Assembly: GCA_020723485.1 (NCBI GenBank)
Contig: DYIU01000001.1
Location: 599,380 to 663,379 of the forward strand
Reading direction: 5' to 3'
Length of the DNA stretch: 64,000 nucleotides
Source of the DNA: Acidimicrobium ferrooxidans
GTDB taxonomy: Bacteria; Actinomycetota; Geothermincolia; Fen-727; Anoxymicrobiaceae
How positions within the stretch are numbered: the stretch's first letter is position 1; every line of letters starts with the position of its first letter. Below the pieces are notes generated by a model. It saw only the letters and a program-made list of their open reading frames with translations. It had not been told where the DNA came from and ran no database searches. This document shows positions 1 to 64,000 of this stretch, in pieces. The position numbers and the translations under genes are program-made.

Positions 1-98
1 TTCTTCTTCGGCGCTGCCTTCTTCTTGGCGGCCGGCCTCTTCTTGGCTGCCGCCTTCTTCTTGGCCGGCTTCCTGGCTGCCTTCTTCGCTGCTGCCAT
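1..98 (-). CDS. Lysine/alanine/proline-rich histone H1-like protein, N-terminal part
   Basis: Only the first 32 codons are inside the window; the gene runs off the left edge. The visible protein is almost entirely Ala, Lys, Pro and Arg in AAKK/PAKK-type repeats. Such tails are typical of bacterial histone H1-like (HC1/HctB-like) DNA-binding tails and of the C-terminal extensions of some HU or SWIB proteins. The ATG at 98 follows a GGAGG ribosome-binding site at 6-7 nt spacing. It starts 12 nt downstream of the end of the hdrA remnant on the same strand. A basic repetitive sequence of this kind supports nucleic-acid binding, but no folded domain is visible, so function is inferred from composition alone. 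Confidence 0.6.
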   Translation of the reverse strand, partial: MAAAKKAARKPAKKKAAAKKRPAAKKKAAPKK

Positions 99-110
99 CG
101 CCTCTACCTC

Positions 111-690
111 CTATCTCCCTGACCCGGCTGTTGCCGTGGTCTTCCCGGCGAATTCCACTATCGCCCGCGCGGCCCCGTCGGCCGCTCCACCGACCTGAGT
201 CACCGCGTCGGTGACATCCATGGGTCTCGTACAGGCGCCGGCTATGTCTATCCCTGGTACGTCTGTATCCATCGGGGCCAGGAGGTCGTTGCTTGCGTTA
301 AAGAAATCATATTCGTCCATCGCTGCACCCAGCACTTCTGCGAGTCTGCTAATGCCCGGCGGAGGGACGAAAGCAGTGGAGAGGACTACCATGTCCACCT
401 CCATGCTCTTAACGCCACCGCTCTCGGTGTCATCATACCAAACCAAGAGGTTCTTAGTCTCTGGGTCTTCAGTTGTCTCTCCAGGTCGAACCCTCAAACA
501 CTTTATGCCGTACTCGCTCTCGCCTCTCTTTATATATTCGTCGAAACCTCTGCAAATGCTCTTAGGTCAGTGTAAAAGATTATGTTCCGCGTGTCGTCGC
601 GATGCGTGTACGCGAGCGCGTTGATGAGGCGCTCGTCCTCCATGCCGTGTATCACGTTGTCGAAGCAGCCGCCGCGCCAGCCGGGCGAGC
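111..690 (-). pseudogene. Frameshifted, 5'-truncated remnant of heterodisulfide reductase subunit A (HdrA)
   Basis: Two adjacent reading frames together spell the C-terminal half of an HdrA-like FAD protein. The first ends in an IIFYTDLRAF-type strand. The second carries the DMVVLSTAFVPPPG segment, then VPGIDIAGACTRPMDVTDAV and a GGAADGAA helix. The join is near 548, where the reading frame is restored by adding one G (GAGGTTTCG instead of GAGGGTTTCG). The product would then read AEGFDEYIKRGESEYGIK, as in HdrA. The 5' part of hdrA, with the FAD-binding N-terminus and the ferredoxin-like cysteines, is missing. Base composition is clearly less GC-rich than the neighbours. The frameshift could be a sequencing error, but the missing 5' part would still make it a fragment. 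Confidence 0.75.
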
Positions 691-921
691 CTACGTCTCG
701 CAGCTCTCCAGGTGCGCGATCATCCCCTCGAGCACCTTCTTGCGTCGCTGGACCTCGGCGATCTTTTTCTCGACGGTATCCATGTTCGGATCGAATACGC
801 ACTCGCCAAAATCACAGTTGATGCCGGCCAGCTCCTCGAACTTCGCCGCGAGCTTCGCGGTCTCCTCGTCAAGTGTTGCCAGTTCCTTGTCGAGAATCTC
901 TTGCTCTTCCGGGCTTGCCAT
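691..921 (-). CDS. Small coiled-coil protein of unknown function (76 aa)
   Basis: The ATG at 921 follows a strong AAGGAGG site (8 nt spacing) and the frame ends in TAG at 691. The protein is highly charged and largely helical. It has a Glu/Lys-rich first half, a central NCDFGECVF segment with two cysteines, and a second helix rich in Lys and Arg. It sits 80 nt downstream of porB on the same strand and directly abuts the hdrA remnant. I do not recognise the family. A small partner of the oxidoreductase operon or an unrelated small gene are both possible. The good ribosome-binding site is the main evidence that it is real. Confidence 0.55.
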   Translation of the reverse strand: MASPEEQEILDKELATLDEETAKLAAKFEELAGINCDFGECVFDPNMDTVEKKIAEVQRRKKVLEGMIAHLESCET

Positions 922-1001
922 CTAGATGACCTCCTTAGAAAGCTCTAGAAAAAATGTACGCATAGGATAGCAAAGAACAAAGCGCCGTGAAAAGATGCCA
1001 G

Positions 1002-1904
1002 TCAACCGAGCAGCCCGTACCTTTCGATGTTGGCGTCGGCGACGGCCTGTATCTGCTTCACGTGTTCGTCGCCTCCGGGGTACCTGTACAGGTGCGCGAA
1101 CCTCTTCTGCGGCCGGAGGTACTCATCCACCGGAACAAGGTCGTCCCGCTTGATCTTGCGTACCCTTACTATCTCACCGTCCTCCATCTCGAACAGCGGG
1201 TAGAGCCCCGAGTTCACCGCGGCTTGAGCCATCCTCACGGTCAGGTGGCTCTCCACTCCCCACCCTGACACGCAGGGGCTGTGTATCTGGACGTACTTCG
1301 GCCCGGTGAAGGAGAGCGCCTTCTTTATCTTCCGCTGTATGTCGACGGGGTAGCCCGCCGAAGCGGTAGCTATATAGACGGCCCCGTGAGCGGCCACGAT
1401 CGCGGGAAGGTCTTTTTTGCGCGTGGCGTTGCCCCACGACATCTTCCCGGTGGGACTGGTCGTGGTCAGCGCGTTCAGCGGCGTGAGGCCGGAGCGCTGG
1501 TAGCCCGTGTTCGAGTAGACCTCCGTGTCATAGCAGACGTACAGGATGTCGTGCCCCCTCTCGAGCATCCCCGAGAGCGCGCCCATGCCGATGTCGGCGG
1601 TCCCGCCGTCGCCGGCCTGCGCTATGACCTTCGTGCCGGTATCGCGCCCCAGGGCCTTGAGTGCGACCTCGATCCCGGACGCCACGCTCGCGGCGTTCTC
1701 GAAGAGCGAGTGTATCCAGGGCACCTGCCATGAAGACCGCGGGAACCTGGTGGTGAAGACCTCCAGGCAGCCTGTGGCGTTCGTCAGGATCACGTTGCGA
1801 CCGGCCGCCTCCAGGACCGTGCGCGCGGCCAGCGCCTCGCCGCAGCCCGCGCAGGCCGTGTGGCCGTATGCCATGAGCCTCGACTCGACCTGCTCGTTGG
1901 ACAT
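1002..1904 (-). CDS. porB: Pyruvate:ferredoxin oxidoreductase beta subunit (TPP-binding)
   Basis: 300 aa. This subunit of 2-oxoacid:ferredoxin oxidoreductase binds thiamine diphosphate and an iron-sulfur cluster and catalyses oxidative decarboxylation of pyruvate to acetyl-CoA, or the reverse. Visible motifs are ACAGCGE near the N-terminus (cluster cysteines), NATGCLEV, the TPP/Mg motif GDGGTADIG, and YDTEVYSNTGYQRSG, which is typical of the pyruvate-specific PorB group. A third conserved cysteine lies in the HSPCVSGW segment. The ATG is preceded by GGAGGTCTC, 9 nt after the porA stop. It is the last gene of porG-porD-porA-porB. Substrate assignment to pyruvate is by motif resemblance. Confidence 0.93.
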   Translation of the reverse strand: MSNEQVESRLMAYGHTACAGCGEALAARTVLEAAGRNVILTNATGCLEVFTTRFPRSSWQVPWIHSLFENAASVASGIEVALKALGRDTGTKVIAQAGDGGTADIGMGALSGMLERGHDILYVCYDTEVYSNTGYQRSGLTPLNALTTTSPTGKMSWGNATRKKDLPAIVAAHGAVYIATASAGYPVDIQRKIKKALSFTGPKYVQIHSPCVSGWGVESHLTVRMAQAAVNSGLYPLFEMEDGEIVRVRKIKRDDLVPVDEYLRPQKRFAHLYRYPGGDEHVKQIQAVADANIERYGLLG

Positions 1905-1913
1905 GAGACCTCC

Positions 1914-3098
1914 TCAGTCCTCTATCTGGTGTGCGGACCACAGCACCTCGTGGTCCACGCCCGTCATCTCGACGCGGCAAGTATCGTCGCTCAGGAGCCC
2001 GAGCGCTATCTTGCGGATATCTCTCTTCCTCACGTCGCGTCCGCCGAGGCCCACCACGAAGCTCGAGATGTTCGGCGTCAGCGAGGCGCCGCAGAAGGCG
2101 GACCGTATCTCGGAGCAAAGGATGCCTTCCAGGCCGAGGGAGATGTCCTTCTCAACGACGCCCACGACGCGCGCATTGTGCAGGGCCTCGTGCAGCTGGT
2201 TGCGCGGGAACGGCCTCACCGTCCGCACCTTGATTATCCCCACGGGGTGGCCCTCGTCCCGGAGCTCGTCAACCACTTCTTTCATGGTCCCGAGGAGCGA
2301 GCCCATGGAGACGAGGAGGACCTCGGCGTCGGAGTCGCGATAGCCCTCCACCAGGTCCCCCCGGAACCTGCCGAACTCCCCCGCGAAGCGCGCCGCGGAA
2401 TCGACGATCGCCTGCGACGCCTTCTGCATCGCCTGGTGGAGGAGCATGCGTATCTCCATGTAGGCGTCCGGCCCGGCCATGGAGCCCAGCGTTATCGGGT
2501 CATCCGGGGTGAGGTAGAACCTCGGCTCGAAGGGCGGCAGGTAAGAGTCCACCTGCTCGGGTCCGGGGACGTCCACGGTCTCCGTGGCGTGCGTCAGTAT
2601 GTAGCCGTCCATGCACACCATCACAGGGATGTTCAGCCGCTCGGCGATCTCGAACGCCTGGATGTGCATGTCGCCGGCCTCCTGCACGTCCTCCGCGTAC
2701 ATCTGTATCCACCCGCAGTCGCGGAGAGACATGGAGTCCTGCTGGTCGTTCCATATGTTGATAGGCGCGCTCACGGCGCGGTTGGCGACCGTCATAACCA
2801 CCGGCAGCCTCATGCCGGCGATGTTGAACATAACCTCGGTCATCAGGAGAAGGCCCTGGGACGAGGTCGCGGTGTAGGCGCGGGCACCGGTGGCCGAAGC
2901 GCCGAGGACCACCGAGGCCGCGGTGAACTCGCTGTCCGCCAGCACGTAGCCGGCGTCGAGCCTGCCGTCTGCGAGCATGCGGGCCAGGTCCTCCACTATG
3001 TGGGTCTGCGGCGTTATGGGGTAGGCGCAGACGACCTTCGGCCTGCATAGCGCGACGAACTCCGCAACGGCCCGGGAGCCCTCGAGGATGCGTCTCAT
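1914..3098 (-). CDS. porA: Pyruvate:ferredoxin oxidoreductase alpha subunit
   Basis: 394 aa. The protein has the pyrimidine-binding domain with the CAYPITPQTHIVEDLA motif close to the N-terminus, the TSSQGLLLMTEV active-site segment, and the C-terminal transketolase-C-like domain with VSMGSLLGTMKEVVDELRDEG. It pairs with PorB to form the catalytic core. The start chosen is ATG 3098, which overlaps the porD stop in an ATGA, so translation is probably coupled. The open frame continues upstream as a GC-rich shadow over porD, which I rejected. Length matches stand-alone PorA proteins. Confidence 0.93.
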   Translation of the reverse strand: MRRILEGSRAVAEFVALCRPKVVCAYPITPQTHIVEDLARMLADGRLDAGYVLADSEFTAASVVLGASATGARAYTATSSQGLLLMTEVMFNIAGMRLPVVMTVANRAVSAPINIWNDQQDSMSLRDCGWIQMYAEDVQEAGDMHIQAFEIAERLNIPVMVCMDGYILTHATETVDVPGPEQVDSYLPPFEPRFYLTPDDPITLGSMAGPDAYMEIRMLLHQAMQKASQAIVDSAARFAGEFGRFRGDLVEGYRDSDAEVLLVSMGSLLGTMKEVVDELRDEGHPVGIIKVRTVRPFPRNQLHEALHNARVVGVVEKDISLGLEGILCSEIRSAFCGASLTPNISSFVVGLGGRDVRKRDIRKIALGLLSDDTCRVEMTGVDHEVLWSAHQIED

Positions 3099-3487
3099 CC
3101 GGCGCCACCCCCTCCGCCGGGGGCCGAGCCCCGCCGCTCGGCGGACTCGATCGGGCCGCCGTAGTTCTCGTCCGGGCGCTCGACCGGCTCGCCCTTCACC
3201 TCGGGGCCGGGGACCCTCTCGGGCCCTCCCTCGGCCTCGAGCACCATGTCGATATCGTCGACCGGGCACATCTCCGCGCAGATACCACAGCCCTTGCAGG
3301 CGTCCATGTCCGCGTCGAACTTCTTCTTGTCGATGCGGAAGACGGCCCCATCCGGGCACATCAGCTCGCAGTTCCTGCAGCCGATGCAGTCGACCTGTTT
3401 GTGGCGCGGCCTGTAGATGCGCCAGCCGGACTTCTTCTCCTGGCGGGTCGTCCCTGGCTGTACGACCACTCCGTAAACGGGTTTCAT
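3095..3487 (-). CDS. porD: Pyruvate:ferredoxin oxidoreductase delta subunit (2x[4Fe-4S] ferredoxin)
   Basis: 130 aa. Two CxxCxxxCP cluster motifs are present: CIGCRNCELMCP and CKGCGICAEMCP. These are the usual pair of [4Fe-4S] sites that pass electrons from the catalytic subunits to free ferredoxin. The C-terminus carries a tail of about 40 residues rich in Gly, Pro and Glu that is longer than in most PorD proteins and ends in a glycine run. Its ATG overlaps the end of porG (ATGA) and its stop overlaps the start of porA, so the three genes form a translationally coupled unit. Confidence 0.92.
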   Translation of the reverse strand: MKPVYGVVVQPGTTRQEKKSGWRIYRPRHKQVDCIGCRNCELMCPDGAVFRIDKKKFDADMDACKGCGICAEMCPVDDIDMVLEAEGGPERVPGPEVKGEPVERPDENYGGPIESAERRGSAPGGGGGAG

Positions 3488-4044
3488 GACAGCACGCTCC
3501 TGGTATCCTCGAAGGCTCGCCGCATCGCGATTATCTCCTTCTCCCCGAGCTCGCCCGGGTACCGTTCCCTGACGCTCTTCTCCAGGGCGTCGAGCCGTAT
3601 CTCGCCGGATGCGCCCGCGAAGGCCCCGACCATTATCGTGTTTATTATGGGCTTGCCGACTATCTCCAGTGCGAGCTGGGTCGCCGGCACTGTCACGGCC
3701 CGGTAGCGGTCAGGGACATCGAACTCAGAGGGCGGCTGTTCGGTGTTTATCACCACAAGGCCACCGTCCTTCAGCCCGTCCAGCAAGTCGTCCCCGGTGA
3801 AGAGACTGGCGTCCTGCACTATCAGGTAATCAGGCTCGTAGACCTGGCTCCTCAGCCGTATGGGGGCGTCGCTGATCCTCACGTAAGCCGTCACCGGCGC
3901 GCCGTGCCGCTCAGAGCCGAACATGGGAAATGCCTGGGCGTAGAGCCCGTCGGTGAACGCGGCCTCGGCCAGGAACTCGCTCGCGGTGACGTTGCCCTGT
4001 CCGCCCCTGCCGTGAATCCGGATCTCCTTTATCAGCGGTACCAC
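3484..4044 (-). CDS. porG: Pyruvate:ferredoxin oxidoreductase gamma subunit
   Basis: 186 aa. The N-terminus has the family signature IRIHGRGGQGNVTASEFLAEAA. It is followed by a conserved AFPMFGSERHGAPVTAYVRI segment and a Rossmann-like core. This subunit closes the CoA site in POR/KOR enzymes. It is the first gene of the por unit and starts with GTG at 4044 after a G-rich stretch that is only a weak ribosome-binding site. The preceding selenoprotein gene ends 33 nt upstream on the same strand, so co-transcription is possible. Confidence 0.92.
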   Translation of the reverse strand: MVPLIKEIRIHGRGGQGNVTASEFLAEAAFTDGLYAQAFPMFGSERHGAPVTAYVRISDAPIRLRSQVYEPDYLIVQDASLFTGDDLLDGLKDGGLVVINTEQPPSEFDVPDRYRAVTVPATQLALEIVGKPIINTIMVGAFAGASGEIRLDALEKSVRERYPGELGEKEIIAMRRAFEDTRSVLS

Positions 4045-4077
4045 CCCCCGCTCACACGACCAACACGGTCATCTGCT

Positions 4078-4647
4078 TCAGTCCACCCACGGCCTCGCAC
4101 GCAGGGCCCAGTCGCTATCGGGATAGAGCTCCGTGAGCTCCGAGGCGGCCACGTCCAGGTGCGAGTCGTCATCGGTCGCCTTTCTCCTGGAGACGGCCCG
4201 GAAGTATATCGCCTCCGGGGCGAGCGCCGAGGCGGGATAGTCGCGGGCTACCGCATCGAACAGCTCTGCGGCCTCCGGGTAGTTGTGCGAGCCGAACGCC
4301 ACCCTGGCCCTGCCGAAGGACAGGTACGCCATGAAGATCTCGGGTGGCAGGAACCCGGTCACACGGTAGTGCTCGGCCGCTTTTCGGTCGGCGAAGACGA
4401 CGCTCGGAGTCCACACGACGTTGTACCGCCGGAGCAGCTTGCTCGCGCTGTCGTACGGTATCCGCCACGGGACGAAGTTCTGAGACACATACCGGGCGAC
4501 CTCTTCACTCGGGTACGTCACGGCACCCATCATGCGGCAGCCGCTTCACCTCTCCTTGAAGAAGTCGAGGAGCAGCGGCCTGGCTGACTCACCGGCGATG
4601 CGCAGCGCATCCGGCTCGCTTGCAGCCCAGCGGATGACCTCGGCCAT
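4078..4647 (-). CDS. Thioredoxin-like selenoprotein with C-terminal TPR-like helices (UGA = Sec34)
   Basis: Read with an in-frame UGA at 4548-4546, the gene encodes 189 aa. ATG 4647 is preceded by GGGAGGTGAC, a near-perfect ribosome-binding site. The first 33 codons encode a thioredoxin-like N-terminus ending in LLLDFFKER. UGA follows, then SGCRMMGAV, giving U-S-G-C exactly where thioredoxins have C-x-x-C. Downstream, NFVPWRIPYD and the cis-Pro loop VVWTPSVVFADR are classic thioredoxin-fold elements. Residues from about 105 on form TPR-like helices (YPEAAELFDAVARDYP). Without readthrough, the downstream part would start at an ATG with no ribosome-binding site and lack the active site. A hairpin that could act as SECIS lies just after the UGA. 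The role is probably thiol-disulfide or peroxide redox chemistry. The alternative is a point-mutated pseudogene or a TGC-to-TGA error. Confidence 0.82.
4522..4542 (-). promoter_or_regulatory. Candidate bacterial SECIS hairpin of the thioredoxin-like selenoprotein
   Basis: In the mRNA, 3 nt after the UGA, GGC pairs with GCC and CC with GG around a 2x2 internal loop (UG/GU). The 7-nt apical loop is GCAUGAU, with G as its first base, as preferred by bacterial SECIS elements. An alternative fold pairs GCGG with CCGC immediately after the UGA. No folding program was run, so only the position and pairing are directly seen. Confidence 0.45.
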
Positions 4648-4734
4648 GTCACCTCCCGGCGCAACACCTGGAACGGGCCGTCTCGACCCCTTCTTCAATG
4701 CCTGCCGCCGGACTCCTCCAGCGCCGCCGAGCCG

Positions 4735-6354
4735 TCAGGCGGCCTCGGGGCCGCTCGCCGGAGCGCCGGCCCGGCTCAGGGTGAACCAGAAGATGGAACC
4801 CCCGCCGTCCCTCGGCTCGCAGGCGACACGGCCTCCGTGGCCGTCGACGATCTGCCTCGCGAGGTACAACCCGAGGCCCAGGCCCACGCTGGAGTGGTGA
4901 TTGACCTCCTCCACCTGGTAGAAGCGGTCGAACACGAGCCGGCGGGACTCCTCGGGGATTCCGATGCCCCTGTCCAGGACACGGACGGTGACCGTGTTCC
5001 CGTCGCCCACCGCCTCTAACTCGATGTGTGACGACTCCGGGGAGAACTTGACGGCGTTGTCGAGCAGGATGGCGAGCAGCTGGACTATCTTCTCGGGGTC
5101 CGCCTTTACGTCCGGGTCCCCTTCGGCGACCCAGGTTATCTCGTTGGCGTTGCCGGCGGCCTTCATGTCAGACGCCGCCGCGGCGAGGAGCGGCTCCAAC
5201 CGGACGTCCGTCATGTTGAAGGTGAACCTGCCCTGCTCCACCAGCGAGACCTGCATCAGCTCCTCGACGAAGTGGGTGAGCCTGTCGATGGAGATGTTCA
5301 GCGCGTCCAGTATCTTGTGCAGGTCCTCCGGCTCCATCCTGTCGAGGTAGCCGTCCAGCATGGTCGTGTATCCCTTGACGACGCTGACGGGGTGGCGAAG
5401 CTCGTGCGAGGCTACTGTCAGGAAGTCAGCGAGCCTCTCGGCCCGCTCCTTCAGCTCCGCCTCCGCCTGCATACGCTCGATGACCTCCTGTTTGAGCTGG
5501 ACGTTCGTCTCGGCGAGTTCCGCGGTGCGCTCCTCCACCAGCTGCTCGAGCTGCTCCCGGTACCTCCGAAGGCGCTCTTCGTTGTGCTTGCGCTGGGTCA
5601 CGTCGCGAGAGTTGAAGACGATGCCGGCCACGGCCGGGTCTCCCAGCAGGTTCCTGCCGACCCCTTCCATGATGCGCCACGGGCCGTCCTTGTGCCTGAA
5701 ACGGTATTCCGCGACGGCGGTGGCGCCCGGGGTCTCCACCGAGCGGGTTATTATGCCCATGATGCGCGGCAGGTCTTCGGGGTGGATGAAATCGAAGAAG
5801 CTCCTCCCGACAATCTCCGAGGGTTTGTGCCCAAGGATCCGCTCGACGGATGAGCTCTCGAAGAGCACGGTGCCGTCGGCGCTTATCAGCATGATGACGT
5901 CGCTCGACTTCTCGATCAGAGACCGGAAGTAAGCCTCCCTCCGAAGGAGCTCGTCCTGGGCGCGCTTGAGGTCTATCTCGACCAGGGCTTTTGAGACGGC
6001 CTCCTCCAGCCTCGAGCGGAGGTTGGCATCCTTGACCACGTAGCCCGACGCGCTGGACCGGAACGAGCGCACGGCGGTCTCCTCGTCGCCGTGACCGGTT
6101 ACCATGATCACCCGCGGCCCCTCGTCCTGTCGCGAGAGTTCCTCCAGCAGGTCCACCCCTCGGCCGTCAGGCAGCATGAAATCGAGCGCCACTATGTCGA
6201 AACTCTCGGAGCCGGTCAGCCGACGAGCGGATTCGCAGTCGGGAGCGGTCTGGACGTCGAAGTCGAACCGCCGCTCGAGCATCTTCTTGAGATTGCGGGC
6301 CATGTCCGGGTCGTCTTCAACGACCAGCGCCTTCAGCCGCTCAGTCTCAGCCAA
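4735..6354 (-). CDS. Receiver-PAS-histidine kinase
   Basis: 539 aa from TTG 6354. Domain order is a receiver domain (about 7-125; VVEDDPD acidic pocket, ALDFMLPDG phospho-acceptor Asp, MVTGHG), a PAS domain (about 135-260), a coiled coil, a HisKA domain with SHELRHP phospho-acceptor His, and a HATPase domain (ILLDNAVKF N-box, DRGIGIP, GLGLGLYLARQIV). No membrane segment is visible, so it should be cytoplasmic. TTG 6354 follows GGAGGAATCGG and overlaps the stop of the preceding kinase gene (TTGGCTGA), implying translational coupling. A GTG at 6378 has no ribosome-binding site. The receiver-first order suggests that another kinase phosphorylates it. Confidence 0.88.
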   Translation of the reverse strand: MAETERLKALVVEDDPDMARNLKKMLERRFDFDVQTAPDCESARRLTGSESFDIVALDFMLPDGRGVDLLEELSRQDEGPRVIMVTGHGDEETAVRSFRSSASGYVVKDANLRSRLEEAVSKALVEIDLKRAQDELLRREAYFRSLIEKSSDVIMLISADGTVLFESSSVERILGHKPSEIVGRSFFDFIHPEDLPRIMGIITRSVETPGATAVAEYRFRHKDGPWRIMEGVGRNLLGDPAVAGIVFNSRDVTQRKHNEERLRRYREQLEQLVEERTAELAETNVQLKQEVIERMQAEAELKERAERLADFLTVASHELRHPVSVVKGYTTMLDGYLDRMEPEDLHKILDALNISIDRLTHFVEELMQVSLVEQGRFTFNMTDVRLEPLLAAAASDMKAAGNANEITWVAEGDPDVKADPEKIVQLLAILLDNAVKFSPESSHIELEAVGDGNTVTVRVLDRGIGIPEESRRLVFDRFYQVEEVNHHSSVGLGLGLYLARQIVDGHGGRVACEPRDGGGSIFWFTLSRAGAPASGPEAA

Positions 6355-8965
6355 CCGATTCCTCCGCCGTTTCGTCACCGTCCGCGCGACGCACGTCTAC
6401 GGTGAAACGGAAAATGGACCCTCCGCCGGCGCGTGGCTCCACCCAGATGTTGCCGCCGTGCGCTTCAGCGATCTGTCTTGCTATGTACAGTCCGAGGCCG
6501 AGGCCGACCTTGGAGTGGTGGGCCGCGTCCTCAACCTGGTAGAAGCGCTCGAATATGCTCTCGCGGTCGGCCTCCGGGATTCCGTTTCCGCGGTCCAGCA
6601 CCGATACGACCAGCATGTCTTCGTCCCGCTCCGTCTCTACCTCCACCGGACCGTCGGGCGGTGAGAACTTCACGGCGTTGTCGAGCAGGATGTTGAGGAG
6701 CTGCACGAACTTCTCGGGGTCCACCCAGACGTCCTGCAGGCCGTCGCTCACGTTCAAAGAGAGCTCGTTCTCGATGCCCATCACCTTCAGGTCGGCAACC
6801 GCGGTCTGCACAAGCTGACCGAGGTCTATGGGCTGCCTCTCGATCAGCACCCTCCCCTGCTCTATCCTCGAGATGTCGAGCAGCTGCTCGACGTACCTGG
6901 TCAGCCTGTCGGTCGACATGTTGACGTCCTGAAGCAGGTCGTGGACCTGCTCGCTCGGCATCTCGTCGATGTACGCGTTGAGGATGCTCGCGTAGCCCTT
7001 GACGATGGTGATGGGGTGGCGCAGCTCGTGAGACGCTACCACCAGGAAGTCACGGAGGCGCTCAGCCCTCTCCTTGAGGTCCTCCTCGTACGCTTTCTCA
7101 CGCGTGATGTCTATGAGCGAGACCGCGGTCGCGTCCAGCCCGGGCATGAAGCCCATGTTCGCGAGCATGTTCAGGACCTCACCGTCCTTGGAGTGGATGT
7201 TACACTCGAAATGGATGGGCGATTCCTTCCGGGCCCCCTGGAGGTCCTGGTGGTACTCGCGGAAGCTTTCCGCGCTCTCCACCGTGAGAAAATCGGTGAA
7301 GTTGGTCTTGCCGACGAGCTCGTCCGAACCGTAGCCGGTGATCCTCTCGAACTCCTGGTTGAGGAAAGTAATGGACGCGTCCGTATCGACTATGCACATA
7401 GCTGTCCCGGTTGATTCGAAAACCGTACGGTACCGCTCCTCGGATTCCTTCAGCATCTCCTCCGCGCGGCGGGACTCGGTGATATCTATACCGGTGGTTA
7501 TCACGTACTCGACGCTTCCACCCGCGCCCGTCAGGGTGGCGTTCGACAGTGAGAGCAGCCTCCGGCCGCCCTGTTTCGTGACCCATCTCTCCTCGTAGCC
7601 TTCGGCCTCCGAGCCCGCGAGCAGGTCCTGGAAGACCGAGCGCGATACCCTGGCGTCCCTGGGTTCCACCAGGGTGTCCCACAGCCTCTTCCCGGCGACC
7701 TCCTCGAAGCGGTAGCCGGTGGTCTCTTCAGCGGTACGGTTGAACAGCACCACGCGCCCCTGGGCCTCCCGAACGACCACGAGCGCTCCCGCGGTATCGA
7801 TGACCTTGGAGATGAAGTCCCGGTCTTTCTTCTGAGCTTCCTCGACGCGTTTCCTCTCGGTTATATCCTGTGCGAAGATGACCACCCTGTTGACCTTGCC
7901 GGTCGGCCCGAAGAGCGGAAAGACGTAGTTGTCGAAGTAAAGGCCCTCGTACTCCTCGTCGTACCGGATGGACGACCCCGTCCTCATGACCTCGCGGATC
8001 CGGGTGTGCAGGCTGGTCCTGACCGCCTCCGGCAGCATGTCGAGCAGGTTCGAGCCGAGGACTTCCTCCTGCGTGCCGCCCAGCCTCTCGGCGCCGGTGT
8101 CGTTTATCGCTATCAGGTTGCCCGACGTGTCTATCATCATCGCCGAGCCTATCGGCACGTTGAGCAGCGAACGCGCCGTCTCCTCGCTGTCCCGCAGGGC
8201 GGCTTCCATCTGCTTGCTGGCGGTGATGTCCACGAAACTCTCGAGGAGGTGCTCGCGCCCATCGAGGTTCACGGGCGTGACCGTCTTGAGGACGGTCAGC
8301 GTCTCCCCGGTCGAGCGGCGCAGGAACACCTCAGCCCGGTCCAGCTCGTGCCCGAGGTCCGTGACCGGGCACTCGCCCTTGCGAGCAGGGCAGGCGAGCC
8401 CGTAGCAGGGCATGCCCAGCACCCTCTCCCGCGGGGCGCTCAACATCCGCAGCGCCGCGGTGTTCGCGTCGACTATCCGGTGGGTCTCGGGGTCGATGAT
8501 GAGGACACCGGTCGCGACCGACTCGATTATCTTGCGCAGGCGCCCCTCGCTCTCGATGAGCCTGGCCTCCGCCACGATGCGCTCGTCGTGCTCCTCGGAC
8601 TCCCTGATAGCTCGCCCTATGGCGGGCGGCAGCCGGGACAGGTCGACCTTGAGCACGTAATCCGCGGCGCCGCCCCGCATCGCGTCGATCGCCAGCTCCT
8701 CGCCCATCGCCCCGGAGACGAATATGAAGGGGACGCCAGGGGCCTCCTCCACGGTTGTGGCCAGCGCCGAGAGGCCGTCCAGGTCCGGCAGCCAGTAATC
8801 GGATAGCACGACGTCAGGCTTGAACTCACGGAGCAGGCTCTCGAACTCCAGCTGCGTCTCCGCCCTCACGAGTTCGAAAGTGACGCCCGCCCTGGCGAGC
8901 TCTTCCTCGACCGACCTTGCATCTTCGGGGTCCGCCTCGAGCATCAGGATGCGAAGCTTCTTCAA
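6347..8965 (-). CDS. Receiver-PAS(x4)-histidine kinase
   Basis: 872 aa, starting at TTG 8965 after AGGGAAC. It has a receiver domain (about 1-125, with VVLSDYWLPD), four PAS domains (about 140-630), a HisKA domain with SHELRHP, and a HATPase domain (ILLDNAVKF, DRGNGIP, GLGLGLYIARQIA). The first PAS has a three-cysteine segment, GMPCYGLACPARKGECP, of the kind seen in redox or metal-sensing PAS domains. The kinase core is clearly paralogous to the next gene downstream, with which it overlaps. Together they could form a cytoplasmic phosphorelay. No dedicated DNA-binding response regulator is adjacent. Confidence 0.88.
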   Translation of the reverse strand: MKKLRILMLEADPEDARSVEEELARAGVTFELVRAETQLEFESLLREFKPDVVLSDYWLPDLDGLSALATTVEEAPGVPFIFVSGAMGEELAIDAMRGGAADYVLKVDLSRLPPAIGRAIRESEEHDERIVAEARLIESEGRLRKIIESVATGVLIIDPETHRIVDANTAALRMLSAPRERVLGMPCYGLACPARKGECPVTDLGHELDRAEVFLRRSTGETLTVLKTVTPVNLDGREHLLESFVDITASKQMEAALRDSEETARSLLNVPIGSAMMIDTSGNLIAINDTGAERLGGTQEEVLGSNLLDMLPEAVRTSLHTRIREVMRTGSSIRYDEEYEGLYFDNYVFPLFGPTGKVNRVVIFAQDITERKRVEEAQKKDRDFISKVIDTAGALVVVREAQGRVVLFNRTAEETTGYRFEEVAGKRLWDTLVEPRDARVSRSVFQDLLAGSEAEGYEERWVTKQGGRRLLSLSNATLTGAGGSVEYVITTGIDITESRRAEEMLKESEERYRTVFESTGTAMCIVDTDASITFLNQEFERITGYGSDELVGKTNFTDFLTVESAESFREYHQDLQGARKESPIHFECNIHSKDGEVLNMLANMGFMPGLDATAVSLIDITREKAYEEDLKERAERLRDFLVVASHELRHPITIVKGYASILNAYIDEMPSEQVHDLLQDVNMSTDRLTRYVEQLLDISRIEQGRVLIERQPIDLGQLVQTAVADLKVMGIENELSLNVSDGLQDVWVDPEKFVQLLNILLDNAVKFSPPDGPVEVETERDEDMLVVSVLDRGNGIPEADRESIFERFYQVEDAAHHSKVGLGLGLYIARQIAEAHGGNIWVEPRAGGGSIFRFTVDVRRADGDETAEESVG

Positions 8966-9098
8966 AACGTGTTCCCTGTTCGACCGGGTCTCGAGCGCAA
9001 TCCGCCGGCAGTGTCTGGGGCGGGTTGCAGTAGTAATTATAACGCTGCATCATAGGATGGAGGGACTCCGGGGCCCCCGTGCCCCGTTTCTGGAGGTG

Positions 9099-9605
9099 GT
9101 GAGCCTGTACATATCAGTGGTGGGACACTCGGCTTGCGACGCCGGGAAGATGGAACTGGCCAGGGCGGTAGGGCGCGAGGTAGCCGGTCGGGGGCACGTG
9201 CTGGTGTGCGGGGGTCTCGGCGGCGTGATGGAAGCGGCGGCACGCGGGGCGCGGGAGGCGGGCGGCATCGTCGTGGGCATCCTCCCGGGCGCGGACCGCT
9301 CGCACGCGAACGAGTGGTTGACAGTCGCGCTGCCCACCGACATGGGCCATGCCAGGAACGCCCTGGTAGCGCTCGCGGGAGACGCCATCATCGCCGTCTG
9401 CGGCGGGTACGGCACGCTCTCGGAGATAGCATTCGGCCTCAAGATGGGCAAGCCGGTGGTCGGTCTCGAGAGTTGGGACCTCGGTGACTGCCCCGGCGAG
9501 GCGTTATCGATGGTCCAGGCATCGAGCCCCCGTGAGGCGGTTGAGCTGGCGGAGTCTCTCGGGCGCAGAAAACCTCTTCACGGACCGGATTCGGGAGTCA
9601 GCTAG
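9099..9605 (+). CDS. TIGR00725-like Rossmann protein (LOG/DprA-like fold)
   Basis: About 168 aa. It has an N-terminal strand YISVVGHSACD, a nucleotide-binding-like GHVLVCGGLGGVMEAAARGA, and the conserved CGGYGTLSEIAFGLKMGKPVVGL that defines the family around the LOG lysine-decarboxylase fold. The biochemical role is unknown, and molybdenum-cofactor-carrier-like proteins share the fold. The start is unclear: GTG 9099 lies only 2 nt from a GGAGG site, whereas CTG 9105 lies 8 nt from it and would give the family-like N-terminus MYISVVG. It converges with the MFS gene, and the two stop codons overlap by 4 nt (CTAG). Confidence 0.78.
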   Translation: MSLYISVVGHSACDAGKMELARAVGREVAGRGHVLVCGGLGGVMEAAARGAREAGGIVVGILPGADRSHANEWLTVALPTDMGHARNALVALAGDAIIAVCGGYGTLSEIAFGLKMGKPVVGLESWDLGDCPGEALSMVQASSPREAVELAESLGRRKPLHGPDSGVS

Positions 9606-10786
9606 GCGGAGAGCCTTTTGTAGAACGCGATGAAGAAGAGCGCGCCGCCGAGGCAGACGCAACCGATGAAGGCGAAGGCGTGCCTGAAGCTGAGCGTGGT
9701 AACGACCGGACCCATCACCATCGCCCCGAACACTATTCCTCCCTCGAAGGCCGCGGTATACACGCCGAATGCGCTCCCGAGTTCGTCGGACGGGACACGG
9801 TCCATCAGCATGGCGGAAAGCGCCGGAGAGCAGAAGGCGAAACCTACGCCCCAGACGACCGCCGACAGGCACAGCACCGGCAGGGATTCAGTGACCGAGA
9901 GTATGAACATCGCCGCGGCCAGCGCGATGAGGGCGAGGAAGCCCGTCAGCCTCCGGCCCGCCGTGTCGATCAACCTTCCCGAGGTCAGCCGCATCAATAT
10001 CAGCACCGCGCCGCTTATGGTGAAGAAGAGCGCGAAGTTGCTGATCTTCTCCGATTCCGCGAAGAGGCCGAGAAACGCTTCGATGGTTCCCAGGGTCGCG
10101 GTACCGGCGAAGATAGCCACGGAAACGAGGATTATGAGCTTGCGGATGTCGGCGATCCGGGCCCTGAACCCGGGTCCCGAAACGCGAGGCAGCCAGCGCT
10201 CCTTCACGAAAAGGCTTACCGCGAGGCTCAAGGCTCCGGCGGCGGAAGCGGCGATGAAGACCGAGTTGTAGCCGAGGCGGTCAGCCAGCAGCACGCCGAG
10301 CGGGGGGGCGGTCATCACCGCCATGTTGAACGATGTCTGGAACCACGCCTGCGATTTCCCGCGCTGCGACACGGGGGCGATGTCGCCCACGAAGGTGAGG
10401 GAGGCTGTGTGGAAGCAGGCGACGCCGGCGCCGGTGAATGCGAGCACGAACGGGAGGGTCCATAAGCTCCGGGCGGGGATGTAGAGCAGGGACGCCACCA
10501 CGAAGATGGCCGACCCGCCGACGAGGAACGGCTTTCTGCCCAGGGCGTCGGCCTTCAAGCCGACAAACGGCCTAAGGAGAAAGGAGGCGAAGGTCAGCAC
10601 CCCGACGAGCAGGCCGACCTGGGTAGTGGTCGCGCCGACTACCTCGTCCAGGTAGAGGGGGAGTACCGGTATCAGCAGGTAGAGGCTCCCCAGGAAGAGG
10701 AAAGAAGATATGAAGAGGAGGACGAAGTCGCGGGTAAGGACCACGTCGTTCCCGGCGGCGGGGCCTCCTGCCTGTTCCGATGCCAT
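9602..10786 (-). CDS. Major facilitator superfamily transporter
   Basis: 394 aa with about 12 hydrophobic segments. The MFS loop-2/3 signature appears as GLKADALGRKPFLVGG, and a related SGRLIDTAGRRLTGF follows the midpoint in the second half. It resembles drug-efflux-type (YajR/Bcr-like) MFS proteins, but the substrate cannot be told. The ATG follows a TATAAT at 10793-10798 by only 6 nt, so the mRNA may be leaderless. It is divergent from glycerate kinase over a 58-bp gap. Confidence 0.85.
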   Translation of the reverse strand: MASEQAGGPAAGNDVVLTRDFVLLFISSFLFLGSLYLLIPVLPLYLDEVVGATTTQVGLLVGVLTFASFLLRPFVGLKADALGRKPFLVGGSAIFVVASLLYIPARSLWTLPFVLAFTGAGVACFHTASLTFVGDIAPVSQRGKSQAWFQTSFNMAVMTAPPLGVLLADRLGYNSVFIAASAAGALSLAVSLFVKERWLPRVSGPGFRARIADIRKLIILVSVAIFAGTATLGTIEAFLGLFAESEKISNFALFFTISGAVLILMRLTSGRLIDTAGRRLTGFLALIALAAAMFILSVTESLPVLCLSAVVWGVGFAFCSPALSAMLMDRVPSDELGSAFGVYTAAFEGGIVFGAMVMGPVVTTLSFRHAFAFIGCVCLGGALFFIAFYKRLSA

Positions 10787-10844
10787 GGCTGGATTATACA
10801 GGAGCGGACGCCCGGCCCCCTTTCGCCGGTGATACTATATTGCC

Positions 10845-12077
10845 ATGCGGGTGGTCATAGCTCCGGACAAGTTCAAGGGCAGCCTGACAGCCGTGGATGC
10901 CGCCCGGGCGATAGCAGAGGGCGTCTTTCAGGCGGCGCCGGACGCGCTCATCGACCTCTGTCCCATGGCGGACGGCGGGGAGGGTACGGTCGATGCGGTG
11001 GCTTCCGCTACCGGGGCGGAGCTCCGCGAGGAGGCGGTCAGCGGTCCGCTCGAGGGGCAGCGGGTGACCGCGTGCTGGGCTCTCATCCCCCCGGGGGCGG
11101 TGGAGGCGCTGCGGCGAGACGCCGGGCTGGCCGGTCTCCTGGTCCCGGGGACCGCGACGGGCCTCATCGAGATGGCGCAGGCGTCAGGCCTCTCCCTGGT
11201 GCCGGGGGACCGCAGGGACCCGATGGCCACCTCGACCCTGGGAACGGGGCAGCTCATCCTAAAGGCGCTCGACGCCGGGTGCCGCCAGGTGGTGGTGGGG
11301 ATAGGAGGGAGCGGCACCGTCGATGGGGGGACCGGGATGGCCCGGGCCCTGGGTTACAGGCTCCTTGACGCCCGGGGGCGGGAGCTGCCCGGCGGAGGAG
11401 CCTGCCTCGAGAGCCTGAGCTCCATCGATCCGTCGGGCGCGGACCCCAGGTTGTCGGAGACCGGCTTCCTGGTCGCGTCGGACGTTGACAGTCCGCTGCT
11501 GGGTCCGCAGGGAGCGGCCCGGGTCTTCGGGCCGCAGAAGGGCGCGACGCCACGGCAGGTGGAGTCGCTCGAGCGCGGCCTCGCCCGCCTTGCCGAAGTG
11601 GTACTGGACTCCCTCGGCGTCGACGTCCGGGAGGTACCGGGCGCCGGAGCGGCGGGCGGGCTGGGAGCGGGGCTGGTCGCGTTCTGCGGAGCGAAGATCG
11701 CCAGCGGGGTCATGCTCATCGCCGGGCTCACGAAGCTGGAGGAGAAGATCGAGGGGGCGGACCTCGTGCTGACGGGGGAGGGCAGGTTCGACAGCCAGAG
11801 CTCGCGCGGCAAGACGCCGGCGGGTGTGGTCGACATCGCCGGCCGGCACGGGGTTCCGGCGGTCGTCCTGGCGGGGGAGATCGCGGGTGAGGCGGTAGAC
11901 CCGCTCGGCCCGGGGGCGGCGGCTTTCTGCATCCTTCCCGGTCCGGTCGACCTCCATGACGCGATGGCGGGCGCGGCAGGATACCTGCGCTCCGGCGCCG
12001 CGAGGCTGATCGGGCTGCTCGAGCTTTCCGGGAGCCTGCCCGGTGACCCTATTCGGACCGGGGACGGGTCCGAATAG
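10845..12077 (+). CDS. Glycerate 2-kinase (type I, GlxK family)
   Basis: 410 aa. The N-terminal DKFKGSLTAVDAARAIAEG and PMADGGEGTVDA motifs and the central GIGGSGTVDGGTGMARALG are diagnostic of glycerate kinase type 1, as is the C-terminal TGEGRFDSQSSRGKTPAGV. The enzyme phosphorylates D-glycerate with ATP to 2-phosphoglycerate (GlxK type), feeding serine or glyoxylate carbon into lower glycolysis. There is no ribosome-binding site: TACTAT at 10833-10838 lies 6 nt before the ATG, as expected of a leaderless transcript. Its last codons form one arm of a hairpin that ends at the stop codon. Confidence 0.92.
   Translation: MRVVIAPDKFKGSLTAVDAARAIAEGVFQAAPDALIDLCPMADGGEGTVDAVASATGAELREEAVSGPLEGQRVTACWALIPPGAVEALRRDAGLAGLLVPGTATGLIEMAQASGLSLVPGDRRDPMATSTLGTGQLILKALDAGCRQVVVGIGGSGTVDGGTGMARALGYRLLDARGRELPGGGACLESLSSIDPSGADPRLSETGFLVASDVDSPLLGPQGAARVFGPQKGATPRQVESLERGLARLAEVVLDSLGVDVREVPGAGAAGGLGAGLVAFCGAKIASGVMLIAGLTKLEEKIEGADLVLTGEGRFDSQSSRGKTPAGVVDIAGRHGVPAVVLAGEIAGEAVDPLGPGAAAFCILPGPVDLHDAMAGAAGYLRSGAARLIGLLELSGSLPGDPIRTGDGSE
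12049..12077 (+). terminator. Perfect 11-bp hairpin ending at the glycerate kinase stop codon
   Basis: CTATTCGGACC (12049-12059) pairs perfectly with GGTCCGAATAG (12067-12077) across a 7-nt GGGGACG loop. The 3' arm contains the TAG stop. No T-tract follows, so a Rho-independent role is doubtful; it may protect the mRNA 3' end. Confidence 0.5.
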
Positions 12078-12181
12078 AAGACCTGAGACGTCCCGCTCCC
12101 CCTGACGGGGCCGCGAATATCACGCCTCATATACACTCTCAGCGCCCTGGTGACGATATATCGGAATGAGGTCTCAAGAAG

Positions 12182-12187
12182 TATAAT
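12182..12187 (+). promoter_or_regulatory. Putative -10 box for the HEAT-repeat gene
   Basis: A consensus TATAAT lies about 90 nt upstream of the TTG start in the 200-bp gap between glycerate kinase and the HEAT protein. No convincing -35 hexamer is seen. The gap contains nothing else recognisable. Confidence 0.45.
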
Positions 12188-12277
12188 GAGGGTGAATCAC
12201 CTCCATTCGTCCAGGCGGGCGCGCGGCAGCGGATTCCGCGGGCACCGGGACGGTGCGCACATGATTCTGGAGTCACA

Positions 12278-15200
12278 TTGAACGGCGACGAACCTCTGGA
12301 CGGCACGCAGGCAGAGCTGTCCGACGAATACCTGGAGGAAGCGGTCTTCTTCGTCGTGAACTGGCATGCCGCGACGGTGAACGTCAGGCTGTACCCACCC
12401 ACCAGCTCGATGGTGACCGACACGGTGCAGAAGGCACGCGAGCACCTGGAGACGCTCTTCGATGAGGAGGACGTATTCAGCGTAAGCGTGCTGGAGAACA
12501 GCCTCCTGGTCAACGACGTGCGTCTCGAGGAGCTGACCCAGCAGAAAGCGCCCATCAAGTCCTTTGTGCAGTGGATGAACGAGCGCGGTCTTACCAACCT
12601 GGAGTTCACCAGGGGCGTCACCCCCGAGGAGATGTCAACGGTGTTCGAGGTCCTTTCGACGGCTGCGGAGAAGGACCACCGCCAGAACCTCTCCGAGGTC
12701 CTGGTGGAGCGGGGCGTCACCAACGTGACGATCAACCAGCGAGTCTACGTGGCCATATCGACGGGGGAAGATTACGAGGATGGCATACGCCGGGCGTCGC
12801 CGCTGGACGCGTTGAAGGACGAGCTGCTGATGCGCTACCTGATGGGCAAGGTGGACCTCGGCTCGGTCGAGGACAAGGAGCTCGTCGGCGTGCTCTCGGA
12901 CCCGGGGAAGGTTGGAGGCCTGCTCTCCACGTTCATCAGGGAAGAGGGCAGCGAGGGCGGAGTGCTGGTGAGGAGCCAGAAGGCCGAGGAGGCGCTCAAC
13001 CGCCTGATGGACATGGTCGACCAGGTCGAGGACGAATCGCTGCGCGCGGTCCTCTCGGACCAGATAGGCGGCATCATCGCCGAGATGACGCCGAAAGAGA
13101 TGACCTCGATGCTGACGGGAGAGGCCCCGGAGAACCTGAACATCGGCCGCGTTCGCGAGAGGGTGATCACCATGCTCGCGGACAACCAGCTCCTGGAGAT
13201 GGTCGACTCGCTCATCGACGAATACCAGGAGATGAAGGACGAGTCGGACGAGCTCGAGACCGAGTGGCAGAAGGAGAAACTCCGGAACCTGAACGAGCTG
13301 CTGGTAGAGGTCCGCGAAGAGCGCGGCATCGAGATAAGCGACGTCATCGACCAGAAGCTCGAGACAGCGGGCATTGCGGAGGAGCGCGATCCTGAGACGG
13401 GGCGACGGGTGCTGTCCGCGTACCAGCTGCTGGGCGGGCCCCTCGAGGAGGAGTTCGTCGAGCTCGCCGAAGGCATAGACCAGACAGTCTCCCAGCAGAT
13501 ACAGCGTCTCTATGCCATGGAGGAGACGGAGCTCGCCGCCGGCATGCTCGAGAAGCTGGCGGACAACCTCAAGCAGGATTCACCGAAGATAAGGCGGTTC
13601 GCGGCGACACTCGTCAAGGACACGCTCGAGGGGCTCGAGCGGGAGTACCAGCTGGTGGCCGCGGGCGCGCTCGAGGCCACGCTAATCGAGGACGTCGAAG
13701 CGGAGCAGGATTACGCGGCCTATATCCCCCAGGTGGACGCCGTCGCCGTGCTCGCGCGGGCTTACATGCAGGAGGGCATGGCCGGCAGGGCCACCGACAT
13801 CCTCGATCTCCTGAAGGAGCAGTCCCGGGAGGAGTCAGGCAAGGGCCCGGAGCTCATGAAGCACGCGGCCACCGTCCTCGAGAAGCTGACCGGGCCGGAG
13901 GGCATGGTCGACGTCCAGGCCCTGCTCATGGAGGACGACGAGGAGAAGCGCGCCAACACGGTGCGCGCGCTGGCGGGGCTGGGGCCTTCCGCGCTCTCCC
14001 CGCTGGTGGACATGGTCAAGGACCGGGGCCAGATAGACCTGCGCGACCGCGCGCTCGAGGCGATAATCGAGGCCGGCCCGGTGGGCATCGAGGCGCTGCT
14101 GGCCGAGCTCAAGGCTGAGAACCCCTGGTACATCTACAGGAACGTGTTGAACGTAGTCGCCGAGCTGAAGCTGACCGAGGCCGTGGAAGAAGTCGGCGAG
14201 ATGGTCAACCATCCTGACGAGAGGATCCGGCGCGAAGCCATAAGGAGCCTCGCGAGAATCGGCTCACGTGACTCAGTCAGCGTCGTGATAGGCGCGGCCA
14301 ACGATCCCAGCCCCGCCGTGAGACGCACCGCGGTCCGCGTCCTCGGCATGTTCGGTGATTCTTCCGTTGCAGGTTTCCTGCTTGACATCATTAACGCGCA
14401 GGGCCCGCGCGGCCGGGAGGAGGACCAGGCCGTGGTAGAGGCGGCGTGCCTCGCGCTGGGGGACCTGAAGGACACCGCCTACGTGCCGCAGCTGGTGGAC
14501 CTCCTCGGAAAGGGAGGGCTCTTCAAGAAAGCCCGACCCGATGAGATAAGGGCGGCCGCGTGCATAGCGCTGAGCACGATCGGGGACGAGAGCATTGTTC
14601 CCGTGATCGAGAAGGCTACGAAGGACCCCAGCATGATGGTCAGGACGAGCGCGGAGAAAGCCCTTCGAAAGCTCACAGGCGGGCTGACCGCACCCGAGCC
14701 TGTCGCGCTCGAGGAGGAGAGGCCGGCTGAGGCGGCCGAAGCTCCCGTGGAAGCGCCGGCGTACCGGCCGGCCCCGCATCCTGAGGCAGCCGCGGCCGCG
14801 CCAGCCGTAGAGGCTCCGCCCGAGCCCGCGGCTGAGGCGCCCCCGCCGCCCGTGCCGGAGCCGCTTGAGCCGCACGCCGAAGCGCCACCACCATACGAGG
14901 CGCCCCGAGTGCCTTCTCCACCCGAATGGGTAGACATGCCTGTCCAGCCTTCGCAGGTGGAGACGGGCATGGAGCCCGGTGCTGAGACTACCCCATCGCC
15001 GGAGGCGCCGGAGCTGGGCCCCGCGACCATTGAGGGCTACGCCGCTCAGCCACCGGAACCGGCCCCCCAGGCCCCGCCGCCCGCGCAGGCTCCGCAACCC
15101 TCCGGGGAATACCTTCCCCCGGAGATACCGCCGGATGACATATATATAGACAACCTCGCGGGCGAGGAGGACACCCTGTACATCCCGGAGGAGGCAGAGG

Positions 15201-15898
15201 GAGAGCCCGCGCCGGAGCTGGGCCCCGCGACCATTGAGGGCTACGCCGCTCAGCCACCGGAACCGGCCCCCCAGGCCCCGCCGCCCGCGCAGGCTCCGCA
15301 ACCCTCCGGGGAATACCTTCCCCCGGAGATACCGCCGGATGACATATATATAGACAACCTCGCGGGCGAGGAGGACACCCTGTACATCCCGGAGGAGGCA
15401 GAGGGAGAGCCCGCGCCGGAGCTGGGCCCCGCGACCATTGAGGGCTACGCCGCTCAGCAGGAACAGCCCACCCGCCCGCAGTACGGGGCCGGCGGGCCCG
15501 GACAGGCTGTGGAGCTGCCCCCGGAGTGGAGGGTGCCAGGCGAGCCTGCGGCACAGTCAGAGGAGTCGGCGCCCGACTGGCCGATGCTCGACTACCCGGG
15601 GCCGGAGCAGGCCGAACAGCCCCCGCCTCAGCCCGGTCCGGCGGCCGAGCCGCCGCTTCCGGCCGACGCCGACTACGGCCCGGGCCGCACTGACCAGCCG
15701 TCCACGATAGAGAGGATGATGGGACAGCCGGGGTCCGTTCCCCCGGGAGCGCCGCCGGAGCCGCCTCCGATCGATGGCCTGCCCCCGGAGCAGCCGGAAC
15801 AGGGACCTGGTGGGCCGGTCCCTCCGCCGGGACCACCGAAAGAGCCTCCGCCGGGACCCCCACCCGGACAGGCGCCGCCTCCCAGCGGATGGAAATGA
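12278..15898 (+). CDS. Large HEAT-repeat protein with proline-rich tandem-repeat tail
   Basis: 1206 aa from TTG 12278 (GGAG, 6 nt upstream). The first 500 residues are acidic and helical. Residues of about 540-790 are HEAT-like repeats (VDMVKDRGQIDLRDRALEAI, RIRREAIRSLARIGSRDSV, PAVRRTAVRVLGMFGDS, IRAAACIALSTIGDESIVPV). These repeats build solenoid scaffolds for protein binding. From about 790 on, the chain is Pro/Ala/Glu-rich and disordered. It includes a 68-residue unit (ELGPATIEGYAAQ...GEPAP) present twice in perfect copy plus a 13-residue third start. There is no signal peptide or membrane segment. The partner is unknown, and a scaffold role is inference. Confidence 0.8.
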   Translation: MNGDEPLDGTQAELSDEYLEEAVFFVVNWHAATVNVRLYPPTSSMVTDTVQKAREHLETLFDEEDVFSVSVLENSLLVNDVRLEELTQQKAPIKSFVQWMNERGLTNLEFTRGVTPEEMSTVFEVLSTAAEKDHRQNLSEVLVERGVTNVTINQRVYVAISTGEDYEDGIRRASPLDALKDELLMRYLMGKVDLGSVEDKELVGVLSDPGKVGGLLSTFIREEGSEGGVLVRSQKAEEALNRLMDMVDQVEDESLRAVLSDQIGGIIAEMTPKEMTSMLTGEAPENLNIGRVRERVITMLADNQLLEMVDSLIDEYQEMKDESDELETEWQKEKLRNLNELLVEVREERGIEISDVIDQKLETAGIAEERDPETGRRVLSAYQLLGGPLEEEFVELAEGIDQTVSQQIQRLYAMEETELAAGMLEKLADNLKQDSPKIRRFAATLVKDTLEGLEREYQLVAAGALEATLIEDVEAEQDYAAYIPQVDAVAVLARAYMQEGMAGRATDILDLLKEQSREESGKGPELMKHAATVLEKLTGPEGMVDVQALLMEDDEEKRANTVRALAGLGPSALSPLVDMVKDRGQIDLRDRALEAIIEAGPVGIEALLAELKAENPWYIYRNVLNVVAELKLTEAVEEVGEMVNHPDERIRREAIRSLARIGSRDSVSVVIGAANDPSPAVRRTAVRVLGMFGDSSVAGFLLDIINAQGPRGREEDQAVVEAACLALGDLKDTAYVPQLVDLLGKGGLFKKARPDEIRAAACIALSTIGDESIVPVIEKATKDPSMMVRTSAEKALRKLTGGLTAPEPVALEEERPAEAAEAPVEAPAYRPAPHPEAAAAAPAVEAPPEPAAEAPPPPVPEPLEPHAEAPPPYEAPRVPSPPEWVDMPVQPSQVETGMEPGAETTPSPEAPELGPATIEGYAAQPPEPAPQAPPPAQAPQPSGEYLPPEIPPDDIYIDNLAGEEDTLYIPEEAEGEPAPELGPATIEGYAAQPPEPAPQAPPPAQAPQPSGEYLPPEIPPDDIYIDNLAGEEDTLYIPEEAEGEPAPELGPATIEGYAAQQEQPTRPQYGAGGPGQAVELPPEWRVPGEPAAQSEESAPDWPMLDYPGPEQAEQPPPQPGPAAEPPLPADADYGPGRTDQPSTIERMMGQPGSVPPGAPPEPPPIDGLPPEQPEQGPGGPVPPPGPPKEPPPGPPPGQAPPPSGWK
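15011..15457 (+). repeat. Perfect 204-bp tandem duplication inside the HEAT-repeat gene
   Basis: Copy 1 is 15011-15214, copy 2 is 15215-15418, and the first 39 bp recur at 15419-15457. I see no difference between copies 1 and 2 even at synonymous sites, so the duplication is recent or is kept uniform. The 39-bp match flanking the unit gives a route for slippage or unequal recombination. The unit keeps the frame (68 codons). Confidence 0.95.
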
Positions 15899-15930
15899 TC
15901 AGCCGGACCGGAACCTGAAACGCACTCCCC

Positions 15931-17019
15931 TCAGGCGGTCGCCCGCTTTCCCCTCCTCTGCTTCATGAGGTCGGAGAAAGCCTCGAGCCTGGTGGCCATT
16001 CCTGTCGGAGAGGCGTGCTCATCGAGGCACAGGTTGAGCACGGGGATCCCGTACTCCGACTCGAGCCTGGGGAGGATGGTCCGGCAGATGTTCTCCGGCA
16101 TGCACGTGAAAGGGTAGAGGTGTATCACTCCGTCATAGCCTTTGCGCGCCGCGTTGATGGTGCCGGTGATCGTCTGGTGCTCCTCGCCGCCCAGGACGTA
16201 CGCTATGTACGGGCGGGCGATTCGCCGGGCCCTGCGCTCGGCCAGGAGTATGGAAGTGTCTATCTTGAGCGGCCTGAACAGCCACTTGTAGACGCTCATC
16301 ACCGGGTGGGAGATGATGCCCATCTCGCCCAGCCTGCGCTCGATGTCGAAGTTGAGTGACGGCTCGAGGACAGCGTAGATCTCTCCTACGACCGCCACGC
16401 GAAGGGGCTCGTCCATACCGCTTTCCACCTCCACATCGCGAACGAGCGCGAGCGCTTCGCCGCGTGCGGCGTCGATCTCCCTGAGCGACCCGGCTCTGTG
16501 CACCATGGCCAGGCCCTCGTCCAGAGCCCGTGAGGATGCCCCCTTGTCGCGCTCGTATGGGCGCCTCTGTCGGGCGGAGGTCTCCAGAGCGTCCATCGCC
16601 TCCGCCTTGCGTTTGAACGCGCGGAGGGCGTGGACCCATGCCCTGAGCAGGTTCCCACCGGCGGTGCTCTGGAACTTCTTGTAGACGGGAAGCAGGCCGT
16701 CGCGGCCCAGCAGGATGCTGTCGAACTCGAACCCGGCGTCCCGCAGTATCTGGTGCTGGACCCTGCCGTAGTAGCCAAACCGGCATGCCCACATCCCGCT
16801 CACCATGGCCAGCGTGTCTGCTCCCATCTGAAGGGCCCTGAGGTTGTCGCCGAGGTTGACCTTGAAGGGCAGGCAGACGAACTCGGGGGCATGCAGGGCC
16901 CCCATGTCCACCGTCCTGGACGTGGGACGGGGAGGGACGAGCACTTCGGCCCCGAGGTTCGTCAGGAGGGCGGAAAGGGGAATATAGGCGTTGCCCATGT
17001 GGGGGAAAGAGACTTTCAT
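15931..17019 (-). CDS. 2-Hydroxyacyl-CoA dehydratase D-component-like protein (DUF2229/HgdB type)
   Basis: 362 aa. Conserved features are the N-terminal FPHMGNAYIPLSALLTNLGAEVLVP, cysteines in EFVCLPFKVNLGDNL, SGMWACRFGYYG and YPFTCMPENIC, and a C-terminal LCLDEHASPTGMATRLEAF. These fit the proteins annotated as acyl-CoA dehydratase activase-related. The cysteines probably hold a [4Fe-4S] cluster. The gene overlaps its paralogous neighbour by ATGA. No BadF/HgdC-type ATPase activator lies next to them, so the biochemical role is open: an ATP-driven radical enzyme component or a related Fe-S protein. Confidence 0.78.
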   Translation of the reverse strand: MKVSFPHMGNAYIPLSALLTNLGAEVLVPPRPTSRTVDMGALHAPEFVCLPFKVNLGDNLRALQMGADTLAMVSGMWACRFGYYGRVQHQILRDAGFEFDSILLGRDGLLPVYKKFQSTAGGNLLRAWVHALRAFKRKAEAMDALETSARQRRPYERDKGASSRALDEGLAMVHRAGSLREIDAARGEALALVRDVEVESGMDEPLRVAVVGEIYAVLEPSLNFDIERRLGEMGIISHPVMSVYKWLFRPLKIDTSILLAERRARRIARPYIAYVLGGEEHQTITGTINAARKGYDGVIHLYPFTCMPENICRTILPRLESEYGIPVLNLCLDEHASPTGMATRLEAFSDLMKQRRGKRATA

Positions 17020-18023
17020 GATCCCGGCCGGCGGTGCTTCCGCGAGCGGCGGATCAGGTCGACGAACGCCTCGACGCGCGTCGCGACCCCCGCCTCCCCG
17101 GTATGCTCGTCCAGGACGAGCGTTGTGAGCGGCGGGCTTTCCGGCCCTCGGACCTCCCGGTTGATTATCTCCCCTATTATCGAGTCAGGCCCGCACGCGA
17201 ACCCGATCACCAGCATGACCCCATCGACATCGGGCCGCCCCAGGAAGTGGGACGCCGCGCCCAGCAGCTCCTTCTCGTAGCTCCACGATATCCCCGGGTA
17301 GCGGTCGAGCTCGGCGGCTATTACCTCCGCCGGGACCTGCGACATGAGCAGGGTGTTCGCACCGAGCCTCGAGAGCTTGCCGGGGAGGTCATGGCTGACG
17401 AACGGGTCGTGTATGAGGTACTCGTGTCCGACAAGCGCGATAGTTACGTCCCCCGCCTTTTCAGGCTCACGCTCACGCCGGGAAGAGTCCCCGTTGCCAT
17501 TCGCGAAAATCGTTTCCATGGCGGATTCCGGCGCCCTGCCTCGGAGAAGCTCCCGCTCGTATCGCGACTGCTGCTCGAGGGATGCCGCCAGGGCCTTTCG
17601 CGCTACGGGGGCCGGCGCCCCAAGTTCGCCGGCGAGCTTCCGGGCGCTGGACTTGAGCGAGCGGTTCTGCACGTCCACGACGAACTCCAGCAACGGCGGA
17701 AGGCCGTCGAGCGAGCCTTTCACCATGTCGGGCAGGCCGATGAGCTTGGGGCAGGTGTACGTTTCGGACTCGCATTTCTCGACCGACACGATCCGGGAGA
17801 CAAACAGGCGGTCCACCCGGTCCTTGAGGTCCATCAGGTGCCCGAAGTAGAGCTTGACCGGTACGCAGATGTCGTCCACGCAGTGCCTGACCCCGTCCTC
17901 CAGGAGGCCCCTGGCCGTCCGGCGCGAAAGCACGACCTCCGCCCCGACGCCTTCGAGGAGGGTCTTCCACAGCGGGAAGTAGCGATAATACGAGAGTGCT
18001 CTTGGAACTCCTACCTTGACCAT
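17016..18023 (-). CDS. 2-Hydroxyacyl-CoA dehydratase D-component-like protein, second subunit
   Basis: 335 aa. It is paralogous to the next gene downstream: N-terminal VGVPRALSYYRYFPLWKTLLEGVGAEV, cysteines in DDICVPVKLYFGHL and EKCESETYTCPKLIGLPDM, and a matching C-terminus LDEHTGEAGVATRVEAF. The two overlapping genes probably encode a heterodimer. The ATG sits 7 nt after a TATAAT (18031-18036) with no ribosome-binding site, so a leaderless mRNA is likely. The family includes the DUF2229 half of large activase proteins, but here each stands alone. Confidence 0.78.
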   Translation of the reverse strand: MVKVGVPRALSYYRYFPLWKTLLEGVGAEVVLSRRTARGLLEDGVRHCVDDICVPVKLYFGHLMDLKDRVDRLFVSRIVSVEKCESETYTCPKLIGLPDMVKGSLDGLPPLLEFVVDVQNRSLKSSARKLAGELGAPAPVARKALAASLEQQSRYERELLRGRAPESAMETIFANGNGDSSRREREPEKAGDVTIALVGHEYLIHDPFVSHDLPGKLSRLGANTLLMSQVPAEVIAAELDRYPGISWSYEKELLGAASHFLGRPDVDGVMLVIGFACGPDSIIGEIINREVRGPESPPLTTLVLDEHTGEAGVATRVEAFVDLIRRSRKHRRPGS

Positions 18024-18119
18024 GGGGATTATTATAGGCGTGATTGATATATCATGTAAGCGAAGTTGTTATTCGCGACGGGCTCTGGTTGAACGCCGGA
18101 TTTTCCAGGAGGGGGACGG

Positions 18120-18629
18120 ATGATGCGACGGCTCCCGGCTATGATTGCGGTACTCGTTCTGGCCGCCGCCATCGCGCTTTCGGCCGGGTGCGGCGAGAAG
18201 AAAGACGAACCAGCCCGGAGCGAGCCGGCGCCCGGGACCCAGCCTGTCTCCACCGCGCCCGCGGCACCGGCCCCGGTGGAGGTGTTCTTCATGAAGGGAG
18301 AGACCGTATTCCCTGTGAGCCGGGAGGTCGCCTCTCCCGGCGCCGGTCAGGCGCTGGAAGAGCTCCTCAGGGGCCCGAACGATTCCGAGAAGCAGCAGGG
18401 GCTCACGACCGCCATACCGGCCGGGACCAGGCTGAACAGCTATTCGGCGGCGAAAGGCGTCGCGAAGGCCGACTTCTCGGCGGAGCTCAGGGACTATGGT
18501 GGAGGCTCCGCCGCCGTGCTGGCGATAACGAGCCAGATAGAGAACACCGTAAAGTCGAACGATCCCGCCGTTAGCAGCGTGGAGATAACAGTCGAGGGTG
18601 TTTCTTCGGAGGAAGCTCTCCAGCCCTAG
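18120..18629 (+). CDS. GerMN-domain lipoprotein
   Basis: 169 aa. The signal peptide ends in a lipobox (LSAGC). A Pro/Ala-rich linker follows, then a GerMN (sporulation/spore-germination-like) domain: VFFMKGETVFPVSR, ALEELLRGPNDSEKQQGLTTAIPAGTRL and AKADFSAELRDYGGG. It should be anchored on the outer face of the cytoplasmic membrane. An AGGAGGGGGACGG site precedes ATG 18120. GerMN proteins occur widely in non-sporulating actinobacteria, often near peptidoglycan functions. The ends of this gene and the convergent RsbW-like gene overlap by 4 nt. Confidence 0.85.
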   Translation: MMRRLPAMIAVLVLAAAIALSAGCGEKKDEPARSEPAPGTQPVSTAPAAPAPVEVFFMKGETVFPVSREVASPGAGQALEELLRGPNDSEKQQGLTTAIPAGTRLNSYSAAKGVAKADFSAELRDYGGGSAAVLAITSQIENTVKSNDPAVSSVEITVEGVSSEEALQP

Positions 18630-19063
18630 GCCAGAGCCGGTGCGAAACGTTTCAGCATCGTGATGCGAGTCCCCGAGTCCCCGGATTGAGCCTGCACCTC
18701 GTCCATGAGAGAGTAGATAATGAATATCCCCCTGCCCGCCAGCGCCTCCGGGTCCGGCCGGCTGGGCGGTATAACCGCGTCAAAGCCGCCGCCGCGGTCG
18801 CTGACCTCGACCACCACCGCGTCCGGCATCACCTTGCAGACCACCTCGACCGGGGCGTCCACCTCGGGATTGTGGACGACCGCGTTCTTCGCGGCCTCGT
18901 GCGTAGCGGAGACTATGTCGGAGACGTGCGGCTCTATCGGCTTGAACGGCTTCAGGGTGGTCTTGATGAACTCCCTCACAGTCGTGAGGGAGGAGGTGGT
19001 AGGTTCCAGGCTGTAACGGCTCACCTTCCGGGGCCTCGCTCCGGCGGGTTCTTCCGGTTCCAT
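18626..19063 (-). CDS. RsbW-like anti-sigma factor / serine-protein kinase ATPase
   Basis: 145 aa HATPase_c_2 domain: ATHEAAKNAVVHNPEV (N-box), VEVSDRGGGFD (G1) and AGRGIFIIYSLMDEV (G2). Proteins of this size act as anti-sigma factors that phosphorylate an anti-anti-sigma partner, or as switch kinases. No sigma factor or STAS antagonist gene is adjacent, so the partner is elsewhere. Confidence 0.82.
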   Translation of the reverse strand: MEPEEPAGARPRKVSRYSLEPTTSSLTTVREFIKTTLKPFKPIEPHVSDIVSATHEAAKNAVVHNPEVDAPVEVVCKVMPDAVVVEVSDRGGGFDAVIPPSRPDPEALAGRGIFIIYSLMDEVQAQSGDSGTRITMLKRFAPALA

Positions 19064-19164
19064 CTATGCCAGCTCCCCTGGTTTTCCAATCAGTGTACTA
19101 TTCTATAGACTTAAACGCCTGTTGGTAACCACGGATATGGATGATTTTTCACCCGGAGGTTGAG

Positions 19165-19692
19165 ATGCTAATCGAGATCAACGGCAAGAGACCGGTGGTG
19201 GCCCCGGACGCCTTCGTCGCCCCTGACGCGGTGTTGATCGGGGACGTCACTGTGGAGAGCAGGGCGAGCGTATGGTGGGGAGCGGTCATCAGGGCGGACT
19301 GGAACTCCATCCGCGTGGGGGCGCGCAGCAGCGTCCAGGACAATTGCGTGGTCCACTGCACAGTTATGTCGGCAGCCGACATCGGGGCAGACGTCACCGT
19401 CGGCCATGCCGCGGTGCTCCATGGATGCACAGTGAAGGACGGCGCGCTCATCGGCATAAACTCCACAGTGCTCGACGGGGCGGTCATAGGTGAGGGCGCG
19501 GTCGTCTCCGCGGGCTCGGTGGTCACGCCGATGACGGAAGTGGAGCCGGGCTGGCTGGTGGGAGGCGTCCCTGCCAAACCGATCAAGGAGCTCGGCGAGA
19601 AGGCGAGGGAAGGATTCATCGCCGGGAAGCTGGCCTACGAGGAGCTCGCCCAGAACTACCTGCAGGCGGACCTCGAGGGCTCCGAAGGTTGA
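19165..19692 (+). CDS. Gamma-class carbonic anhydrase-like hexapeptide protein
   Basis: 175 aa left-handed beta-helix protein. The three zinc-binding His of the Cam/CamH family are visible in NCVVHC and VGHAAVLHGC. The trimer-forming IGINSTVLDGAVIG turns and the C-terminal helix (SVVTPMTEVEPGWLVGGVPA) are present. The likely reaction is reversible CO2 hydration, but many members are inactive or have other substrates. ATG 19165 is chosen because GGAGG lies 5 nt upstream. Confidence 0.88.
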   Translation: MLIEINGKRPVVAPDAFVAPDAVLIGDVTVESRASVWWGAVIRADWNSIRVGARSSVQDNCVVHCTVMSAADIGADVTVGHAAVLHGCTVKDGALIGINSTVLDGAVIGEGAVVSAGSVVTPMTEVEPGWLVGGVPAKPIKELGEKAREGFIAGKLAYEELAQNYLQADLEGSEG

Positions 19693-19771
19693 AAGCCCGC
19701 GGTGCGGGCGGCAGGGCACACTGCTATCATTGTCAGGAGAGCGGGAATTCCAAAGACCCTGGAGGTGCGGC

Positions 19772-20209
19772 ATGGGCTTCTTTGACAAGATCCAGGAGAC
19801 TATCACCAGCGCGACCGAGCAGACCAAGGCCAAGGCTGACGAGGTTCAGCTCAAACGCGAGAGGGGAAAGAAGCTCGAGGCCCTGGGCGAGCAGGTCTAC
19901 AGCCTCTACCTAAACGGCCAGCTGGCCCACCAGGAGCTCGCCCCGGCCTGCCAGGAGATCGCCGAGCTTGACCAGCGCCTGGAGGCCGCTCTCGCGGCGG
20001 GTCAGGCCTCGAGGCCCCAGCCGGCCGCCCCAGCGGCGCCAGGCCAGCCCGCGGCCCCTGCTCCTCCAGCGGCCCCGGCCCCCCCGGCAGCGGCCGCTCC
20101 ACCACCACCGGCGCCTCCGGCAGCGGCCGCTCCACCACCACCGGCTCCGCCCGCCCCGGCTCCGCCGCCTCCACCGCCCCCGCCGCCACCACCGGCGGCC
20201 GAAGAGTAG
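19772..20209 (+). CDS. Small helical protein with Pro/Ala-rich tail
   Basis: 145 aa. The start ATG 19772 (MGFFDKIQETI) follows GGAGG by 6 nt. Residues 1-75 are charged helices and a short helical hairpin (QVYSLYLNGQLAHQ, CQEIAELDQRLEAAL). The rest is a low-complexity AAPPPPAPP tail ending in AAEE. The N-terminal part resembles small cytosolic proteins often paired with zinc-ribbon genes in actinobacteria. The function is unknown. Confidence 0.7.
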   Translation: MGFFDKIQETITSATEQTKAKADEVQLKRERGKKLEALGEQVYSLYLNGQLAHQELAPACQEIAELDQRLEAALAAGQASRPQPAAPAAPGQPAAPAPPAAPAPPAAAAPPPPAPPAAAAPPPPAPPAPAPPPPPPPPPPPAAEE

Positions 20210-20298
20210 AGCGGTTGAGCGAGGCCGCATCGCTGGTACCGTGGCAGGGTGACGTCAGGCTCCGGCGAACCGCATGAATTGCCGCGGCGTCGAAGTGT

Positions 20299-20304
20299 TA
20301 TAAT
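20299..20304 (+). promoter_or_regulatory. -10 box of the first NTF2-like lipoprotein gene
   Basis: TATAAT about 45 nt upstream of the TTG start; a similar TATAAT at 20902-20907 precedes the paralogous next gene. The -35 regions are poor matches, so only the -10 elements are claimed. Confidence 0.5.
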
Positions 20305-20346
20305 CCGCAGAACAGTCGCACGGCGGCATTCGCAGGAGGTACAGGT

Positions 20347-20847
20347 TTGAGAGTCAAGAGTAAGCCGATGACGAAGACCGGGCTGGCGGTACTGCTCCTA
20401 CTGGTGGCCGCGCTGGCCGTTCCGTTCGCAGCGGGCTGCGGTGGGGCCTCCTCACCCGAGCAGGCCGTCAATGATTTCTACGAGGCCATCGAAGCGGGCG
20501 ACTGGAACGCCTACCTGGACACGGTCCTTCCCGATAACGTCAGGCGGATGACCCCGAGCGACGAGCAGGAGCAGAAGAAGCAGTTCGAGGAAGCCGACTT
20601 CAAGTACTCAGGGCTGAAGTACAAGACTGTTTACGACGAGAAAGACAAGGAGACGGCGGAGGTCCAGCTGACAGCCGGGGAGATAACCGGGACGAACCCC
20701 TCGACCAACCAGAAAGAGACCACGACCATCGAGGAGATAAAGAAGTCCTACGACATCACCCCGAGCATCACCGCCAGGAAGTACAAGGGGTCGTGGTACG
20801 TGGACGTGCCGATGGCTTCGGCCGACAGGCAGACCCAGCAGCAGTGA
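20347..20847 (+). CDS. NTF2-like (DUF4878-type) lipoprotein
   Basis: 166 aa from TTG 20347, preceded by GCAGGAGG. The signal peptide ends in a lipobox (AAGCGG). The opening of the mature domain, SPEQAVNDFYEAIEAGDWNAYLD, is typical of NTF2/DUF4878-like folds, and it ends with RKYKGSWYVDVP. It is paralogous to the next gene (shared AVN..(F/Y)..A...GDW). It is probably a surface-anchored protein of unknown ligand. Confidence 0.8.
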   Translation: MRVKSKPMTKTGLAVLLLLVAALAVPFAAGCGGASSPEQAVNDFYEAIEAGDWNAYLDTVLPDNVRRMTPSDEQEQKKQFEEADFKYSGLKYKTVYDEKDKETAEVQLTAGEITGTNPSTNQKETTTIEEIKKSYDITPSITARKYKGSWYVDVPMASADRQTQQQ

Positions 20848-20946
20848 TGCGGGCAGACTCCCGGGGGCGCGCCGTTCAGGGATAGCGCCCTGCCTTACTG
20901 GTATAATCCTTTCGTCGGAAACGGTGCTACAGGGGGTTCTTTCGAT

Positions 20947-21405
20947 ATGTTCGACTTCCCGGCTCTATTGAGGAAGACCGTGCCCGCCATCGTCCTCATC
21001 GCTGCGCTCGCGGTATCCGCGCTCCTGCTCGGGTGCGGCGGGGGAAACACTCCTGAATCGGCCGTCAACAAGTACTTCGACGCCTGGCAGTCCGGGGACT
21101 GGGAGGCTTTCAAGGGGGCGGTAGTGCCCCAGAAGCTGACCGAGGACCAGGAGGCGCTCGCCGAGGAGAAGTTCAAGCAGGTCAAGGTCAAGGTGGACGG
21201 ACTCGCGATGAGCACGGAGTACGACAAGGACGATTCCAGCAAGGCGAGCGTGGTGCTCACGGACGGAAAGATAACCTGGACGGCCAAGATACTGGGCGAG
21301 ACGCAGACGGACGTGGAGGACATCAAGAAGGAAGAGAAGGAGTTCCGAACCTACAACGTCATCAAGGTGGACGGCGTATGGTACGTCGACACCAAGCTGG
21401 GCTGA
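20947..21405 (+). CDS. NTF2-like (DUF4878-type) lipoprotein, paralogue
   Basis: 152 aa. The signal peptide has the lipobox LLGCGG. The domain starts TPESAVNKYFDAWQSGDWEAFK and ends VIKVDGVWYVDTKLG, matching the preceding gene in layout. It has its own -10 (TATAAT, 20902-20907) and a GGGGG site about 10 nt before ATG. Tandem duplication and divergence of one ancestral lipoprotein gene is the simplest reading. Confidence 0.8.
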   Translation: MFDFPALLRKTVPAIVLIAALAVSALLLGCGGGNTPESAVNKYFDAWQSGDWEAFKGAVVPQKLTEDQEALAEEKFKQVKVKVDGLAMSTEYDKDDSSKASVVLTDGKITWTAKILGETQTDVEDIKKEEKEFRTYNVIKVDGVWYVDTKLG

Positions 21406-21412
21406 GGGGGAG

Positions 21413-22144
21413 ATGTCAGCCATGCATCACTTCAGTTTTCGCAAAGCGGGCCTGCTGATGACGATTGTGCTTCTCGTCGCTCTCGTCCTCCTGGCCTCGG
21501 CGGCCGTTTCTGGCTGCGGGGGAGACGGGGAGGAAAAGACGTCCACCCAGCCTGAGAAGAGCGCCACGCAACCATCCACCCAGCCCTCGGCCGGGCCCTC
21601 CGGGCCTGTGATGCTCTCGGGGGGCGAGAGCGAGGCCAGCCAGCCGTTCAGCCTCTCGAAGGGCGTCGCCACCTTCACCTACCAGTACACGGGCACAGCC
21701 CAGTTCAAGGCGGTCCTACTGGACTCGACCGGCCGCCAGGTCGAGGTCCTGACCGACGTGACCGGCAGCGTGAGCGGCTCCACGGCCGTCGGTGTGACGA
21801 GCGGCAAGTACGTGGTCGACGTCACGGCCAGCGGCGCTTGGGAGATAGACGTCGAGCAGGCTTCTATAGGCGTCCTGCCCTACACGCCGCTCACCTTCAG
21901 CGGGAACAGCCCGCTGGCGACCGAGTTCTTCCAGTCGCCCGGGGAGAACGCGAGGTTCATAATGAACTTCACCGGAACGTCGAAATTCACCGTGACGCTC
22001 TTGAATTCCTCCGGTGAGACCGTGAACACGGTTGCGGACGCGACAGGGCCTTACAGCGCAACGGTCACAGTGCCGCTGGCGAGCGGCGTCGCCTACCTGG
22101 TCGATATCGAGGCCGTCGGCCCCTGGACCCTCACCATCCAGTAA
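21413..22144 (+). CDS. Lipoprotein with two beta-sandwich repeats
   Basis: 243 aa. The signal peptide ends at VSGCGG, followed by a Thr/Gln/Ser/Pro-rich linker. Two homologous domains of about 75 aa follow: TYQYTGTAQFKAVLLDSTGRQVEVLTD and IMNFTGTSKFTVTLLNSSGETVNTVAD, each ending in (V)DVTASGAWEIDV / VDIEAVGPWTLTI. They look like small pre-peptidase-C-like or Ig-like beta sandwiches. The gene starts 7 nt after the previous one, so the two are probably co-transcribed. Function unknown. Confidence 0.78.
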   Translation: MSAMHHFSFRKAGLLMTIVLLVALVLLASAAVSGCGGDGEEKTSTQPEKSATQPSTQPSAGPSGPVMLSGGESEASQPFSLSKGVATFTYQYTGTAQFKAVLLDSTGRQVEVLTDVTGSVSGSTAVGVTSGKYVVDVTASGAWEIDVEQASIGVLPYTPLTFSGNSPLATEFFQSPGENARFIMNFTGTSKFTVTLLNSSGETVNTVADATGPYSATVTVPLASGVAYLVDIEAVGPWTLTIQ

Positions 22145-22188
22145 TAAGATGGGGTCACGTCTGATCCTATGACAGCCTGGCGCGGGCC

Positions 22189-22599
22189 TCAGTCCGGAAG
22201 CATCTCTATGAGGGTCCTGATGAGGTCTGTCTCTGTGATTATCCCGACCAGCCGACCGTCCTCGACTACCGGGAGCCCGCCTACCTGCATCTCGAGGATT
22301 ATCCGGGCCGCTTCCTTCAGCCCGGTATCCGGCGTCACCGTCCTCGGGTCTTGCGTCATTATGGACTCCACCCTGACGGTGTCCAGCAGGTAGTCATGGT
22401 ACTTCTTCTCCGTCAGGACGACCGACGACGCGGTGGCGTTGCGTATGTCCCTGTCGGTGATTATGCCGACCAGCCTGTCGCCGTCCATCACCGGGAAGCG
22501 TCGCAGGCGTTTCTCCTCGACGAGGTTCCAAGCCCTGCGGATCGGCTCCGAAACGCCGACGGTAATGACCTCACTCGTCATGCGGTCGCGCACTAACAC
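22189..22599 (-). CDS. Tandem CBS-domain protein (AcuB-like)
   Basis: 136 aa from GTG 22599, which follows GGGAGGTCTCAA. The longer frame upstream lacks a ribosome-binding site. Two CBS domains are seen: VRDRMTSEVITVG...VMDGDRLVGIITDRDIRNA and VESIMTQDPRTVTPDT...VVEDGRLVGIITETDLIRTL. CBS pairs bind adenine nucleotides and sense energy state. The gene is divergent from an AcuA-like acetyltransferase, matching the acuA/acuB pairing of Bacillus, where the products control acetyl-CoA synthetase. That parallel, not sequence specifics, suggests AcuB. Confidence 0.82.
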   Translation of the reverse strand: MLVRDRMTSEVITVGVSEPIRRAWNLVEEKRLRRFPVMDGDRLVGIITDRDIRNATASSVVLTEKKYHDYLLDTVRVESIMTQDPRTVTPDTGLKEAARIILEMQVGGLPVVEDGRLVGIITETDLIRTLIEMLPD

Positions 22600-22718
22600 T
22601 TGAGACCTCCCTGTTCCGTGTGCCCCGGTCACGCCGACCGGCGGCGGCTTGGAATTGTCCTCGCGGTTTCAATTATACTTCTAGGGTCCGGCGGCGGGGA
22701 CTTACGGGACCGGGTTCG

Positions 22719-23543
22719 ATGCCTCAACGGGAAGACAAGCACAAGAAAAGATCACAGGGTGGAAAGGAGCCCGGGGCGAGGCCCCCCATCGATGCGGCCG
22801 CGCCTGCGCTCGGGAAGGCGCCGTTCATCGGCAGCTTCGAGCGGCTGCACGCGCCTGAGGGTCCGGACGTCGGGCGCGAGGCCGAGGCCGTCTCCGCGCC
22901 TCCGCAGAAGAACTCGAGGGAGCTGGAGACTCCCGGCGGGACCATCCATATCGAGAACTACTTCCCGGCGGAGAAGCTCGAGGCAATGCGGGTCGACGAT
23001 GGCATAAGGATGTTCAGCAGGAACAACCCGGACCGGCAGAAGAAGGCGCTGGTCAAGGTGGCCGGGCTCGAGGGCGGCAACGTCGTAGTGGGCTATACAG
23101 GCGACCTGCTGGTATCATACGTCGGCATCCACCGCCCCTCCGAGAGGGAGCGCTGGGGGAAGCCCGGGTACGACTGGCTTTTCGAGCTCGGGGCCATCGA
23201 GGTGAGCCGCAACTTCAGGGAGCTCGGCCTCGCCGAGGAGATGCTCGATACCGCGTTCGACGACCCCTACTACGACGACAAGATAATGCTCACGACTGCT
23301 TTCACCTGGCACTGGGACCTCGAGGGCACCGGCATGGACAAGCTGCAGTACCGCCAGCTCTTCCTCCACCTGGCCGCTATGTACGGGTTCATAGAGATGG
23401 CTACGGACGAGCCCAACATAAGCATGGACGCGTCGAACCTCTTCCTGGTGCGCCTGGGCAAGAATGCGTCCTTCTCCCGCTACCAGAGGTTCGCCTCGCT
23501 GCTCTACTCCAACGAGTGGGAAGCCATGCTCCGCGGCTTCTGA
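22719..23543 (+). CDS. GNAT acetyltransferase, AcuA-like
   Basis: 274 aa. After a charged, disordered first 70 residues comes a GNAT domain. It contains VVVGYTGDLLVSYVGIHRPSERERWG, the acetyl-CoA-binding region FELGAIEVSRNFRELGLAEEML, and the AcuA-type TTAFTWHWDLEGTGMDKLQYR. AcuA acetylates and inactivates acetyl-CoA synthetase in Bacillus. No deacetylase (acuC) or acs gene is next to it here. A TATACT-like box lies in the shared intergenic region with the CBS gene. The ribosome-binding site is weak. Confidence 0.82.
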   Translation: MPQREDKHKKRSQGGKEPGARPPIDAAAPALGKAPFIGSFERLHAPEGPDVGREAEAVSAPPQKNSRELETPGGTIHIENYFPAEKLEAMRVDDGIRMFSRNNPDRQKKALVKVAGLEGGNVVVGYTGDLLVSYVGIHRPSERERWGKPGYDWLFELGAIEVSRNFRELGLAEEMLDTAFDDPYYDDKIMLTTAFTWHWDLEGTGMDKLQYRQLFLHLAAMYGFIEMATDEPNISMDASNLFLVRLGKNASFSRYQRFASLLYSNEWEAMLRGF

Positions 23544-23571
23544 CGATATCTCCGGGGAGTGCATGCATAGA

Positions 23572-23598
23572 AGAAGGGCGGCCGGTGGCCGCCCTTCT
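23572..23598. terminator. Bidirectional hairpin between convergent genes
   Basis: A perfect 12-bp stem, AGAAGGGCGGCC / GGCCGCCCTTCT, with a GGT loop, located between the stops of the acetyltransferase (+) and FBP aldolase/phosphatase (-). There is no long T-run on either side, so its strength as an intrinsic terminator is uncertain. Confidence 0.7.
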
Positions 23599-23619
23599 GA
23601 TGGTCTATCGATATTCGGG

Positions 23620-24717
23620 TCAGTCTACGGCTTCGAAGCGGTCCTTCAGCTTCTTCATGACGCTCGGCATGGTGGTGTACTCCATCTCCTCGAGCGGGAG
23701 CCTGTGCGGCTCGAACGGGCCGTGCCGCCTGAGGTAGTCAGCCGCGTCGAGAGCGATCTGCCGGGCGTTGTCGTAGCTCTTGTCCGCGAACATGTCACGC
23801 GGCCCGATGAGCTTGCCGTCCTTCAGCTGGAAGCCGAGGCACACGACGCGAGGCGGGCCGTCGAAGCGGGTGGGAGTGTCGTCCTCCATCCCGACCGGCA
23901 TGAGCGGTCCGTGGTGCGAGCCCCTCATCCAGCCGGCGACCGTGTGGGGGAACGCGAACGGCTCGAGCACCTCACCGACAGCGGGAAGGCCGCTCTGGGA
24001 GCGGACAGCCATGACCGGGTCGTCCTTGCCGACGTAGCGGCCGGCCATCAGGAACAGGCGCTGGGTCGATGTGACCGCGACCGGCTCGTCATTGCCCTTC
24101 CTGAAGATGTGCTTGATGACGTAGCGCGACGGCGAGCCTATGAATACCAGAAGGTCGTACATCTCCTCGGGAAGGTTGAAGATTATCTTGCGCTCGCCGA
24201 TGAGGTCGAGGACCTCGAAGCGGAACCCGTCGTGCATGCTGGGGTCGATGACCAGGCCGATGGTGTTGAACGGGTCGGCGAACATCTTGTAGAGCGGCAT
24301 GTTCCAGGCGCCGGGCTCGGTCTTGTCCGCCAGGAACAGGAGGATAGGCTCCGAGGGGCGCTCCTCGATGGTCATCTCGGCAAACCCGGGACCCATGCCC
24401 TTGAGGTTGCCCGAGAAAGCGTCCACCAGGAGGTCCTGGCCGGCGCCGTACTGGCCGTACTCGCGCGCGACCTCTGTCATAGCGGTGAACGTGTCCCACG
24501 AGAACTTGTGTATCTCCTCGTTCTCTATGCCTTTGGTGTGGGTCATGATAAGGGCGATGTCGTCGCCGACCTCACCCTGGCAGTAGTCGATTATCATGCC
24601 GTCTTTCTTGGCCTTGTCTAACTGTGCCACGCAGCATTTCCGGAGCTCGGGGTGCACGTCGGAATGACCGACCCAGCCCCCTACGTCCGCCTTTATAATG
24701 CTCAGCGTTACCTCCAT
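23620..24717 (-). CDS. Fructose-1,6-bisphosphate aldolase/phosphatase (bifunctional, archaeal type)
   Basis: 365 aa. The N-terminal SIIKADVGGWVGHSDVHPEL, GDDIALIMTHTKG, and the catalytic Tyr and Lys in GRYVGKDDPVM (Y-x-x-K spacing as in the archaeal enzyme) are intact. AGWMRGSHHGPLMPV and the C-terminal MKKLKDRFEAVD are also present. The enzyme condenses triose phosphates and dephosphorylates the FBP formed, a one-way gluconeogenic step found in archaea and deeply branching or anaerobic bacteria. AAGGAGG precedes the ATG, and a TATAAT lies about 50 nt upstream (24768-24773 on this strand). It fits pyruvate synthase operation of the por operon. Confidence 0.95.
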   Translation of the reverse strand: MEVTLSIIKADVGGWVGHSDVHPELRKCCVAQLDKAKKDGMIIDYCQGEVGDDIALIMTHTKGIENEEIHKFSWDTFTAMTEVAREYGQYGAGQDLLVDAFSGNLKGMGPGFAEMTIEERPSEPILLFLADKTEPGAWNMPLYKMFADPFNTIGLVIDPSMHDGFRFEVLDLIGERKIIFNLPEEMYDLLVFIGSPSRYVIKHIFRKGNDEPVAVTSTQRLFLMAGRYVGKDDPVMAVRSQSGLPAVGEVLEPFAFPHTVAGWMRGSHHGPLMPVGMEDDTPTRFDGPPRVVCLGFQLKDGKLIGPRDMFADKSYDNARQIALDAADYLRRHGPFEPHRLPLEEMEYTTMPSVMKKLKDRFEAVD

Positions 24718-24832
24718 GTGCCAACCTCCTTGAAACTGCCGTTAAATCCAGAAAAGCGCACCTATTATAGCAAACAGATACGATGCCCACCGGCAAAGGC
24801 CTGCCCTGGGGAGAAAATCGCCGGCCCGGTCA

Positions 24833-24862
24833 TTGACCGTATTCCTATCGAGATGGTAGATT
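24833..24862 (+). promoter_or_regulatory. Promoter of the Rrf2-family regulator
   Basis: TTGACC (24833-24838) and TAGATT (24857-24862) are separated by 18 bp, about 80 nt before the TTG start. The regulator may bind here itself, but I see no clear palindrome. Confidence 0.55.
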
Positions 24863-24941
24863 ATTTCGGCTGAAGCCGTACCATGAAAGCAGGGAGCCCG
24901 CGGTGTCGGGCAGTGGAAGGACGAGTGCGCGGAGGCGGCAT

Positions 24942-25355
24942 TTGAAGTTCTCGACAAGGGCCAGGTATGGGATGAGGGCGATGCTGGACCTGGCTGTGAA
25001 CGGACAAGACGACCTGGTCCTCCTGAAAGACATAGCCGAGCGGCAGGGGATCTCCAAGAGGTACCTCGAGCACATGATGACCCTCCTGCGCAACAACGGC
25101 CTCGTGGTCGCGGAGCGCGGCGCGAGTGGAGGTTACCGGCTCGCGCGCGAGCCTTCGCAGATACAGCTGGACGAGGTGTTCGAGGCCCTCGAGGGGAAGC
25201 TGGCGCCGGTGGAGTGCGTAAGGGACGCGGCGTCGTGCGAGAGGTCGGACGACTGTGTGGTCAGGCTCCTCTGGTGTGATGTGACGACGGCGATGCGCGA
25301 CGTGCTTGCGTCCCGGACGCTCGAGGACCTCAGGCAGCAGTGGCAGTCACTCTAA
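24942..25355 (+). CDS. Rrf2-family transcriptional regulator, IscR-like
   Basis: 137 aa from TTG 24942, 6 nt after GGAGG. The winged helix STRARYGMRAMLDLAV...QGISKRYLEHMMTLLRNNGLV...GASGGYRLAREP is typical Rrf2. Three cysteines with C-x6-C-x5-C spacing (ECVRDAASCERSDDC) match the [2Fe-2S] ligands of IscR. It therefore probably senses Fe-S supply or oxidative stress and controls Fe-S assembly genes. The cysteine desulfurase 5 kb away is a plausible target but is not adjacent. Confidence 0.88.
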   Translation: MKFSTRARYGMRAMLDLAVNGQDDLVLLKDIAERQGISKRYLEHMMTLLRNNGLVVAERGASGGYRLAREPSQIQLDEVFEALEGKLAPVECVRDAASCERSDDCVVRLLWCDVTTAMRDVLASRTLEDLRQQWQSL

Positions 25356-25370
25356 AGCCGGGGCCGGGCC

Positions 25371-26561
25371 TCACCTGTTGTAATAGCCGTACTTGACCAC
25401 GGACTCCATCATGGTTTTCACGTTCTCGGGCTTCGCGTTGGGCGCCACCTCGCACCCGGAAGAGAGGATGAAGCCGCCGCCTTTACCGACTTCCTCGATG
25501 AGCCTGTGGCAGTACTCGTCCACCTCAGTCGTGGAGCCGAGGGCCAGGAGGTCGGCCGGGACGTCGCCCGCGATGCACATCCGGTCTCCGATTATCTCCT
25601 TTGCCTTGAATATATCGGACGTCCCGTCGAGCTCCACTACGGCGCACCCCGCCGGGAGCTCTCGAAGGGCCTCGAAGTTCAGGTCCCAGTTGCCGTCGCA
25701 GTGGAGCACGGACGGCCTGCCCTGGGCCTTCAGCCGTTCCACGAGGTCCTTGAGGGAGGGCAGGGACAGCTTCCGGAATGTGTCAGGGGATATGAAATCG
25801 TTTGAAGAACGGTGCAGGGCGATTGCCGCCCTCTTGACGCCCAGGATGCGCGCTGCCGACGTTATCAGGTAGAGGTTTCCCGCCGTCATCGCGTCCGCCG
25901 CCCCCGCTATCAGGTCGGGATGCTTCTTGAGGTCGCGCGAGAAGTTCACCAGGCCCCGAGCCATGGAGAAGCTGTCGAAAGCCGCCTCAACGCCCGCGCC
26001 GGCAAGCGGTATGACGCCTTCCTTGCTCCACCGCATGAAGTCCCTTCTCCAGGTTATGAGGTGGTCCAGGAGCCGCGGCATCATGTACGCGTACCCCCTT
26101 ATCCCCGGCTGCACGTGGCCCCATATCTTCGGCAGCCACCTCATGACGAGGCGCAGGAACGACAGGTCCGGGATCTGTTTTGCCATCTTCATGATCCACT
26201 GGTAGTCCTCGAACGGCATGATCTCTTCTTCCAGGTACTGGTGGATGGCGTCGCGCGGGAGGCCTATCCCCGGCTCGAGCACCTTCATCGGGAAGATGAG
26301 CGACAGCACCTCCACGTGATAGAAGTTCCACGGGGCGTATAGGTCCCAGGGCCCCAGGTCGCGGAAGCATTTGTCGATAGCGCTGTTCCAGGTGGCCGCG
26401 TCGTACAGGTCGGCGTTATCCACGCCCGCGTACTTCGCCGCGAAGTAGTAGATGCGGTGGGAGACCGGCACGCGGTCGGGAACCTGCAGGTTGATGACAG
26501 CCTGAAGCCTCTGCTCGGAGGTCATGGTGTCTTTCTCGTGTATCAGCTTTGTTGCCTTCAC
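25371..26561 (-). CDS. Uroporphyrinogen-decarboxylase-type corrinoid methyltransferase, copy B
   Basis: 396 aa, GTG start after GGAGGTATGAGCA. It belongs to the UroD/MtaA/CmuA fold: RLQAVINLQVPDRVPV at the N-terminus, LHRSSNDFISPDTFRKLSLPSL, the zinc-ligand segment SVLHCDGNWD and SGCEVAPNAKPENV at the C-terminus. Such enzymes move methyl groups between a substrate or coenzyme and a corrinoid protein rather than decarboxylating porphyrins. It is the last gene of a five-gene unit and closely related to the methyltransferase two genes upstream. The substrate is unknown; methoxylated aromatics or methylamines are options. Confidence 0.87.
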   Translation of the reverse strand: MKATKLIHEKDTMTSEQRLQAVINLQVPDRVPVSHRIYYFAAKYAGVDNADLYDAATWNSAIDKCFRDLGPWDLYAPWNFYHVEVLSLIFPMKVLEPGIGLPRDAIHQYLEEEIMPFEDYQWIMKMAKQIPDLSFLRLVMRWLPKIWGHVQPGIRGYAYMMPRLLDHLITWRRDFMRWSKEGVIPLAGAGVEAAFDSFSMARGLVNFSRDLKKHPDLIAGAADAMTAGNLYLITSAARILGVKRAAIALHRSSNDFISPDTFRKLSLPSLKDLVERLKAQGRPSVLHCDGNWDLNFEALRELPAGCAVVELDGTSDIFKAKEIIGDRMCIAGDVPADLLALGSTTEVDEYCHRLIEEVGKGGGFILSSGCEVAPNAKPENVKTMMESVVKYGYYNR

Positions 26562-26639
26562 TGCTCATACCTCCTCGAAGATCCGGTGAGCATGACCTGC
26601 TGCCCGGGGCGCGCCGGGCCCGCCCCGGAATGCGGGTGT

Positions 26640-27263
26640 CTATGCCAGGAACCGCTCGGCAAGCGCGACGGCTTCGGAGGGGTCCTTTCCGTAGGCGTCG
26701 GCGCCGCAGTACTCGAGCACGGTCTCGTTCACCGGACCGCCGCCGATGATTATCTTGACCGAGTCCCTCGTGCCGGCCTCGACGAAAGCCGCGACCGTAT
26801 CCTTCATGGAATCAAAAGCTACCGTGAGCAGGCCGGACAGGGCGACAAGGGAAGCCCCGGTCTCCTTCGCTGTGTCCACGAAGGACCCGGGAGCTACGTC
26901 TATGCCGAGATCGCGGACCTCGTACCCCGCGCAGCGCAGCATCGTCGCCACGATGTTCTTGCCTATGTCGTGGACGTCCCCCTGCACCGTGCCGATGACG
27001 ACCGAACCCTTCGAGGGCCCGCCCGTCCCCTTCAGGTGCGGCTCTATCAGGGCCACGGACTGGTTGAATATCTCGGCGGAGAGGATGAGGTCGGGGAGGA
27101 AATACTCCCTGGCCTCGAACCTGTTGCCCACCGTCGACATGCCCGCCCGCAGGGCCTCCACCAGCCCCAGGGGGTCCGCTCCCGCGTCAAGGGCCTTTCT
27201 CACCTCGGCCAGGGCGCCGTCCTCGTCGACGTCCGATATGAAACCAGCGATGCTGTCACTCAC
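26640..27263 (-). CDS. Corrinoid (B12-binding) methyl-carrier protein, copy B
   Basis: 207 aa. It has an N-terminal methionine-synthase-like four-helix cap (VGNRFEAREYFLPDLILSAEIF) and a Rossmann-like B12 domain. GTVQGDVHDIGKNIV contains the D-x-H-x-x-G motif that supplies the lower-ligand His. LSGLLTVAF and KIIIGGGPVNE follow. It carries the methyl group for the flanking UroD-type enzymes. GTG 27263 is chosen over GTG 27272 because AAGGAG is 8 nt upstream. The start lies inside the end of the preceding methyltransferase gene (8-nt overlap). Confidence 0.9.
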   Translation of the reverse strand: MSDSIAGFISDVDEDGALAEVRKALDAGADPLGLVEALRAGMSTVGNRFEAREYFLPDLILSAEIFNQSVALIEPHLKGTGGPSKGSVVIGTVQGDVHDIGKNIVATMLRCAGYEVRDLGIDVAPGSFVDTAKETGASLVALSGLLTVAFDSMKDTVAAFVEAGTRDSVKIIIGGGPVNETVLEYCGADAYGKDPSEAVALAERFLA

Positions 27264-28521
27264 CAGTACCACTCCTTTCAGTCAATTGATCCGCGAACCC
27301 CGCCGCAACGGCTCTGGAGGCGGTGACCCGGTCGGTCCCGTAGTAACCGTACCTGGCCACCGACTCGATCATCGCCTTGACGTTCTCGGGATTCGCGTTG
27401 GGGGGTATCTCGCATCCGGCTCCCATGATGAAACCGCCGCCCTTCCCTACCTCCTCGATGAGCCTGTGGCAGTACTCGTCGACCTCGGACGGCGAGCCCA
27501 GGACGAGCATGTCCGGCGGGACGTCTCCCATGATGCACATCCGGTCACCTAATACCTGCTTGGCCAGGAAGATGTCGGTGGGCCCGTCGAACTGGGCGAC
27601 GCAGTTGCCCGCGGGCAGCTCGCGCAGCCTCTCCAGGTTGCGGTCCCAGTTGCCGTCGCAGTGGAGCACGCACTGGATGCCGGACGCCACCAGCCTCTCC
27701 ACGAGCGCCTTGAGAGAGGGAAAGGACAGCTCGTCGAAAGTCTTTGGCGAGATGAAGTCGTTCGAGGAGCGGTGGAGGAAAATCTCAACCCGGGGTACGC
27801 CCATCAGGGCGGTGACAAGCCTCAGGATGAAGTAATAGCCGTCGGTCAGCGCCTCGGCCGCGCGCGCGATCTCGGCGGGTCGGTCCCTGCAGTCGCGCAC
27901 GAAGGACATCAGGCCCCGCGCCAGCGAGAAGCTGTCGAACGCCGCCTCCGGCAGGAACCCGTAGAGAACCGTTGAGCCGCGCCTCTTGAAGCTCTCGAAC
28001 TCCAGACGCCACCCTGCGAGGTTGATCGCCAGGCGGGGCAGGATATACGCCCACGTCCTCCAGCCGTCTTCGAGGTGCTCCCAGGCTCTCGATATCATCT
28101 TCATGAAGAACGGGATGTACGACAGGCTGCCCCAGCGTTCGCCGAGGTCGATGGTCCAGGCGTAGTCCTCCGCCTTCATGACCTCCTCCTCCAGCAGCTG
28201 GCAGATGCTGTCTTCGGGAAGGTCACGCCCGGGCCATCTCGCCACCATCGGCATGATGAAGGTGTAGACCTCCGGGCAGCGCGGATTGACCGGGTAGTAG
28301 ACGTCCCAGGGGCCGAGCTTCTCGAAGCACCTGTCTATCGCCGCGCGGTACTTGGCGGGCTCGCTCCAGAGCTCATAGACCGTTATCCCCGCGAACCTGG
28401 CGGCGAAGTAGTAGATGAAAGGGCACGCCGGAACGCGGTCCGGCACCTGGAGGCTGATGACAGCCCGGAGGCGCTCTTCCGCTGTCATTGTGTCCCGTGG
28501 ATATAGCATCGTCCGTTTCAA
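27256..28521 (-). CDS. Uroporphyrinogen-decarboxylase-type corrinoid methyltransferase, copy A
   Basis: 421 aa from TTG 28521 after GGGGAGGAG. It has the same layout as the second copy: RLRAVISLQVPDRVPACP, FLHRSSNDFISPKTFDELSFPSL, CVLHCDGNWDRN and GAGCEIPPNANPENV, so the Cys/His metal site is intact. Identity with copy B is high by eye in the second half and lower in the first, where substrate contacts are expected. That suggests the two copies serve different methyl donors. It has an additional 25-residue C-terminal tail. Confidence 0.87.
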   Translation of the reverse strand: MKRTMLYPRDTMTAEERLRAVISLQVPDRVPACPFIYYFAARFAGITVYELWSEPAKYRAAIDRCFEKLGPWDVYYPVNPRCPEVYTFIMPMVARWPGRDLPEDSICQLLEEEVMKAEDYAWTIDLGERWGSLSYIPFFMKMISRAWEHLEDGWRTWAYILPRLAINLAGWRLEFESFKRRGSTVLYGFLPEAAFDSFSLARGLMSFVRDCRDRPAEIARAAEALTDGYYFILRLVTALMGVPRVEIFLHRSSNDFISPKTFDELSFPSLKALVERLVASGIQCVLHCDGNWDRNLERLRELPAGNCVAQFDGPTDIFLAKQVLGDRMCIMGDVPPDMLVLGSPSEVDEYCHRLIEEVGKGGGFIMGAGCEIPPNANPENVKAMIESVARYGYYGTDRVTASRAVAAGFADQLTERSGTGE

Positions 28522-28525
28522 TAGC

Positions 28526-29170
28526 TCACTCCTCCCCGCCGGTGAACTTGCGCGCGAACCTGACCGCGTCGGAGGCGTCGCGGCTCCAGGCGTCAGCCCC
28601 GGCGAACTCGCAGACCCGCTGTGACACCGCCCCTCCTCCGAGCATTATCTTCACTTTCCCCCTCAGGCCCTCGCGCTCGAAAGCCGCCACCGTCTCGCGC
28701 AGGGGCTCGTAAGCCATGGTGATGAGGGCGCTTATCCCGACGACGCCGGCGCCGCTGGAGCGTGCGGCCGCGAGGAACTGGGACGGCTTGACGCTCACTC
28801 CCAGGTCCACCACCTCGAAGCCCGAGTAGTGCAGCAGCGTGGCGACGATGTTCTTGCCTATGTCATGGACGTCGCCCAGCGGGGCGCCCAGCACGACCTT
28901 GCCGAGCGGCTCCGATTCGGAGGGGCGGAAGCATTCCGAGGCCTCGAGCAGCTCCATTACGCTCTTGAATATCTCGTCGGAGATGATGAGCCCGGAGAGG
29001 AAGTACTCGCGCTGCTCGTAGCGCCGTCCTACGACGTCGAACCCCTGGCGGCACATCTCGATTATCCTGAGGGGCTCGATCCCGGCGGAGAGCATCTCGC
29101 CGACGAGGGCGAGCACCTCTTCCTCTTCCAGGTCTCCCATCGCCTTTACCAGCCTGGCCTCGTCATCCAA
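28526..29170 (-). CDS. Corrinoid (B12-binding) methyl-carrier protein, copy A
   Basis: 214 aa from TTG 29170 after GAGGTGA. It has the cap domain VVGRRYEQREYFLSGLIISDEIF, the B12 motif GAPLGDVHDIGKNIV, ISALITMAYEPL and KIMLGGGAVSQRVCEFAG. It is paralogous to the second corrinoid protein downstream. It begins 11 nt after the GntR gene and is followed by copy A of the methyltransferase with a 4-nt gap, so the genes are co-transcribed. No RamA-type corrinoid reactivase is in the window. Confidence 0.9.
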   Translation of the reverse strand: MDDEARLVKAMGDLEEEEVLALVGEMLSAGIEPLRIIEMCRQGFDVVGRRYEQREYFLSGLIISDEIFKSVMELLEASECFRPSESEPLGKVVLGAPLGDVHDIGKNIVATLLHYSGFEVVDLGVSVKPSQFLAAARSSGAGVVGISALITMAYEPLRETVAAFEREGLRGKVKIMLGGGAVSQRVCEFAGADAWSRDASDAVRFARKFTGGEE

Positions 29171-29181
29171 CGTTCATCACC

Positions 29182-29928
29182 TCAGAGTAGCCGGCTCGAG
29201 GACTTGAAACTGAACCTGTCGCCCCGGTATATGAGCCAACCCCAGGCGACCCGCCTGTCGTTGGCCGCGAAGATGAGCTGTTCCATGCAGAAGGCCGCGG
29301 AGCCCTTCGCGCTCCCCAGGAGCCTGCCCTCGGCGGTCGTGAGCGTCGTGACTGAGAGCTCGAGGTCGGCCCGGACCGGCGCCATCCGCTGGTTCGCGGA
29401 GAACAGCTCCTCGACCGAGCCGTGCCCCAGCTCCGCCTCCAGCAGGGGCTGCGAGCGGTCGAGGAGGATGTACTTGCGGTCGTAGACCAACGGCTCGCCG
29501 TCGCCCTCGAGCACCCGCTCGAGAAAGATGACCCGCTCCCCCTTCCTGACGCCCAGGCGGCCGGCGGCCGTGCGGCCCGCCCGCACCACCTTGACGCCCA
29601 GGAGCGAGACCTCCGAGGAGAGCCCCTGCTTTCGCATCTCGTCGTGGAAGTCGGGGATGAGGAAGTACCCGCCCTCGACCTGGGGCTTGTTCACGAAAGT
29701 GCCGCGCCCCCTGTCCCGGCGGACCAGCCCCTCGTCGGTGAGGATGGAAATGGCCTTTCTTGCCGTCATGCGGCTCAGGCCGAATTCGGCGGAGAGCTCG
29801 TTCTCGCTCGGGACCCGGTCGCCCGGGCGGAGCTCGCCGTCCATTATCCTGACGTACAGGATCCTCGCGAGCTGGTAGTAAGCGGGCGTGAAAGAGTCCG
29901 CGTCTATCAGCTGCTGCTTTGCCGGCAA
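29182..29928 (-). CDS. GntR-family (HutC/UTRA) transcriptional regulator
   Basis: 248 aa from TTG 29928, 5 nt after GGGAGG. It has an N-terminal winged helix (YYQLARILYVRIMDGELRPG, SENELSAEFGLSRMTARKAI, RRDRGRGTFV) and a C-terminal UTRA ligand-binding domain (GVRKGERVIFLERVLEGDGEPLVYDRKYI...). It is the first gene of the corrinoid methyltransferase unit. It presumably autoregulates through the TTGTATATACAA palindrome placed over its transcription start. The inducer is likely the methylated substrate or a product. Confidence 0.9.
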   Translation of the reverse strand: MPAKQQLIDADSFTPAYYQLARILYVRIMDGELRPGDRVPSENELSAEFGLSRMTARKAISILTDEGLVRRDRGRGTFVNKPQVEGGYFLIPDFHDEMRKQGLSSEVSLLGVKVVRAGRTAAGRLGVRKGERVIFLERVLEGDGEPLVYDRKYILLDRSQPLLEAELGHGSVEELFSANQRMAPVRADLELSVTTLTTAEGRLLGSAKGSAAFCMEQLIFAANDRRVAWGWLIYRGDRFSFKSSSRLL

Positions 29929-29950
29929 GCCGACCTCCCTCGCGCACAAT

Positions 29951-29987
29951 GGGGTCAGGTCACTTTGTTGCGTTTTGTATACGCAAC
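29951..29987. repeat. GGGGTCAGGTC-type dispersed repeat, copy 1 (partial)
   Basis: It starts GGGGTCAGGTCACTTTGTTG and ends with a small inverted repeat GTTGCGT...ACGCAAC (29967-29987). It shares the core GGGGTCAGGTCN(C/T)TTTGTTGC with elements at 41345 and 59253. It lies in the leader of the GntR operon. Confidence 0.6.
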
Positions 29988-30000
29988 CATGATAGTCAAG

Positions 30001-30051
30001 TTGTATATACAAGAATACAAGTATGCTAGCGGCTGCGGCACGGCGTGTCAA
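30001..30051 (-). promoter_or_regulatory. Promoter and operator of the GntR-corrinoid methyltransferase operon
   Basis: On the minus strand, TTGACA (30051-30046) and TAGCAT (30028-30023) are 17 bp apart, a near-consensus promoter. Right at the expected start of transcription are TTGTAT/ATACAA half-sites: a perfect 12-bp palindrome TTGTATATACAA at 30001-30012 and another ATACAA at 30015-30020. GT...AC ends are common in GntR operators. A repressor bound here would block initiation. Confidence 0.75.
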
Positions 30052-30117
30052 GTGGCGGAAGGGATTCGGCGCCTGGCTTATAATTACAAACACGTGACGC
30101 CAGAGGAGGTGCCGGAC

Positions 30118-31275
30118 ATCAGATACGTATACCTCGACCACGCGGCCACGACGCCTCCGCACCCGGAGGTGGCGAAGGCGATGGAGCCGTACCTTGCCGA
30201 AAAGTTCGGCAACCCGTCGGCGCTCTACGCGCTGGGCCGCGAGTCGCGGAACGCCATCGAGGAGGCTCGTGGCAAGGTCGCCTCGCTCATCGGGGCTCCG
30301 CCCGACGAGGTCTACTTCACCTCCGGGGGCAGCGAGTCGGACAACATGGCCCTCCTCGGCACCCTGCTCGCCAACGAGGCGAAGGGTAACCACGTCGTGA
30401 CCACCGCGATCGAGCACCACGCGGTGCTCGAGACCGCGGAGTTCCTTCACAAGCACGGCTACGAGGCCACCATTGTCGCCGTTGACTCGGAAGGGCTCGC
30501 AGACCCTGACGAAATAAGAGCCGCTATAACGCCGAAGACCGTGGTCGTCTCGGTCATGCACGCCAACAACGAGGTCGGGACCATAGAGCCTCTCGCGGAG
30601 ATCTCTACCGTGTGCCGCGAGGCGGGCGTCGTCTTCCACAGCGACGCTGTGCAGACGGTGGGGAACATCCCACTGGACGTTGGCGAACTGGGCGTCGACC
30701 TCCTGAGCATGTCAGGCCACAAGCTCTACGGCCCCAAAGGCGTTGGCGCCATCTACATCCGGAGAGGGACGAAGATATCCCGCTTCATCCACGGCGGCGA
30801 GCAGGAGCGTGGGATGCGCGCCGGCACCGAGAACATAGGCGGCATTGTCGGCCTGGGCACCGCGGCCGAGATGGCCTCGCTCGAGATGGATGAGAAAGTG
30901 CCGCGGACCAGGGCACTCCGCGACAGGCTCATCGAGGGGCTCACCTCCTCGATTGACGATATGGCCTTGAACGGCCACCCGGAAAGGCGCCTGCCCAACA
31001 ACGCGCACTTCCGCATCAAGTTCATCGAGGGCGAGGCTATCTGCCTTCAGCTCGACACCTTCGGGATATTCGCTTCCACGGGCTCGGCGTGCTCGTCCGA
31101 GGCGCTCGAGCCCTCGCACGTGCTGCTCGCGATGGGGGTGGACCCCCGCGAGGCGCAGGGCTCGGTCCGTTTCTCGCTCGGCCGCTCGACGACGGAAGAG
31201 GACATTGACTACGTCATCGAGAAGCTGCCGCCGGTAGTGGCGCGCCTCCGCTCCATGTCCCCCTTCGCAAGGTAG
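30118..31275 (+). CDS. Cysteine desulfurase (NifS/IscS family)
   Basis: About 385 aa PLP enzyme that transfers sulfur from cysteine to Fe-S scaffolds. Motifs: VYLDHAATTPPHPEV, TSGGSESDNMALLG, AIEHHAVLE, HANNEVGTIEP, the PLP lysine in SMSGHKLYGPKGVGA, and the persulfide cysteine loop STGSACSSEALEPSHVL (class I type). The start is unusual: AGAGGAGG lies 8 nt before an ATC at 30118, which would give the family-like N-terminus MRYVYLDHAATT. The alternative is GTG 30094, shortly after TATAAT (30079-30084), as a leaderless start that adds eight residues. It is divergent from the GntR operon. No iscU is adjacent. Confidence 0.93.
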   Translation: MRYVYLDHAATTPPHPEVAKAMEPYLAEKFGNPSALYALGRESRNAIEEARGKVASLIGAPPDEVYFTSGGSESDNMALLGTLLANEAKGNHVVTTAIEHHAVLETAEFLHKHGYEATIVAVDSEGLADPDEIRAAITPKTVVVSVMHANNEVGTIEPLAEISTVCREAGVVFHSDAVQTVGNIPLDVGELGVDLLSMSGHKLYGPKGVGAIYIRRGTKISRFIHGGEQERGMRAGTENIGGIVGLGTAAEMASLEMDEKVPRTRALRDRLIEGLTSSIDDMALNGHPERRLPNNAHFRIKFIEGEAICLQLDTFGIFASTGSACSSEALEPSHVLLAMGVDPREAQGSVRFSLGRSTTEEDIDYVIEKLPPVVARLRSMSPFAR

Positions 31276-31302
31276 CGCAACAGGTCGGTCCCACAGTGCG
31301 CA

Positions 31303-31467
31303 GGTGTCGGACATTTGCGTAACAGAAGCAACAACATTGGAACGCCGAATCATCCTTGACGGAATCGAGTCTTTTGAGACTCTTCCAGCCACTTGAGCTG
31401 TTCTTTATGTTGCTTGCGTTGCTTGTGTGATGGAGAGATGTCTTCTGTTATGCAAACGTCCGACACC
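31303..31467. repeat. 165-bp palindromic element with 26-bp imperfect terminal inverted repeats
   Basis: The left end 31303-31328 and right end 31442-31467 are inverted copies matching at 24 of 26 positions (GGTGTCGGAC...AACAGAAG). Internally there is a small hairpin, GAGTCTTTTGAGACTC. It lies between convergent genes (cysteine desulfurase and dnaE2) and encodes no protein. It looks like a MITE or a REP-type element mobilised by an enzyme encoded elsewhere. No other copy is in the window. Confidence 0.7.
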
Positions 31468-31478
31468 AGTCGGTAGGG

Positions 31479-34400
31479 TCAGCTTCGGGTCCAGGTAGCG
31501 GCGCCTCGCTGTGTATCTTCGTCGAGTGCGGCGACCTCGATGGGCTCGATGCCGGTGGCGGTGAGGGAGACGCTGCCGGCGCGGTCGGTGACCTCGCCGG
31601 TGACGCGCAGTATCCGGGAGGCGCGCACCGCGGAGCCCAGCCGCTCGTAGTCGGCGGGGAAGATGGTGGCCTCGAACGTGCCGGCGGGGTCTTCCAGGGT
31701 CAGGAACTGCATGTAATCGCGCTTCTTCGTGACCGCGCGCCTCTGCGCTATCACCCAGCCGGTGAGCGTGACCGTCTCGCCCAGGTGCCGCCCCAGCTCG
31801 GAGCTGTTCAGGCTCTGCCGTGCGAGCTCGCCCGGTATCAGTATCTCGAGCGGGTGCGCGGAGACGCTCGCCTCGAGGTACTCGAGCTCCATTCGGAGCT
31901 TCTGCGCGCGGGTGTAGTCGGGGAGGCGCGGCAGGGCCGCCGGCGGGCTGACCTTGGGTATGCCCAGCGGGAGCGCGACCTCGACCTCGACCTCCACGGA
32001 CCCCGCCACACCTTCGCCGTCCCTGCGCCCGTTCCCCGTGCCCCGGCGGGAGGTCCGGGTCTGCGGAAACAGCATGGCGAGCTTCCAGAGGAGCTCGGGG
32101 CGGGTGTTCTCGAGCGGGTCGAACGCGCCGCACTTTATGAGGGAGGCGACCTCCTCCTCGGTAGTGTCGACGCGGGACAGGAAGTCGGAGAGCGACGTGA
32201 AGGGGAACTCGCCGCGCGCCGAGACGATGCCGTCGACCGTGTGGTAAGTCAGGCCCTTGACCCGGCCCAGGCCGAACAGGAGCGCGCCGCCCTTCACGCA
32301 GTAGTCGGGCTCGCTGCGGTTGATGTCGGGGAGAGCCACCCGCACCCCGAGGCGCTTGGCCTCCTCTATGTAGACCGCGTGGTGGTAGAAGCCGGCCTCG
32401 TTGGCGAGCACCGCGGCCATGAACTCGGCCGGGAAGTGTGCCTTGAGGTAGGACGCCTGGTAGGAGAACTCGCCGTAGGTGGCCGAATGCGCCTTGCAGA
32501 AGCCGTAGCCCGAGAACTTGGCCAGGCTCTCGAAGATGGCCCGTGCGCCCGGCGGGCTCATCCCGCGCGAGGTCGCACCCTCCATGAAGCGCGAGCGGAT
32601 GGCCTCCATCTGGTCGGGGGAGCGCTTGTGCGTCATCGCCCGGCGCAGCTCGTCGGCTTCGGCGGGGGTGAACCCGGCCAGGGCGACGGCCGCGCGCATG
32701 ACCTGCTCCTGGTAGACGAACGTGCCGAGCGACTCGGAGAGGATGGGCTCGAGGTCGGGGTGGAGGTAGACCAGGGGCTCGCGCCCGGCCCGCCGCAGGA
32801 GGAACAGCTCTTTCATGCCGCTGCCGGAGGCGCCGGGGCGGATGAGCGCGATGGAGAGGGTCAGGTCCTCGATGTTCCTCGGCCGCATCGCCTTGAGCAG
32901 CGCGCGCATCGCCGGGCTCTCGATCTGGAAGACGCCGAGCGTCCGGCCCTCGCGCAGCAGGTTGAAAGTCTCCGGGTCGTCGCGGGGCAGGGCGTCGGTG
33001 TCGAGGCGGGCGCCCTGGTTCCTCGCCGCCCAGGAGGAGGTGTCCTCTATGACCGAGAGCCCTTTCTGGCCCAGGATGTCCATCTTTATGAGGCCCAGGC
33101 GCTCGATGGGACCCATGTCGTACTGGGTTATTACGAGGCCCTTCGTGGCACGCTCGAGGGGGACCAGGTCGGTGAGCGGCCTGTCGGCGATGACGACCCC
33201 GCCCACGTGGATGGAGAGGTGGCGCGGGAAGCCGTCGAGGCGCCGGCAGGTGTCGAGGATGGTGCGGTACGGCTCGCGATCCGACGGCAGGCCCCGGTAG
33301 GAGGGGATGGCCTCGGCCACCCGCTCTATCTGGCTCGCCCGGCAGTGGGGGACGTTGCGGCTGAACGCGTCGACCTCCTCTGGCGAGAGCCCCATGGCCT
33401 TGGAGACGTCGCGCACCGCCATTCGCGCCTTCATGGTGGCGTAGGTGCATATCATCGCCACGCGGTCTGAGCCGAACCGCCTGTATATGTAGTCTAAGAC
33501 CTCGTCGCGGCGGGAGGCGCTCACGTCGAGGTCGATGTCAGGCGGGTCGTCGCGGGCGGGAGACAGGAACCGCTCGAAGTACAGGTCGTGCTCGAGCGGG
33601 TCTATGTATGTGATGCCGAGCACGTAGGCCACCATGCTGCCCGCCGCAGAGCCGCGCCCCGCCGCCGGGATGCCGCGCTCGCGGCAGAACCTCGCTATGT
33701 CGTAGACCACCAGGAAGTAAGGGGTGAACCCCATGGCCTCAATGGTCTCGAGCTCGAAGTGGAGGCGCTCGAGCGCCGCGGACGGCAGCGGCCGGTAGCG
33801 GCTCGCGGCCCCCTCGAAGCACAGCTTGGTCAGGTGCGAGAAGGCGGTCTCGCCGCGCGGGAGGTCTGGCTCGGGGAACTGCCACTCGCCCAGCCGGAAC
33901 CGGAACTCGCACGCCTCGGCTATCTCGCGGGTGCACGCCGCCGCCCCGGGCGCCTCGCTGTAGGGGTAGGCGGAGAGGAGGCGCTCGACCTCTGCGGCCG
34001 GCTTGAGCCAGCCCTCGGGCCCGGCCGATCCGCCGGGCGGTATGCGCGTGACGGGGCAGATCTCGCGGACGGCGCACAGCACCCTGTGCAGGTGGTAGTC
34101 GTCGGGGCGGGCGAACGCGACCCGGTTGCTTGCCGCGCAGGACACGCCCAGGCGCCCCGCCTCCGCGATGAGCCGCTCGGCGGCGAGGTGGCCCTCGCGG
34201 GTGCCGTCATCGGCGAGCTCCGCGAAGAGGCTGTCTCCGAAGATGTCGCGAAGAGCCTCGAGCGTCCCGGGCTCGCCAGCCAGGGCAAAGAGCCCCTCGG
34301 AGAGCGCCGCCAGCCTCTCGAGCGGGAGCGGCCGCTGGCCGAGGCGCCGCTCGGTCACCGCCCGGCAGAGGTTGCGGTAGCCCTCTTCGTCCCTGGCGAG

Positions 34401-34730
34401 GAGTACGACGCGCGCCGCGCCGGCGCCCTCAATGGGGCCGGAGCCCCCCGGGGAGGAGGGGGGTACAGCCTGGCGTGGCTCCTCCCGCCCCGGGGGGGAA
34501 GACCCCGGTGGGATCGGCGCGATGGAGAGGTCGCAGCCGATTATCGGTCTTATGCCGGCGTCCAGCGCCTTCTCGTAAAACTGGACCGCGCCGTAGAGGC
34601 CGTCGCGGTCGGTGATGGCGAGTGAACCCATGCCGAGCTCCGAGCAGCGCCCCACCAGGTCGTCGATGGAGCTGCCGCCGTAGAGGAGGCTGAAGTTGCT
34701 GTGGCAGTTCAGGTGCACGAAGTCGCTCAT
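31479..34730 (-). CDS. dnaE2: Error-prone DNA polymerase III alpha subunit (DnaE2-type)
   Basis: 1083 aa. It has a PHP domain at the N-terminus (HLNCHSNFSLLYGGSS), the family-C polymerase palm with AAGRGSAAGSMVAYVLGIT and the catalytic aspartates in DPPDIDLDVSASRRDEV, FVYQEQVMRAAVALAGF, the FCKAHSATYGEFSYQASYLKAHFPAEF thumb region and a C-terminal OB fold (VTLTGWVIAQRR). It is shorter than replicative DnaE1. It lies last in lexA-dinB-dnaE2, so it should be induced by DNA damage and act in translesion synthesis with DinB. A low-complexity insert near 75-105 (Pro/Ser/Gly) is unusual. Confidence 0.92.
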   Translation of the reverse strand: MSDFVHLNCHSNFSLLYGGSSIDDLVGRCSELGMGSLAITDRDGLYGAVQFYEKALDAGIRPIIGCDLSIAPIPPGSSPPGREEPRQAVPPSSPGGSGPIEGAGAARVVLLARDEEGYRNLCRAVTERRLGQRPLPLERLAALSEGLFALAGEPGTLEALRDIFGDSLFAELADDGTREGHLAAERLIAEAGRLGVSCAASNRVAFARPDDYHLHRVLCAVREICPVTRIPPGGSAGPEGWLKPAAEVERLLSAYPYSEAPGAAACTREIAEACEFRFRLGEWQFPEPDLPRGETAFSHLTKLCFEGAASRYRPLPSAALERLHFELETIEAMGFTPYFLVVYDIARFCRERGIPAAGRGSAAGSMVAYVLGITYIDPLEHDLYFERFLSPARDDPPDIDLDVSASRRDEVLDYIYRRFGSDRVAMICTYATMKARMAVRDVSKAMGLSPEEVDAFSRNVPHCRASQIERVAEAIPSYRGLPSDREPYRTILDTCRRLDGFPRHLSIHVGGVVIADRPLTDLVPLERATKGLVITQYDMGPIERLGLIKMDILGQKGLSVIEDTSSWAARNQGARLDTDALPRDDPETFNLLREGRTLGVFQIESPAMRALLKAMRPRNIEDLTLSIALIRPGASGSGMKELFLLRRAGREPLVYLHPDLEPILSESLGTFVYQEQVMRAAVALAGFTPAEADELRRAMTHKRSPDQMEAIRSRFMEGATSRGMSPPGARAIFESLAKFSGYGFCKAHSATYGEFSYQASYLKAHFPAEFMAAVLANEAGFYHHAVYIEEAKRLGVRVALPDINRSEPDYCVKGGALLFGLGRVKGLTYHTVDGIVSARGEFPFTSLSDFLSRVDTTEEEVASLIKCGAFDPLENTRPELLWKLAMLFPQTRTSRRGTGNGRRDGEGVAGSVEVEVEVALPLGIPKVSPPAALPRLPDYTRAQKLRMELEYLEASVSAHPLEILIPGELARQSLNSSELGRHLGETVTLTGWVIAQRRAVTKKRDYMQFLTLEDPAGTFEATIFPADYERLGSAVRASRILRVTGEVTDRAGSVSLTATGIEPIEVAALDEDTQRGAATWTRS

Positions 34731-34782
34731 ATTCGGTCATTCCGTTAGCGGCCAAGCCGTCCACGACGGCCCTCCTTCAATC

Positions 34783-36108
34783 TCACCTGCACCCGCGCCC
34801 CCCGTTAGACGGGCCCCGCCCGGTACCGCCGCCCGCCGCCGCGGCCGGCGCGCGGGAACCCTCCTCTAGCTCGCTCCTGGCCGCGAACCCCACGTGGGCC
34901 TTGCCGCCCAGCGCCCGGTGCTGGCTGACCAGGTCGGCGGTGCTGGCCCTTACTATGGACTCGAAGCCGTACCGCTCGCGTATGGCGTCGAGGCTCTCGT
35001 TGAGGCTGTCGCGCCGGAGGCTGTCGGAGGCCACGTCCACCGGCGAAAAGAGCTCGCCCTGGCAGCCTGCCCCGACCAGCCCGGAGCAGGCGACCCCGAC
35101 CAGCCTTATTCGAACGCCGCGCTCCAGCAGCCTCTCGAAAAGCTCGCAGGCCACGCGGTAGACCACCTGCTCCTGGTCGGTGGGGACCTCGAGGGTGCGG
35201 AACTTCATGTAGGTACGGAAGTCGGAGTGGCGCAGCTTCACCGCGATGCGGCCGGTGGCCAGGCCGTCGGAGCGCAGCGCGCGGCAGCACTTCTCGGAGA
35301 GAAGGAGCAGGGTAGAGCGCACCAGGTCGTAGTCGATGGTGTCGGTGTCGTAGGTCGTCTCGCGGCTCACCGACTTCGGGGTCCCGCGCTCGGAGAGCCG
35401 GCGGCGGTCGACGCCCCGGGCGTGCTCGTGCAGGACCCGGCCCCAGGAGCCGAGCACGCTCTCGAGCGCCTCGACGGGGAGGAGCGAGAGGTCGCCCACG
35501 GTCCTGATGCCGAGGTCGCCCAGGGTCGCGTGGCAGACCGGCCCCACCCCCGGGAGCTTCTCGACCGGCAGCGGGGCCAGAAAGTCGAGCTCGCCGCCCG
35601 GCGGTATCTCGAGGAAGCCGTCCGGCTTGGCCGCCGCGGAGGCGACCTTGCTCACCACCTTGGCGGCCGAGAGCCCCGCGGAGGCGGGCAGGCCCAGCTC
35701 GTCCCTTATGCGGCCGCGTATCTCCTGCGCGATGGCCGACGGCTCGCCGAACACCAGGCGGCAGCCGGTGAGGTCGAGGTAAGACTCGTCTATGCCGGCG
35801 TGCTCTACAAGCGGGGTGTACTCCTCGAGGATGTCGCGCACGCGGCTGGAGTAATAGACGTAAGCCTGGAAGGTGCCGTGGAGGTAAGCGGCGTGGGGGC
35901 AGAGCTTGCCGGCCTTCGCCAGCGGCATGCCGGAGCGGATGCCGAACTCGCGGGCCTCGTAGGAGCAGGCCGCGACCACGCCGCGCTGGGAGGGGTCTCC
36001 GCCCACTATCACGGGCACGCCCTCGAGCCCGGGGTCGAGCAGACGCTCGACCGAGCAGAAGAACGTGTCCATGTCGATGTGCAGTATCGCACGCGTCCTC
36101 TTGGCCAT
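34783..36108 (-). CDS. dinB: DNA polymerase IV (Y-family, DinB)
   Basis: 441 aa. Catalytic residues are in ILHIDMDTFFCSVE and EHAGIDESYLDLTG; it also has the CSYEAREFGIRSGMPLAKA finger segment, the helix-hairpin-helix VEKLPGVGPVCHATLGDLG and the little-finger domain. A 45-residue Gly/Arg/Ala-rich tail follows. It starts 1 nt after the lexA stop and ends 52 nt before dnaE2. In the classic SOS mutasome this slot is held by ImuB, a catalytically dead Y-family protein. Here the DE active-site pair is present, so it should be a working polymerase. Confidence 0.92.
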   Translation of the reverse strand: MAKRTRAILHIDMDTFFCSVERLLDPGLEGVPVIVGGDPSQRGVVAACSYEAREFGIRSGMPLAKAGKLCPHAAYLHGTFQAYVYYSSRVRDILEEYTPLVEHAGIDESYLDLTGCRLVFGEPSAIAQEIRGRIRDELGLPASAGLSAAKVVSKVASAAAKPDGFLEIPPGGELDFLAPLPVEKLPGVGPVCHATLGDLGIRTVGDLSLLPVEALESVLGSWGRVLHEHARGVDRRRLSERGTPKSVSRETTYDTDTIDYDLVRSTLLLLSEKCCRALRSDGLATGRIAVKLRHSDFRTYMKFRTLEVPTDQEQVVYRVACELFERLLERGVRIRLVGVACSGLVGAGCQGELFSPVDVASDSLRRDSLNESLDAIRERYGFESIVRASTADLVSQHRALGGKAHVGFAARSELEEGSRAPAAAAGGGTGRGPSNGGRGCR

Positions 36109-36109
36109 C

Positions 36110-36769
36110 TCAAAGCACCCGCAGGACGCCTCGCACCCTGCCCTGTATCTCTACCCGGTCATCAGGGCCGGGGATTATCGGACTCATGTCGGGGTTGGCG
36201 GGCTGGAGCCTTATCCTCTCGGCGCCGCCCGCGGTCTCGCGGTAGAACTTCTTGAGGGTGGCCTCGTGACCGTTGATGAGCGCCACCACGGTCTCGCCGT
36301 TTTCGGGGGAGGGCTTTTCCTCGACGACAACGTAGTCGCCGTCGAAGATGCCCTCGTCGATCATCGATTGCCCCCTGACCCGCAGCGCGTAGCAGCGCCG
36401 GCCGGCCGCGAGAGAGGAGGGGACCTCGAGCTCCTCCCCGACGACGAGGGCCTCTATGGGCTCGCCGGCGGCGATGGTGCCGAGCAGCGGGATGAGGGTG
36501 CCGGCCCCAGACGGGCGCGCCTCCGCGCGCCCGGACAACAGCGAGCGGCCCCTGGGGGTGAGCACCACGGAGCGGGCGCGGTCGCGGTGGCGGCGGATGA
36601 GCCCCATGCCCTCGAGGGAGTCGAGGTGCTCGGCGACCGTGGCCACCGACGACAGGCCGAGCCCCGCGGCGACCTCGCGTATGGTGGGTGAGTACCCCGA
36701 GGAGCGCCTGAAATCGCGCACAAACTCGAGGGCCTGTACCTGTCTCCTGGTCGGTGTCAGCTGCTCCAT
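36110..36769 (-). CDS. lexA: LexA repressor
   Basis: 219 aa from ATG 36769 (GAGGAAGGGAAG upstream). The winged helix TPTRRQVQALEFVRDFRRSSGYSPTIREVAAGLGLSS is followed by the cleavage site Ala-Gly in GTIAAGEPIEA. The catalytic Ser is in RVRGQSMIDEGIFDGDYVVV and the Lys in NGHEATLKKFYRE. The repressor of the SOS response cleaves itself on RecA filaments. It heads an operon with two error-prone polymerases, so it should control its own operon. Confidence 0.94.
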   Translation of the reverse strand: MEQLTPTRRQVQALEFVRDFRRSSGYSPTIREVAAGLGLSSVATVAEHLDSLEGMGLIRRHRDRARSVVLTPRGRSLLSGRAEARPSGAGTLIPLLGTIAAGEPIEALVVGEELEVPSSLAAGRRCYALRVRGQSMIDEGIFDGDYVVVEEKPSPENGETVVALINGHEATLKKFYRETAGGAERIRLQPANPDMSPIIPGPDDRVEIQGRVRGVLRVL

Positions 36770-36800
36770 CTTCCCTTCCTCGATGCTGAGCTCGACACAA

Positions 36801-36829
36801 ATTGTAACCGAACAAAAACCGAAAATCAA
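36801..36829 (-). promoter_or_regulatory. lexA operon promoter
   Basis: On the minus strand, TTGATT (36829-36824) and TACAAT (36806-36801) are 17 bp apart, about 30 nt before the lexA ATG. The spacer holds repeated CGGTT/TTCGG elements, but I do not see a clean GAAC-N4-GTTC SOS box, so the operator is not assigned. Confidence 0.6.
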
Positions 36830-36949
36830 TAGGTCCAGCGGTTTCTTTGAGCAGCACGAACAAGGTTACCGCCGGCCACGTACATGAAATATAATCATCA
36901 GGGAGGCAAGCGGCCTGAAGAAGGACACGACACTGGAGGCGGTGCTCAT

Positions 36950-37711
36950 TTGAGGTGCTCGAACTGCGGCCGGGAGCTCGGGGAAGGGGCGTGGAAGGTG
37001 TGCCCGGGGTGTGGGGCGGACCCGAGCGCGCCGAGGGCGGGCCAGCCGACAGGTCGGATGCCTGCGGTGCCGCAGCAGCCGGGCGCCTACCCCGGCTACC
37101 CACCGCAGGCCGGGACCCCCTACAGGCAGTACCCGCAGGCTCCCTACCAGCAGCCGGGCCAGCCTTACAGCCAGCCTACGCAGGCATACCCCCAGGGATA
37201 CGCGGCGCCCAACCAGGCCCCCCAGGGATACGCCGCCGGTTACGCTCAAGCGGCCGAGAGGCCCGGCGGCTCGGTGCTCCTCGGTATCCTCACAATGCTC
37301 ATGGGCGCCGTTGTTATCGGCTCCACGTTTCTCCAGTGGGTGACCTCCCCCGCGGGGGCCGGGGTGAACATCACAGGGTGGTTCGTGATGCAGGGCGGCT
37401 TCGAGGTGTTCGGCGGCGGCTTCACACTGGTGCTCTCTGAACAGGGCACCATCTTCTTCACCGGATTCTTCTCGCTGCTGCTGGGCGCGCTCGTCCTCGT
37501 CGGCGGAATCGTCACGCTGATCAGGAGGCGCCCCGGCGGCGTCGTCACCCTGATCTTCGCGCTGGCTGCCGCGGCGCTCTCGGCGGTGAACATAACGATG
37601 GTGTTCGCCAAGATGGAGGGCTCCGCACCCGGGGTGGGGCTCTACCTGTTCGCCGGGGCCTCGCTCGCCGCGCTGGTCCTCGGCATCATCTCCCTGTCCT
37701 CATCGAGCTGA
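36950..37711 (+). CDS. Zinc-ribbon membrane protein with Pro/Tyr/Gln-rich linker
   Basis: 253 aa from TTG 36950 (GGAGG upstream). It has an N-terminal zinc ribbon CSNCGREL...CPGCGA, a 70-residue linker rich in Pro, Tyr, Gln and Gly, then four hydrophobic segments (VLLGILTMLMGAVVIGSTFL, FFTGFFSLLLGALVLVGGIV, VVTLIFALAAAALSAVNI, VGLYLFAGASLAALVLGII). A TATAAT lies at 36890-36895. The layout of cytosolic ribbon, flexible linker and membrane domain is frequent in actinobacteria, but the role is unknown. Confidence 0.78.
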   Translation: MRCSNCGRELGEGAWKVCPGCGADPSAPRAGQPTGRMPAVPQQPGAYPGYPPQAGTPYRQYPQAPYQQPGQPYSQPTQAYPQGYAAPNQAPQGYAAGYAQAAERPGGSVLLGILTMLMGAVVIGSTFLQWVTSPAGAGVNITGWFVMQGGFEVFGGGFTLVLSEQGTIFFTGFFSLLLGALVLVGGIVTLIRRRPGGVVTLIFALAAAALSAVNITMVFAKMEGSAPGVGLYLFAGASLAALVLGIISLSSSS

Positions 37712-37746
37712 GAATATGACCTTCAAGTTCAGAAGGCGATTGCTGA

Positions 37747-39195
37747 CTACTCGATCCCTGCTATCTTCTTGGCCAGGGCGACCTTCTCGCCGATGTCGGC
37801 GAGCCTCGATATCATGATGCGCTGGGCCTGGGGCGAGCCGGCGCCGTGGATGCTCTCGGTGAGGTAGGCCGCCGCGCCGCAGCCGACCGTCATGTTCTCG
37901 ATGAACTTCATTATCTTCATGCGGTCGAGCGTGGGGACGCCTTCCACGCCTTTGAGGTACTTCTCGAGGTAGGCCGCGGTCTCTGGGTTCGCGAAGTCCT
38001 TCTCGGAGGGCATCGTCACGACGAGACCCCCGGCGATGTCCTGTAAGAGCCTCGCGATCTCGAACGGGAAGCGCGTGACGTTGAGCTTGCAGATGTTGGC
38101 GAGAAGGGCGTCAACATCCCAGTTGCCCGCCGGCATCTCGTGGCCGCGCGAGCTGCACGCGATGCCGCAGCAGAAGAGCGTCTCGTTCAGGTGTATCATC
38201 TCGGTAATCTTGTCGCGCACGTGGCTGGCGCGCGCCGCGCCCTGGTACTCGGCCGCGAGCTGCGCCGCCCCGATTATGACATCGCCCACCCCGACCTTGC
38301 AGCCGCCGTAGCTCTGCCGGTGGAACGAGGCGAACCTCTCGACCACCTTGCCGCTCTGGTCCACTTCCCCGCACATGAAGACGCGCTCTTCGGGGACGAA
38401 GACGTCCTCGAAAATGACCAGCGCCTCCTGGCTGCCGTAACCGGGGTTCCCGACGTCCAGGGGGCCTCCCTCCATCTTGCGGGTGTCCGAGGGCTGGCGC
38501 CCGAGCACGAACGTTATGCCCTTCGAGTCCGCCGGGATCGCGAATGAAACAGCGAAATCCTCCTCGCCCTCGCGCATCGCGGTCGTCGGCATCACCAGTA
38601 TCTCGTGGGAGTTGAGCGCCCCGGTCTGGTGCGCCTTGGCACCGCGCACCACTATCCCGCCCGGGACCCGTTCGACGATGTGCACGAAGACGTCGGGGTC
38701 CGGCTGCTCGCCCGGCCTGAGCGAGCGGTCCCCCTTCACGTCGGTCATCGCGCCCTCGACCACGACGTTCTCGTCCTGGACCCACTCCAGGTAATCCTTG
38801 AGGCGCCCGTGATAGCCGGTCCCGTGAGCCTGGTCGCACTCGTAGGTGACCGAGTAGAGCGCGTTGAAGCCGTCCATTCCCACGCACCGCTGGAAGCAGG
38901 TCGCCGTCCTGCGGCCCAGCATCCTCTGCATGAGCACCTTGTCCACCAGGTCTTCCGTGCCCTGGTGGATGTGCGTGAAGCGGCTTATCTTCCTCCCGGT
39001 GAGGTGGGAGGTCGTGAAGAGCAGGTCCTCCGCCTCGGGCTCTTCCCCGATGTCGTACGACTCGGACACCGCGTTCGCCGAAGGCCTTATCATCGGGTGT
39101 TCCACCGTGCAGGAGCAGCGCTCGCCGAGAACGAAAACATCCCTTTCCAGGTCTTTGAGACTGTCCAGGTACGCTTCCGGGCTGCTGAGTTTCAT
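37747..39195 (-). CDS. abfD: 4-Hydroxybutyryl-CoA dehydratase / vinylacetyl-CoA isomerase
   Basis: 482 aa flavoprotein with a [4Fe-4S] cluster. All four cluster ligands known from the clostridial enzyme are visible: two Cys in TCFQRCVGMDG, and the His and Cys in FHRQSYGGCKVG. It dehydrates 4-hydroxybutyryl-CoA to crotonyl-CoA by a radical route, used in 4-aminobutyrate/succinate fermentation or in the hydroxybutyrate CO2-fixation cycles. ATG 39195 is preceded by GGGGG; an upstream in-frame extension lacks a ribosome-binding site. No 4-hydroxybutyrate CoA-transferase is nearby. Confidence 0.92.
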   Translation of the reverse strand: MKLSSPEAYLDSLKDLERDVFVLGERCSCTVEHPMIRPSANAVSESYDIGEEPEAEDLLFTTSHLTGRKISRFTHIHQGTEDLVDKVLMQRMLGRRTATCFQRCVGMDGFNALYSVTYECDQAHGTGYHGRLKDYLEWVQDENVVVEGAMTDVKGDRSLRPGEQPDPDVFVHIVERVPGGIVVRGAKAHQTGALNSHEILVMPTTAMREGEEDFAVSFAIPADSKGITFVLGRQPSDTRKMEGGPLDVGNPGYGSQEALVIFEDVFVPEERVFMCGEVDQSGKVVERFASFHRQSYGGCKVGVGDVIIGAAQLAAEYQGAARASHVRDKITEMIHLNETLFCCGIACSSRGHEMPAGNWDVDALLANICKLNVTRFPFEIARLLQDIAGGLVVTMPSEKDFANPETAAYLEKYLKGVEGVPTLDRMKIMKFIENMTVGCGAAAYLTESIHGAGSPQAQRIMISRLADIGEKVALAKKIAGIE

Positions 39196-39319
39196 CTTGA
39201 TACCCCCGGGTCTCTTGATTCTTGAGGAAAAGTCTACAACATAGCCGCCGGGAGGCGACACGACGAGCGTCAAGCTCTCAGCCCCGGGGACGCGCCGCAC
39301 CGTCTGCTAATATATCTGT

Positions 39320-41335
39320 ATGCGTTTTCACGAGTCACGCGCAATGAGAAACACCCGGGCGACGCGAGCGGCGCTGGCGGCGCTGGTGTGCATCCTTGTC
39401 ACTGCCTTCGCATCGCCGGCGGCCCTGTCCGCCCCGTACGCGTGGGATGGCGGGCACGACATCCTCGGGTGGCCGGGGCCCGCCAACGAGATGTACTTCG
39501 CCGAGGGGACGACCAGGAACGGGTTCGAGGAGTACCTGATTGTAAGGAACCCGGGCGGCGACGAGGCTCATGTGACCGTGAAGTACCTGTTCGGCGCCGA
39601 GGCGCCCCTCGTGCAGGGTGTGACCATCGACCCGTACGCCTCCGCCTCCATCAGCGTGAACGCCGCGGTGGGACCGGGCCGGGACGTCTCCATCGCGCTC
39701 GCGGCGAACCCCGGCGTGATAGCCGAGCGCGAGGTCTTCTTCAATTACAAGGGAGTCTGGACCGGGGGGCACGCCACCTGCGGCGTAGCCGCCCCGTCGG
39801 ACACCTGGTACTTCGCCGAGGGGGCGACCAGGGCCGGCATACAGGAGTGGCTGTGCCTGCAGAACCCCGCGGCCGGGGACATCGCGACGACGGTCACCTA
39901 CATGCTGGGCACGGGCGAGAACAAGACGGAGGACGTCACGGTCCCCGCCAACAGCAGGAAGACGGTGGACGTAAACGCCTCCGCCGGGCAGGGGCAGGAC
40001 GTCTCCATCATGGTCGAGGCTTCGGCGCCGCTCATCGCGGAGCGTCCCATGTACTTCGACTACAAGAACGCCTGGCGGGGCGGGCACACCGCCGCGGGCT
40101 CGACTGAGCTCGCGGCTCGCTGGGACTTCGCAGAGGGGACGACGCGCGCCGGGTTCGAGGAGTGGCTCTGCGTGATGAACCCGGGTGAGGCCGGTACCGC
40201 CACCGTCGAGTACATGTTCCCGGACGGGCCTTCCTTCACCCGGCAGTACGAGCTGAAAGCGCGCGCCCGCACCACGGTCTTCGTGAACGAGGTCACGGGG
40301 CCGGAAAAGGACGTCTCCCTTCGGGTGACGAGCGACCGCGACGTCCTCTGCGAGCGCCCGATGTACTTCCGTTACCAGTCTTCCTGGGAGGGAGGCCACG
40401 ACGTCATCGGCTCGACGGCCGGTGAGAAGACCTGGTACTTCCCGGTCACGTGCTCGGGAATGGGGTTCGTATCGTGGCTCTGCGTGATGAATCCCGGCAC
40501 GACCCCGAGAGACGTCCTGGTGCAGGTGTTCGGAGAGGGGGGCGGCTACGACGAGCGCGAGCTCGAGATGCCGGCCCGGAGCCGGGCGACCTTCGACCTG
40601 AACGCCCTCTCCGCAGGCAAGACCAACGCCTGGGTGAAGGTCTCAGGCTCGGGCGAGCTCGTGGCCGAAAGGCCGGTCTACTTCGCCTACGAGCCGAAGG
40701 TCGAGCCTGAACCGTTCGCTTTCGCGACGTGGGCGGGCATGGAGCTGAAGAGCCCCATAAGGTACTGCGACAACATAGGGGCGCAGTTCCACGAGGCCTC
40801 GCCCGAGGGCGGCGACGGCAGGCCGAACAACGTACAGGCCATGCAGCCGCTCGGTATCTGCCTTCGCGACGACAACCCGTCGCGCCTGGCCCCGGGCCTC
40901 AGCAGGTACGTGGGGAGCGAGACCTGTTACTTCATCGAGGACTCGAGGTCCAGGGGCACCTACTCGACCACCGCGTGCGACGTGACGGCTAAGGCGGGAA
41001 CCACCGTGTACGCCCCGGTCACCGGCACGGTGATGGCCGCGGAGAGCTACATGCTGTACGGCCGGTACCCGGACCTGCGGGTGCTCATACTGATGGACGG
41101 GCACCCCGGATACCACATGGCCGTCCTCCACATGTCGCAGCTGCTGGTTGCGAAGGGCCAGAGGGTCGAGGCGGGCGTGACGCCGGTGGGTGTGGTCCGC
41201 GACCTGGTGCCTTACTTCAACAGCGGCCCGAACCCGTACACGCGGGAGGAGGGCAACCACGCGCACCTGCAGATAAACTACCGCCCCGACATGGGGCTTG
41301 GAGGGAGCGCTCCTCCCGCCTCCGATACCCCGTAA
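39320..41335 (+). CDS. Secreted protein with four beta-repeats and degenerate M23-like domain
   Basis: 671 aa. The signal peptide ends near residue 38 (ALSAPYA). Four repeats of about 105 aa follow, each with a YFAEG(T/A)TR.GF.E(Y/E)WL...NPG opening and an AERP(M/V)YF.Y close (residues of about 55-460). The last 200 residues resemble an M23 peptidase barrel: TVYAPVTGTVMAAES, HMAVLHMSQLLVAKGQRVEAG, and EGNHAHLQINY keeping an HxH. The first metal-ligand motif (HxxxD) is not evident, so enzyme activity is doubtful. The ATG is 6 nt after TAATAT, so the mRNA is probably leaderless. It probably binds the cell wall or a surface glycan. Confidence 0.75.
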   Translation: MRFHESRAMRNTRATRAALAALVCILVTAFASPAALSAPYAWDGGHDILGWPGPANEMYFAEGTTRNGFEEYLIVRNPGGDEAHVTVKYLFGAEAPLVQGVTIDPYASASISVNAAVGPGRDVSIALAANPGVIAEREVFFNYKGVWTGGHATCGVAAPSDTWYFAEGATRAGIQEWLCLQNPAAGDIATTVTYMLGTGENKTEDVTVPANSRKTVDVNASAGQGQDVSIMVEASAPLIAERPMYFDYKNAWRGGHTAAGSTELAARWDFAEGTTRAGFEEWLCVMNPGEAGTATVEYMFPDGPSFTRQYELKARARTTVFVNEVTGPEKDVSLRVTSDRDVLCERPMYFRYQSSWEGGHDVIGSTAGEKTWYFPVTCSGMGFVSWLCVMNPGTTPRDVLVQVFGEGGGYDERELEMPARSRATFDLNALSAGKTNAWVKVSGSGELVAERPVYFAYEPKVEPEPFAFATWAGMELKSPIRYCDNIGAQFHEASPEGGDGRPNNVQAMQPLGICLRDDNPSRLAPGLSRYVGSETCYFIEDSRSRGTYSTTACDVTAKAGTTVYAPVTGTVMAAESYMLYGRYPDLRVLILMDGHPGYHMAVLHMSQLLVAKGQRVEAGVTPVGVVRDLVPYFNSGPNPYTREEGNHAHLQINYRPDMGLGGSAPPASDTP

Positions 41336-41344
41336 CGCAAAATC

Positions 41345-41420
41345 GGGGTCAGGTCGTTTTGTTGCATTTCCGGTTTCAGTCAAGGCCGGGTACGCAAATG
41401 CAACAAAACGACCTGACCCC
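41345..41420. repeat. GGGGTCAGGTC-type dispersed repeat, copy 2 (complete palindrome)
   Basis: Two perfect 25-bp inverted arms (41345-41369 and 41396-41420) flank a 26-bp centre. The transcript would form a very stable cruciform or hairpin. It starts 9 nt after the stop of the preceding gene and ends 15 nt before the -10 box of the next. The flanking TAACGCAAAATC is shared with the copy at 59242. REP-like elements of this kind are usually mobilised by RAYT/Y1 transposases; none is in the window. Confidence 0.85.
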
Positions 41421-41446
41421 TATGTTGCATCGGTTACAATTAGCGC

Positions 41447-43291
41447 ATGAACAAGCATTTGAAGCGAGCGCTGCAGGTCACCGGCATCTTCGTCATCTTC
41501 CTCATCGTCCTCTACGCGGCGATAGCCGTGGTCCTCTATTCCTCTTCAGGCCAGTTCCCGATGAAGAATACCGGCATCCCGCCTATACGCATCAGCAACC
41601 TGATCTGGCCGACCATCGGCTACCCGGCGATGCTAGCCCCGGGCGCGACGCTCGAGGTGGAGTTCGATTTCAACAAGCCCGGCAGGATAGGGCGCCTCCA
41701 GCCGAGGGACCCGGTGAAATGGCAGGCTGTCCTCAAGCCTGCGCGCACGGCCCTCAAGGGGCTCTCATACAGGATAAAGGCTTCCAGGGTATTCAAGGAG
41801 CTTTCGGGCCGCTGGCCGTCCGGGACGAGCAGGGGCCCGCCGAACGAGGTCTGGCACGCGGAGTTCCGCCTGCCCCCCGACGCCGTTCCCGAGCTCTATG
41901 ACCTGACCGTCAGCGCGGAGGCGAACGGCAAGACCTACCGGGACAGCCAGCCGCACTCGGTCGCCGTGACGGTCGTCGAAGAGGGCGACCTCAGGTTCGT
42001 GACCATGTCAGACATCCACGTCCACCGCCGCGACATCTCGGCTCCGTTCCAGCCGCAGTCAGACAAGGGCATAACCCTCGAGGGAAGGCCGGTCTTCTTC
42101 GAAAGGGCGATAGACCAGGTCAACCTCGTCCGCCCTGATTTCGTGATACTGCTCGGAGACTACGTCAGGGCGCAGCACTCCCCGGGCGACTTCCAGATAG
42201 AGTTCGAGAACTTCTACGAGACCCTCTCCCGCTTCGAGGTCCCGGTCTTCATGATCCCCGGCAACCACGACGTGTACATAAACGAGGTCGACGGTGCCGT
42301 GGTATGGGAGGAGAACCTGGGACCGCTGCGGTACTCGTTCGATATCGCCGGCTGTCATTTCACAGCCGCGAACACAACCGACTGGCCGCGGAGCGACCGC
42401 ATAGTGATGAAGAAGCTCGGGCTCTTCGTCTACCCGCGGAAATGGCAGGGGCAGCTCCTCGAGTCCCAGAACGAGAAGAAAGTCGAGGAGTTCAGGGCCC
42501 AGCTCGGGTGGATGCGCGACGACCTGGAGGACAGCCAGGAAGCGCTCGGCCGCTTCCTTCTGCTGCATCACGACCCCTACGTCCCTGACGGCGAGGGGAT
42601 AGCGTTCGAGAACGAGCGTTTCGCCGTGCTCTACTCGCTCGGCGGCGGTGGCGAGGGCAAGATGGCGACAAGGGAGCTCGCCTCCGCGTTCAGGGTGGCC
42701 TTCGCCTTCACCGGGCACAACCACTTCGACGACGTGGGACGGGTGGACTGGCATGACGGCGCGGGTGAGACCGTCTTCGCGAACCAGACGTGCGTTACCT
42801 TCGACAAGGGCGGGATGCAGGACCACTACCCCGGGTACCGCCTCGTGGAGGTCGAGGGAGGGGTCGTCCGGAGCTTCACCTACATGACCGGCGACAACTC
42901 GATTCCTCTCTACGACGGCTCGTCGCTCAGGGGCGAGACCGACACGGATGACCTCGACAGGCCTACGCTCTCCGCGGTCAGGGTATCCGTGGGCACTGAG
43001 GTGCAGGATCCGGCCGCTGGAGAGAGTGGCTTTTCGGGGGAAGGCGACGGCTGGCTCGTTCAGAGCTACCTCGGTATCGGGATGGACCTGCGCGGCCTCG
43101 TCATGGAGGTCCCCGCCTCTCAGGATGATTACACGGCGACCGGCGGGGAGGTCTACCGGTACGTGAACATCCCGGGCACGGACCGCGCGCTCGTCTACGT
43201 CAGCGCCCTGGTGCCGAAGGGTGTGCCGGGCGCGAGCGCCGCCAGCCCGGGCACTCCATCGCGCACCGAGGTCACCGTAAAAGCGCCCTGA
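41447..43291 (+). CDS. Membrane-anchored calcineurin-like metallophosphoesterase
   Basis: 614 aa. There is one N-terminal transmembrane anchor (VTGIFVIFLIVLYAAIAVVLY), then a beta-rich region. A phosphoesterase domain follows with all metal-site blocks: VTMSDIHVH, ILLGDYV, MIPGNHDVY, LLLHHDPY and FAFTGHNHFDD. A C-terminal beta domain follows. It should act outside the membrane on phosphomonoesters or diesters; the substrate is unknown. No ribosome-binding site: TACAAT (41435-41440) is 6 nt before the ATG, another leaderless candidate directly next to the palindromic repeat. Confidence 0.85.
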   Translation: MNKHLKRALQVTGIFVIFLIVLYAAIAVVLYSSSGQFPMKNTGIPPIRISNLIWPTIGYPAMLAPGATLEVEFDFNKPGRIGRLQPRDPVKWQAVLKPARTALKGLSYRIKASRVFKELSGRWPSGTSRGPPNEVWHAEFRLPPDAVPELYDLTVSAEANGKTYRDSQPHSVAVTVVEEGDLRFVTMSDIHVHRRDISAPFQPQSDKGITLEGRPVFFERAIDQVNLVRPDFVILLGDYVRAQHSPGDFQIEFENFYETLSRFEVPVFMIPGNHDVYINEVDGAVVWEENLGPLRYSFDIAGCHFTAANTTDWPRSDRIVMKKLGLFVYPRKWQGQLLESQNEKKVEEFRAQLGWMRDDLEDSQEALGRFLLLHHDPYVPDGEGIAFENERFAVLYSLGGGGEGKMATRELASAFRVAFAFTGHNHFDDVGRVDWHDGAGETVFANQTCVTFDKGGMQDHYPGYRLVEVEGGVVRSFTYMTGDNSIPLYDGSSLRGETDTDDLDRPTLSAVRVSVGTEVQDPAAGESGFSGEGDGWLVQSYLGIGMDLRGLVMEVPASQDDYTATGGEVYRYVNIPGTDRALVYVSALVPKGVPGASAASPGTPSRTEVTVKAP

Positions 43292-43295
43292 TGCG

Positions 43296-44000
43296 CTACT
43301 GGCCGAAGACCTGGTCCAGCAGGGCGAAGAACTCCGGGTCGAGGTCAGAGTAAGCCTGCTCGTTGATGTGCGAGTCCCCGACGTCGTACTCGGCCTTGAG
43401 CCATCCGTCGGACCCGGCCAGCGTCCCGTAGAAGTCGAACACCCATACCGAGCCCGGGTTCTCCGCTGCTTTCTCCTCCAGGAACAAATTGAACTCGCCG
43501 TACTCCTCCAGCAGAGAGCTGTCGCTGTCCTGCTCGTGCATGGGCAGGGCGTTACCGATGATGAGTTTCAGGCCCTTCTGCTTCGCGGTCTCTATGACCT
43601 CCTCGACCTCGGCTTCTCGCTGGTCGAGGTTCGACCCGTCGAAGTCGACGAAGCAGAACTTGAAGAAGACCACCGAACCGGGCGCGAGCCCCTCCACGTT
43701 GTTGGCGAAGCTCGGAGCGATGTCGCCGTCGACCAGCTCCGTGTAGTCGAGAAAATAACCGTTCTGCTCTACGGGGCCTTCCCAGGCATAGCCCCAGTGG
43801 TCCATCCACCCCGACATGACGGAGCGGCCGTTCATGATGACGGTCCTCGCCGGGTCCGCCGGGACAGCCTCAGACGACTGCTGGTCGGGCGCGGCAGGTT
43901 CCTCGGCGACCTCGCTGCTCGAGCCGCACCCCGCGGCGAGGGCGAACAGGCCGAGCGCCACCAGGAGCGACAGCGCGACTGCAATGGTCTTTCTGGTCAT
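43296..44000 (-). CDS. SGNH-hydrolase-like lipoprotein
   Basis: 234 aa. The signal peptide ends with lipobox ALAAGCGS. The mature part begins VIMNGRSVMSGW, like SGNH block I (usually GDS), and ends with GDSHINEQAYSDL, which carries the D-x-x-H of block V. The middle has alternating beta/alpha elements (SVVFFKFCFVDF, GLKLIIGNALP). This suggests a lipid-anchored esterase or a non-catalytic relative. ATG 44000 is preferred because GGGGTGG lies upstream at good spacing. Confidence 0.65.
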   Translation of the reverse strand: MTRKTIAVALSLLVALGLFALAAGCGSSSEVAEEPAAPDQQSSEAVPADPARTVIMNGRSVMSGWMDHWGYAWEGPVEQNGYFLDYTELVDGDIAPSFANNVEGLAPGSVVFFKFCFVDFDGSNLDQREAEVEEVIETAKQKGLKLIIGNALPMHEQDSDSSLLEEYGEFNLFLEEKAAENPGSVWVFDFYGTLAGSDGWLKAEYDVGDSHINEQAYSDLDPEFFALLDQVFGQ

Positions 44001-44170
44001 CGTTACCACCCCTTGTCCTATATAGTACCCCTGCTCAAGTCCCTAGACGCCTTCACCGCGACTTTTCTTACGGGTCGGGCCGCCAGCCCCACCGCCGGTG
44101 ATAGTATTGGGCCTGCGGGGGCCGCACCGCCCCCGACCCGCGAAGGCGGCTCCAGGCAAGGAGGTCCAGC

Positions 44171-46354
44171 ATGCTCAAGCTCAAGCGCGGCGAGGTAACC
44201 GTCCAGGGCGTCGAGGGCCCGGTCTCCATCAGGAGGAACGACTACGGGGTCCCACGCGTCTCGTCGGCCGACGACATCGACCTGTTCTTCGGGCTCGGGT
44301 GGGTCCACGCCGTGGACCGCCCGGTCGAGCTGGAGCTCACCCGCCTCGTTGCGAAGGGCGTCGCCGCCGAGTTCCTCGAGGCCTCGGAGGAGCTCATCGC
44401 GGCCGACATCTACATGAGGCGCTACAACCTGTGGGGCGACGGAAGGGAGCAGGTCTCATCCCTGACCCCGGAGGCGCTCCGCATAACGGAGGCGTACTGC
44501 GCCGGCGTCAACGAGGCCCTGGAGCGGGGCGCCAGGCCGTTCGAGTTCAAGCTCATCGGGCACAGGCAGGAGCCGTGGACCCCCGCCGACTGCATAATGA
44601 TGACCAAGCTCATCGGGCTCATCGACATGACCGAGACCCAGGGCTGGATCGAGAAGCTCATCGTCCAGATGCTGCAGAAGGGCGTGCCGCTAGACCAGCT
44701 GCGCGAGCTCTTCCCCTACCTCACCGACGAGCCCGACCCGGCGTTCCTCGAGGTGCTGAAGAAGGTCAGGCTGTCCGAGCCTGTCGTACCCCCGACCGTC
44801 GAGTGGGGCGCGCTGCCGCGCCTGACTGCCAGCAACAACTGGGTGGTCGCCGGCAGCAGGAGCGCGTCCGGAAAGCCCATACTGTGCGGCGACCCGCACC
44901 TCGACAGCGCAAGGCTCCCGGCCATCTGGCAGGAAGTGATGCTGCGCTCGGATTCCCTGTGGTTCGCGGGCTGCACCGTGCCGGGGATACCCCTCCCCGC
45001 GCTGGGGCGTACCGGCAGCCTCGCCTGGTCGCCCACCTACGGTTACATGGACGTAATAGATTTCTTCGTCGAGGAGGTGAAGGACGGGCGCTACAGGAGG
45101 GACGGCGAGTGGCGCGACTTCCGCGTCAGGGAGGAGACCATAAAGCTCAAGAAGGGTGAGCCGCGCAGGGCGCTCTTCTACGAGAACGAGCACGGGGTGC
45201 TCGACGGTGACCCCTCCGAGGACGGGTATTACCTCTGCATGGCGTGGACGCTCGGGCGGGGTACCGGCGCCGACACGCTCAACCACGGCTCGTACCTCAT
45301 CAGCGCCGAAAACGTCGAGGAGGCCATGCCGCACTTCGCGGCGATAGACTTCTGCTCCCAGAACTGGACCTGCGCGGACGCTGAAGGCAACATAGGCTAC
45401 CACCAGAGCGGCCGCTCTCCCGTACGCGCGGCGGGCTGCAGCGGGCTGCTGCCGATGCCGGGATGGGACAGCTCCTACGACTGGAAGGGGACCTGCCCCG
45501 TCTCGGACAACCCCTCGCTCTTCAACCCCCCGGAGGGCTACATCGGGACGGCCAACCAGGACATGAACTTCTGCGCCGGGACCCAGGCGTGCACCATCGC
45601 GATGGGCGACTGGCGCGCCCGGCGCATACACGAACTGCTCGGCGCGAGGACCGACCACACCGTCGAGTCGATGCAGAAGATGCACTACGACCTCTACTCC
45701 AAGCACGCGGAGGACTGGATGCCGCTCATAAGACCTCTGCTCGGCGAAGGCGCGCGTGCTAACCTCCTGCGCGACTGGGACCTGACTTACACGAGTGACT
45801 CGGTCGCCGCCTCCGTCTTCGAGCACATCTACCTCGAGCTCGCCCGCATCGTCTTCGGCGAGCAGTCCCTCGGCGGCGAGGTCATAGGATACCTGATGGA
45901 CGAGTCGATAATCTTCGCCGACTTCACGGGGAGCTTTGACCAGGTCATGTTGCGCGAGGAGTCCCTCTGGTTCGGCGGGAAGACCCGCGACGAGCTGCTC
46001 AGGCTGGCGGTCGAGCGCGGGTTGGCTGAAGAGGCGGGCCCGTGGGGCGAGGGGCGGAAGGTAATGATGAACAACATAATGTTCGCGGGGCGGCTGCCGA
46101 AGTTCCTCGGCTTCGACTATGGCCCCATCGAGATAATCGGGAACCGGGCGACGATACCCCAGGGCCAGATATTCCACACGATGGGGGGCCGGCAGGGGAC
46201 GTTCTCGCCCACGTTCAAGTTCGTGACGGATCTCGCGGAGGAGTGCATCTACTCGACGATGGCAGGCGGCCCCTCGGACAGGCGCTTCTCGCCGTGGTAT
46301 ACGAGCGGTATTGCCGACTGGCTTGCCGGGAAGTACAAGAAGACCGCGCCCTGA
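44171..46354 (+). CDS. Penicillin-acylase-family Ntn hydrolase
   Basis: 727 aa. N-terminal YGVPRVSSADDIDLFFGLGWVHAVDRPVELELTR matches the alpha chain. The autoproteolytic site is in TASNNWVV, where the Ser would become the N-terminal nucleophile of the beta chain. GDPHLD and ATIPQGQIFHTMGGRQG further support the family. There is no signal peptide, unlike the periplasmic enzymes, so it may act in the cytoplasm. Substrates include amides and N-acyl compounds such as acyl-homoserine lactones. The leader contains a 7-bp hairpin (CGGGGGC/GCCCCCG, 44116-44135). CAAGGAGG precedes the ATG. Confidence 0.87.
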   Translation: MLKLKRGEVTVQGVEGPVSIRRNDYGVPRVSSADDIDLFFGLGWVHAVDRPVELELTRLVAKGVAAEFLEASEELIAADIYMRRYNLWGDGREQVSSLTPEALRITEAYCAGVNEALERGARPFEFKLIGHRQEPWTPADCIMMTKLIGLIDMTETQGWIEKLIVQMLQKGVPLDQLRELFPYLTDEPDPAFLEVLKKVRLSEPVVPPTVEWGALPRLTASNNWVVAGSRSASGKPILCGDPHLDSARLPAIWQEVMLRSDSLWFAGCTVPGIPLPALGRTGSLAWSPTYGYMDVIDFFVEEVKDGRYRRDGEWRDFRVREETIKLKKGEPRRALFYENEHGVLDGDPSEDGYYLCMAWTLGRGTGADTLNHGSYLISAENVEEAMPHFAAIDFCSQNWTCADAEGNIGYHQSGRSPVRAAGCSGLLPMPGWDSSYDWKGTCPVSDNPSLFNPPEGYIGTANQDMNFCAGTQACTIAMGDWRARRIHELLGARTDHTVESMQKMHYDLYSKHAEDWMPLIRPLLGEGARANLLRDWDLTYTSDSVAASVFEHIYLELARIVFGEQSLGGEVIGYLMDESIIFADFTGSFDQVMLREESLWFGGKTRDELLRLAVERGLAEEAGPWGEGRKVMMNNIMFAGRLPKFLGFDYGPIEIIGNRATIPQGQIFHTMGGRQGTFSPTFKFVTDLAEECIYSTMAGGPSDRRFSPWYTSGIADWLAGKYKKTAP

Positions 46355-46363
46355 GCCCCCGGC

Positions 46364-46852
46364 TCAGGAGCCCTTCATCTTGAACAGGAACCAGTTCTTG
46401 CCGCCCTTGTCGCGCTCGAAGTTGTAGAGGACGTAGCGTCCCTTCAGCCGCTCGCCGTCGAGCTCGAACTTCAGCGCGCCGCGCTCTATGGCCTCAGCCA
46501 CGCTGTTGTCGGGCTCGTCCTCGAGCAGGGGCCGGTAGGTGCCCCGGTCCCAGATCTCCACCGTTCCCGCGCCGTACTCCCCGGCGGGTATCTCGCCTTC
46601 GAAGTCCTTGTAGTCGAAGGGGTGGTCCTCGACGTGCACGGCCAGGCGCTTCACGCCGGGCTCGGCGGGGGGCTCCTTGGTGACCGCCCAGCTCTTCAGG
46701 ACCCCTTCGTCCGCGAGCCTCAGGTCGTAGTGCAGGCGCCTGGCCTGGTGCTTCTGGATGACGAAGTCGCGGCTCTCCGCCTGCTTCACTTCCGCCCCGG
46801 GCTCCGGGGTGACCGCGAAATCCCGCTTCTTCTTGTACTCCTTGAGCGGCAC
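46364..46852 (-). CDS. Stand-alone LigD-type 3'-phosphoesterase domain
   Basis: 162 aa from GTG 46852 (GGAGGGTGGA upstream). It matches the PE domain of the end-joining protein LigD: DFVIQKHQARRLHYDLRL, HVEDHPFDYKDFEGEIPAGEYGAG and EIWDRGTY. The enzyme trims 3'-phosphates and ribonucleotides at DNA ends. No Ku, polymerase or ligase domain gene is near. Stand-alone PE proteins are known in archaea and bacteria. Confidence 0.9.
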   Translation of the reverse strand: MPLKEYKKKRDFAVTPEPGAEVKQAESRDFVIQKHQARRLHYDLRLADEGVLKSWAVTKEPPAEPGVKRLAVHVEDHPFDYKDFEGEIPAGEYGAGTVEIWDRGTYRPLLEDEPDNSVAEAIERGALKFELDGERLKGRYVLYNFERDKGGKNWFLFKMKGS

Positions 46853-46896
46853 TCCACCCTCCCGGCCTCGATGTTACGGTCACGTGCACTCTAATA

Positions 46897-47670
46897 CTAC
46901 AGAGTGATGACCTCACCTGCCCGGTCCTGCCAGCCGAGGGTGACGGTCACCCTCGAGCAGCGGGGCCCGAGTGCGCCGCGGACGGCCTCCAGCGGCAGGT
47001 CGGGGTGGTTGTTGGTCCGGCTCAGGTGCGCGAGCACCAGGTGAGCCATGCTGTCGTGAAAGAGGGAGTTCGCGAGCTGCGCCGCGTCGCTGTTCGAAAG
47101 GTGCCCGTAGGGGCTCGAGACACGCTTCTTGAGGAACTCGGGGTACGGTCCATCAGAGAGCATCGCCTCGTCGTGGTTGGACTCGAGCACCACCAGGTCG
47201 CAGCCCGAGAGGCCGGCGAGCACGTCGAGGGTGACGCTCCCCAGGTCGGTCGCGAACCCGGCTCGCATCCTGCCGTCAGAGACCGCGAAACCCACGGTCT
47301 CCGCCGCGTCGTGCGGGAGCAGGAAGGGCGTTACCTCCAGGCAGCCGACCGTGAAGGGCGACCCGGTGACGAACTCGACCAGCGCTCCCCTCGGAACCGC
47401 GCGGAGCAGCCGCGCGCCGGTGGACGTGGCGCGGTTGGCGTAGACGGGGCAGCCCAGGCGCCTGGAGACGGCCGCGGCGCCCCTGACGTGGTCGTTGTGC
47501 TCGTGGGACAGGAGCAGCGCGTCGATGCGGACGTCCCCGAGGCCGGAGACCGCCAGCCTTCGGGACAGCTCCCTCGCCGATATGCCCGCGTCGATGAGCA
47601 GGGCGGTACCGCCGGAGCGCAGCAGTGTGGCGTTTCCGGCCGAGCCGCTGGCGAGCACGCATATCTCGAT
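46897..47670 (-). CDS. MBL-fold metallohydrolase (WalJ/YycJ-like)
   Basis: About 257 aa. The metal site is clear: LLLSHEHNDHVRG (HxHxDH), with further His and Asp in PYGHLSN, FATDLG and LAHLSRTNNHP. The family is thought to be a 5'-exonuclease linked to DNA or cell-wall homeostasis. The start is odd. GGAGG at 47680-47676 is followed by ACATC and then ATC at 47670, giving the family-like MEICVLASGSAGN. The first canonical codon, GTG 47658, is 17 nt from the site and would cut off the first beta-strand. It follows the DnaQ-WYL gene closely. Confidence 0.88.
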   Translation of the reverse strand: MEICVLASGSAGNATLLRSGGTALLIDAGISARELSRRLAVSGLGDVRIDALLLSHEHNDHVRGAAAVSRRLGCPVYANRATSTGARLLRAVPRGALVEFVTGSPFTVGCLEVTPFLLPHDAAETVGFAVSDGRMRAGFATDLGSVTLDVLAGLSGCDLVVLESNHDEAMLSDGPYPEFLKKRVSSPYGHLSNSDAAQLANSLFHDSMAHLVLAHLSRTNNHPDLPLEAVRGALGPRCSRVTVTLGWQDRAGEVITL

Positions 47671-47690
47671 GATGTCCTCCTCTGGCAGGA

Positions 47691-48527
47691 CTATATCCTG
47701 CGGAAATCGATGATACGGTCGAGGCGGTAGGTCTTGTGAATCCCGTCCCTGTGGCAGTAAGCCTTCATGTAGCTGTACTCGGTGCCCTCGAACAGGTACA
47801 GCGGTGTCACCACCACCGGAGCGCGCCCGCTGCCCGGCCCGTATTCCATCTCGATGGTAAGGCGCGACCGCGCGATTGTCTCGAGCTCCTGCAGGTCGCC
47901 TGTAGGTTCGATGTCCTCGACGGAGGGCGGCGCCACAGCGTCAAACGCCCCCATGAAGCCGGGCAGCTCACCGACCGCGGTCCCGGGGCCGAGCCCGCCA
48001 ACCGCTTCGAGGAACACCCCCATTGCGGCACGGGCGTCAGGCAGCGCGTTGTGCAGCCGCTCGACCTCGATCCCCAGGTGGTCGACCAGGGTCGCCAGCC
48101 TGTAGTTCGGGACGTCCTTTATCCGGCTCCTTGCGAGCCGGACGGTGCAGACCACCGGGTGGCCGGGCTGCGGGGTCCTGGTCCTCGCAAGCTCGTTGCC
48201 GATCATACGCACGTCGAAGGAGGCGTTGTGCGCCACGAAGACGCACCCGCGCATGAAGTTCAACAGGCCGGGAAGGACGTCCGGCGCCCTGGGCGCGCTT
48301 GCCACCATCTCGTCGGTGATGCCGTGGATGCCCGTCGCGCCCGCCGAGATGCGCTCGCACGGGTTCAACAGCGTCTGGAACTCTTCGCGGGCTCCCGCGA
48401 GCCCGAACCTTACCGCCCCTATCTCGATGAGCCTGCTGGTCATGCTGAGGCCGGACGTCTCCACATCGACCGCGCAGAACGTCGCCTCCGAGACCGGGAT
48501 ATCGAGGGGCGGGGATGAATCGGTCAA
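47691..48527 (-). CDS. DnaQ-like 3'-5' exonuclease fused to a WYL domain
   Basis: 278 aa from TTG 48527 (GTG 48536 is an alternative). The DEDDh exonuclease motifs are present: CAVDVETSGL (Exo I), VAHNASFDVRMI (Exo II) and HNALPDARAA (Exo III with His). After a linker, the last 60 residues form a WYL domain (IARSRLTIEMEYG, PVVVTPLYLF, YSYMKAYCHRDGIHKTYRLDRI). WYL domains bind nucleic-acid or nucleotide ligands and regulate the attached module. A TATAAT lies about 20 nt upstream. The neighbouring MBL exonuclease suggests a DNA-processing pair. Confidence 0.87.
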   Translation of the reverse strand: MTDSSPPLDIPVSEATFCAVDVETSGLSMTSRLIEIGAVRFGLAGAREEFQTLLNPCERISAGATGIHGITDEMVASAPRAPDVLPGLLNFMRGCVFVAHNASFDVRMIGNELARTRTPQPGHPVVCTVRLARSRIKDVPNYRLATLVDHLGIEVERLHNALPDARAAMGVFLEAVGGLGPGTAVGELPGFMGAFDAVAPPSVEDIEPTGDLQELETIARSRLTIEMEYGPGSGRAPVVVTPLYLFEGTEYSYMKAYCHRDGIHKTYRLDRIIDFRRI

Positions 48528-48615
48528 TGATACCACCCGGGGTTTTCGTCAATTATAGACCGGGGCGCCCACCGGCGCCCGGGCATGGCGGGCCCGACGG
48601 CTTCCGCGGCCGCTC

Positions 48616-49638
48616 TTACTGCACCGGGAAGGTCGTCGGGATGCTCAACCGCCGGAGCATCTCCTCGTTGAGGTACAACTCCTGGTCGGGCGGCAGCGCG
48701 TCGCTGGGGAACGTGGGCTGGGTCGTGGTCTGTCCCTGTGTCGACGGCTGCGTACCCTGGTCGTACGGATAGGTGTTCTGGTCGCCGGAGTCGAAGGTCG
48801 AGCCGTACTCGAACACCAGCGAGCTCAACGTCGCGCCGGAGAGCTCGATCGAGCCGGCCGGTTTCTGCTCGGTGAACGACTTGTTGGTGCCCGCCTCCAC
48901 CGGCACCGTGAAGCTGACGAGCTCCTCCTGCCCCTTGCTTATCGCCTGGATGGTGACGATGACGTCGCCCTCGGACTTCGTGTTGTTGTCGTATGTCCCG
49001 GTCAGCGCGAGGACCTCGTCCTCCTGTTTCAGCACCATGTCGCTGAAGGTGATGTCGGCCCCGGTGACCTCGCCGTCGCCTATCCTGAAAGTAGCGTTGG
49101 TGCTCCCGGTCAGGAGGACCGCCGCGGCGACCCCGCCCCCGATGACGATGAGCGCGCCGATGATTATGAGCACTATGAATAGCGGCCTCATCCTCTTCCT
49201 GGGAGCAGGCGCGGCGTAGGCGTACTGCTGCGCGGCGGGGTAACCTCCGTACATCCCGGGGTTGGACATGAACGGGAAAGGACACGCGAAGAACGGCGGC
49301 ATGCACGGCCACCACCCGTAGCCCGGGTAAGGCCAGCCGAAGCCATACGGGTAGTACGGGGGATACCATGGCGCCGCCGCCCCGTAAGCGGGGGGCGACG
49401 CGTATGCCGACTGCCACCCCTGGGCGAAGCCCTCATCGCCCGCCGGCTGCTGCCCGGGAACGGCCTGTTCTCCTGCCTGCTGCTCGCCCTCCGCGCCAAC
49501 CGGTTCCTGCCCGGTAGCAGAGGCCCTCCCCGCTTCTTCAGGGGCGGCCCCGGCGGCCGGGAGGGGCGCGCCGCAGTAGGAACAGCTCTCTGATTCTTCC
49601 TGGTTGATGTTCCCGCAAGCAGGACAGGTAACGGTCAT
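48616..49638 (-). CDS. Zinc-ribbon, single-pass membrane protein with extracellular beta domain
   Basis: 340 aa. It has a zinc ribbon CPACGNINQEESESCSYCGAP, then a long Gln/Gly/Pro/Tyr-rich cytosolic linker with an odd Trp/Pro/Phe/Cys-rich stretch (about 90-125). One transmembrane helix follows (FIVLIIIGALIVIGGGVAAAVLL), then a DUF4352-like beta domain (ITFSDMVLKQEDEVLALTGTYDNNTKSEG). A Gln/Thr/Pro-rich region and a short helix close the protein. ATG is preceded by GGAGAGG. Possible role in envelope sensing; unproven. Confidence 0.75.
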   Translation of the reverse strand: MTVTCPACGNINQEESESCSYCGAPLPAAGAAPEEAGRASATGQEPVGAEGEQQAGEQAVPGQQPAGDEGFAQGWQSAYASPPAYGAAAPWYPPYYPYGFGWPYPGYGWWPCMPPFFACPFPFMSNPGMYGGYPAAQQYAYAAPAPRKRMRPLFIVLIIIGALIVIGGGVAAAVLLTGSTNATFRIGDGEVTGADITFSDMVLKQEDEVLALTGTYDNNTKSEGDVIVTIQAISKGQEELVSFTVPVEAGTNKSFTEQKPAGSIELSGATLSSLVFEYGSTFDSGDQNTYPYDQGTQPSTQGQTTTQPTFPSDALPPDQELYLNEEMLRRLSIPTTFPVQ

Positions 49639-49775
49639 TACAACCTCTCCGGTCTTTCGGCCGTGTGCCGTTATTATAGGCTAACATACTGGAGGTTGGC
49701 TTCTTCCAACCTTTAGACGCACCGCGCGGCCCTCTGTTCGAGGCGGCCGGCGCGCCGGCGGAAAGTGAGGTCTCG

Positions 49776-50255
49776 ATGCCGGAAGAACAGCTTGCGGATG
49801 AGTGGGACGTGAAGAGCGCGGTGGTGAACCAGGCGCTGCTCTGCCTTCCTTTCCCCGTGGGAGCCTACGCGCTGTGGAAGCACAAGCCCTGGAAGCTGCC
49901 TGTGTTCGTGGGGGGAGCCGTCGCTTTCCTGACCATCTGCCGGCGCTACGCCTGTGCGAGATGCCGGTACTACGGCCGGGTGTGCTCGACCATGCTCGGT
50001 GTCGCGACCGCGAGCATGATGCCGCGCAATCCCGACAGGGAGCTCGACCGGCGGGCGATGGCGGCCGACTTCGCCTTCGTGGGAGCTGTGGTGATGGTGC
50101 CGCTGCCCCAGGCGCTGAAGAGCCTGCGGCTCGCCGTTCTGTACCTGGGAGCGTGCGCCGCCGCGGTCGGGGCCATACTCCTGAATGCCTGCCCGAGGTG
50201 CGGAAACGACTTCTGCCCGATGAAAGACGTGAGCAGGGCGCTGAGGAGGGGCTAG
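49776..50255 (+). CDS. Cys-rich membrane protein of unknown function
   Basis: 159 aa with two to four hydrophobic segments. It has two cysteine motifs: C-x5-CARCRYYGRVC after the first segment and NACPRCGNDFCPM near the C-terminus. These could hold zinc or a cluster on the cytosolic face. GTGAGG lies upstream of the ATG. I do not recognise a characterised family. Confidence 0.7.
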   Translation: MPEEQLADEWDVKSAVVNQALLCLPFPVGAYALWKHKPWKLPVFVGGAVAFLTICRRYACARCRYYGRVCSTMLGVATASMMPRNPDRELDRRAMAADFAFVGAVVMVPLPQALKSLRLAVLYLGACAAAVGAILLNACPRCGNDFCPMKDVSRALRRG

Positions 50256-50272
50256 CACTTGCGGCGCGCGCT

Positions 50273-50302
50273 TTGCCAGCACGCCGCCGCCGTGTGTACA
50301 AT
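50273..50302 (+). promoter_or_regulatory. Promoter of the GYD-domain gene
   Basis: TTGCCA (50273-50278) and TACAAT (50297-50302) are separated by 18 bp, about 40 nt upstream of the ATG. Confidence 0.55.
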
Positions 50303-50343
50303 GTAGGGCACCAGCAGGTCATCGGAAAAAAGGGGGAAGCAGC

Positions 50344-50628
50344 ATGCCCAAGTACATAATGCTCTCGAGCCTCACCGATGAGGGCGCGGCGACGATCAGG
50401 AAGAACCCCGAGCGCATCAAGGAAGTCAACAAGGACGTGGAAGCGCTGGGCGGCAAGGTGCTGGACCAGTACGCGGTGATCGGCGAGTATGACTTCGTGA
50501 ACATACTCGAGGCGCCCGACATGGAGACCATCGCCCGGATATCCGTGGAACTGGGCTCCAGGGGCTCGGTGCACATCAAGACGCTGGCCGCGATACCGGT
50601 CGACGAGTTCATCGCCAGGCTCAAGTAG
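50344..50628 (+). CDS. GYD-domain protein
   Basis: 94 aa. The family pattern is seen in PKYIMLSSLTDEGAATIRKNPERI, GGKVLDQYAVIGEYDFVNILEAPD and LGSRGSVHIKTLAAIPVDEF. GYD proteins are small ferredoxin-fold, probably oligomeric, proteins of unknown function. The gene is monocistronic, flanked by its own promoter and a strong hairpin terminator. Confidence 0.9.
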   Translation: MPKYIMLSSLTDEGAATIRKNPERIKEVNKDVEALGGKVLDQYAVIGEYDFVNILEAPDMETIARISVELGSRGSVHIKTLAAIPVDEFIARLK

Positions 50629-50650
50629 CCAGACCCGGCACGACTATTGA

Positions 50651-50675
50651 AGCCCCGGCCCGCGCCGGGGCTTTT
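50651..50675 (+). terminator. Rho-independent terminator after the GYD gene
   Basis: A 9-bp stem, AGCCCCGGC / GCCGGGGCT, with a CCGC loop, followed by TTT. Confidence 0.85.
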
Positions 50676-50706
50676 GTCGGAGTCGCACCCGGACCATGAA
50701 GGTGAG

Positions 50707-51681
50707 ATGTACAGACACTCTCGTGCAATAGCGGCGCTGCTCGTTCCACTCCTGCTGTCGGCCGGCCTCGCTCTCTCGTGCGGCCCGTCCTCGCCGTGGC
50801 GTTTCCAGACCGTCGAGGGTGAGTCTTCCCTCCTGGCGGTCTCCGCCGCGGACCCGTCGCACGTGTGGGCGGTCGGTGGTGGACCGGTCTACTTCTTCGA
50901 CGGCGTGTCCTGGGGCCTCCAGACGGACGACCTCGAGATCGAGCCCCTGGACGTGAGCGCCGCCGCGCCGGACCGGGCCTGGGCGTGCGGGGGAGACGGC
51001 GCCGGGGTGGTGCTCGCGTTCGACGGCACCACCTGGGTGAAGCAGTTCCAGACCGCGGACGAGACCATCAACATAATCTCTGCCGCGGACGGGTCGCACG
51101 TCTGGGCTGTGGGGACGAACGAGACGAGCGCCAGCATCTACTTCTTCGACGGGGCTGCCTGGACCCTCCAGTACCAGGCGGAGGTCCACCTCCAGGACAT
51201 GCACGCCATGGACCCCACGCACGTGTGGGCGGTAGGCGAGGACAGGAGCGGCCGGAGCGGGATCTACTTCTTCGACGGGGCTGCCTGGAACAGGACCTGG
51301 GAGACCCCCGGCGGCGAGCTTCTCATCGGGGTCGGCGCGGCCGACCCGTCGCACGTGTGGGCGGTCGGCTCCTCGCCACCGGAGTCGGGGGGCGCCGAGC
51401 ACTCGGGCGGGACGGTGTACGCCTTCGACGGCAAGGCATGGTCGCTGCAGTACCAGACCATGGAGGAGCTCCACCGGGTATCGGCTGCCGACGCCGAACA
51501 CGTCTGGGCGACGGGCGGCATAGGAAGGGTCGGACCCATCTACTTCTTCGACGGCGAGTTCTGGAGCAAGCAGTTCGAATGCTCCGAAGCCCTCTTCGAT
51601 ATCTGCTCCGCCGGCCCCTGGAGCGCCTGGGCGGTAGGCGGGCTCGGGGGCATCTATACCTACGAGCCCGGCGAGATCTGA
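50707..51681 (+). CDS. Secreted lipoprotein with WAVG beta-propeller-like repeats
   Basis: 324 aa from ATG 50707 (AAGGTGAG upstream). The signal peptide ends with lipobox LALSCGP. Seven or so repeats of about 45 aa read ADPSHVWAVGG...IYFFDGAAW.LQYQT. These match the short repeats that form beta-propellers in extracellular proteins of uncultured bacteria. Probably a surface binding protein. DNA of neighbouring repeats is similar (TACTTCTTCGACGG recurs), so expansion by recombination is possible. Confidence 0.8.
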   Translation: MYRHSRAIAALLVPLLLSAGLALSCGPSSPWRFQTVEGESSLLAVSAADPSHVWAVGGGPVYFFDGVSWGLQTDDLEIEPLDVSAAAPDRAWACGGDGAGVVLAFDGTTWVKQFQTADETINIISAADGSHVWAVGTNETSASIYFFDGAAWTLQYQAEVHLQDMHAMDPTHVWAVGEDRSGRSGIYFFDGAAWNRTWETPGGELLIGVGAADPSHVWAVGSSPPESGGAEHSGGTVYAFDGKAWSLQYQTMEELHRVSAADAEHVWATGGIGRVGPIYFFDGEFWSKQFECSEALFDICSAGPWSAWAVGGLGGIYTYEPGEI

Positions 51682-51836
51682 GCCCGGCCGGCGGCGCTCG
51701 CGAGTCCTCCGGCGCGCATCCCCGGAGTCGTTCCCGGGCACCGGCCCGTCCTTGAAGAAACAGAATCACTCTGAAAAAATTACTTTGCGCGCCACAGCTA
51801 AAGCCACAGCACTCGTAGTCTCTCGGAGCCGCGGCC

Positions 51837-53870
51837 ATGCCGGATGAAGAAAAAAGCGAAACCAAGGGCATCCGACCTTCGGAGGGGAGTAACGGCGCGG
51901 GCGTCGACATTGCGGCAGGCGGGGGTCTCCCCGAACCGCGCGAGAAGGTGCTGCTCGACGAGGAACTGGAGCCTGACGACGGTTTCTCCGCGGCAGAGCG
52001 GCTGAGCAGGCTTCCCAGGATAACGAAGCTCACGGTGACCCTGGTGCTGCTGTTCATCCTGAGCACCGTTGCGCTGCTGAGCGTCCTGAACCTCCCGGGG
52101 GTGAGGGATTATTTCGAGGGCGAAGCCGCTTTCTGGGTCCTCAGGATCGGCCTGCTGGTGATGATAGCTTCGATAATCATCTACTTCGTTCTCCGTGAGA
52201 GGTCCACCCTGAGGTTTGCCGAGAAGCTGCTCGCAGAGATGTCCGAGGCCAACAAGCGCCTCCGGCTCTTTCTCAGGGCGGAGCGGGACATTGGCTCTTC
52301 GCTCGAGCTCGAAAGGACCCTGGAGGAGACTCTCAAGTACGCCTTCGAGCTGACCGGCTCCGACATGGGAGCGGTGTACCTCTGGGAGAAGGGCGCGGAG
52401 GTCCTCAAGCTGTCGCTGGTCCGGGGAGTGGAAACCGGGGGTGTGACACGCGAGCGGGTCCCGCCCGGAGAGGGGCCCGTTGGAGAGGCGGCGGTGGACC
52501 ACGAGCTCCGGATCGTTGAGGACGTATCATCCCTGTCCGAGAGCGACAGGACATTCTCGGCCGAGGAGTCGCCGTCTTCCCTGGCAGTAGTCCCGCTCGT
52601 CGCCGGCGGCAAGTTCGTCGGCGTCCTCACCGTGGCGACCAGGGAGCCGCACCCGTACGGCCCGGCCGAGCAGAGGATGCTTCTCGGGCTGGCCGAGCTT
52701 GCGAGCATCTCGATCACCAACGCCGAGCTCCTGCGCATCTCGCGCAGGAGCCTGAAGGCCGCCGCGAGACAACGGGAGTTCACCGGGCAGGTGCTGGACG
52801 AGATGGTCGCCGGGGTCATGACCGCCGACAGCCGCGGCAACATCACAGTGTTCAACCGGGAGGCGCAGCGGCTGACGGGCTACACGCCCGACGAGGTAGC
52901 AGCGGTCGACCGCAGGCCCGGGCTCACCCTGGAGCAGAGACCCCTGGGCCAGCTCGAGCAGGGGATACTCGAGGTGCTGAACGACCCCACATCGTTTAGG
53001 GAAGGCGACGCCCTGGTGCTCAAGAAAGACAGGACGCTCCTTCCGGTCAGCTACAGGGTCAACCCGCTTTTCGAGGAATCTACGGTGGTCGGGGCGACGG
53101 TCGTGTTCATGGAGGAGAAAGAGCCATCGAGAGTTTCTTCCTCAAGGGAGGACGTGGACTACCAACTGCTCCTTCGCTCCCTCGGCAGCCGCATAGAGTT
53201 GTTGTTCATCCATCCACTGGCCAGGGTCACCGAGCAGGTCAGAGGCATGGATGCCGACGATTGGGCCCGGGCCCGCGAGGAGTTCCTCCGGGGAGTCGAG
53301 GCCGGCTCGGCCGCCCTCGCGAACCTGCTCGAGGACGTCGAGCAGTACCTGAGCTGCGTGACCTTGAGGGAGTGGGACGCGCCGGCGGAGTGCGACACCG
53401 CGGCCGCCGTCTCGGAGGTCGTGGAGCGGGTCCTCAGGTCTCCCGAGACGCAAGGAGTGGTCGTGTCCGTCAAAATGGCCGACGCGCCCCCGGCGTTCGG
53501 CTTCGAGCGGATGATCAAGACCGCGCTGGAGAAGGTGGTCGAGAATGCCTGCATCGCGTCCGCCAACGGAGGGAAGAAGGTCGAGATCTCAGGGACCGCC
53601 GTCGAGGGAGCGGTGCGCATAGAGGTAGCCGATACCGGGCCGGGGGTCGACGAGGACTCCCGTGAGTTCATATTCAACCCGTTCTTCACCACGAGGGAGG
53701 GGCGTTCCGGTCTCGGGCTCTCCATCGCGCGGAGGGTGGTCGACAGGCTGGAAGGGCGCCTCGGCCTCGCCGGTTCCGAGAGCGGTGCTCTGTTCTTTCT
53801 GGAGTTGCCGCGCACCCCGTCGCCCGCGGGCGGCGGGACCGGGTCCGAGACAGCCCCGGCCGGCGGGTGA
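51837..53870 (+). CDS. Membrane GAF-PAS sensor kinase with atypical His box
   Basis: 677 aa. Two transmembrane helices (about 62-85 and 98-118) enclose a short loop. A GAF domain (about 150-295), a PAS domain (about 310-430), a helical region and a C-terminal HATPase follow (ALEKVVENACIASANGG, DTGPGVDED, GRSGLGLSIARRVV). The usual H-E-x-x-(N/H)-P box is replaced by LFIHPLARVTEQ, so the phospho-acceptor is uncertain. The end overlaps the next gene (TGATG), so the phosphodiesterase is translated with it. Confidence 0.85.
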   Translation: MPDEEKSETKGIRPSEGSNGAGVDIAAGGGLPEPREKVLLDEELEPDDGFSAAERLSRLPRITKLTVTLVLLFILSTVALLSVLNLPGVRDYFEGEAAFWVLRIGLLVMIASIIIYFVLRERSTLRFAEKLLAEMSEANKRLRLFLRAERDIGSSLELERTLEETLKYAFELTGSDMGAVYLWEKGAEVLKLSLVRGVETGGVTRERVPPGEGPVGEAAVDHELRIVEDVSSLSESDRTFSAEESPSSLAVVPLVAGGKFVGVLTVATREPHPYGPAEQRMLLGLAELASISITNAELLRISRRSLKAAARQREFTGQVLDEMVAGVMTADSRGNITVFNREAQRLTGYTPDEVAAVDRRPGLTLEQRPLGQLEQGILEVLNDPTSFREGDALVLKKDRTLLPVSYRVNPLFEESTVVGATVVFMEEKEPSRVSSSREDVDYQLLLRSLGSRIELLFIHPLARVTEQVRGMDADDWARAREEFLRGVEAGSAALANLLEDVEQYLSCVTLREWDAPAECDTAAAVSEVVERVLRSPETQGVVVSVKMADAPPAFGFERMIKTALEKVVENACIASANGGKKVEISGTAVEGAVRIEVADTGPGVDEDSREFIFNPFFTTREGRSGLGLSIARRVVDRLEGRLGLAGSESGALFFLELPRTPSPAGGGTGSETAPAGG

Positions 53871-54376
53871 TGCGGGTGTTGATAGGTCTGGTCGCCGATA
53901 CGCACCTCATGGACGAGCCGGTCCCCGGGAACGTGATCGATGCCCTGCGCGGCTCGGACCTGATAATGCACGCCGGCGACATCGTCGACATGCAGGTCAT
54001 CGACCAGCTGTCCGGCATCGCCGATACCGTGGCCGTGAAGGGAAACATGGACTACGACGAAGCGGTGAGGCTACTGCCCGAGACACGGGTGATAGAGGTG
54101 GGAGTCTTCAGGATAGGGCTCACGCACGGGTTCGGCGCCCCGACGGACATGCCGCGCAAGGTGAGGGGGCTGTTCGAAGACGTGGACTGCATAGTCTTCG
54201 GGCACACGCACAAGCCCCTGGTGCTCGAGGAAGGCGGCGTCCTGTTCGTGAATCCCGGGAGCCCGACCGACAGGAGGTTCACCGACGTTAACGCCGTAGG
54301 CCTTCTCGAGGTCACGGATACCCTTGAGCCGCGGATCGTCTACCTGGACGGGCCTCAAGGGGAGAGCGGGAGCTGA
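53870..54376 (+). CDS. YfcE/MJ0936-like metallophosphodiesterase
   Basis: 168 aa. All metal-binding blocks are present: GLVADTHLMD, MHAGDIVD, VKGNMDYD, IGLTHG and FGHTHKP, with VNPGSPTDRRF at the end. Small enzymes of this family cleave phosphodiesters in vitro. ATG 53870 overlaps the kinase stop and its own stop overlaps the next ATG, so it sits in one transcript leading into the acyl-CoA cluster. Confidence 0.9.
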   Translation: MRVLIGLVADTHLMDEPVPGNVIDALRGSDLIMHAGDIVDMQVIDQLSGIADTVAVKGNMDYDEAVRLLPETRVIEVGVFRIGLTHGFGAPTDMPRKVRGLFEDVDCIVFGHTHKPLVLEEGGVLFVNPGSPTDRRFTDVNAVGLLEVTDTLEPRIVYLDGPQGESGS

Positions 54377-55524
54377 TGGAAGAGGTCGCCGTAGTAGGCT
54401 GGGCCCAGACCCGGCACGAAAGGGTGAAGCGACGCGACACCCAGCAGAGCATGGTATTCGACGTGGTGACCCGCGCCCTGCGCTCGTGCAGCATGACCAT
54501 CCGGGACATAGACGTGGTGGTCGACGCCGGGAGCGATTACCTCGACGGGAGGAACACCTCCAATTGCGCGACCGTGGACGCGATGGGCGCGCACTTCAAA
54601 GAGGAGTCCAGGGTCGCGGGCGACGGGCTCCTCGCCGCGATATACGCTTACCTCAGGGTGGCTTCGGGACTTTTCAGCTCGGCCCTGGTGGTCGCCTACG
54701 GCAAGAGCTCGGAAGGTTCGCTGCTCGACCAGACCAGGGCGATGGCGGACCCGTTCTACCTGAGGCCGCTCGGCCTGGACGCCCTGTCGGCGGGAGCCCT
54801 GCAGGCGCGGGCTTACATGGACCACTACGGGGTCGCCCCGGAAGCGCCCGCCGGGGTCGCGGTCAAGAACCGTTCGGCGGGGGCGGCTAACCCCAACGCG
54901 CAGCTCAGGCGCCCTGAATCGCTCGCGGACGTCCTCTCGTCCGGCGACCTTGTGGCGCCTATCCGCAGGAAGGAGGCCTGCCCGGTGAGCGACGGCGCGT
55001 GCGCCGTTGTCCTGGTGGACTGGGCGACCGCGCAGACCCTCGGTGTCAGGCCCGCGTGGATAACCGGCGTCGGCCACATGCAGGACGCCTACTATCCCGG
55101 CTCGAGGGAGCTCTACAGGGCGGTCTCCTCGAGGCGGGCCTCGAGGCGGGCCTGCGAGATGGCCGGTATATTCGACCCCTTCGCGGAGCTGGACGTGATA
55201 GAGCTGACCGAGTACTACGCCTACCAGGAGCTGATGCTCTACGAGGCGCTTGGCTTCTGCGGCGAAGGGGAGGGAGCGGAGCTGCTCGACTCGGGAGAGA
55301 CGGCGCAGGGGGGCAGGACCCCGGTGAACCTCTCCGGGGGCGCCCTCTGCGCGAACCCTCTGGTCGCCACCGGCCTGGTAAGGCTCACTGAAGCGGCCGC
55401 GCAGGTGAGCAATCGCGCGGGCGACCTCCAGGTGGACGGTGCCGAGAAAGCGCTTGCGCACGCGACGGGCGGGTTCGCCATGCAGAGCGCGGCCACGATC
55501 GTACTGGAAAGGAAGCGCGAGTGA
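54376..55524 (+). CDS. Thiolase-superfamily protein (SCP2/Ltp2-like), subunit 1
   Basis: 382 aa with a thiolase fold: VVGWAQTRHERVKRRD, AYLRVASGLFSSALVVAYGK, CPVSDGACAVVLVD and PVNLSGGALCANPLVATGLVRLTEAA. The HEAF His of true thiolases is replaced (IELTEYYAYQELMLYEALGFCGEGEG). This resembles the Tyr-containing motif of Ltp2-type retro-aldolases that cleave steroid side-chain CoA esters together with a DUF35 partner. Thiolytic cleavage is therefore unlikely; C-C lyase or a structural role is inferred. Confidence 0.8.
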   Translation: MEEVAVVGWAQTRHERVKRRDTQQSMVFDVVTRALRSCSMTIRDIDVVVDAGSDYLDGRNTSNCATVDAMGAHFKEESRVAGDGLLAAIYAYLRVASGLFSSALVVAYGKSSEGSLLDQTRAMADPFYLRPLGLDALSAGALQARAYMDHYGVAPEAPAGVAVKNRSAGAANPNAQLRRPESLADVLSSGDLVAPIRRKEACPVSDGACAVVLVDWATAQTLGVRPAWITGVGHMQDAYYPGSRELYRAVSSRRASRRACEMAGIFDPFAELDVIELTEYYAYQELMLYEALGFCGEGEGAELLDSGETAQGGRTPVNLSGGALCANPLVATGLVRLTEAAAQVSNRAGDLQVDGAEKALAHATGGFAMQSAATIVLERKRE

Positions 55525-55537
55525 GGATGGGGGAGAG

Positions 55538-56701
55538 TTGGCCAGGGCAGCCGCGGTAGTCGGAACGGGCCAGACGGACTACTCCGCCAGGCGACAGGAC
55601 GTCAATGTCCCCGAGCTCGTCCGCGAGGCCGTCACGGGCGCGCTCGAGGACGCGGGGATAACGTCGCGGGACGTGGACGCGGTCGTGCTGGGCAGCGCAC
55701 AGGAAGCGCTCGAGGGTGTCAACCAGCCCGAGCACTGGGTCGGGCCCGCCATGGGGGTCCACGACAGGCCCGTCATGAGGCTGCAGACCGGCGGGACCGC
55801 GGGGGCCGCGGCTACGATTGCGGCGTTCTACCACGTCGCGTCAGGCCTCTTCGACGTCGTTCTCGCGGTCTCATACCAGAAGCCGTCGGACGGCTCCGAT
55901 ACCTTCGGGATGCCGGTGTGCGGCGACCCCCTGTGGGAGCGCGACTTCTCGCTCGGCGCCGCCGCCCTGGCCGGGCTACAGGCGAGGCAGTACCTCGCCA
56001 GGCACGAGCCGAAGGTCGGCGAGGAACACGGGGCGATGGTGGTGGTGAAGAACCGCCTCAACGCGACGATGAACTCCCGGGCGCACCTGAGGCACGAGGT
56101 GACGCTCGAGGAGGTGATGGATTCGCCACCTGTCGCAACCCCGGTAAAGGAGCTCGACTGCTGCCCCTTGAGCGACGGCGCCGCCGCGCTCGTGATAGCC
56201 GAAGAGCGGAGGGCCAAGAAGATGACGAAGAGGCCGGCGTGGTTCGCCGGTATCGGGACCTCCAGCGAGAGCCAGTACGCTCCCCACACGGACAAGGCGT
56301 ACCCGGAGTCGTGCGTCAGGGCGGCCCAGGTGGCCTACCAGATGGCGTGGATCTACGACCCGGTAAGGGAGCTCGACCTCGCCGAGGTGCACGAGGCGTT
56401 CAGCTACCAGGAGCTGATATGGACGGAGGTGCTGGGGCTCTGCAATCCCGGGGAGGGGGGAAGGATGGTGGAGTCGGGGATAACAGCGCTCGACGGCGAG
56501 TTCCCGGTGAACCCGTCGGGCGGACTGCTGTCCGCGAACCCGGTCGGGGCGTCCGCCATGATCCGCCAGCTCGAGGCCGCGCTGCAGGTGATGGGGAAAG
56601 CGGGAGACCACCAGGTGCCGGGCGTCCAGAAGGCGCTTGCCCACTCCTGGGGGGGAGCGCTGCAGTTCAGCACCGTGACGATATTCGCGAGAGAGTTGTA
56701 G
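55538..56701 (+). CDS. Thiolase-superfamily protein (SCP2-like), subunit 2
   Basis: 387 aa from TTG 55538 after GGGGGAGAG. It has VVGTGQTDYSARRQDVN, CPLSDGAAALVIAEE, LAEVHEAFSYQELIWTEVLGLCNPGEGG and NPSGGLLSANPVGASAMIRQLEAAL. The nucleophile-cysteine region reads RLQTGGTAGAAA with no Cys, so the acyl-enzyme step cannot occur as in thiolase. The HEAF His is kept. With the previous gene it probably forms a heteromeric complex in which each supplies part of the active site, as in BbsA/BbsB or Ltp2-DUF35 systems. Confidence 0.8.
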   Translation: MARAAAVVGTGQTDYSARRQDVNVPELVREAVTGALEDAGITSRDVDAVVLGSAQEALEGVNQPEHWVGPAMGVHDRPVMRLQTGGTAGAAATIAAFYHVASGLFDVVLAVSYQKPSDGSDTFGMPVCGDPLWERDFSLGAAALAGLQARQYLARHEPKVGEEHGAMVVVKNRLNATMNSRAHLRHEVTLEEVMDSPPVATPVKELDCCPLSDGAAALVIAEERRAKKMTKRPAWFAGIGTSSESQYAPHTDKAYPESCVRAAQVAYQMAWIYDPVRELDLAEVHEAFSYQELIWTEVLGLCNPGEGGRMVESGITALDGEFPVNPSGGLLSANPVGASAMIRQLEAALQVMGKAGDHQVPGVQKALAHSWGGALQFSTVTIFAREL

Positions 56702-56715
56702 GAGAGGAGGCCGGG

Positions 56716-57165
56716 TTGGACGAGGCCCAGCCGGAACTCGGGCAGGTCGAGGCGGTGAGGCGCAACAGCTATGCGTGGTCCACCGGCGAAATAACCGGTG
56801 CGTTCCTCGAGGCGCTCCGGGACAGGGGTACCATCCTCGCTTCGCTCTGCCGCGGCTGCGGGACGGTGGCCGTTCCCCCGAACTCCTTCTGCGAGGCATG
56901 CGGCTCGACCATGAGGGATTGGAGGGAGGTCGGCCCCCGCGGGGTGGTGATGTCGTGGGCCAGGGTGGAGGCGCCGTTCGACGGGGCGCCGCTCGAGGCT
57001 CCGTTCAGATACGTGCTGGTCAGGCTGGCCGGCGCGGACACCTCCATCCTTCACCTCGCGCCGGATGACGACGCGGTGAGGATCGGGGTGACCGTCGCCC
57101 CGGAGTTCCGCGAGGAGCGCACCGGCTCGATAACAGACATCAAGTGGTTCGTACCGGAGGTATGA
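56716..57165 (+). CDS. DUF35 (Zn-ribbon/OB-fold) acyl-CoA partner protein 1
   Basis: 149 aa from TTG 56716 after GGAGG. It has a rubredoxin-like zinc ribbon CRGCGTVAVPPNSFCEACGS and an OB fold (GVVMSWARVEAPFDG, FRYVLVRLAGADTSILHLA). DUF35 proteins bind thiolase-like partners and guide acyl-CoA substrates. The gene is in the same transcript as two thiolase-like genes and a second DUF35. Confidence 0.88.
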   Translation: MDEAQPELGQVEAVRRNSYAWSTGEITGAFLEALRDRGTILASLCRGCGTVAVPPNSFCEACGSTMRDWREVGPRGVVMSWARVEAPFDGAPLEAPFRYVLVRLAGADTSILHLAPDDDAVRIGVTVAPEFREERTGSITDIKWFVPEV

Positions 57166-57168
57166 GAA

Positions 57169-57672
57169 CTGGCCAGGAAGCAGAAAAAGCGCGAGGGTTA
57201 CAGTCTGGGTGAGGCAGCCGCGGCGGCCGCCGGCGCGCAGGTTGAAGAGGTCGCGGCGGAGCTCGAGCTCTCCTACACGTACTCCCTGGGGGAATATTAC
57301 GACCGCTTCTTCCGCGAACTGCGCGACAACATGCGGATAATGGGCGTCGCCTGCTCCAGGTGTGGAGCGGTGCTGCTGCCGCCCAGGCCCTACTGCGGCT
57401 TCTGCTTCGAGCCGGCCGAGGAATGGGTCCAGGTATCAGATGAGGGGACCGTGGTCACCTACACCGATGTCCACCAGGCGGTCGGCGGCCAGCCGGCCGA
57501 GCCGCCCTATACCTGCGCGCTCATCGTCCTTGACGGCGCCGATGTGCAGGTCCCTCACCTGGTGGACGAGCTGCCGCCGGGGGGCGCGCAGGTGGGCATG
57601 AGGGTGAAGGCGGTCTGGGCGGAGGATAGAAAAGGAACGCTGCACGACATAAAATACTTTCGCCCCCTTTGA
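57169..57672 (+). CDS. DUF35 (Zn-ribbon/OB-fold) acyl-CoA partner protein 2, probable CTG start
   Basis: 167 aa if started at CTG 57169, 8 nt after GGAGG. Between an in-frame TGA at 57163 and the ATG at 57331 there is no ATG, GTG or TTG. Yet that stretch encodes the conserved helix SLGEYYDRFFRELRDN that precedes the zinc ribbon in this family. The ribbon is CSRCGAVLLPPRPYCGFC, followed by an OB fold (GTVVTYTDVHQAV, TCALIVLDGADVQVPHLVDE). Starting at ATG 57331 would remove the helix. Confidence 0.88.
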   Translation: MARKQKKREGYSLGEAAAAAAGAQVEEVAAELELSYTYSLGEYYDRFFRELRDNMRIMGVACSRCGAVLLPPRPYCGFCFEPAEEWVQVSDEGTVVTYTDVHQAVGGQPAEPPYTCALIVLDGADVQVPHLVDELPPGGAQVGMRVKAVWAEDRKGTLHDIKYFRPL

Positions 57673-57718
57673 CGGGGGTGGAGTAAGCGGCGGTACCTTA
57701 GACGAGCAGGAGAGATCT

Positions 57719-59242
57719 ATGACAAGGCTCAGGGCGCCGAGGCGTCGGTGGGAGGTCCGGTGCGAAAAAGGCTGGGACACCTGGAGCGCGACTGAGATAG
57801 CGGCGCTCCAGGACGAGAAGCTCGAGCTCTTCATCAGGGACCTCGTCTATCCGTACCACCCTTACTACCGCAGGATCTTCGACGAGAACAGGATAGACCC
57901 GAAGAGCATACGCTCGGTTGCCGACCTCCAGAGGATACCGTTCACGTACAAGGAGGACATCGCCCCCTTTCCCCAGGACCCGTACAATCCGCGCGCGTTC
58001 GTGCTCGAGCCGGGATTCGACAGTGTCAAGCTCTACAGGTCCAAGGGCTGGGTTCCGCAGGTCACGCGCGAGGAGACTGGCTCCCAGCAGGAGGAGCAGG
58101 AGTTCCGCGAGGAGTACCAGCCCGTGCTCACCATGTTCACAACCGGCCGGACCGCCGAACCGACACCGTTCTTCTTCACCCTCCACGACCTGGAGCGGAT
58201 GCGGGAGGCCGGGCGGAGGCTCGCGTCCCTGGCCGCTACTCGCGCGTCGGAGGACCTGGATTCCAGGGCTGTCCTGCTCAACAACTTCCCGGGGACCCAG
58301 CACCTGGCATACTGGGTGGCCATCCTGTGCGCTGAAGGAACTGCAATGACGGCGCTCAACACCGGGAGCGGCCCGTCGCTGGGCGACGAGCGGATGCTCA
58401 ACATCATAGAGAGAGCGAAGCCGACGGTGTTCATGGGGCTACCGGGCTACACGTACGACCTGCTCAAGGTGGCGGCCGCCGAGGGGCGGGACTTCTCGAG
58501 CATAGAGATAGTGGTGATGGGCGGTGACAGGATAAGCAGGGGCTCGAGGGAGAAGATAGCGGAGCTCCTCGAGGAGATGGGGGCGGTGGACCCCGTCATC
58601 ACCGGGGGTTTCGGTGCGACCGAGATGAAATACGCCTGGGGTGACTGCGGCGCCGATGAGAGCACCGGTTACCACACCAATCCGGACATGAGCATCATCG
58701 AGGTGGTGAACCCGGAGACCGGAGATGTCCTGGGCGAGGGTGAGACGGGGGAGCTCGTGATAACCAACGTCGACGCGAGGGGTTCGGTGGTCCTCAGGTA
58801 CCGCACCGGCGACATACTCGTCGGGGGATACACCACCGAGCCGTGCCCGCACTGCGGCAGGACCATGCCGCGCATAAGCGCGACCATCAACCGCGGCGGC
58901 CTGTCCAAGGAGTTCGCGCTGGCGAAGGTCAAGAGCAACCTCGTGGACCTGAACACGTTCACGGCGATACTGGACAACAGCGTGGACGTCCTGGAATGGG
59001 TCGTGGAGATAAGGAAGAGGAACGACGACCCGGAGGGAAGTGACGAGGTCTGGATATTCGTCTGCCCGACATCGGTCGGGGAGATATCGGGCCTGGCTGA
59101 GAGGATCGCCCGCGACGTGAAGACGAGCCTCGAGTTCAGCCCCGATAAGGTGACGGTCACGACCTACGAGGAGGTCGCCGAAAGGCTGAGCGCGGGCGGA
59201 GGCCCCAAGATCGCCCGCGTCCTCGACCTCCGCCCCCAGTAA
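57719..59242 (+). CDS. Phenylacetate-CoA-ligase-like (PaaK) acyl-CoA synthetase
   Basis: 507 aa. Adenylate-forming enzyme: RIPFTYKEDIAPFPQDPY, MFTTGRTAEPTPFFF (the P-loop-like TTGRT), GGFGATEMKYAWGDC, and the RYRTGDI hinge with the CPHCGRTMPRI metal-like motif and GRTMPR loop, all PaaK hallmarks. It activates an aromatic or other carboxylic acid to its CoA ester. It heads the enzymatic steps of the cluster with MaoC-like hydratases and thiolase-like proteins. Substrate unknown. Confidence 0.85.
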   Translation: MTRLRAPRRRWEVRCEKGWDTWSATEIAALQDEKLELFIRDLVYPYHPYYRRIFDENRIDPKSIRSVADLQRIPFTYKEDIAPFPQDPYNPRAFVLEPGFDSVKLYRSKGWVPQVTREETGSQQEEQEFREEYQPVLTMFTTGRTAEPTPFFFTLHDLERMREAGRRLASLAATRASEDLDSRAVLLNNFPGTQHLAYWVAILCAEGTAMTALNTGSGPSLGDERMLNIIERAKPTVFMGLPGYTYDLLKVAAAEGRDFSSIEIVVMGGDRISRGSREKIAELLEEMGAVDPVITGGFGATEMKYAWGDCGADESTGYHTNPDMSIIEVVNPETGDVLGEGETGELVITNVDARGSVVLRYRTGDILVGGYTTEPCPHCGRTMPRISATINRGGLSKEFALAKVKSNLVDLNTFTAILDNSVDVLEWVVEIRKRNDDPEGSDEVWIFVCPTSVGEISGLAERIARDVKTSLEFSPDKVTVTTYEEVAERLSAGGGPKIARVLDLRPQ

Positions 59243-59277
59243 CGCAAAATCGGGGTCAGGTCATTTTGTTGCATTTT
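59242..59277. repeat. GGGGTCAGGTC-type dispersed repeat, copy 3 (partial)
   Basis: From the stop codon of the CoA ligase on, TAACGCAAAATCGGGGTC and the following bases match the copy after the secreted-protein gene at 41333, with a single G/A change over about 36 bp. The second arm is degenerate (GCAACATGGGGCCGGGTC). Confidence 0.7.
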
Positions 59278-59365
59278 CCTGCAACATGGGGCCGGGTCGC
59301 TTGTTACATCTTTCCGGCGGCCCTGCGCTCATTGAGACAGGTAAGTACAGAAGGGAGTGGAGCCA

Positions 59366-59806
59366 GTGATTGACCACAAGTTCATCGGCAAGGAGTACCC
59401 GGTCACCGAGTACGAGATCGGGCGCGAGAAGATGAAGGAGTACGCCTCCGCCATCAACGACTCGAGCCCGTACTACTTCGACAGGGAGGTAGGAAAAAAG
59501 AGCGAGTACGGCGACAACATCGCACCACCCAACTTCGCCGCCGTCTATAGCCTCCTGGGGTGCGCCAACCTGTTCTTCGACCCCGAACTCGCGCTCAACT
59601 TCGCCATGCTGGTGCACGGCGAGCAGGAGTTCGAGTGGCTGAGGCCCGTCAAGCCGGGTGACGTCATAACCACGACCGGAAAGATCGTGGACATAGCCGA
59701 GAAGGGCAACAACGACGTCATCAGCTACGAGGCCGAGTCGAAAAACCAGGACGGCGACGTCGTGACGGTCGCTCGCGCGACCTTTGTGATAAGGGGTGGT
59801 AACTGA
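59366..59806 (+). CDS. MaoC-like / FAS1-type dehydratase, subunit 1
   Basis: 146 aa hot-dog protein from GTG 59366 (GGAG upstream). It has YAS AINDSSPYYFDREV-type N-terminus, APPNFAAVYSLLG and EQEFEWLRPVKPGDVITTTGKI. It lacks the Asp/His dyad of hydratase 2 and usually pairs with a second catalytic hot-dog subunit, here the next gene, to which it is translationally coupled (TGATG). Confidence 0.87.
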   Translation: MIDHKFIGKEYPVTEYEIGREKMKEYASAINDSSPYYFDREVGKKSEYGDNIAPPNFAAVYSLLGCANLFFDPELALNFAMLVHGEQEFEWLRPVKPGDVITTTGKIVDIAEKGNNDVISYEAESKNQDGDVVTVARATFVIRGGN

Positions 59807-60222
59807 TGGCTGTCGCATTCGATGACGTCAAAGTCGGGGACGAGATCCCCAGCTTCTCCATACAGCTCGACCAGATGATGCTCTGGATGTACTCAGGGGC
59901 TTCAGGGGACTTCAACCCTATCCACAACGACAAGGAGTTCGGCGAGAAGGTCGGGCTCGGGGGGACCATTGCCCACGGCCTGTCCAGCATGGGACGCATG
60001 CAGAAGACCGTCGTCGACTGGATCGAGGACCCGGGCAAGCTGAAGAAGCTCAAGGTGCGCTTCGCCGCGCCGGCGCGCCCCGGCGACACGGTTACGTTCA
60101 AGGGGAAGGTCATCGACAAGAAGGAAGAGGACGGCAAGAAGCTGGTGGTCCTCGAGGTCGGGGCCGAGACCCAGGACGGCGTGCAGGTCCTCACCAAAGG
60201 CGAGGCCGTAGTCCAGCTCTGA
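59806..60222 (+). CDS. MaoC-like enoyl-CoA hydratase, catalytic subunit
   Basis: 138 aa hot-dog protein. The hydratase-2 motif is present: YSGASGDFNPIHNDKEFGEKVGLGGTIAHG, with the catalytic Asp and His, then RFAAPARPGDTVTFKGKV. With the preceding subunit it should hydrate a bulky enoyl-CoA, such as steroid or branched side chains, and feed the thiolase-like or aldolase step of the same cluster. Confidence 0.9.
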   Translation: MAVAFDDVKVGDEIPSFSIQLDQMMLWMYSGASGDFNPIHNDKEFGEKVGLGGTIAHGLSSMGRMQKTVVDWIEDPGKLKKLKVRFAAPARPGDTVTFKGKVIDKKEEDGKKLVVLEVGAETQDGVQVLTKGEAVVQL

Positions 60223-60417
60223 GCGGGGTCAGCCCACTTTCGTCGCACCGGAACAGTCGAGGTGCCCTTTGGAGAGGCGACTGATCAGCCCCGCCCGCTC
60301 TTTGCGCGTCTAAAGTCGTCCGAATGTATCAGGGCGCCGTCTTTTGGCAAGTGACCGAGAGGCGATGTTCCCGTTATACTAGACGCCACACGAATCGTCG
60401 CTTGGTGGAGGTATATC

Positions 60418-61293
60418 TTGATAAAGATGGTCATACCCAAGGGGAGCCTGGAGGAGCAGACGCTCGCGCTCCTGAGGGACGCGGACCTGCCGGTCAGGCG
60501 CTCGGGAGACCGCGAGTACAACGCCCGCATAGATGATGAGCGCATCTCGCAGGTCGCCATCCTGCGCCCCCAGGAGATCGGCAAGTACGTCGAGGAAGGG
60601 CTTTTCGACCTCGGGATAACGGGGCATGACTGGATACTCGAGACCGGTGCCGACGTCGAAGAGATCGCGGAGTTCCCCTACGCGAAGACCGGAACCGGCG
60701 GCAGGCTGCGCATCGTGCTTGCGGTCCTGAGCTCCTCAGGGGTCACAAGCCCCGGGGACCTGCCCCCCGGCACGAAAGTCGCGACCGAGTACCCGAACAT
60801 AGCCGGGAGGTACTTCGCCGAAAAGGGCGTGGACGCGAAGGTCATACTCTCGGCGGGGGCAACCGAGGCCAAGGTCCCCAACATCGTCGACGCGGTGATC
60901 GAGATAACTGAGACGGGCAGCACGCTGCGGGCCCATGGGCTCGAGATCATCGACGAGGTGCTCGAGACCTCTACCAGGCTGGTGGCTAACCGTGACAGCT
61001 GGGCGGACCCGGACAGGCGAAAGGTGATGGAAGAGATAAAGATGCTCCTGCTGGCGGCACTCCTGGCGCGCGGAAAGGTGCTCCTCAAGATGAACGTCAA
61101 CTCACAGGACCAGAAGAAGGTGCTCGAGATACTTCCATCTCTCGATTCTCCGACCCTGAACCACCTGGCTAACGGCGAGTTCGCCATCGAGACGGTGGTC
61201 GAGAAGAGGAGCCTCGCGGAGCTCATCCCTCGCCTGAAGGAGGCGGGAGCGACCGGCATACTCGAGATACCCCTGGGCAAAGTGGTGCCCTGA
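60418..61293 (+). CDS. hisG: ATP phosphoribosyltransferase, long form
   Basis: 291 aa from TTG 60418, 6 nt after GGAGG. It has the catalytic domains (MVIPKGSLEEQTLALLRDA, FDLGITGHDWILETGADVEE, KVATEYPNIAGRYFAEKGV, GATEAKVPNIVDAVIEITETGSTLRAHGL) and a C-terminal ACT-like regulatory domain, so it is the His-inhibited long form. It is the first step of histidine biosynthesis. It is not in a his operon here. A TATACT precedes it in a 195-bp gap that holds nothing else clear. Confidence 0.93.
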   Translation: MIKMVIPKGSLEEQTLALLRDADLPVRRSGDREYNARIDDERISQVAILRPQEIGKYVEEGLFDLGITGHDWILETGADVEEIAEFPYAKTGTGGRLRIVLAVLSSSGVTSPGDLPPGTKVATEYPNIAGRYFAEKGVDAKVILSAGATEAKVPNIVDAVIEITETGSTLRAHGLEIIDEVLETSTRLVANRDSWADPDRRKVMEEIKMLLLAALLARGKVLLKMNVNSQDQKKVLEILPSLDSPTLNHLANGEFAIETVVEKRSLAELIPRLKEAGATGILEIPLGKVVP

Positions 61294-61312
61294 CGACTTC
61301 GACGGAGGCAAG

Positions 61313-63853
61313 GTGAGGAGGCAGTACACCCCGGAGGACATGGCGATGGCCGCCCAGTGGGCGGTATGCCTCGTGCTCGCCCCCTTCGTTCTGCTCCCCC
61401 TGTTCCCCAGGCAGGAGATCGCGCTCTTTATCCGCATGTCGATAGTGATCGGCTCGTTCCTGTTCAGCGGCCTGATGACCGCGATCTACCTCAAGGCGCG
61501 GCAGACGTCCCGCAGGCGCGCCGCAATGGTGGTGAACATAACCGCGGCAGCGGACGCGCTGCTCGTTCTGCTGGTGCTGCTGATATGGCCGAGGTACATT
61601 CCCGGTGCGTTCTGGATACTGACCATCCTCATCGTGGTCATCGCCGCCCGGTTCGGATACCTGGAGGCTGTGGTCCTTGCGATGGTCGTATCGATACTCT
61701 ATCTCGTGACCATCTTCGTGGGGTACGGCTCGGAGATAAACAGGATGATAATAGCGGACGCGTCCCTGCGCCTGGTGCTCATGTGGATGATAGCCGGCGT
61801 CGCCGCGGTCCTGGTACAGAGCGAGAAGCGCGAGCGGAGGGAAGCCAGGATCCTCTCGCGCATAGCCGCGGCGATAGGTTCCACGCTGGATGCCGACGAG
61901 CTCCTGAGCGCCGTAGTGGAGGGCATCAGCGAAGCGACCGGGCCCGGCCGTGTCAGCGCTTTCATGCTCACATCCGACAGGAGGTGGGCGATCCCGAGGA
62001 GCACCACCGAGCGGGACCACGAGCTCCGCGAAAAGATCTTCGCGCGCAGGGTCGACCTCAAAGCGGAGAACGTCGTCAGCCGGGCCGTGGAGACGGGCCA
62101 GCCGGTCATAGTGGAGGATCCCGCCAGCGAGCCGCTGCTCGATAGCAGGTGGACGGAGGAACTGGACCTGCAGTCGCTCATGGTGCTCCCCATAACGATC
62201 CGCGACGAGGCCAGGGGAATAATCGCCGTCGAGAGGCGCGGGCGCAACCGTCCCTTCACAGACCGGGAGCTCTTCGTGTGCGGGGCCATTCTCGCCCAGG
62301 CGGCCGCCGGTCTCGAGAACGCAATGAGGTACGCCGAGGAGCAGCGGAAGCGGAGCGAGGCGGACACGCTCTACCGGGCCAGCAGGGAGCTCGGTTCGAC
62401 CCTCGAGCTCGACGGCGTGCTCGAGAACGCCTGCAGGCTGGCGGCCCGGAACACCGGGGCGTCCGGGTGTGCCGCGTTCCTGCTGGACCAGCAAGGCCGC
62501 ACGCTGGTCCCACGCCTGATGATGGGCGGAGGCGCCAGACGCACCACGTTCCCCCCCGGCAGCGGCATAGACGCGGTCGATTTCGAGGAGATGTACAACC
62601 TCGCCCAGAGGCCTCCCGCGCTGAGCCTCGACAACCCCGCCGACAATCCCGCCCTGCCGGCCTTCATAAGGTCCGCGCGCACAGCGATGGTCTCGCCGTT
62701 CTACATGCACGGGGTCATCGGCGGCCTCCTGTGCGTGACCGATACCGAGCCCCGGGATTTCGACGACACCCAGGTGACAAAGCTCGCCCTGGTCGCCAGC
62801 GAGGTCGCGCTCGCGGTGATCAACGCGAGGCTGCACGAGCGCATCAAGACCGACGCCGCTCAGATGGCCAGCCTGGTCCAGCTCACCAATGCCATCGGCT
62901 CCACCGACGACCTCTCCACCATTATGAGGCTCGCGCTGGACAGCGTGCGCCACCTGTTCGACTGCTCCTCGGGGCTCATCTACCGCATCGACGAGAAGGA
63001 CGGGACGATGCGCTGCGTCGAGTCCTTCGGTTACGACCGCGAGATACTCGAGCGGATCTCCTCGCCGCCGTACCCCCGCACCGAGGACTGCTGGACCGTA
63101 TCGGAGGGCCGCCTCATCGGGGTGGACGACCTCTCCCGGACCAGGCTCTCGTGCAGGACGCTCGAGAAGATAGGGCAGGGCTCTACCATGTGCGTGACCA
63201 TGCAGGCCGAGGGCAGGCCGCTGGGTGTCCTGCACGTCCGCAGCGAGCGGCCCAACGCCTTCACCGAGGAGGACCAGCAGCTTGCGCTTGCATTCGCGGA
63301 CCAGGTGGGACTCGCGCTCCAGCGCGCGCTGCTCTTTGAAGAGATAAACAGGCTCGCGATAACCGACCCGCTGACCGGCGTCTTCAACGTCCGCAGGCTG
63401 GAGGTAGTGCTCGCGGACGAAGTATCCAGGGCACGGCGGTACAGGCGTCCCATCTCCTTCCTGATGGTCGACCTCGACAACCTCAAGGACTACAACGACA
63501 CCCACGGCCACCAGCAGGGAGACATAGTGCTCTCGCAGGTGGCGTCCATCATCGACTCGAGCACCCGCGACGCGGACAAGGTGTTCAGGTACGGGGGCGA
63601 CGAGTTCTGCGTCATCCTCCCGGAGACCGACTCCGACGAGGCCATGGTCGTCGCGGAGAAGGTCCGCCGCGCGGTGGCTGAGTTCCACTTCGCCGGGGAG
63701 GAGAAGCTGCCCTCGGAGAGCATGACCATAAGCGTCGGCGTCGCGGCCTTCCCCCGTGACTGCGAGGAGGAAGCCACCCTCATCCACAAGGCCGACCTGG
63801 CCCTCTACGCGGCCAAGCAGACCGGCCGCAACTCGGTCTCGTCAGCTTTCTAG
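61313..63853 (+). CDS. Membrane diguanylate cyclase with three GAF domains
   Basis: 846 aa from GTG 61313 after GGAGG. Six hydrophobic segments (about 12-165) are followed by GAF domains at about 185-335, 360-500 and 525-665 and a GGDEF domain. The active-site motif GGDEF is at residues 761-765 (YGGDEFCVILPE), and an intact RxxD inhibitory site (RDAD) lies five residues before it. It should make cyclic di-GMP under feedback control. It starts 19 nt after hisG and may share its transcript by chance. Confidence 0.92.
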   Translation: MRRQYTPEDMAMAAQWAVCLVLAPFVLLPLFPRQEIALFIRMSIVIGSFLFSGLMTAIYLKARQTSRRRAAMVVNITAAADALLVLLVLLIWPRYIPGAFWILTILIVVIAARFGYLEAVVLAMVVSILYLVTIFVGYGSEINRMIIADASLRLVLMWMIAGVAAVLVQSEKRERREARILSRIAAAIGSTLDADELLSAVVEGISEATGPGRVSAFMLTSDRRWAIPRSTTERDHELREKIFARRVDLKAENVVSRAVETGQPVIVEDPASEPLLDSRWTEELDLQSLMVLPITIRDEARGIIAVERRGRNRPFTDRELFVCGAILAQAAAGLENAMRYAEEQRKRSEADTLYRASRELGSTLELDGVLENACRLAARNTGASGCAAFLLDQQGRTLVPRLMMGGGARRTTFPPGSGIDAVDFEEMYNLAQRPPALSLDNPADNPALPAFIRSARTAMVSPFYMHGVIGGLLCVTDTEPRDFDDTQVTKLALVASEVALAVINARLHERIKTDAAQMASLVQLTNAIGSTDDLSTIMRLALDSVRHLFDCSSGLIYRIDEKDGTMRCVESFGYDREILERISSPPYPRTEDCWTVSEGRLIGVDDLSRTRLSCRTLEKIGQGSTMCVTMQAEGRPLGVLHVRSERPNAFTEEDQQLALAFADQVGLALQRALLFEEINRLAITDPLTGVFNVRRLEVVLADEVSRARRYRRPISFLMVDLDNLKDYNDTHGHQQGDIVLSQVASIIDSSTRDADKVFRYGGDEFCVILPETDSDEAMVVAEKVRRAVAEFHFAGEEKLPSESMTISVGVAAFPRDCEEEATLIHKADLALYAAKQTGRNSVSSAF

Positions 63854-63903
63854 AGCGTTTCCCGGGGCGCTAAAGCCGCGCCTGAACGCGGCCGATAATC
63901 TCC

Positions 63904-63931
63904 TTGCAAATGTTATTCGCCGTGCTATAAT
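63904..63931 (+). promoter_or_regulatory. Promoter near the right edge
   Basis: TTGCAA (63904-63909) and TATAAT (63926-63931) are 16 bp apart. It would start a transcript near 63938 that meets a terminator-like hairpin about 25-50 nt later. Confidence 0.6.
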
Positions 63932-63959
63932 ACTCGCCAATGCCACGGCGATAACAAAC

Positions 63960-64000
63960 GGAAGCTACTGTCTTGAAAGGGCGGTAGCGTCCATTTTTTT
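63960..64000 (+). terminator. Terminator-like hairpin with T-run at the right edge
   Basis: GCTACTGTC (63964-63972) pairs along all 9 bases with GGCGGTAGC (63980-63988), including two G-U pairs, with a 7-nt TTGAAAG loop. GGA/TCC extend the base across one mismatch. Seven or more T follow and reach the window edge. It could end the hisG-diguanylate cyclase transcript or act as an attenuator or short sRNA end for the promoter just upstream. Confidence 0.75.

Follow-up and report, generated by a model that had tools for sequence, protein, structure and literature searches.

The minus-strand gene at positions 4078 to 4647 of the window, by which we mean the whole 64,000-nucleotide stretch of DNA analysed here, very probably encodes a selenoprotein, in which SelB and a downstream hairpin would insert selenocysteine (Sec) at codon 34 to yield a 189-residue thioredoxin-fold oxidoreductase with a TPR tail. 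Sec insertion at this UGA is supported as well as sequence comparison permits, and the UGA-containing genes are almost certainly members of a widespread Sec-thioredoxin family with a TPR tail that spans two bacterial phyla. An initial annotation of the window had proposed a probable new selenoprotein at this site, and the Sec reading now draws support from the decoding machinery of the genome, conservation of the codon, and a covarying hairpin.

Results

The frame that opens at ATG 4647 and closes at the terminal TGA at 4080-4078 contains one internal stop, a TGA at 4548-4546 that forms codon 34, and is preceded by the ribosome-binding site GGGAGGTGA (4657-4649), an element the initial annotation had already recognized. 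The internal TGA occupies the first position of the thioredoxin C-x-x-C motif (U34-S-G-C37), and the resolving cysteine, encoded by TGC at codon 37 (4539-4537), is near-invariant across the family. Translated through the UGA, the 189-residue product matches PF13098 (Thioredoxin_2, E 3e-12) without a break from residue 19 to residue 109, in agreement with the earlier claims that a lone TGA replaces the first Cys of the motif and that thioredoxin homology continues past it unshifted; the homologues, too, show conservation both before and after the TGA. The longest conventional frame, which begins at ATG 4533 and comprises 151 codons, is missing the active site.

The first 110 residues (4318-4647) form a DsbD-gamma-like thioredoxin domain, as judged from PF13098 and DsbD-gamma structures, and residues 111-189 (4081-4317) form a helical tail of the TPR type, with TPR profiles matching most family members. 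An AlphaFold model built from a 45-row alignment (pLDDT 97.2, pTM 0.92) shows about five helices C-terminal to a thioredoxin fold, and the TPR-like extension described at the outset is thus borne out by profiles and model alike. In profile comparisons the first domain is closest to DsbD-gamma and 2kuc, and the second to the TPRs of CpoB/YbgF type. The first Foldseek match is Escherichia coli CnoX/YbbN, in a loose superposition, and most of the others cover the thioredoxin domain alone. A PF13098 score over the cut-off, a redox motif with two-residue spacing (U34-x-x-C37), an invariant T80-P81 at the cis-proline position, and a pLDDT of 97 place the protein among the thioredoxin-fold oxidoreductases. 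The lack of an apparent signal peptide makes a cytoplasmic location probable.

Downstream of the UGA, a SECIS-type hairpin is predicted at 4528-4511, with a 6 bp stem (4528-4523 with 4516-4511), which a seventh U-G pair (4529-4510) extends in the window sequence, and a six-base loop, CGUGAC (4522-4517). The hairpin begins 17 nt and its loop 23 nt past the UGA. The initial annotation had described a hairpin with G first in its loop; the hairpin is there, but the G stands at loop position 2, followed by U, and the loop lies 23 nt away. The published bacterial SECIS model calls for a loop of 3-9 nt, a stem of 4-16 bp, G in one of the first two loop positions, a spacing of 16-37 nt, and an energy of -7.5 kcal/mol or lower (PMC13188914), and the window hairpin, with a loop of 6, a stem of 6-7 bp, G at position 2, a distance of 23 nt, and -15.1 kcal/mol, fits it throughout. 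An Rfam scan of the region returned one chance match only, below threshold. The single-sequence folding energy of the window hairpin is mildly unusual (z -1.9); as a criterion this measure was non-discriminating (z -1.9 to +1.5) and was set aside in favor of comparison between genes.

In family numbering, which starts at the first base of the UGA (columns 1-3), the stem joins columns 21-26 to columns 33-38 around a six-base loop whose second base is always G and whose third is always U. Of the 38 UGA genes, 37 form all six pairs with standard base pairing, and the stem is found in none of the 10 TGC genes. Each gene was also recoded synonymously according to codon usage in the family; across 2000 such simulations the stem stayed intact in 2.0 genes on average and in 7 at most. 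Wherever Thr is encoded at columns 31-33 (36/36 cases), the codon is ACG, compared with 21% in the rest of these genes; the two genes with Ser in place of Thr use TCG, so that the paired G is kept. At pair 23-36 the combinations AU, GC, and GU are seen, and at pair 24-35 the combinations UA, AU, and GU; the covariation score of these two pairs was not reached by any shuffle, and sliding the partner destroys it. The exception, L022 (G008), has an alternative hairpin in place of the shared stem. On this comparative evidence the predicted hairpin is under selection and far above chance, so that folding of the sequence after the UGA, a check proposed with the original observation, gives a structure that fits the SECIS model and covaries at two pairs.

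Full-length homologues with TGA at the same codon are present in three genera of the same family as the source genome, at 60, 50, and 36% identity. A search of the phylum Actinomycetota added G291 and G058, two more distant TGA forms with the motif UIGC, as well as G298, a TGC form with C-x-x-S. Querying genome contigs with the single protein gave no match; a four-row alignment found the named relatives, which are metagenome-assembled genomes of Actinomycetota, Desulfobacterales, and Desulfobulbales. On the Desulfobacterota side, a full-length or near full-length match with one internal TGA occurs in 75 of 395 genomes, a count in which the position of the TGA was checked only for fetched sequences, and eleven full-length matches among the 395 genomes have no internal TGA. 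Read codon by codon, the fetched sequences contain the TGA in 38 distinct genes (6 from Actinomycetota and 32 from Desulfobacterota), whereas 12 other full-length homologues have TGC (10) or have lost the residue (2), and no TAA or TAG occupies this column in any of the sequences so read. The in-frame UGA is thus aligned with the Cys of homologues, as expected of a bacterial selenoprotein and as the alignment suggested in the initial annotation was meant to reveal. Between close pairs, third-position changes dominate, a pattern characteristic of coding sequence.

In a tree of the family the UGA forms group together, with two long-branched Cys rows, L124 and L129, placed among them at weak support. 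The four-row Actinomycetota clade that includes the window stands apart from the pair G291 and G058; these two are placed within Desulfobacterota, so that horizontal transfer is likely for them. The two homologues that have lost the catalytic residue, L128 and L134, are otherwise full-length, a hint that part of the family may act without redox chemistry. One locus, L135 (G711), carries two full-length UGA paralogues, at 6570-7133 and 13320-13871, 6.7 kb apart.

The source genome encodes the complete Sec decoding apparatus, the absence of which would have counted against the original proposal. selD (TIGR00476, 5e-108) lies on a different contig from the thioredoxin-TPR gene, together with selA (TIGR00474, 1e-171), selB (TIGR00475, 5e-110), and a tRNA-Sec with anticodon TCA, in the order selD, a YedF/TusA-like gene (so named from its sequence alone), selA, selB, tRNA-Sec. 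This selD has an in-frame UGA at its own Sec position (AGUAAK; L017 4996-4998, contig C5), and a hairpin with a G near the start of its loop follows that UGA also. Either selB or selA was found in 39/39 UGA-form genomes tested, compared with 5/10 genomes with a non-UGA form. selB exceeds the cut-off in 38 of the 39, and the remaining genome (G685) has selA; both genes are missing from five of the ten non-UGA genomes (Fisher p 0.0007 on selB, for genomes that are not independent and that include G298, only 75% complete, so that absence there is weaker evidence). Three genomes (G032, G312, and G428) each have two selB-model matches over the cut-off, the second in G312 being at a contig end.

The genes for pyruvate:ferredoxin oxidoreductase follow on the same strand: porG (gamma subunit, 3484-4044, PRK08534 1e-71, over cut-off) 33 bp downstream, then porD (delta, ferredoxin-like subunit, 3095-3487, TIGR02179, over cut-off), porA (alpha, 1914-3098, start placed by comparison with L077), and porB (beta, 1002-1904, PRK11865 2e-107). 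The thioredoxin-TPR gene is directly upstream of porGDAB in the source genome, G003, and G004. Upstream of it, at 4735-8965 of the window, are two hybrid sensor kinases with response regulator, PAS, and histidine kinase domains, which are also present in G003 (L077), so that the locus may be under redox-responsive control. Elsewhere the neighbors differ: dnaX-recR adjoins the gene in G291 and G058, and aat and selA adjoin it in two Desulfobacterota, L079 and L080, which are close relatives, so that this linkage represents one event. Among the reference proteins tried, no neighbor recurred in 20 further Desulfobacterota neighborhoods, and as porGDAB was absent from these 20, its linkage was rejected as a family-wide rule. 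The proposed position upstream of pyruvate:ferredoxin oxidoreductase is therefore correct, but a role dedicated to that enzyme is not supported in general. With the linkage confined to three related Actinomycetota genera and different neighbors outside them, it is a lineage-specific hint and not a guide to the general function of the family.

Discussion

Defining the place of this protein among known systems requires comparison with several partial relatives. Among well-characterised thioredoxin domains, the gamma domain of DsbD (1uc7, 2fwe) is nearest in both profile and fold; however, it resides in the periplasm as one part of a membrane protein and carries C-x-x-C, whereas the family protein is free-standing, has a TPR tail, and would carry Sec. 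The best NCBIfam match is to the C-terminal thioredoxin part of the rhodanese/DsbD-fusion selenoprotein TsoB (NF045694, E 6.5e-12), at 44 bits against a cut-off of 805, and TsoB differs in its architecture and in its UxxxxU motif. No NCBIfam model reached its cut-off; with 45 aligned members the same families recur, and none matches the first member over its full length. In architecture the modelled protein resembles a chaperedoxin, E. coli CnoX/YbbN (PDB 3qou), which also has a thioredoxin domain followed by a TPR tail. The superposition is loose, with a TM of 0.42 on the query, the profile comparison is weak (hhalign probability 47%), and CnoX has SxxC where the family has UxxC and a TPR domain of ten helices as opposed to about five (PMC8129009). 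The difference in TPR size and the weak homology led us to reject membership in the CnoX family.

The most serious alternative accepts the selenoprotein but holds that its family has been described before, as the PF13098 UxxC protein WP_011366075 in a 2026 inventory of 119 selenoprotein families (PMC13188914, Table 1), and as the 'Thiol:disulfide interchange protein' reported in 2006 from Syntrophus and Geobacter (PMC1794560). The Pfam domain and the U-x-x-C motif are identical, and both genera were formerly classed as Deltaproteobacteria. We nonetheless consider this unlikely. The 2006 family comprised three sequences only, with the TPR tail unmentioned, and WP_011366075, compared here by its description, is likewise described without one. 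That description is fitted by short thioredoxin-only proteins of two selB-positive Actinomycetota, L055 (UPSC, UGA at 1591-1593) and L072 (UGAC, UGA at 1588-1590), which have UGA at the same active-site position, signal-like N-termini, and no shared hairpin, and which may constitute a different selenoprotein family. NCBIfam models cover none of the thioredoxin-TPR family, the 2026 inventory contains no thioredoxin-TPR selenoprotein (PMC13188914), and a literature search, with most subscription papers outside its reach, found no selenoprotein with a TPR domain. The family appears to be uncatalogued and, by description, is probably distinct from WP_011366075.

Explanations that dispense with Sec fare far worse. 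The UGA could be a true stop, with reinitiation at ATG 4533, 12 nt beyond it, producing the thioredoxin-TPR part from the 151-codon frame as the second of two peptides. This is very improbable, as it would split the thioredoxin fold and forfeit the catalytic position in every species, and it leaves the hairpin, the TGC relatives, and the correlation with selA and selB unexplained. In some lineages UGA is recoded to residues such as Trp or Cys, and a variant code or misreading tRNA of this kind might be invoked; it is still harder to credit here, where TGA also ends the gene itself and acts as an ordinary stop codon, and where the hairpin and the selA/selB link indicate Sec specifically. Finally, although the window belongs to a draft assembly and was compared with other species only, sequencing error is ruled out by the recurrence of TGA at one codon in 38 distinct genes, and with the frame open and conserved on both sides and the third-position pattern of its close pairs, a pseudogene can be dismissed with it.

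Taking the gene to encode a selenoprotein, we envisage that SelB carrying Sec-tRNA(Sec) would bind the hairpin 17 nt downstream of the UGA, so that Sec is inserted at codon 34 in place of termination. By analogy, the selenol of Sec34 may attack a disulfide or oxidised thiol of the substrate and form a selenenylsulfide with Cys37, and a cellular reductase would then reset the active site. The TPR tail could select client proteins in an arrangement like that of CnoX, the putative role of the enzyme being thiol-disulfide or repair chemistry on such clients. Pyruvate:ferredoxin oxidoreductase, encoded immediately downstream, is a plausible client in the source lineage, with other clients to be expected elsewhere. 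A more ambitious proposal, which we advance only tentatively, is that these proteins form a Sec chaperedoxin-like family of anaerobes, common among Desulfobacterota and tied to porGDAB in Actinomycetota, in which the TPR tail holds clients as the selenol repairs their oxidised cysteines.

Ordinary gene finding trims members of this family to about 151 residues, with loss of the catalytic residue. Recognition of the UGA as a Sec codon enlarges the bacterial selenoproteome by a sizeable, well-supported family, and the constancy of hairpin position and shape over two phyla provides a natural series for testing the SECIS requirements of bacterial SelB. The joining of a TPR tail to a Sec thioredoxin is suggestive of redox repair directed at clients in anaerobes, for which the linkage to porGDAB offers a concrete first candidate client.
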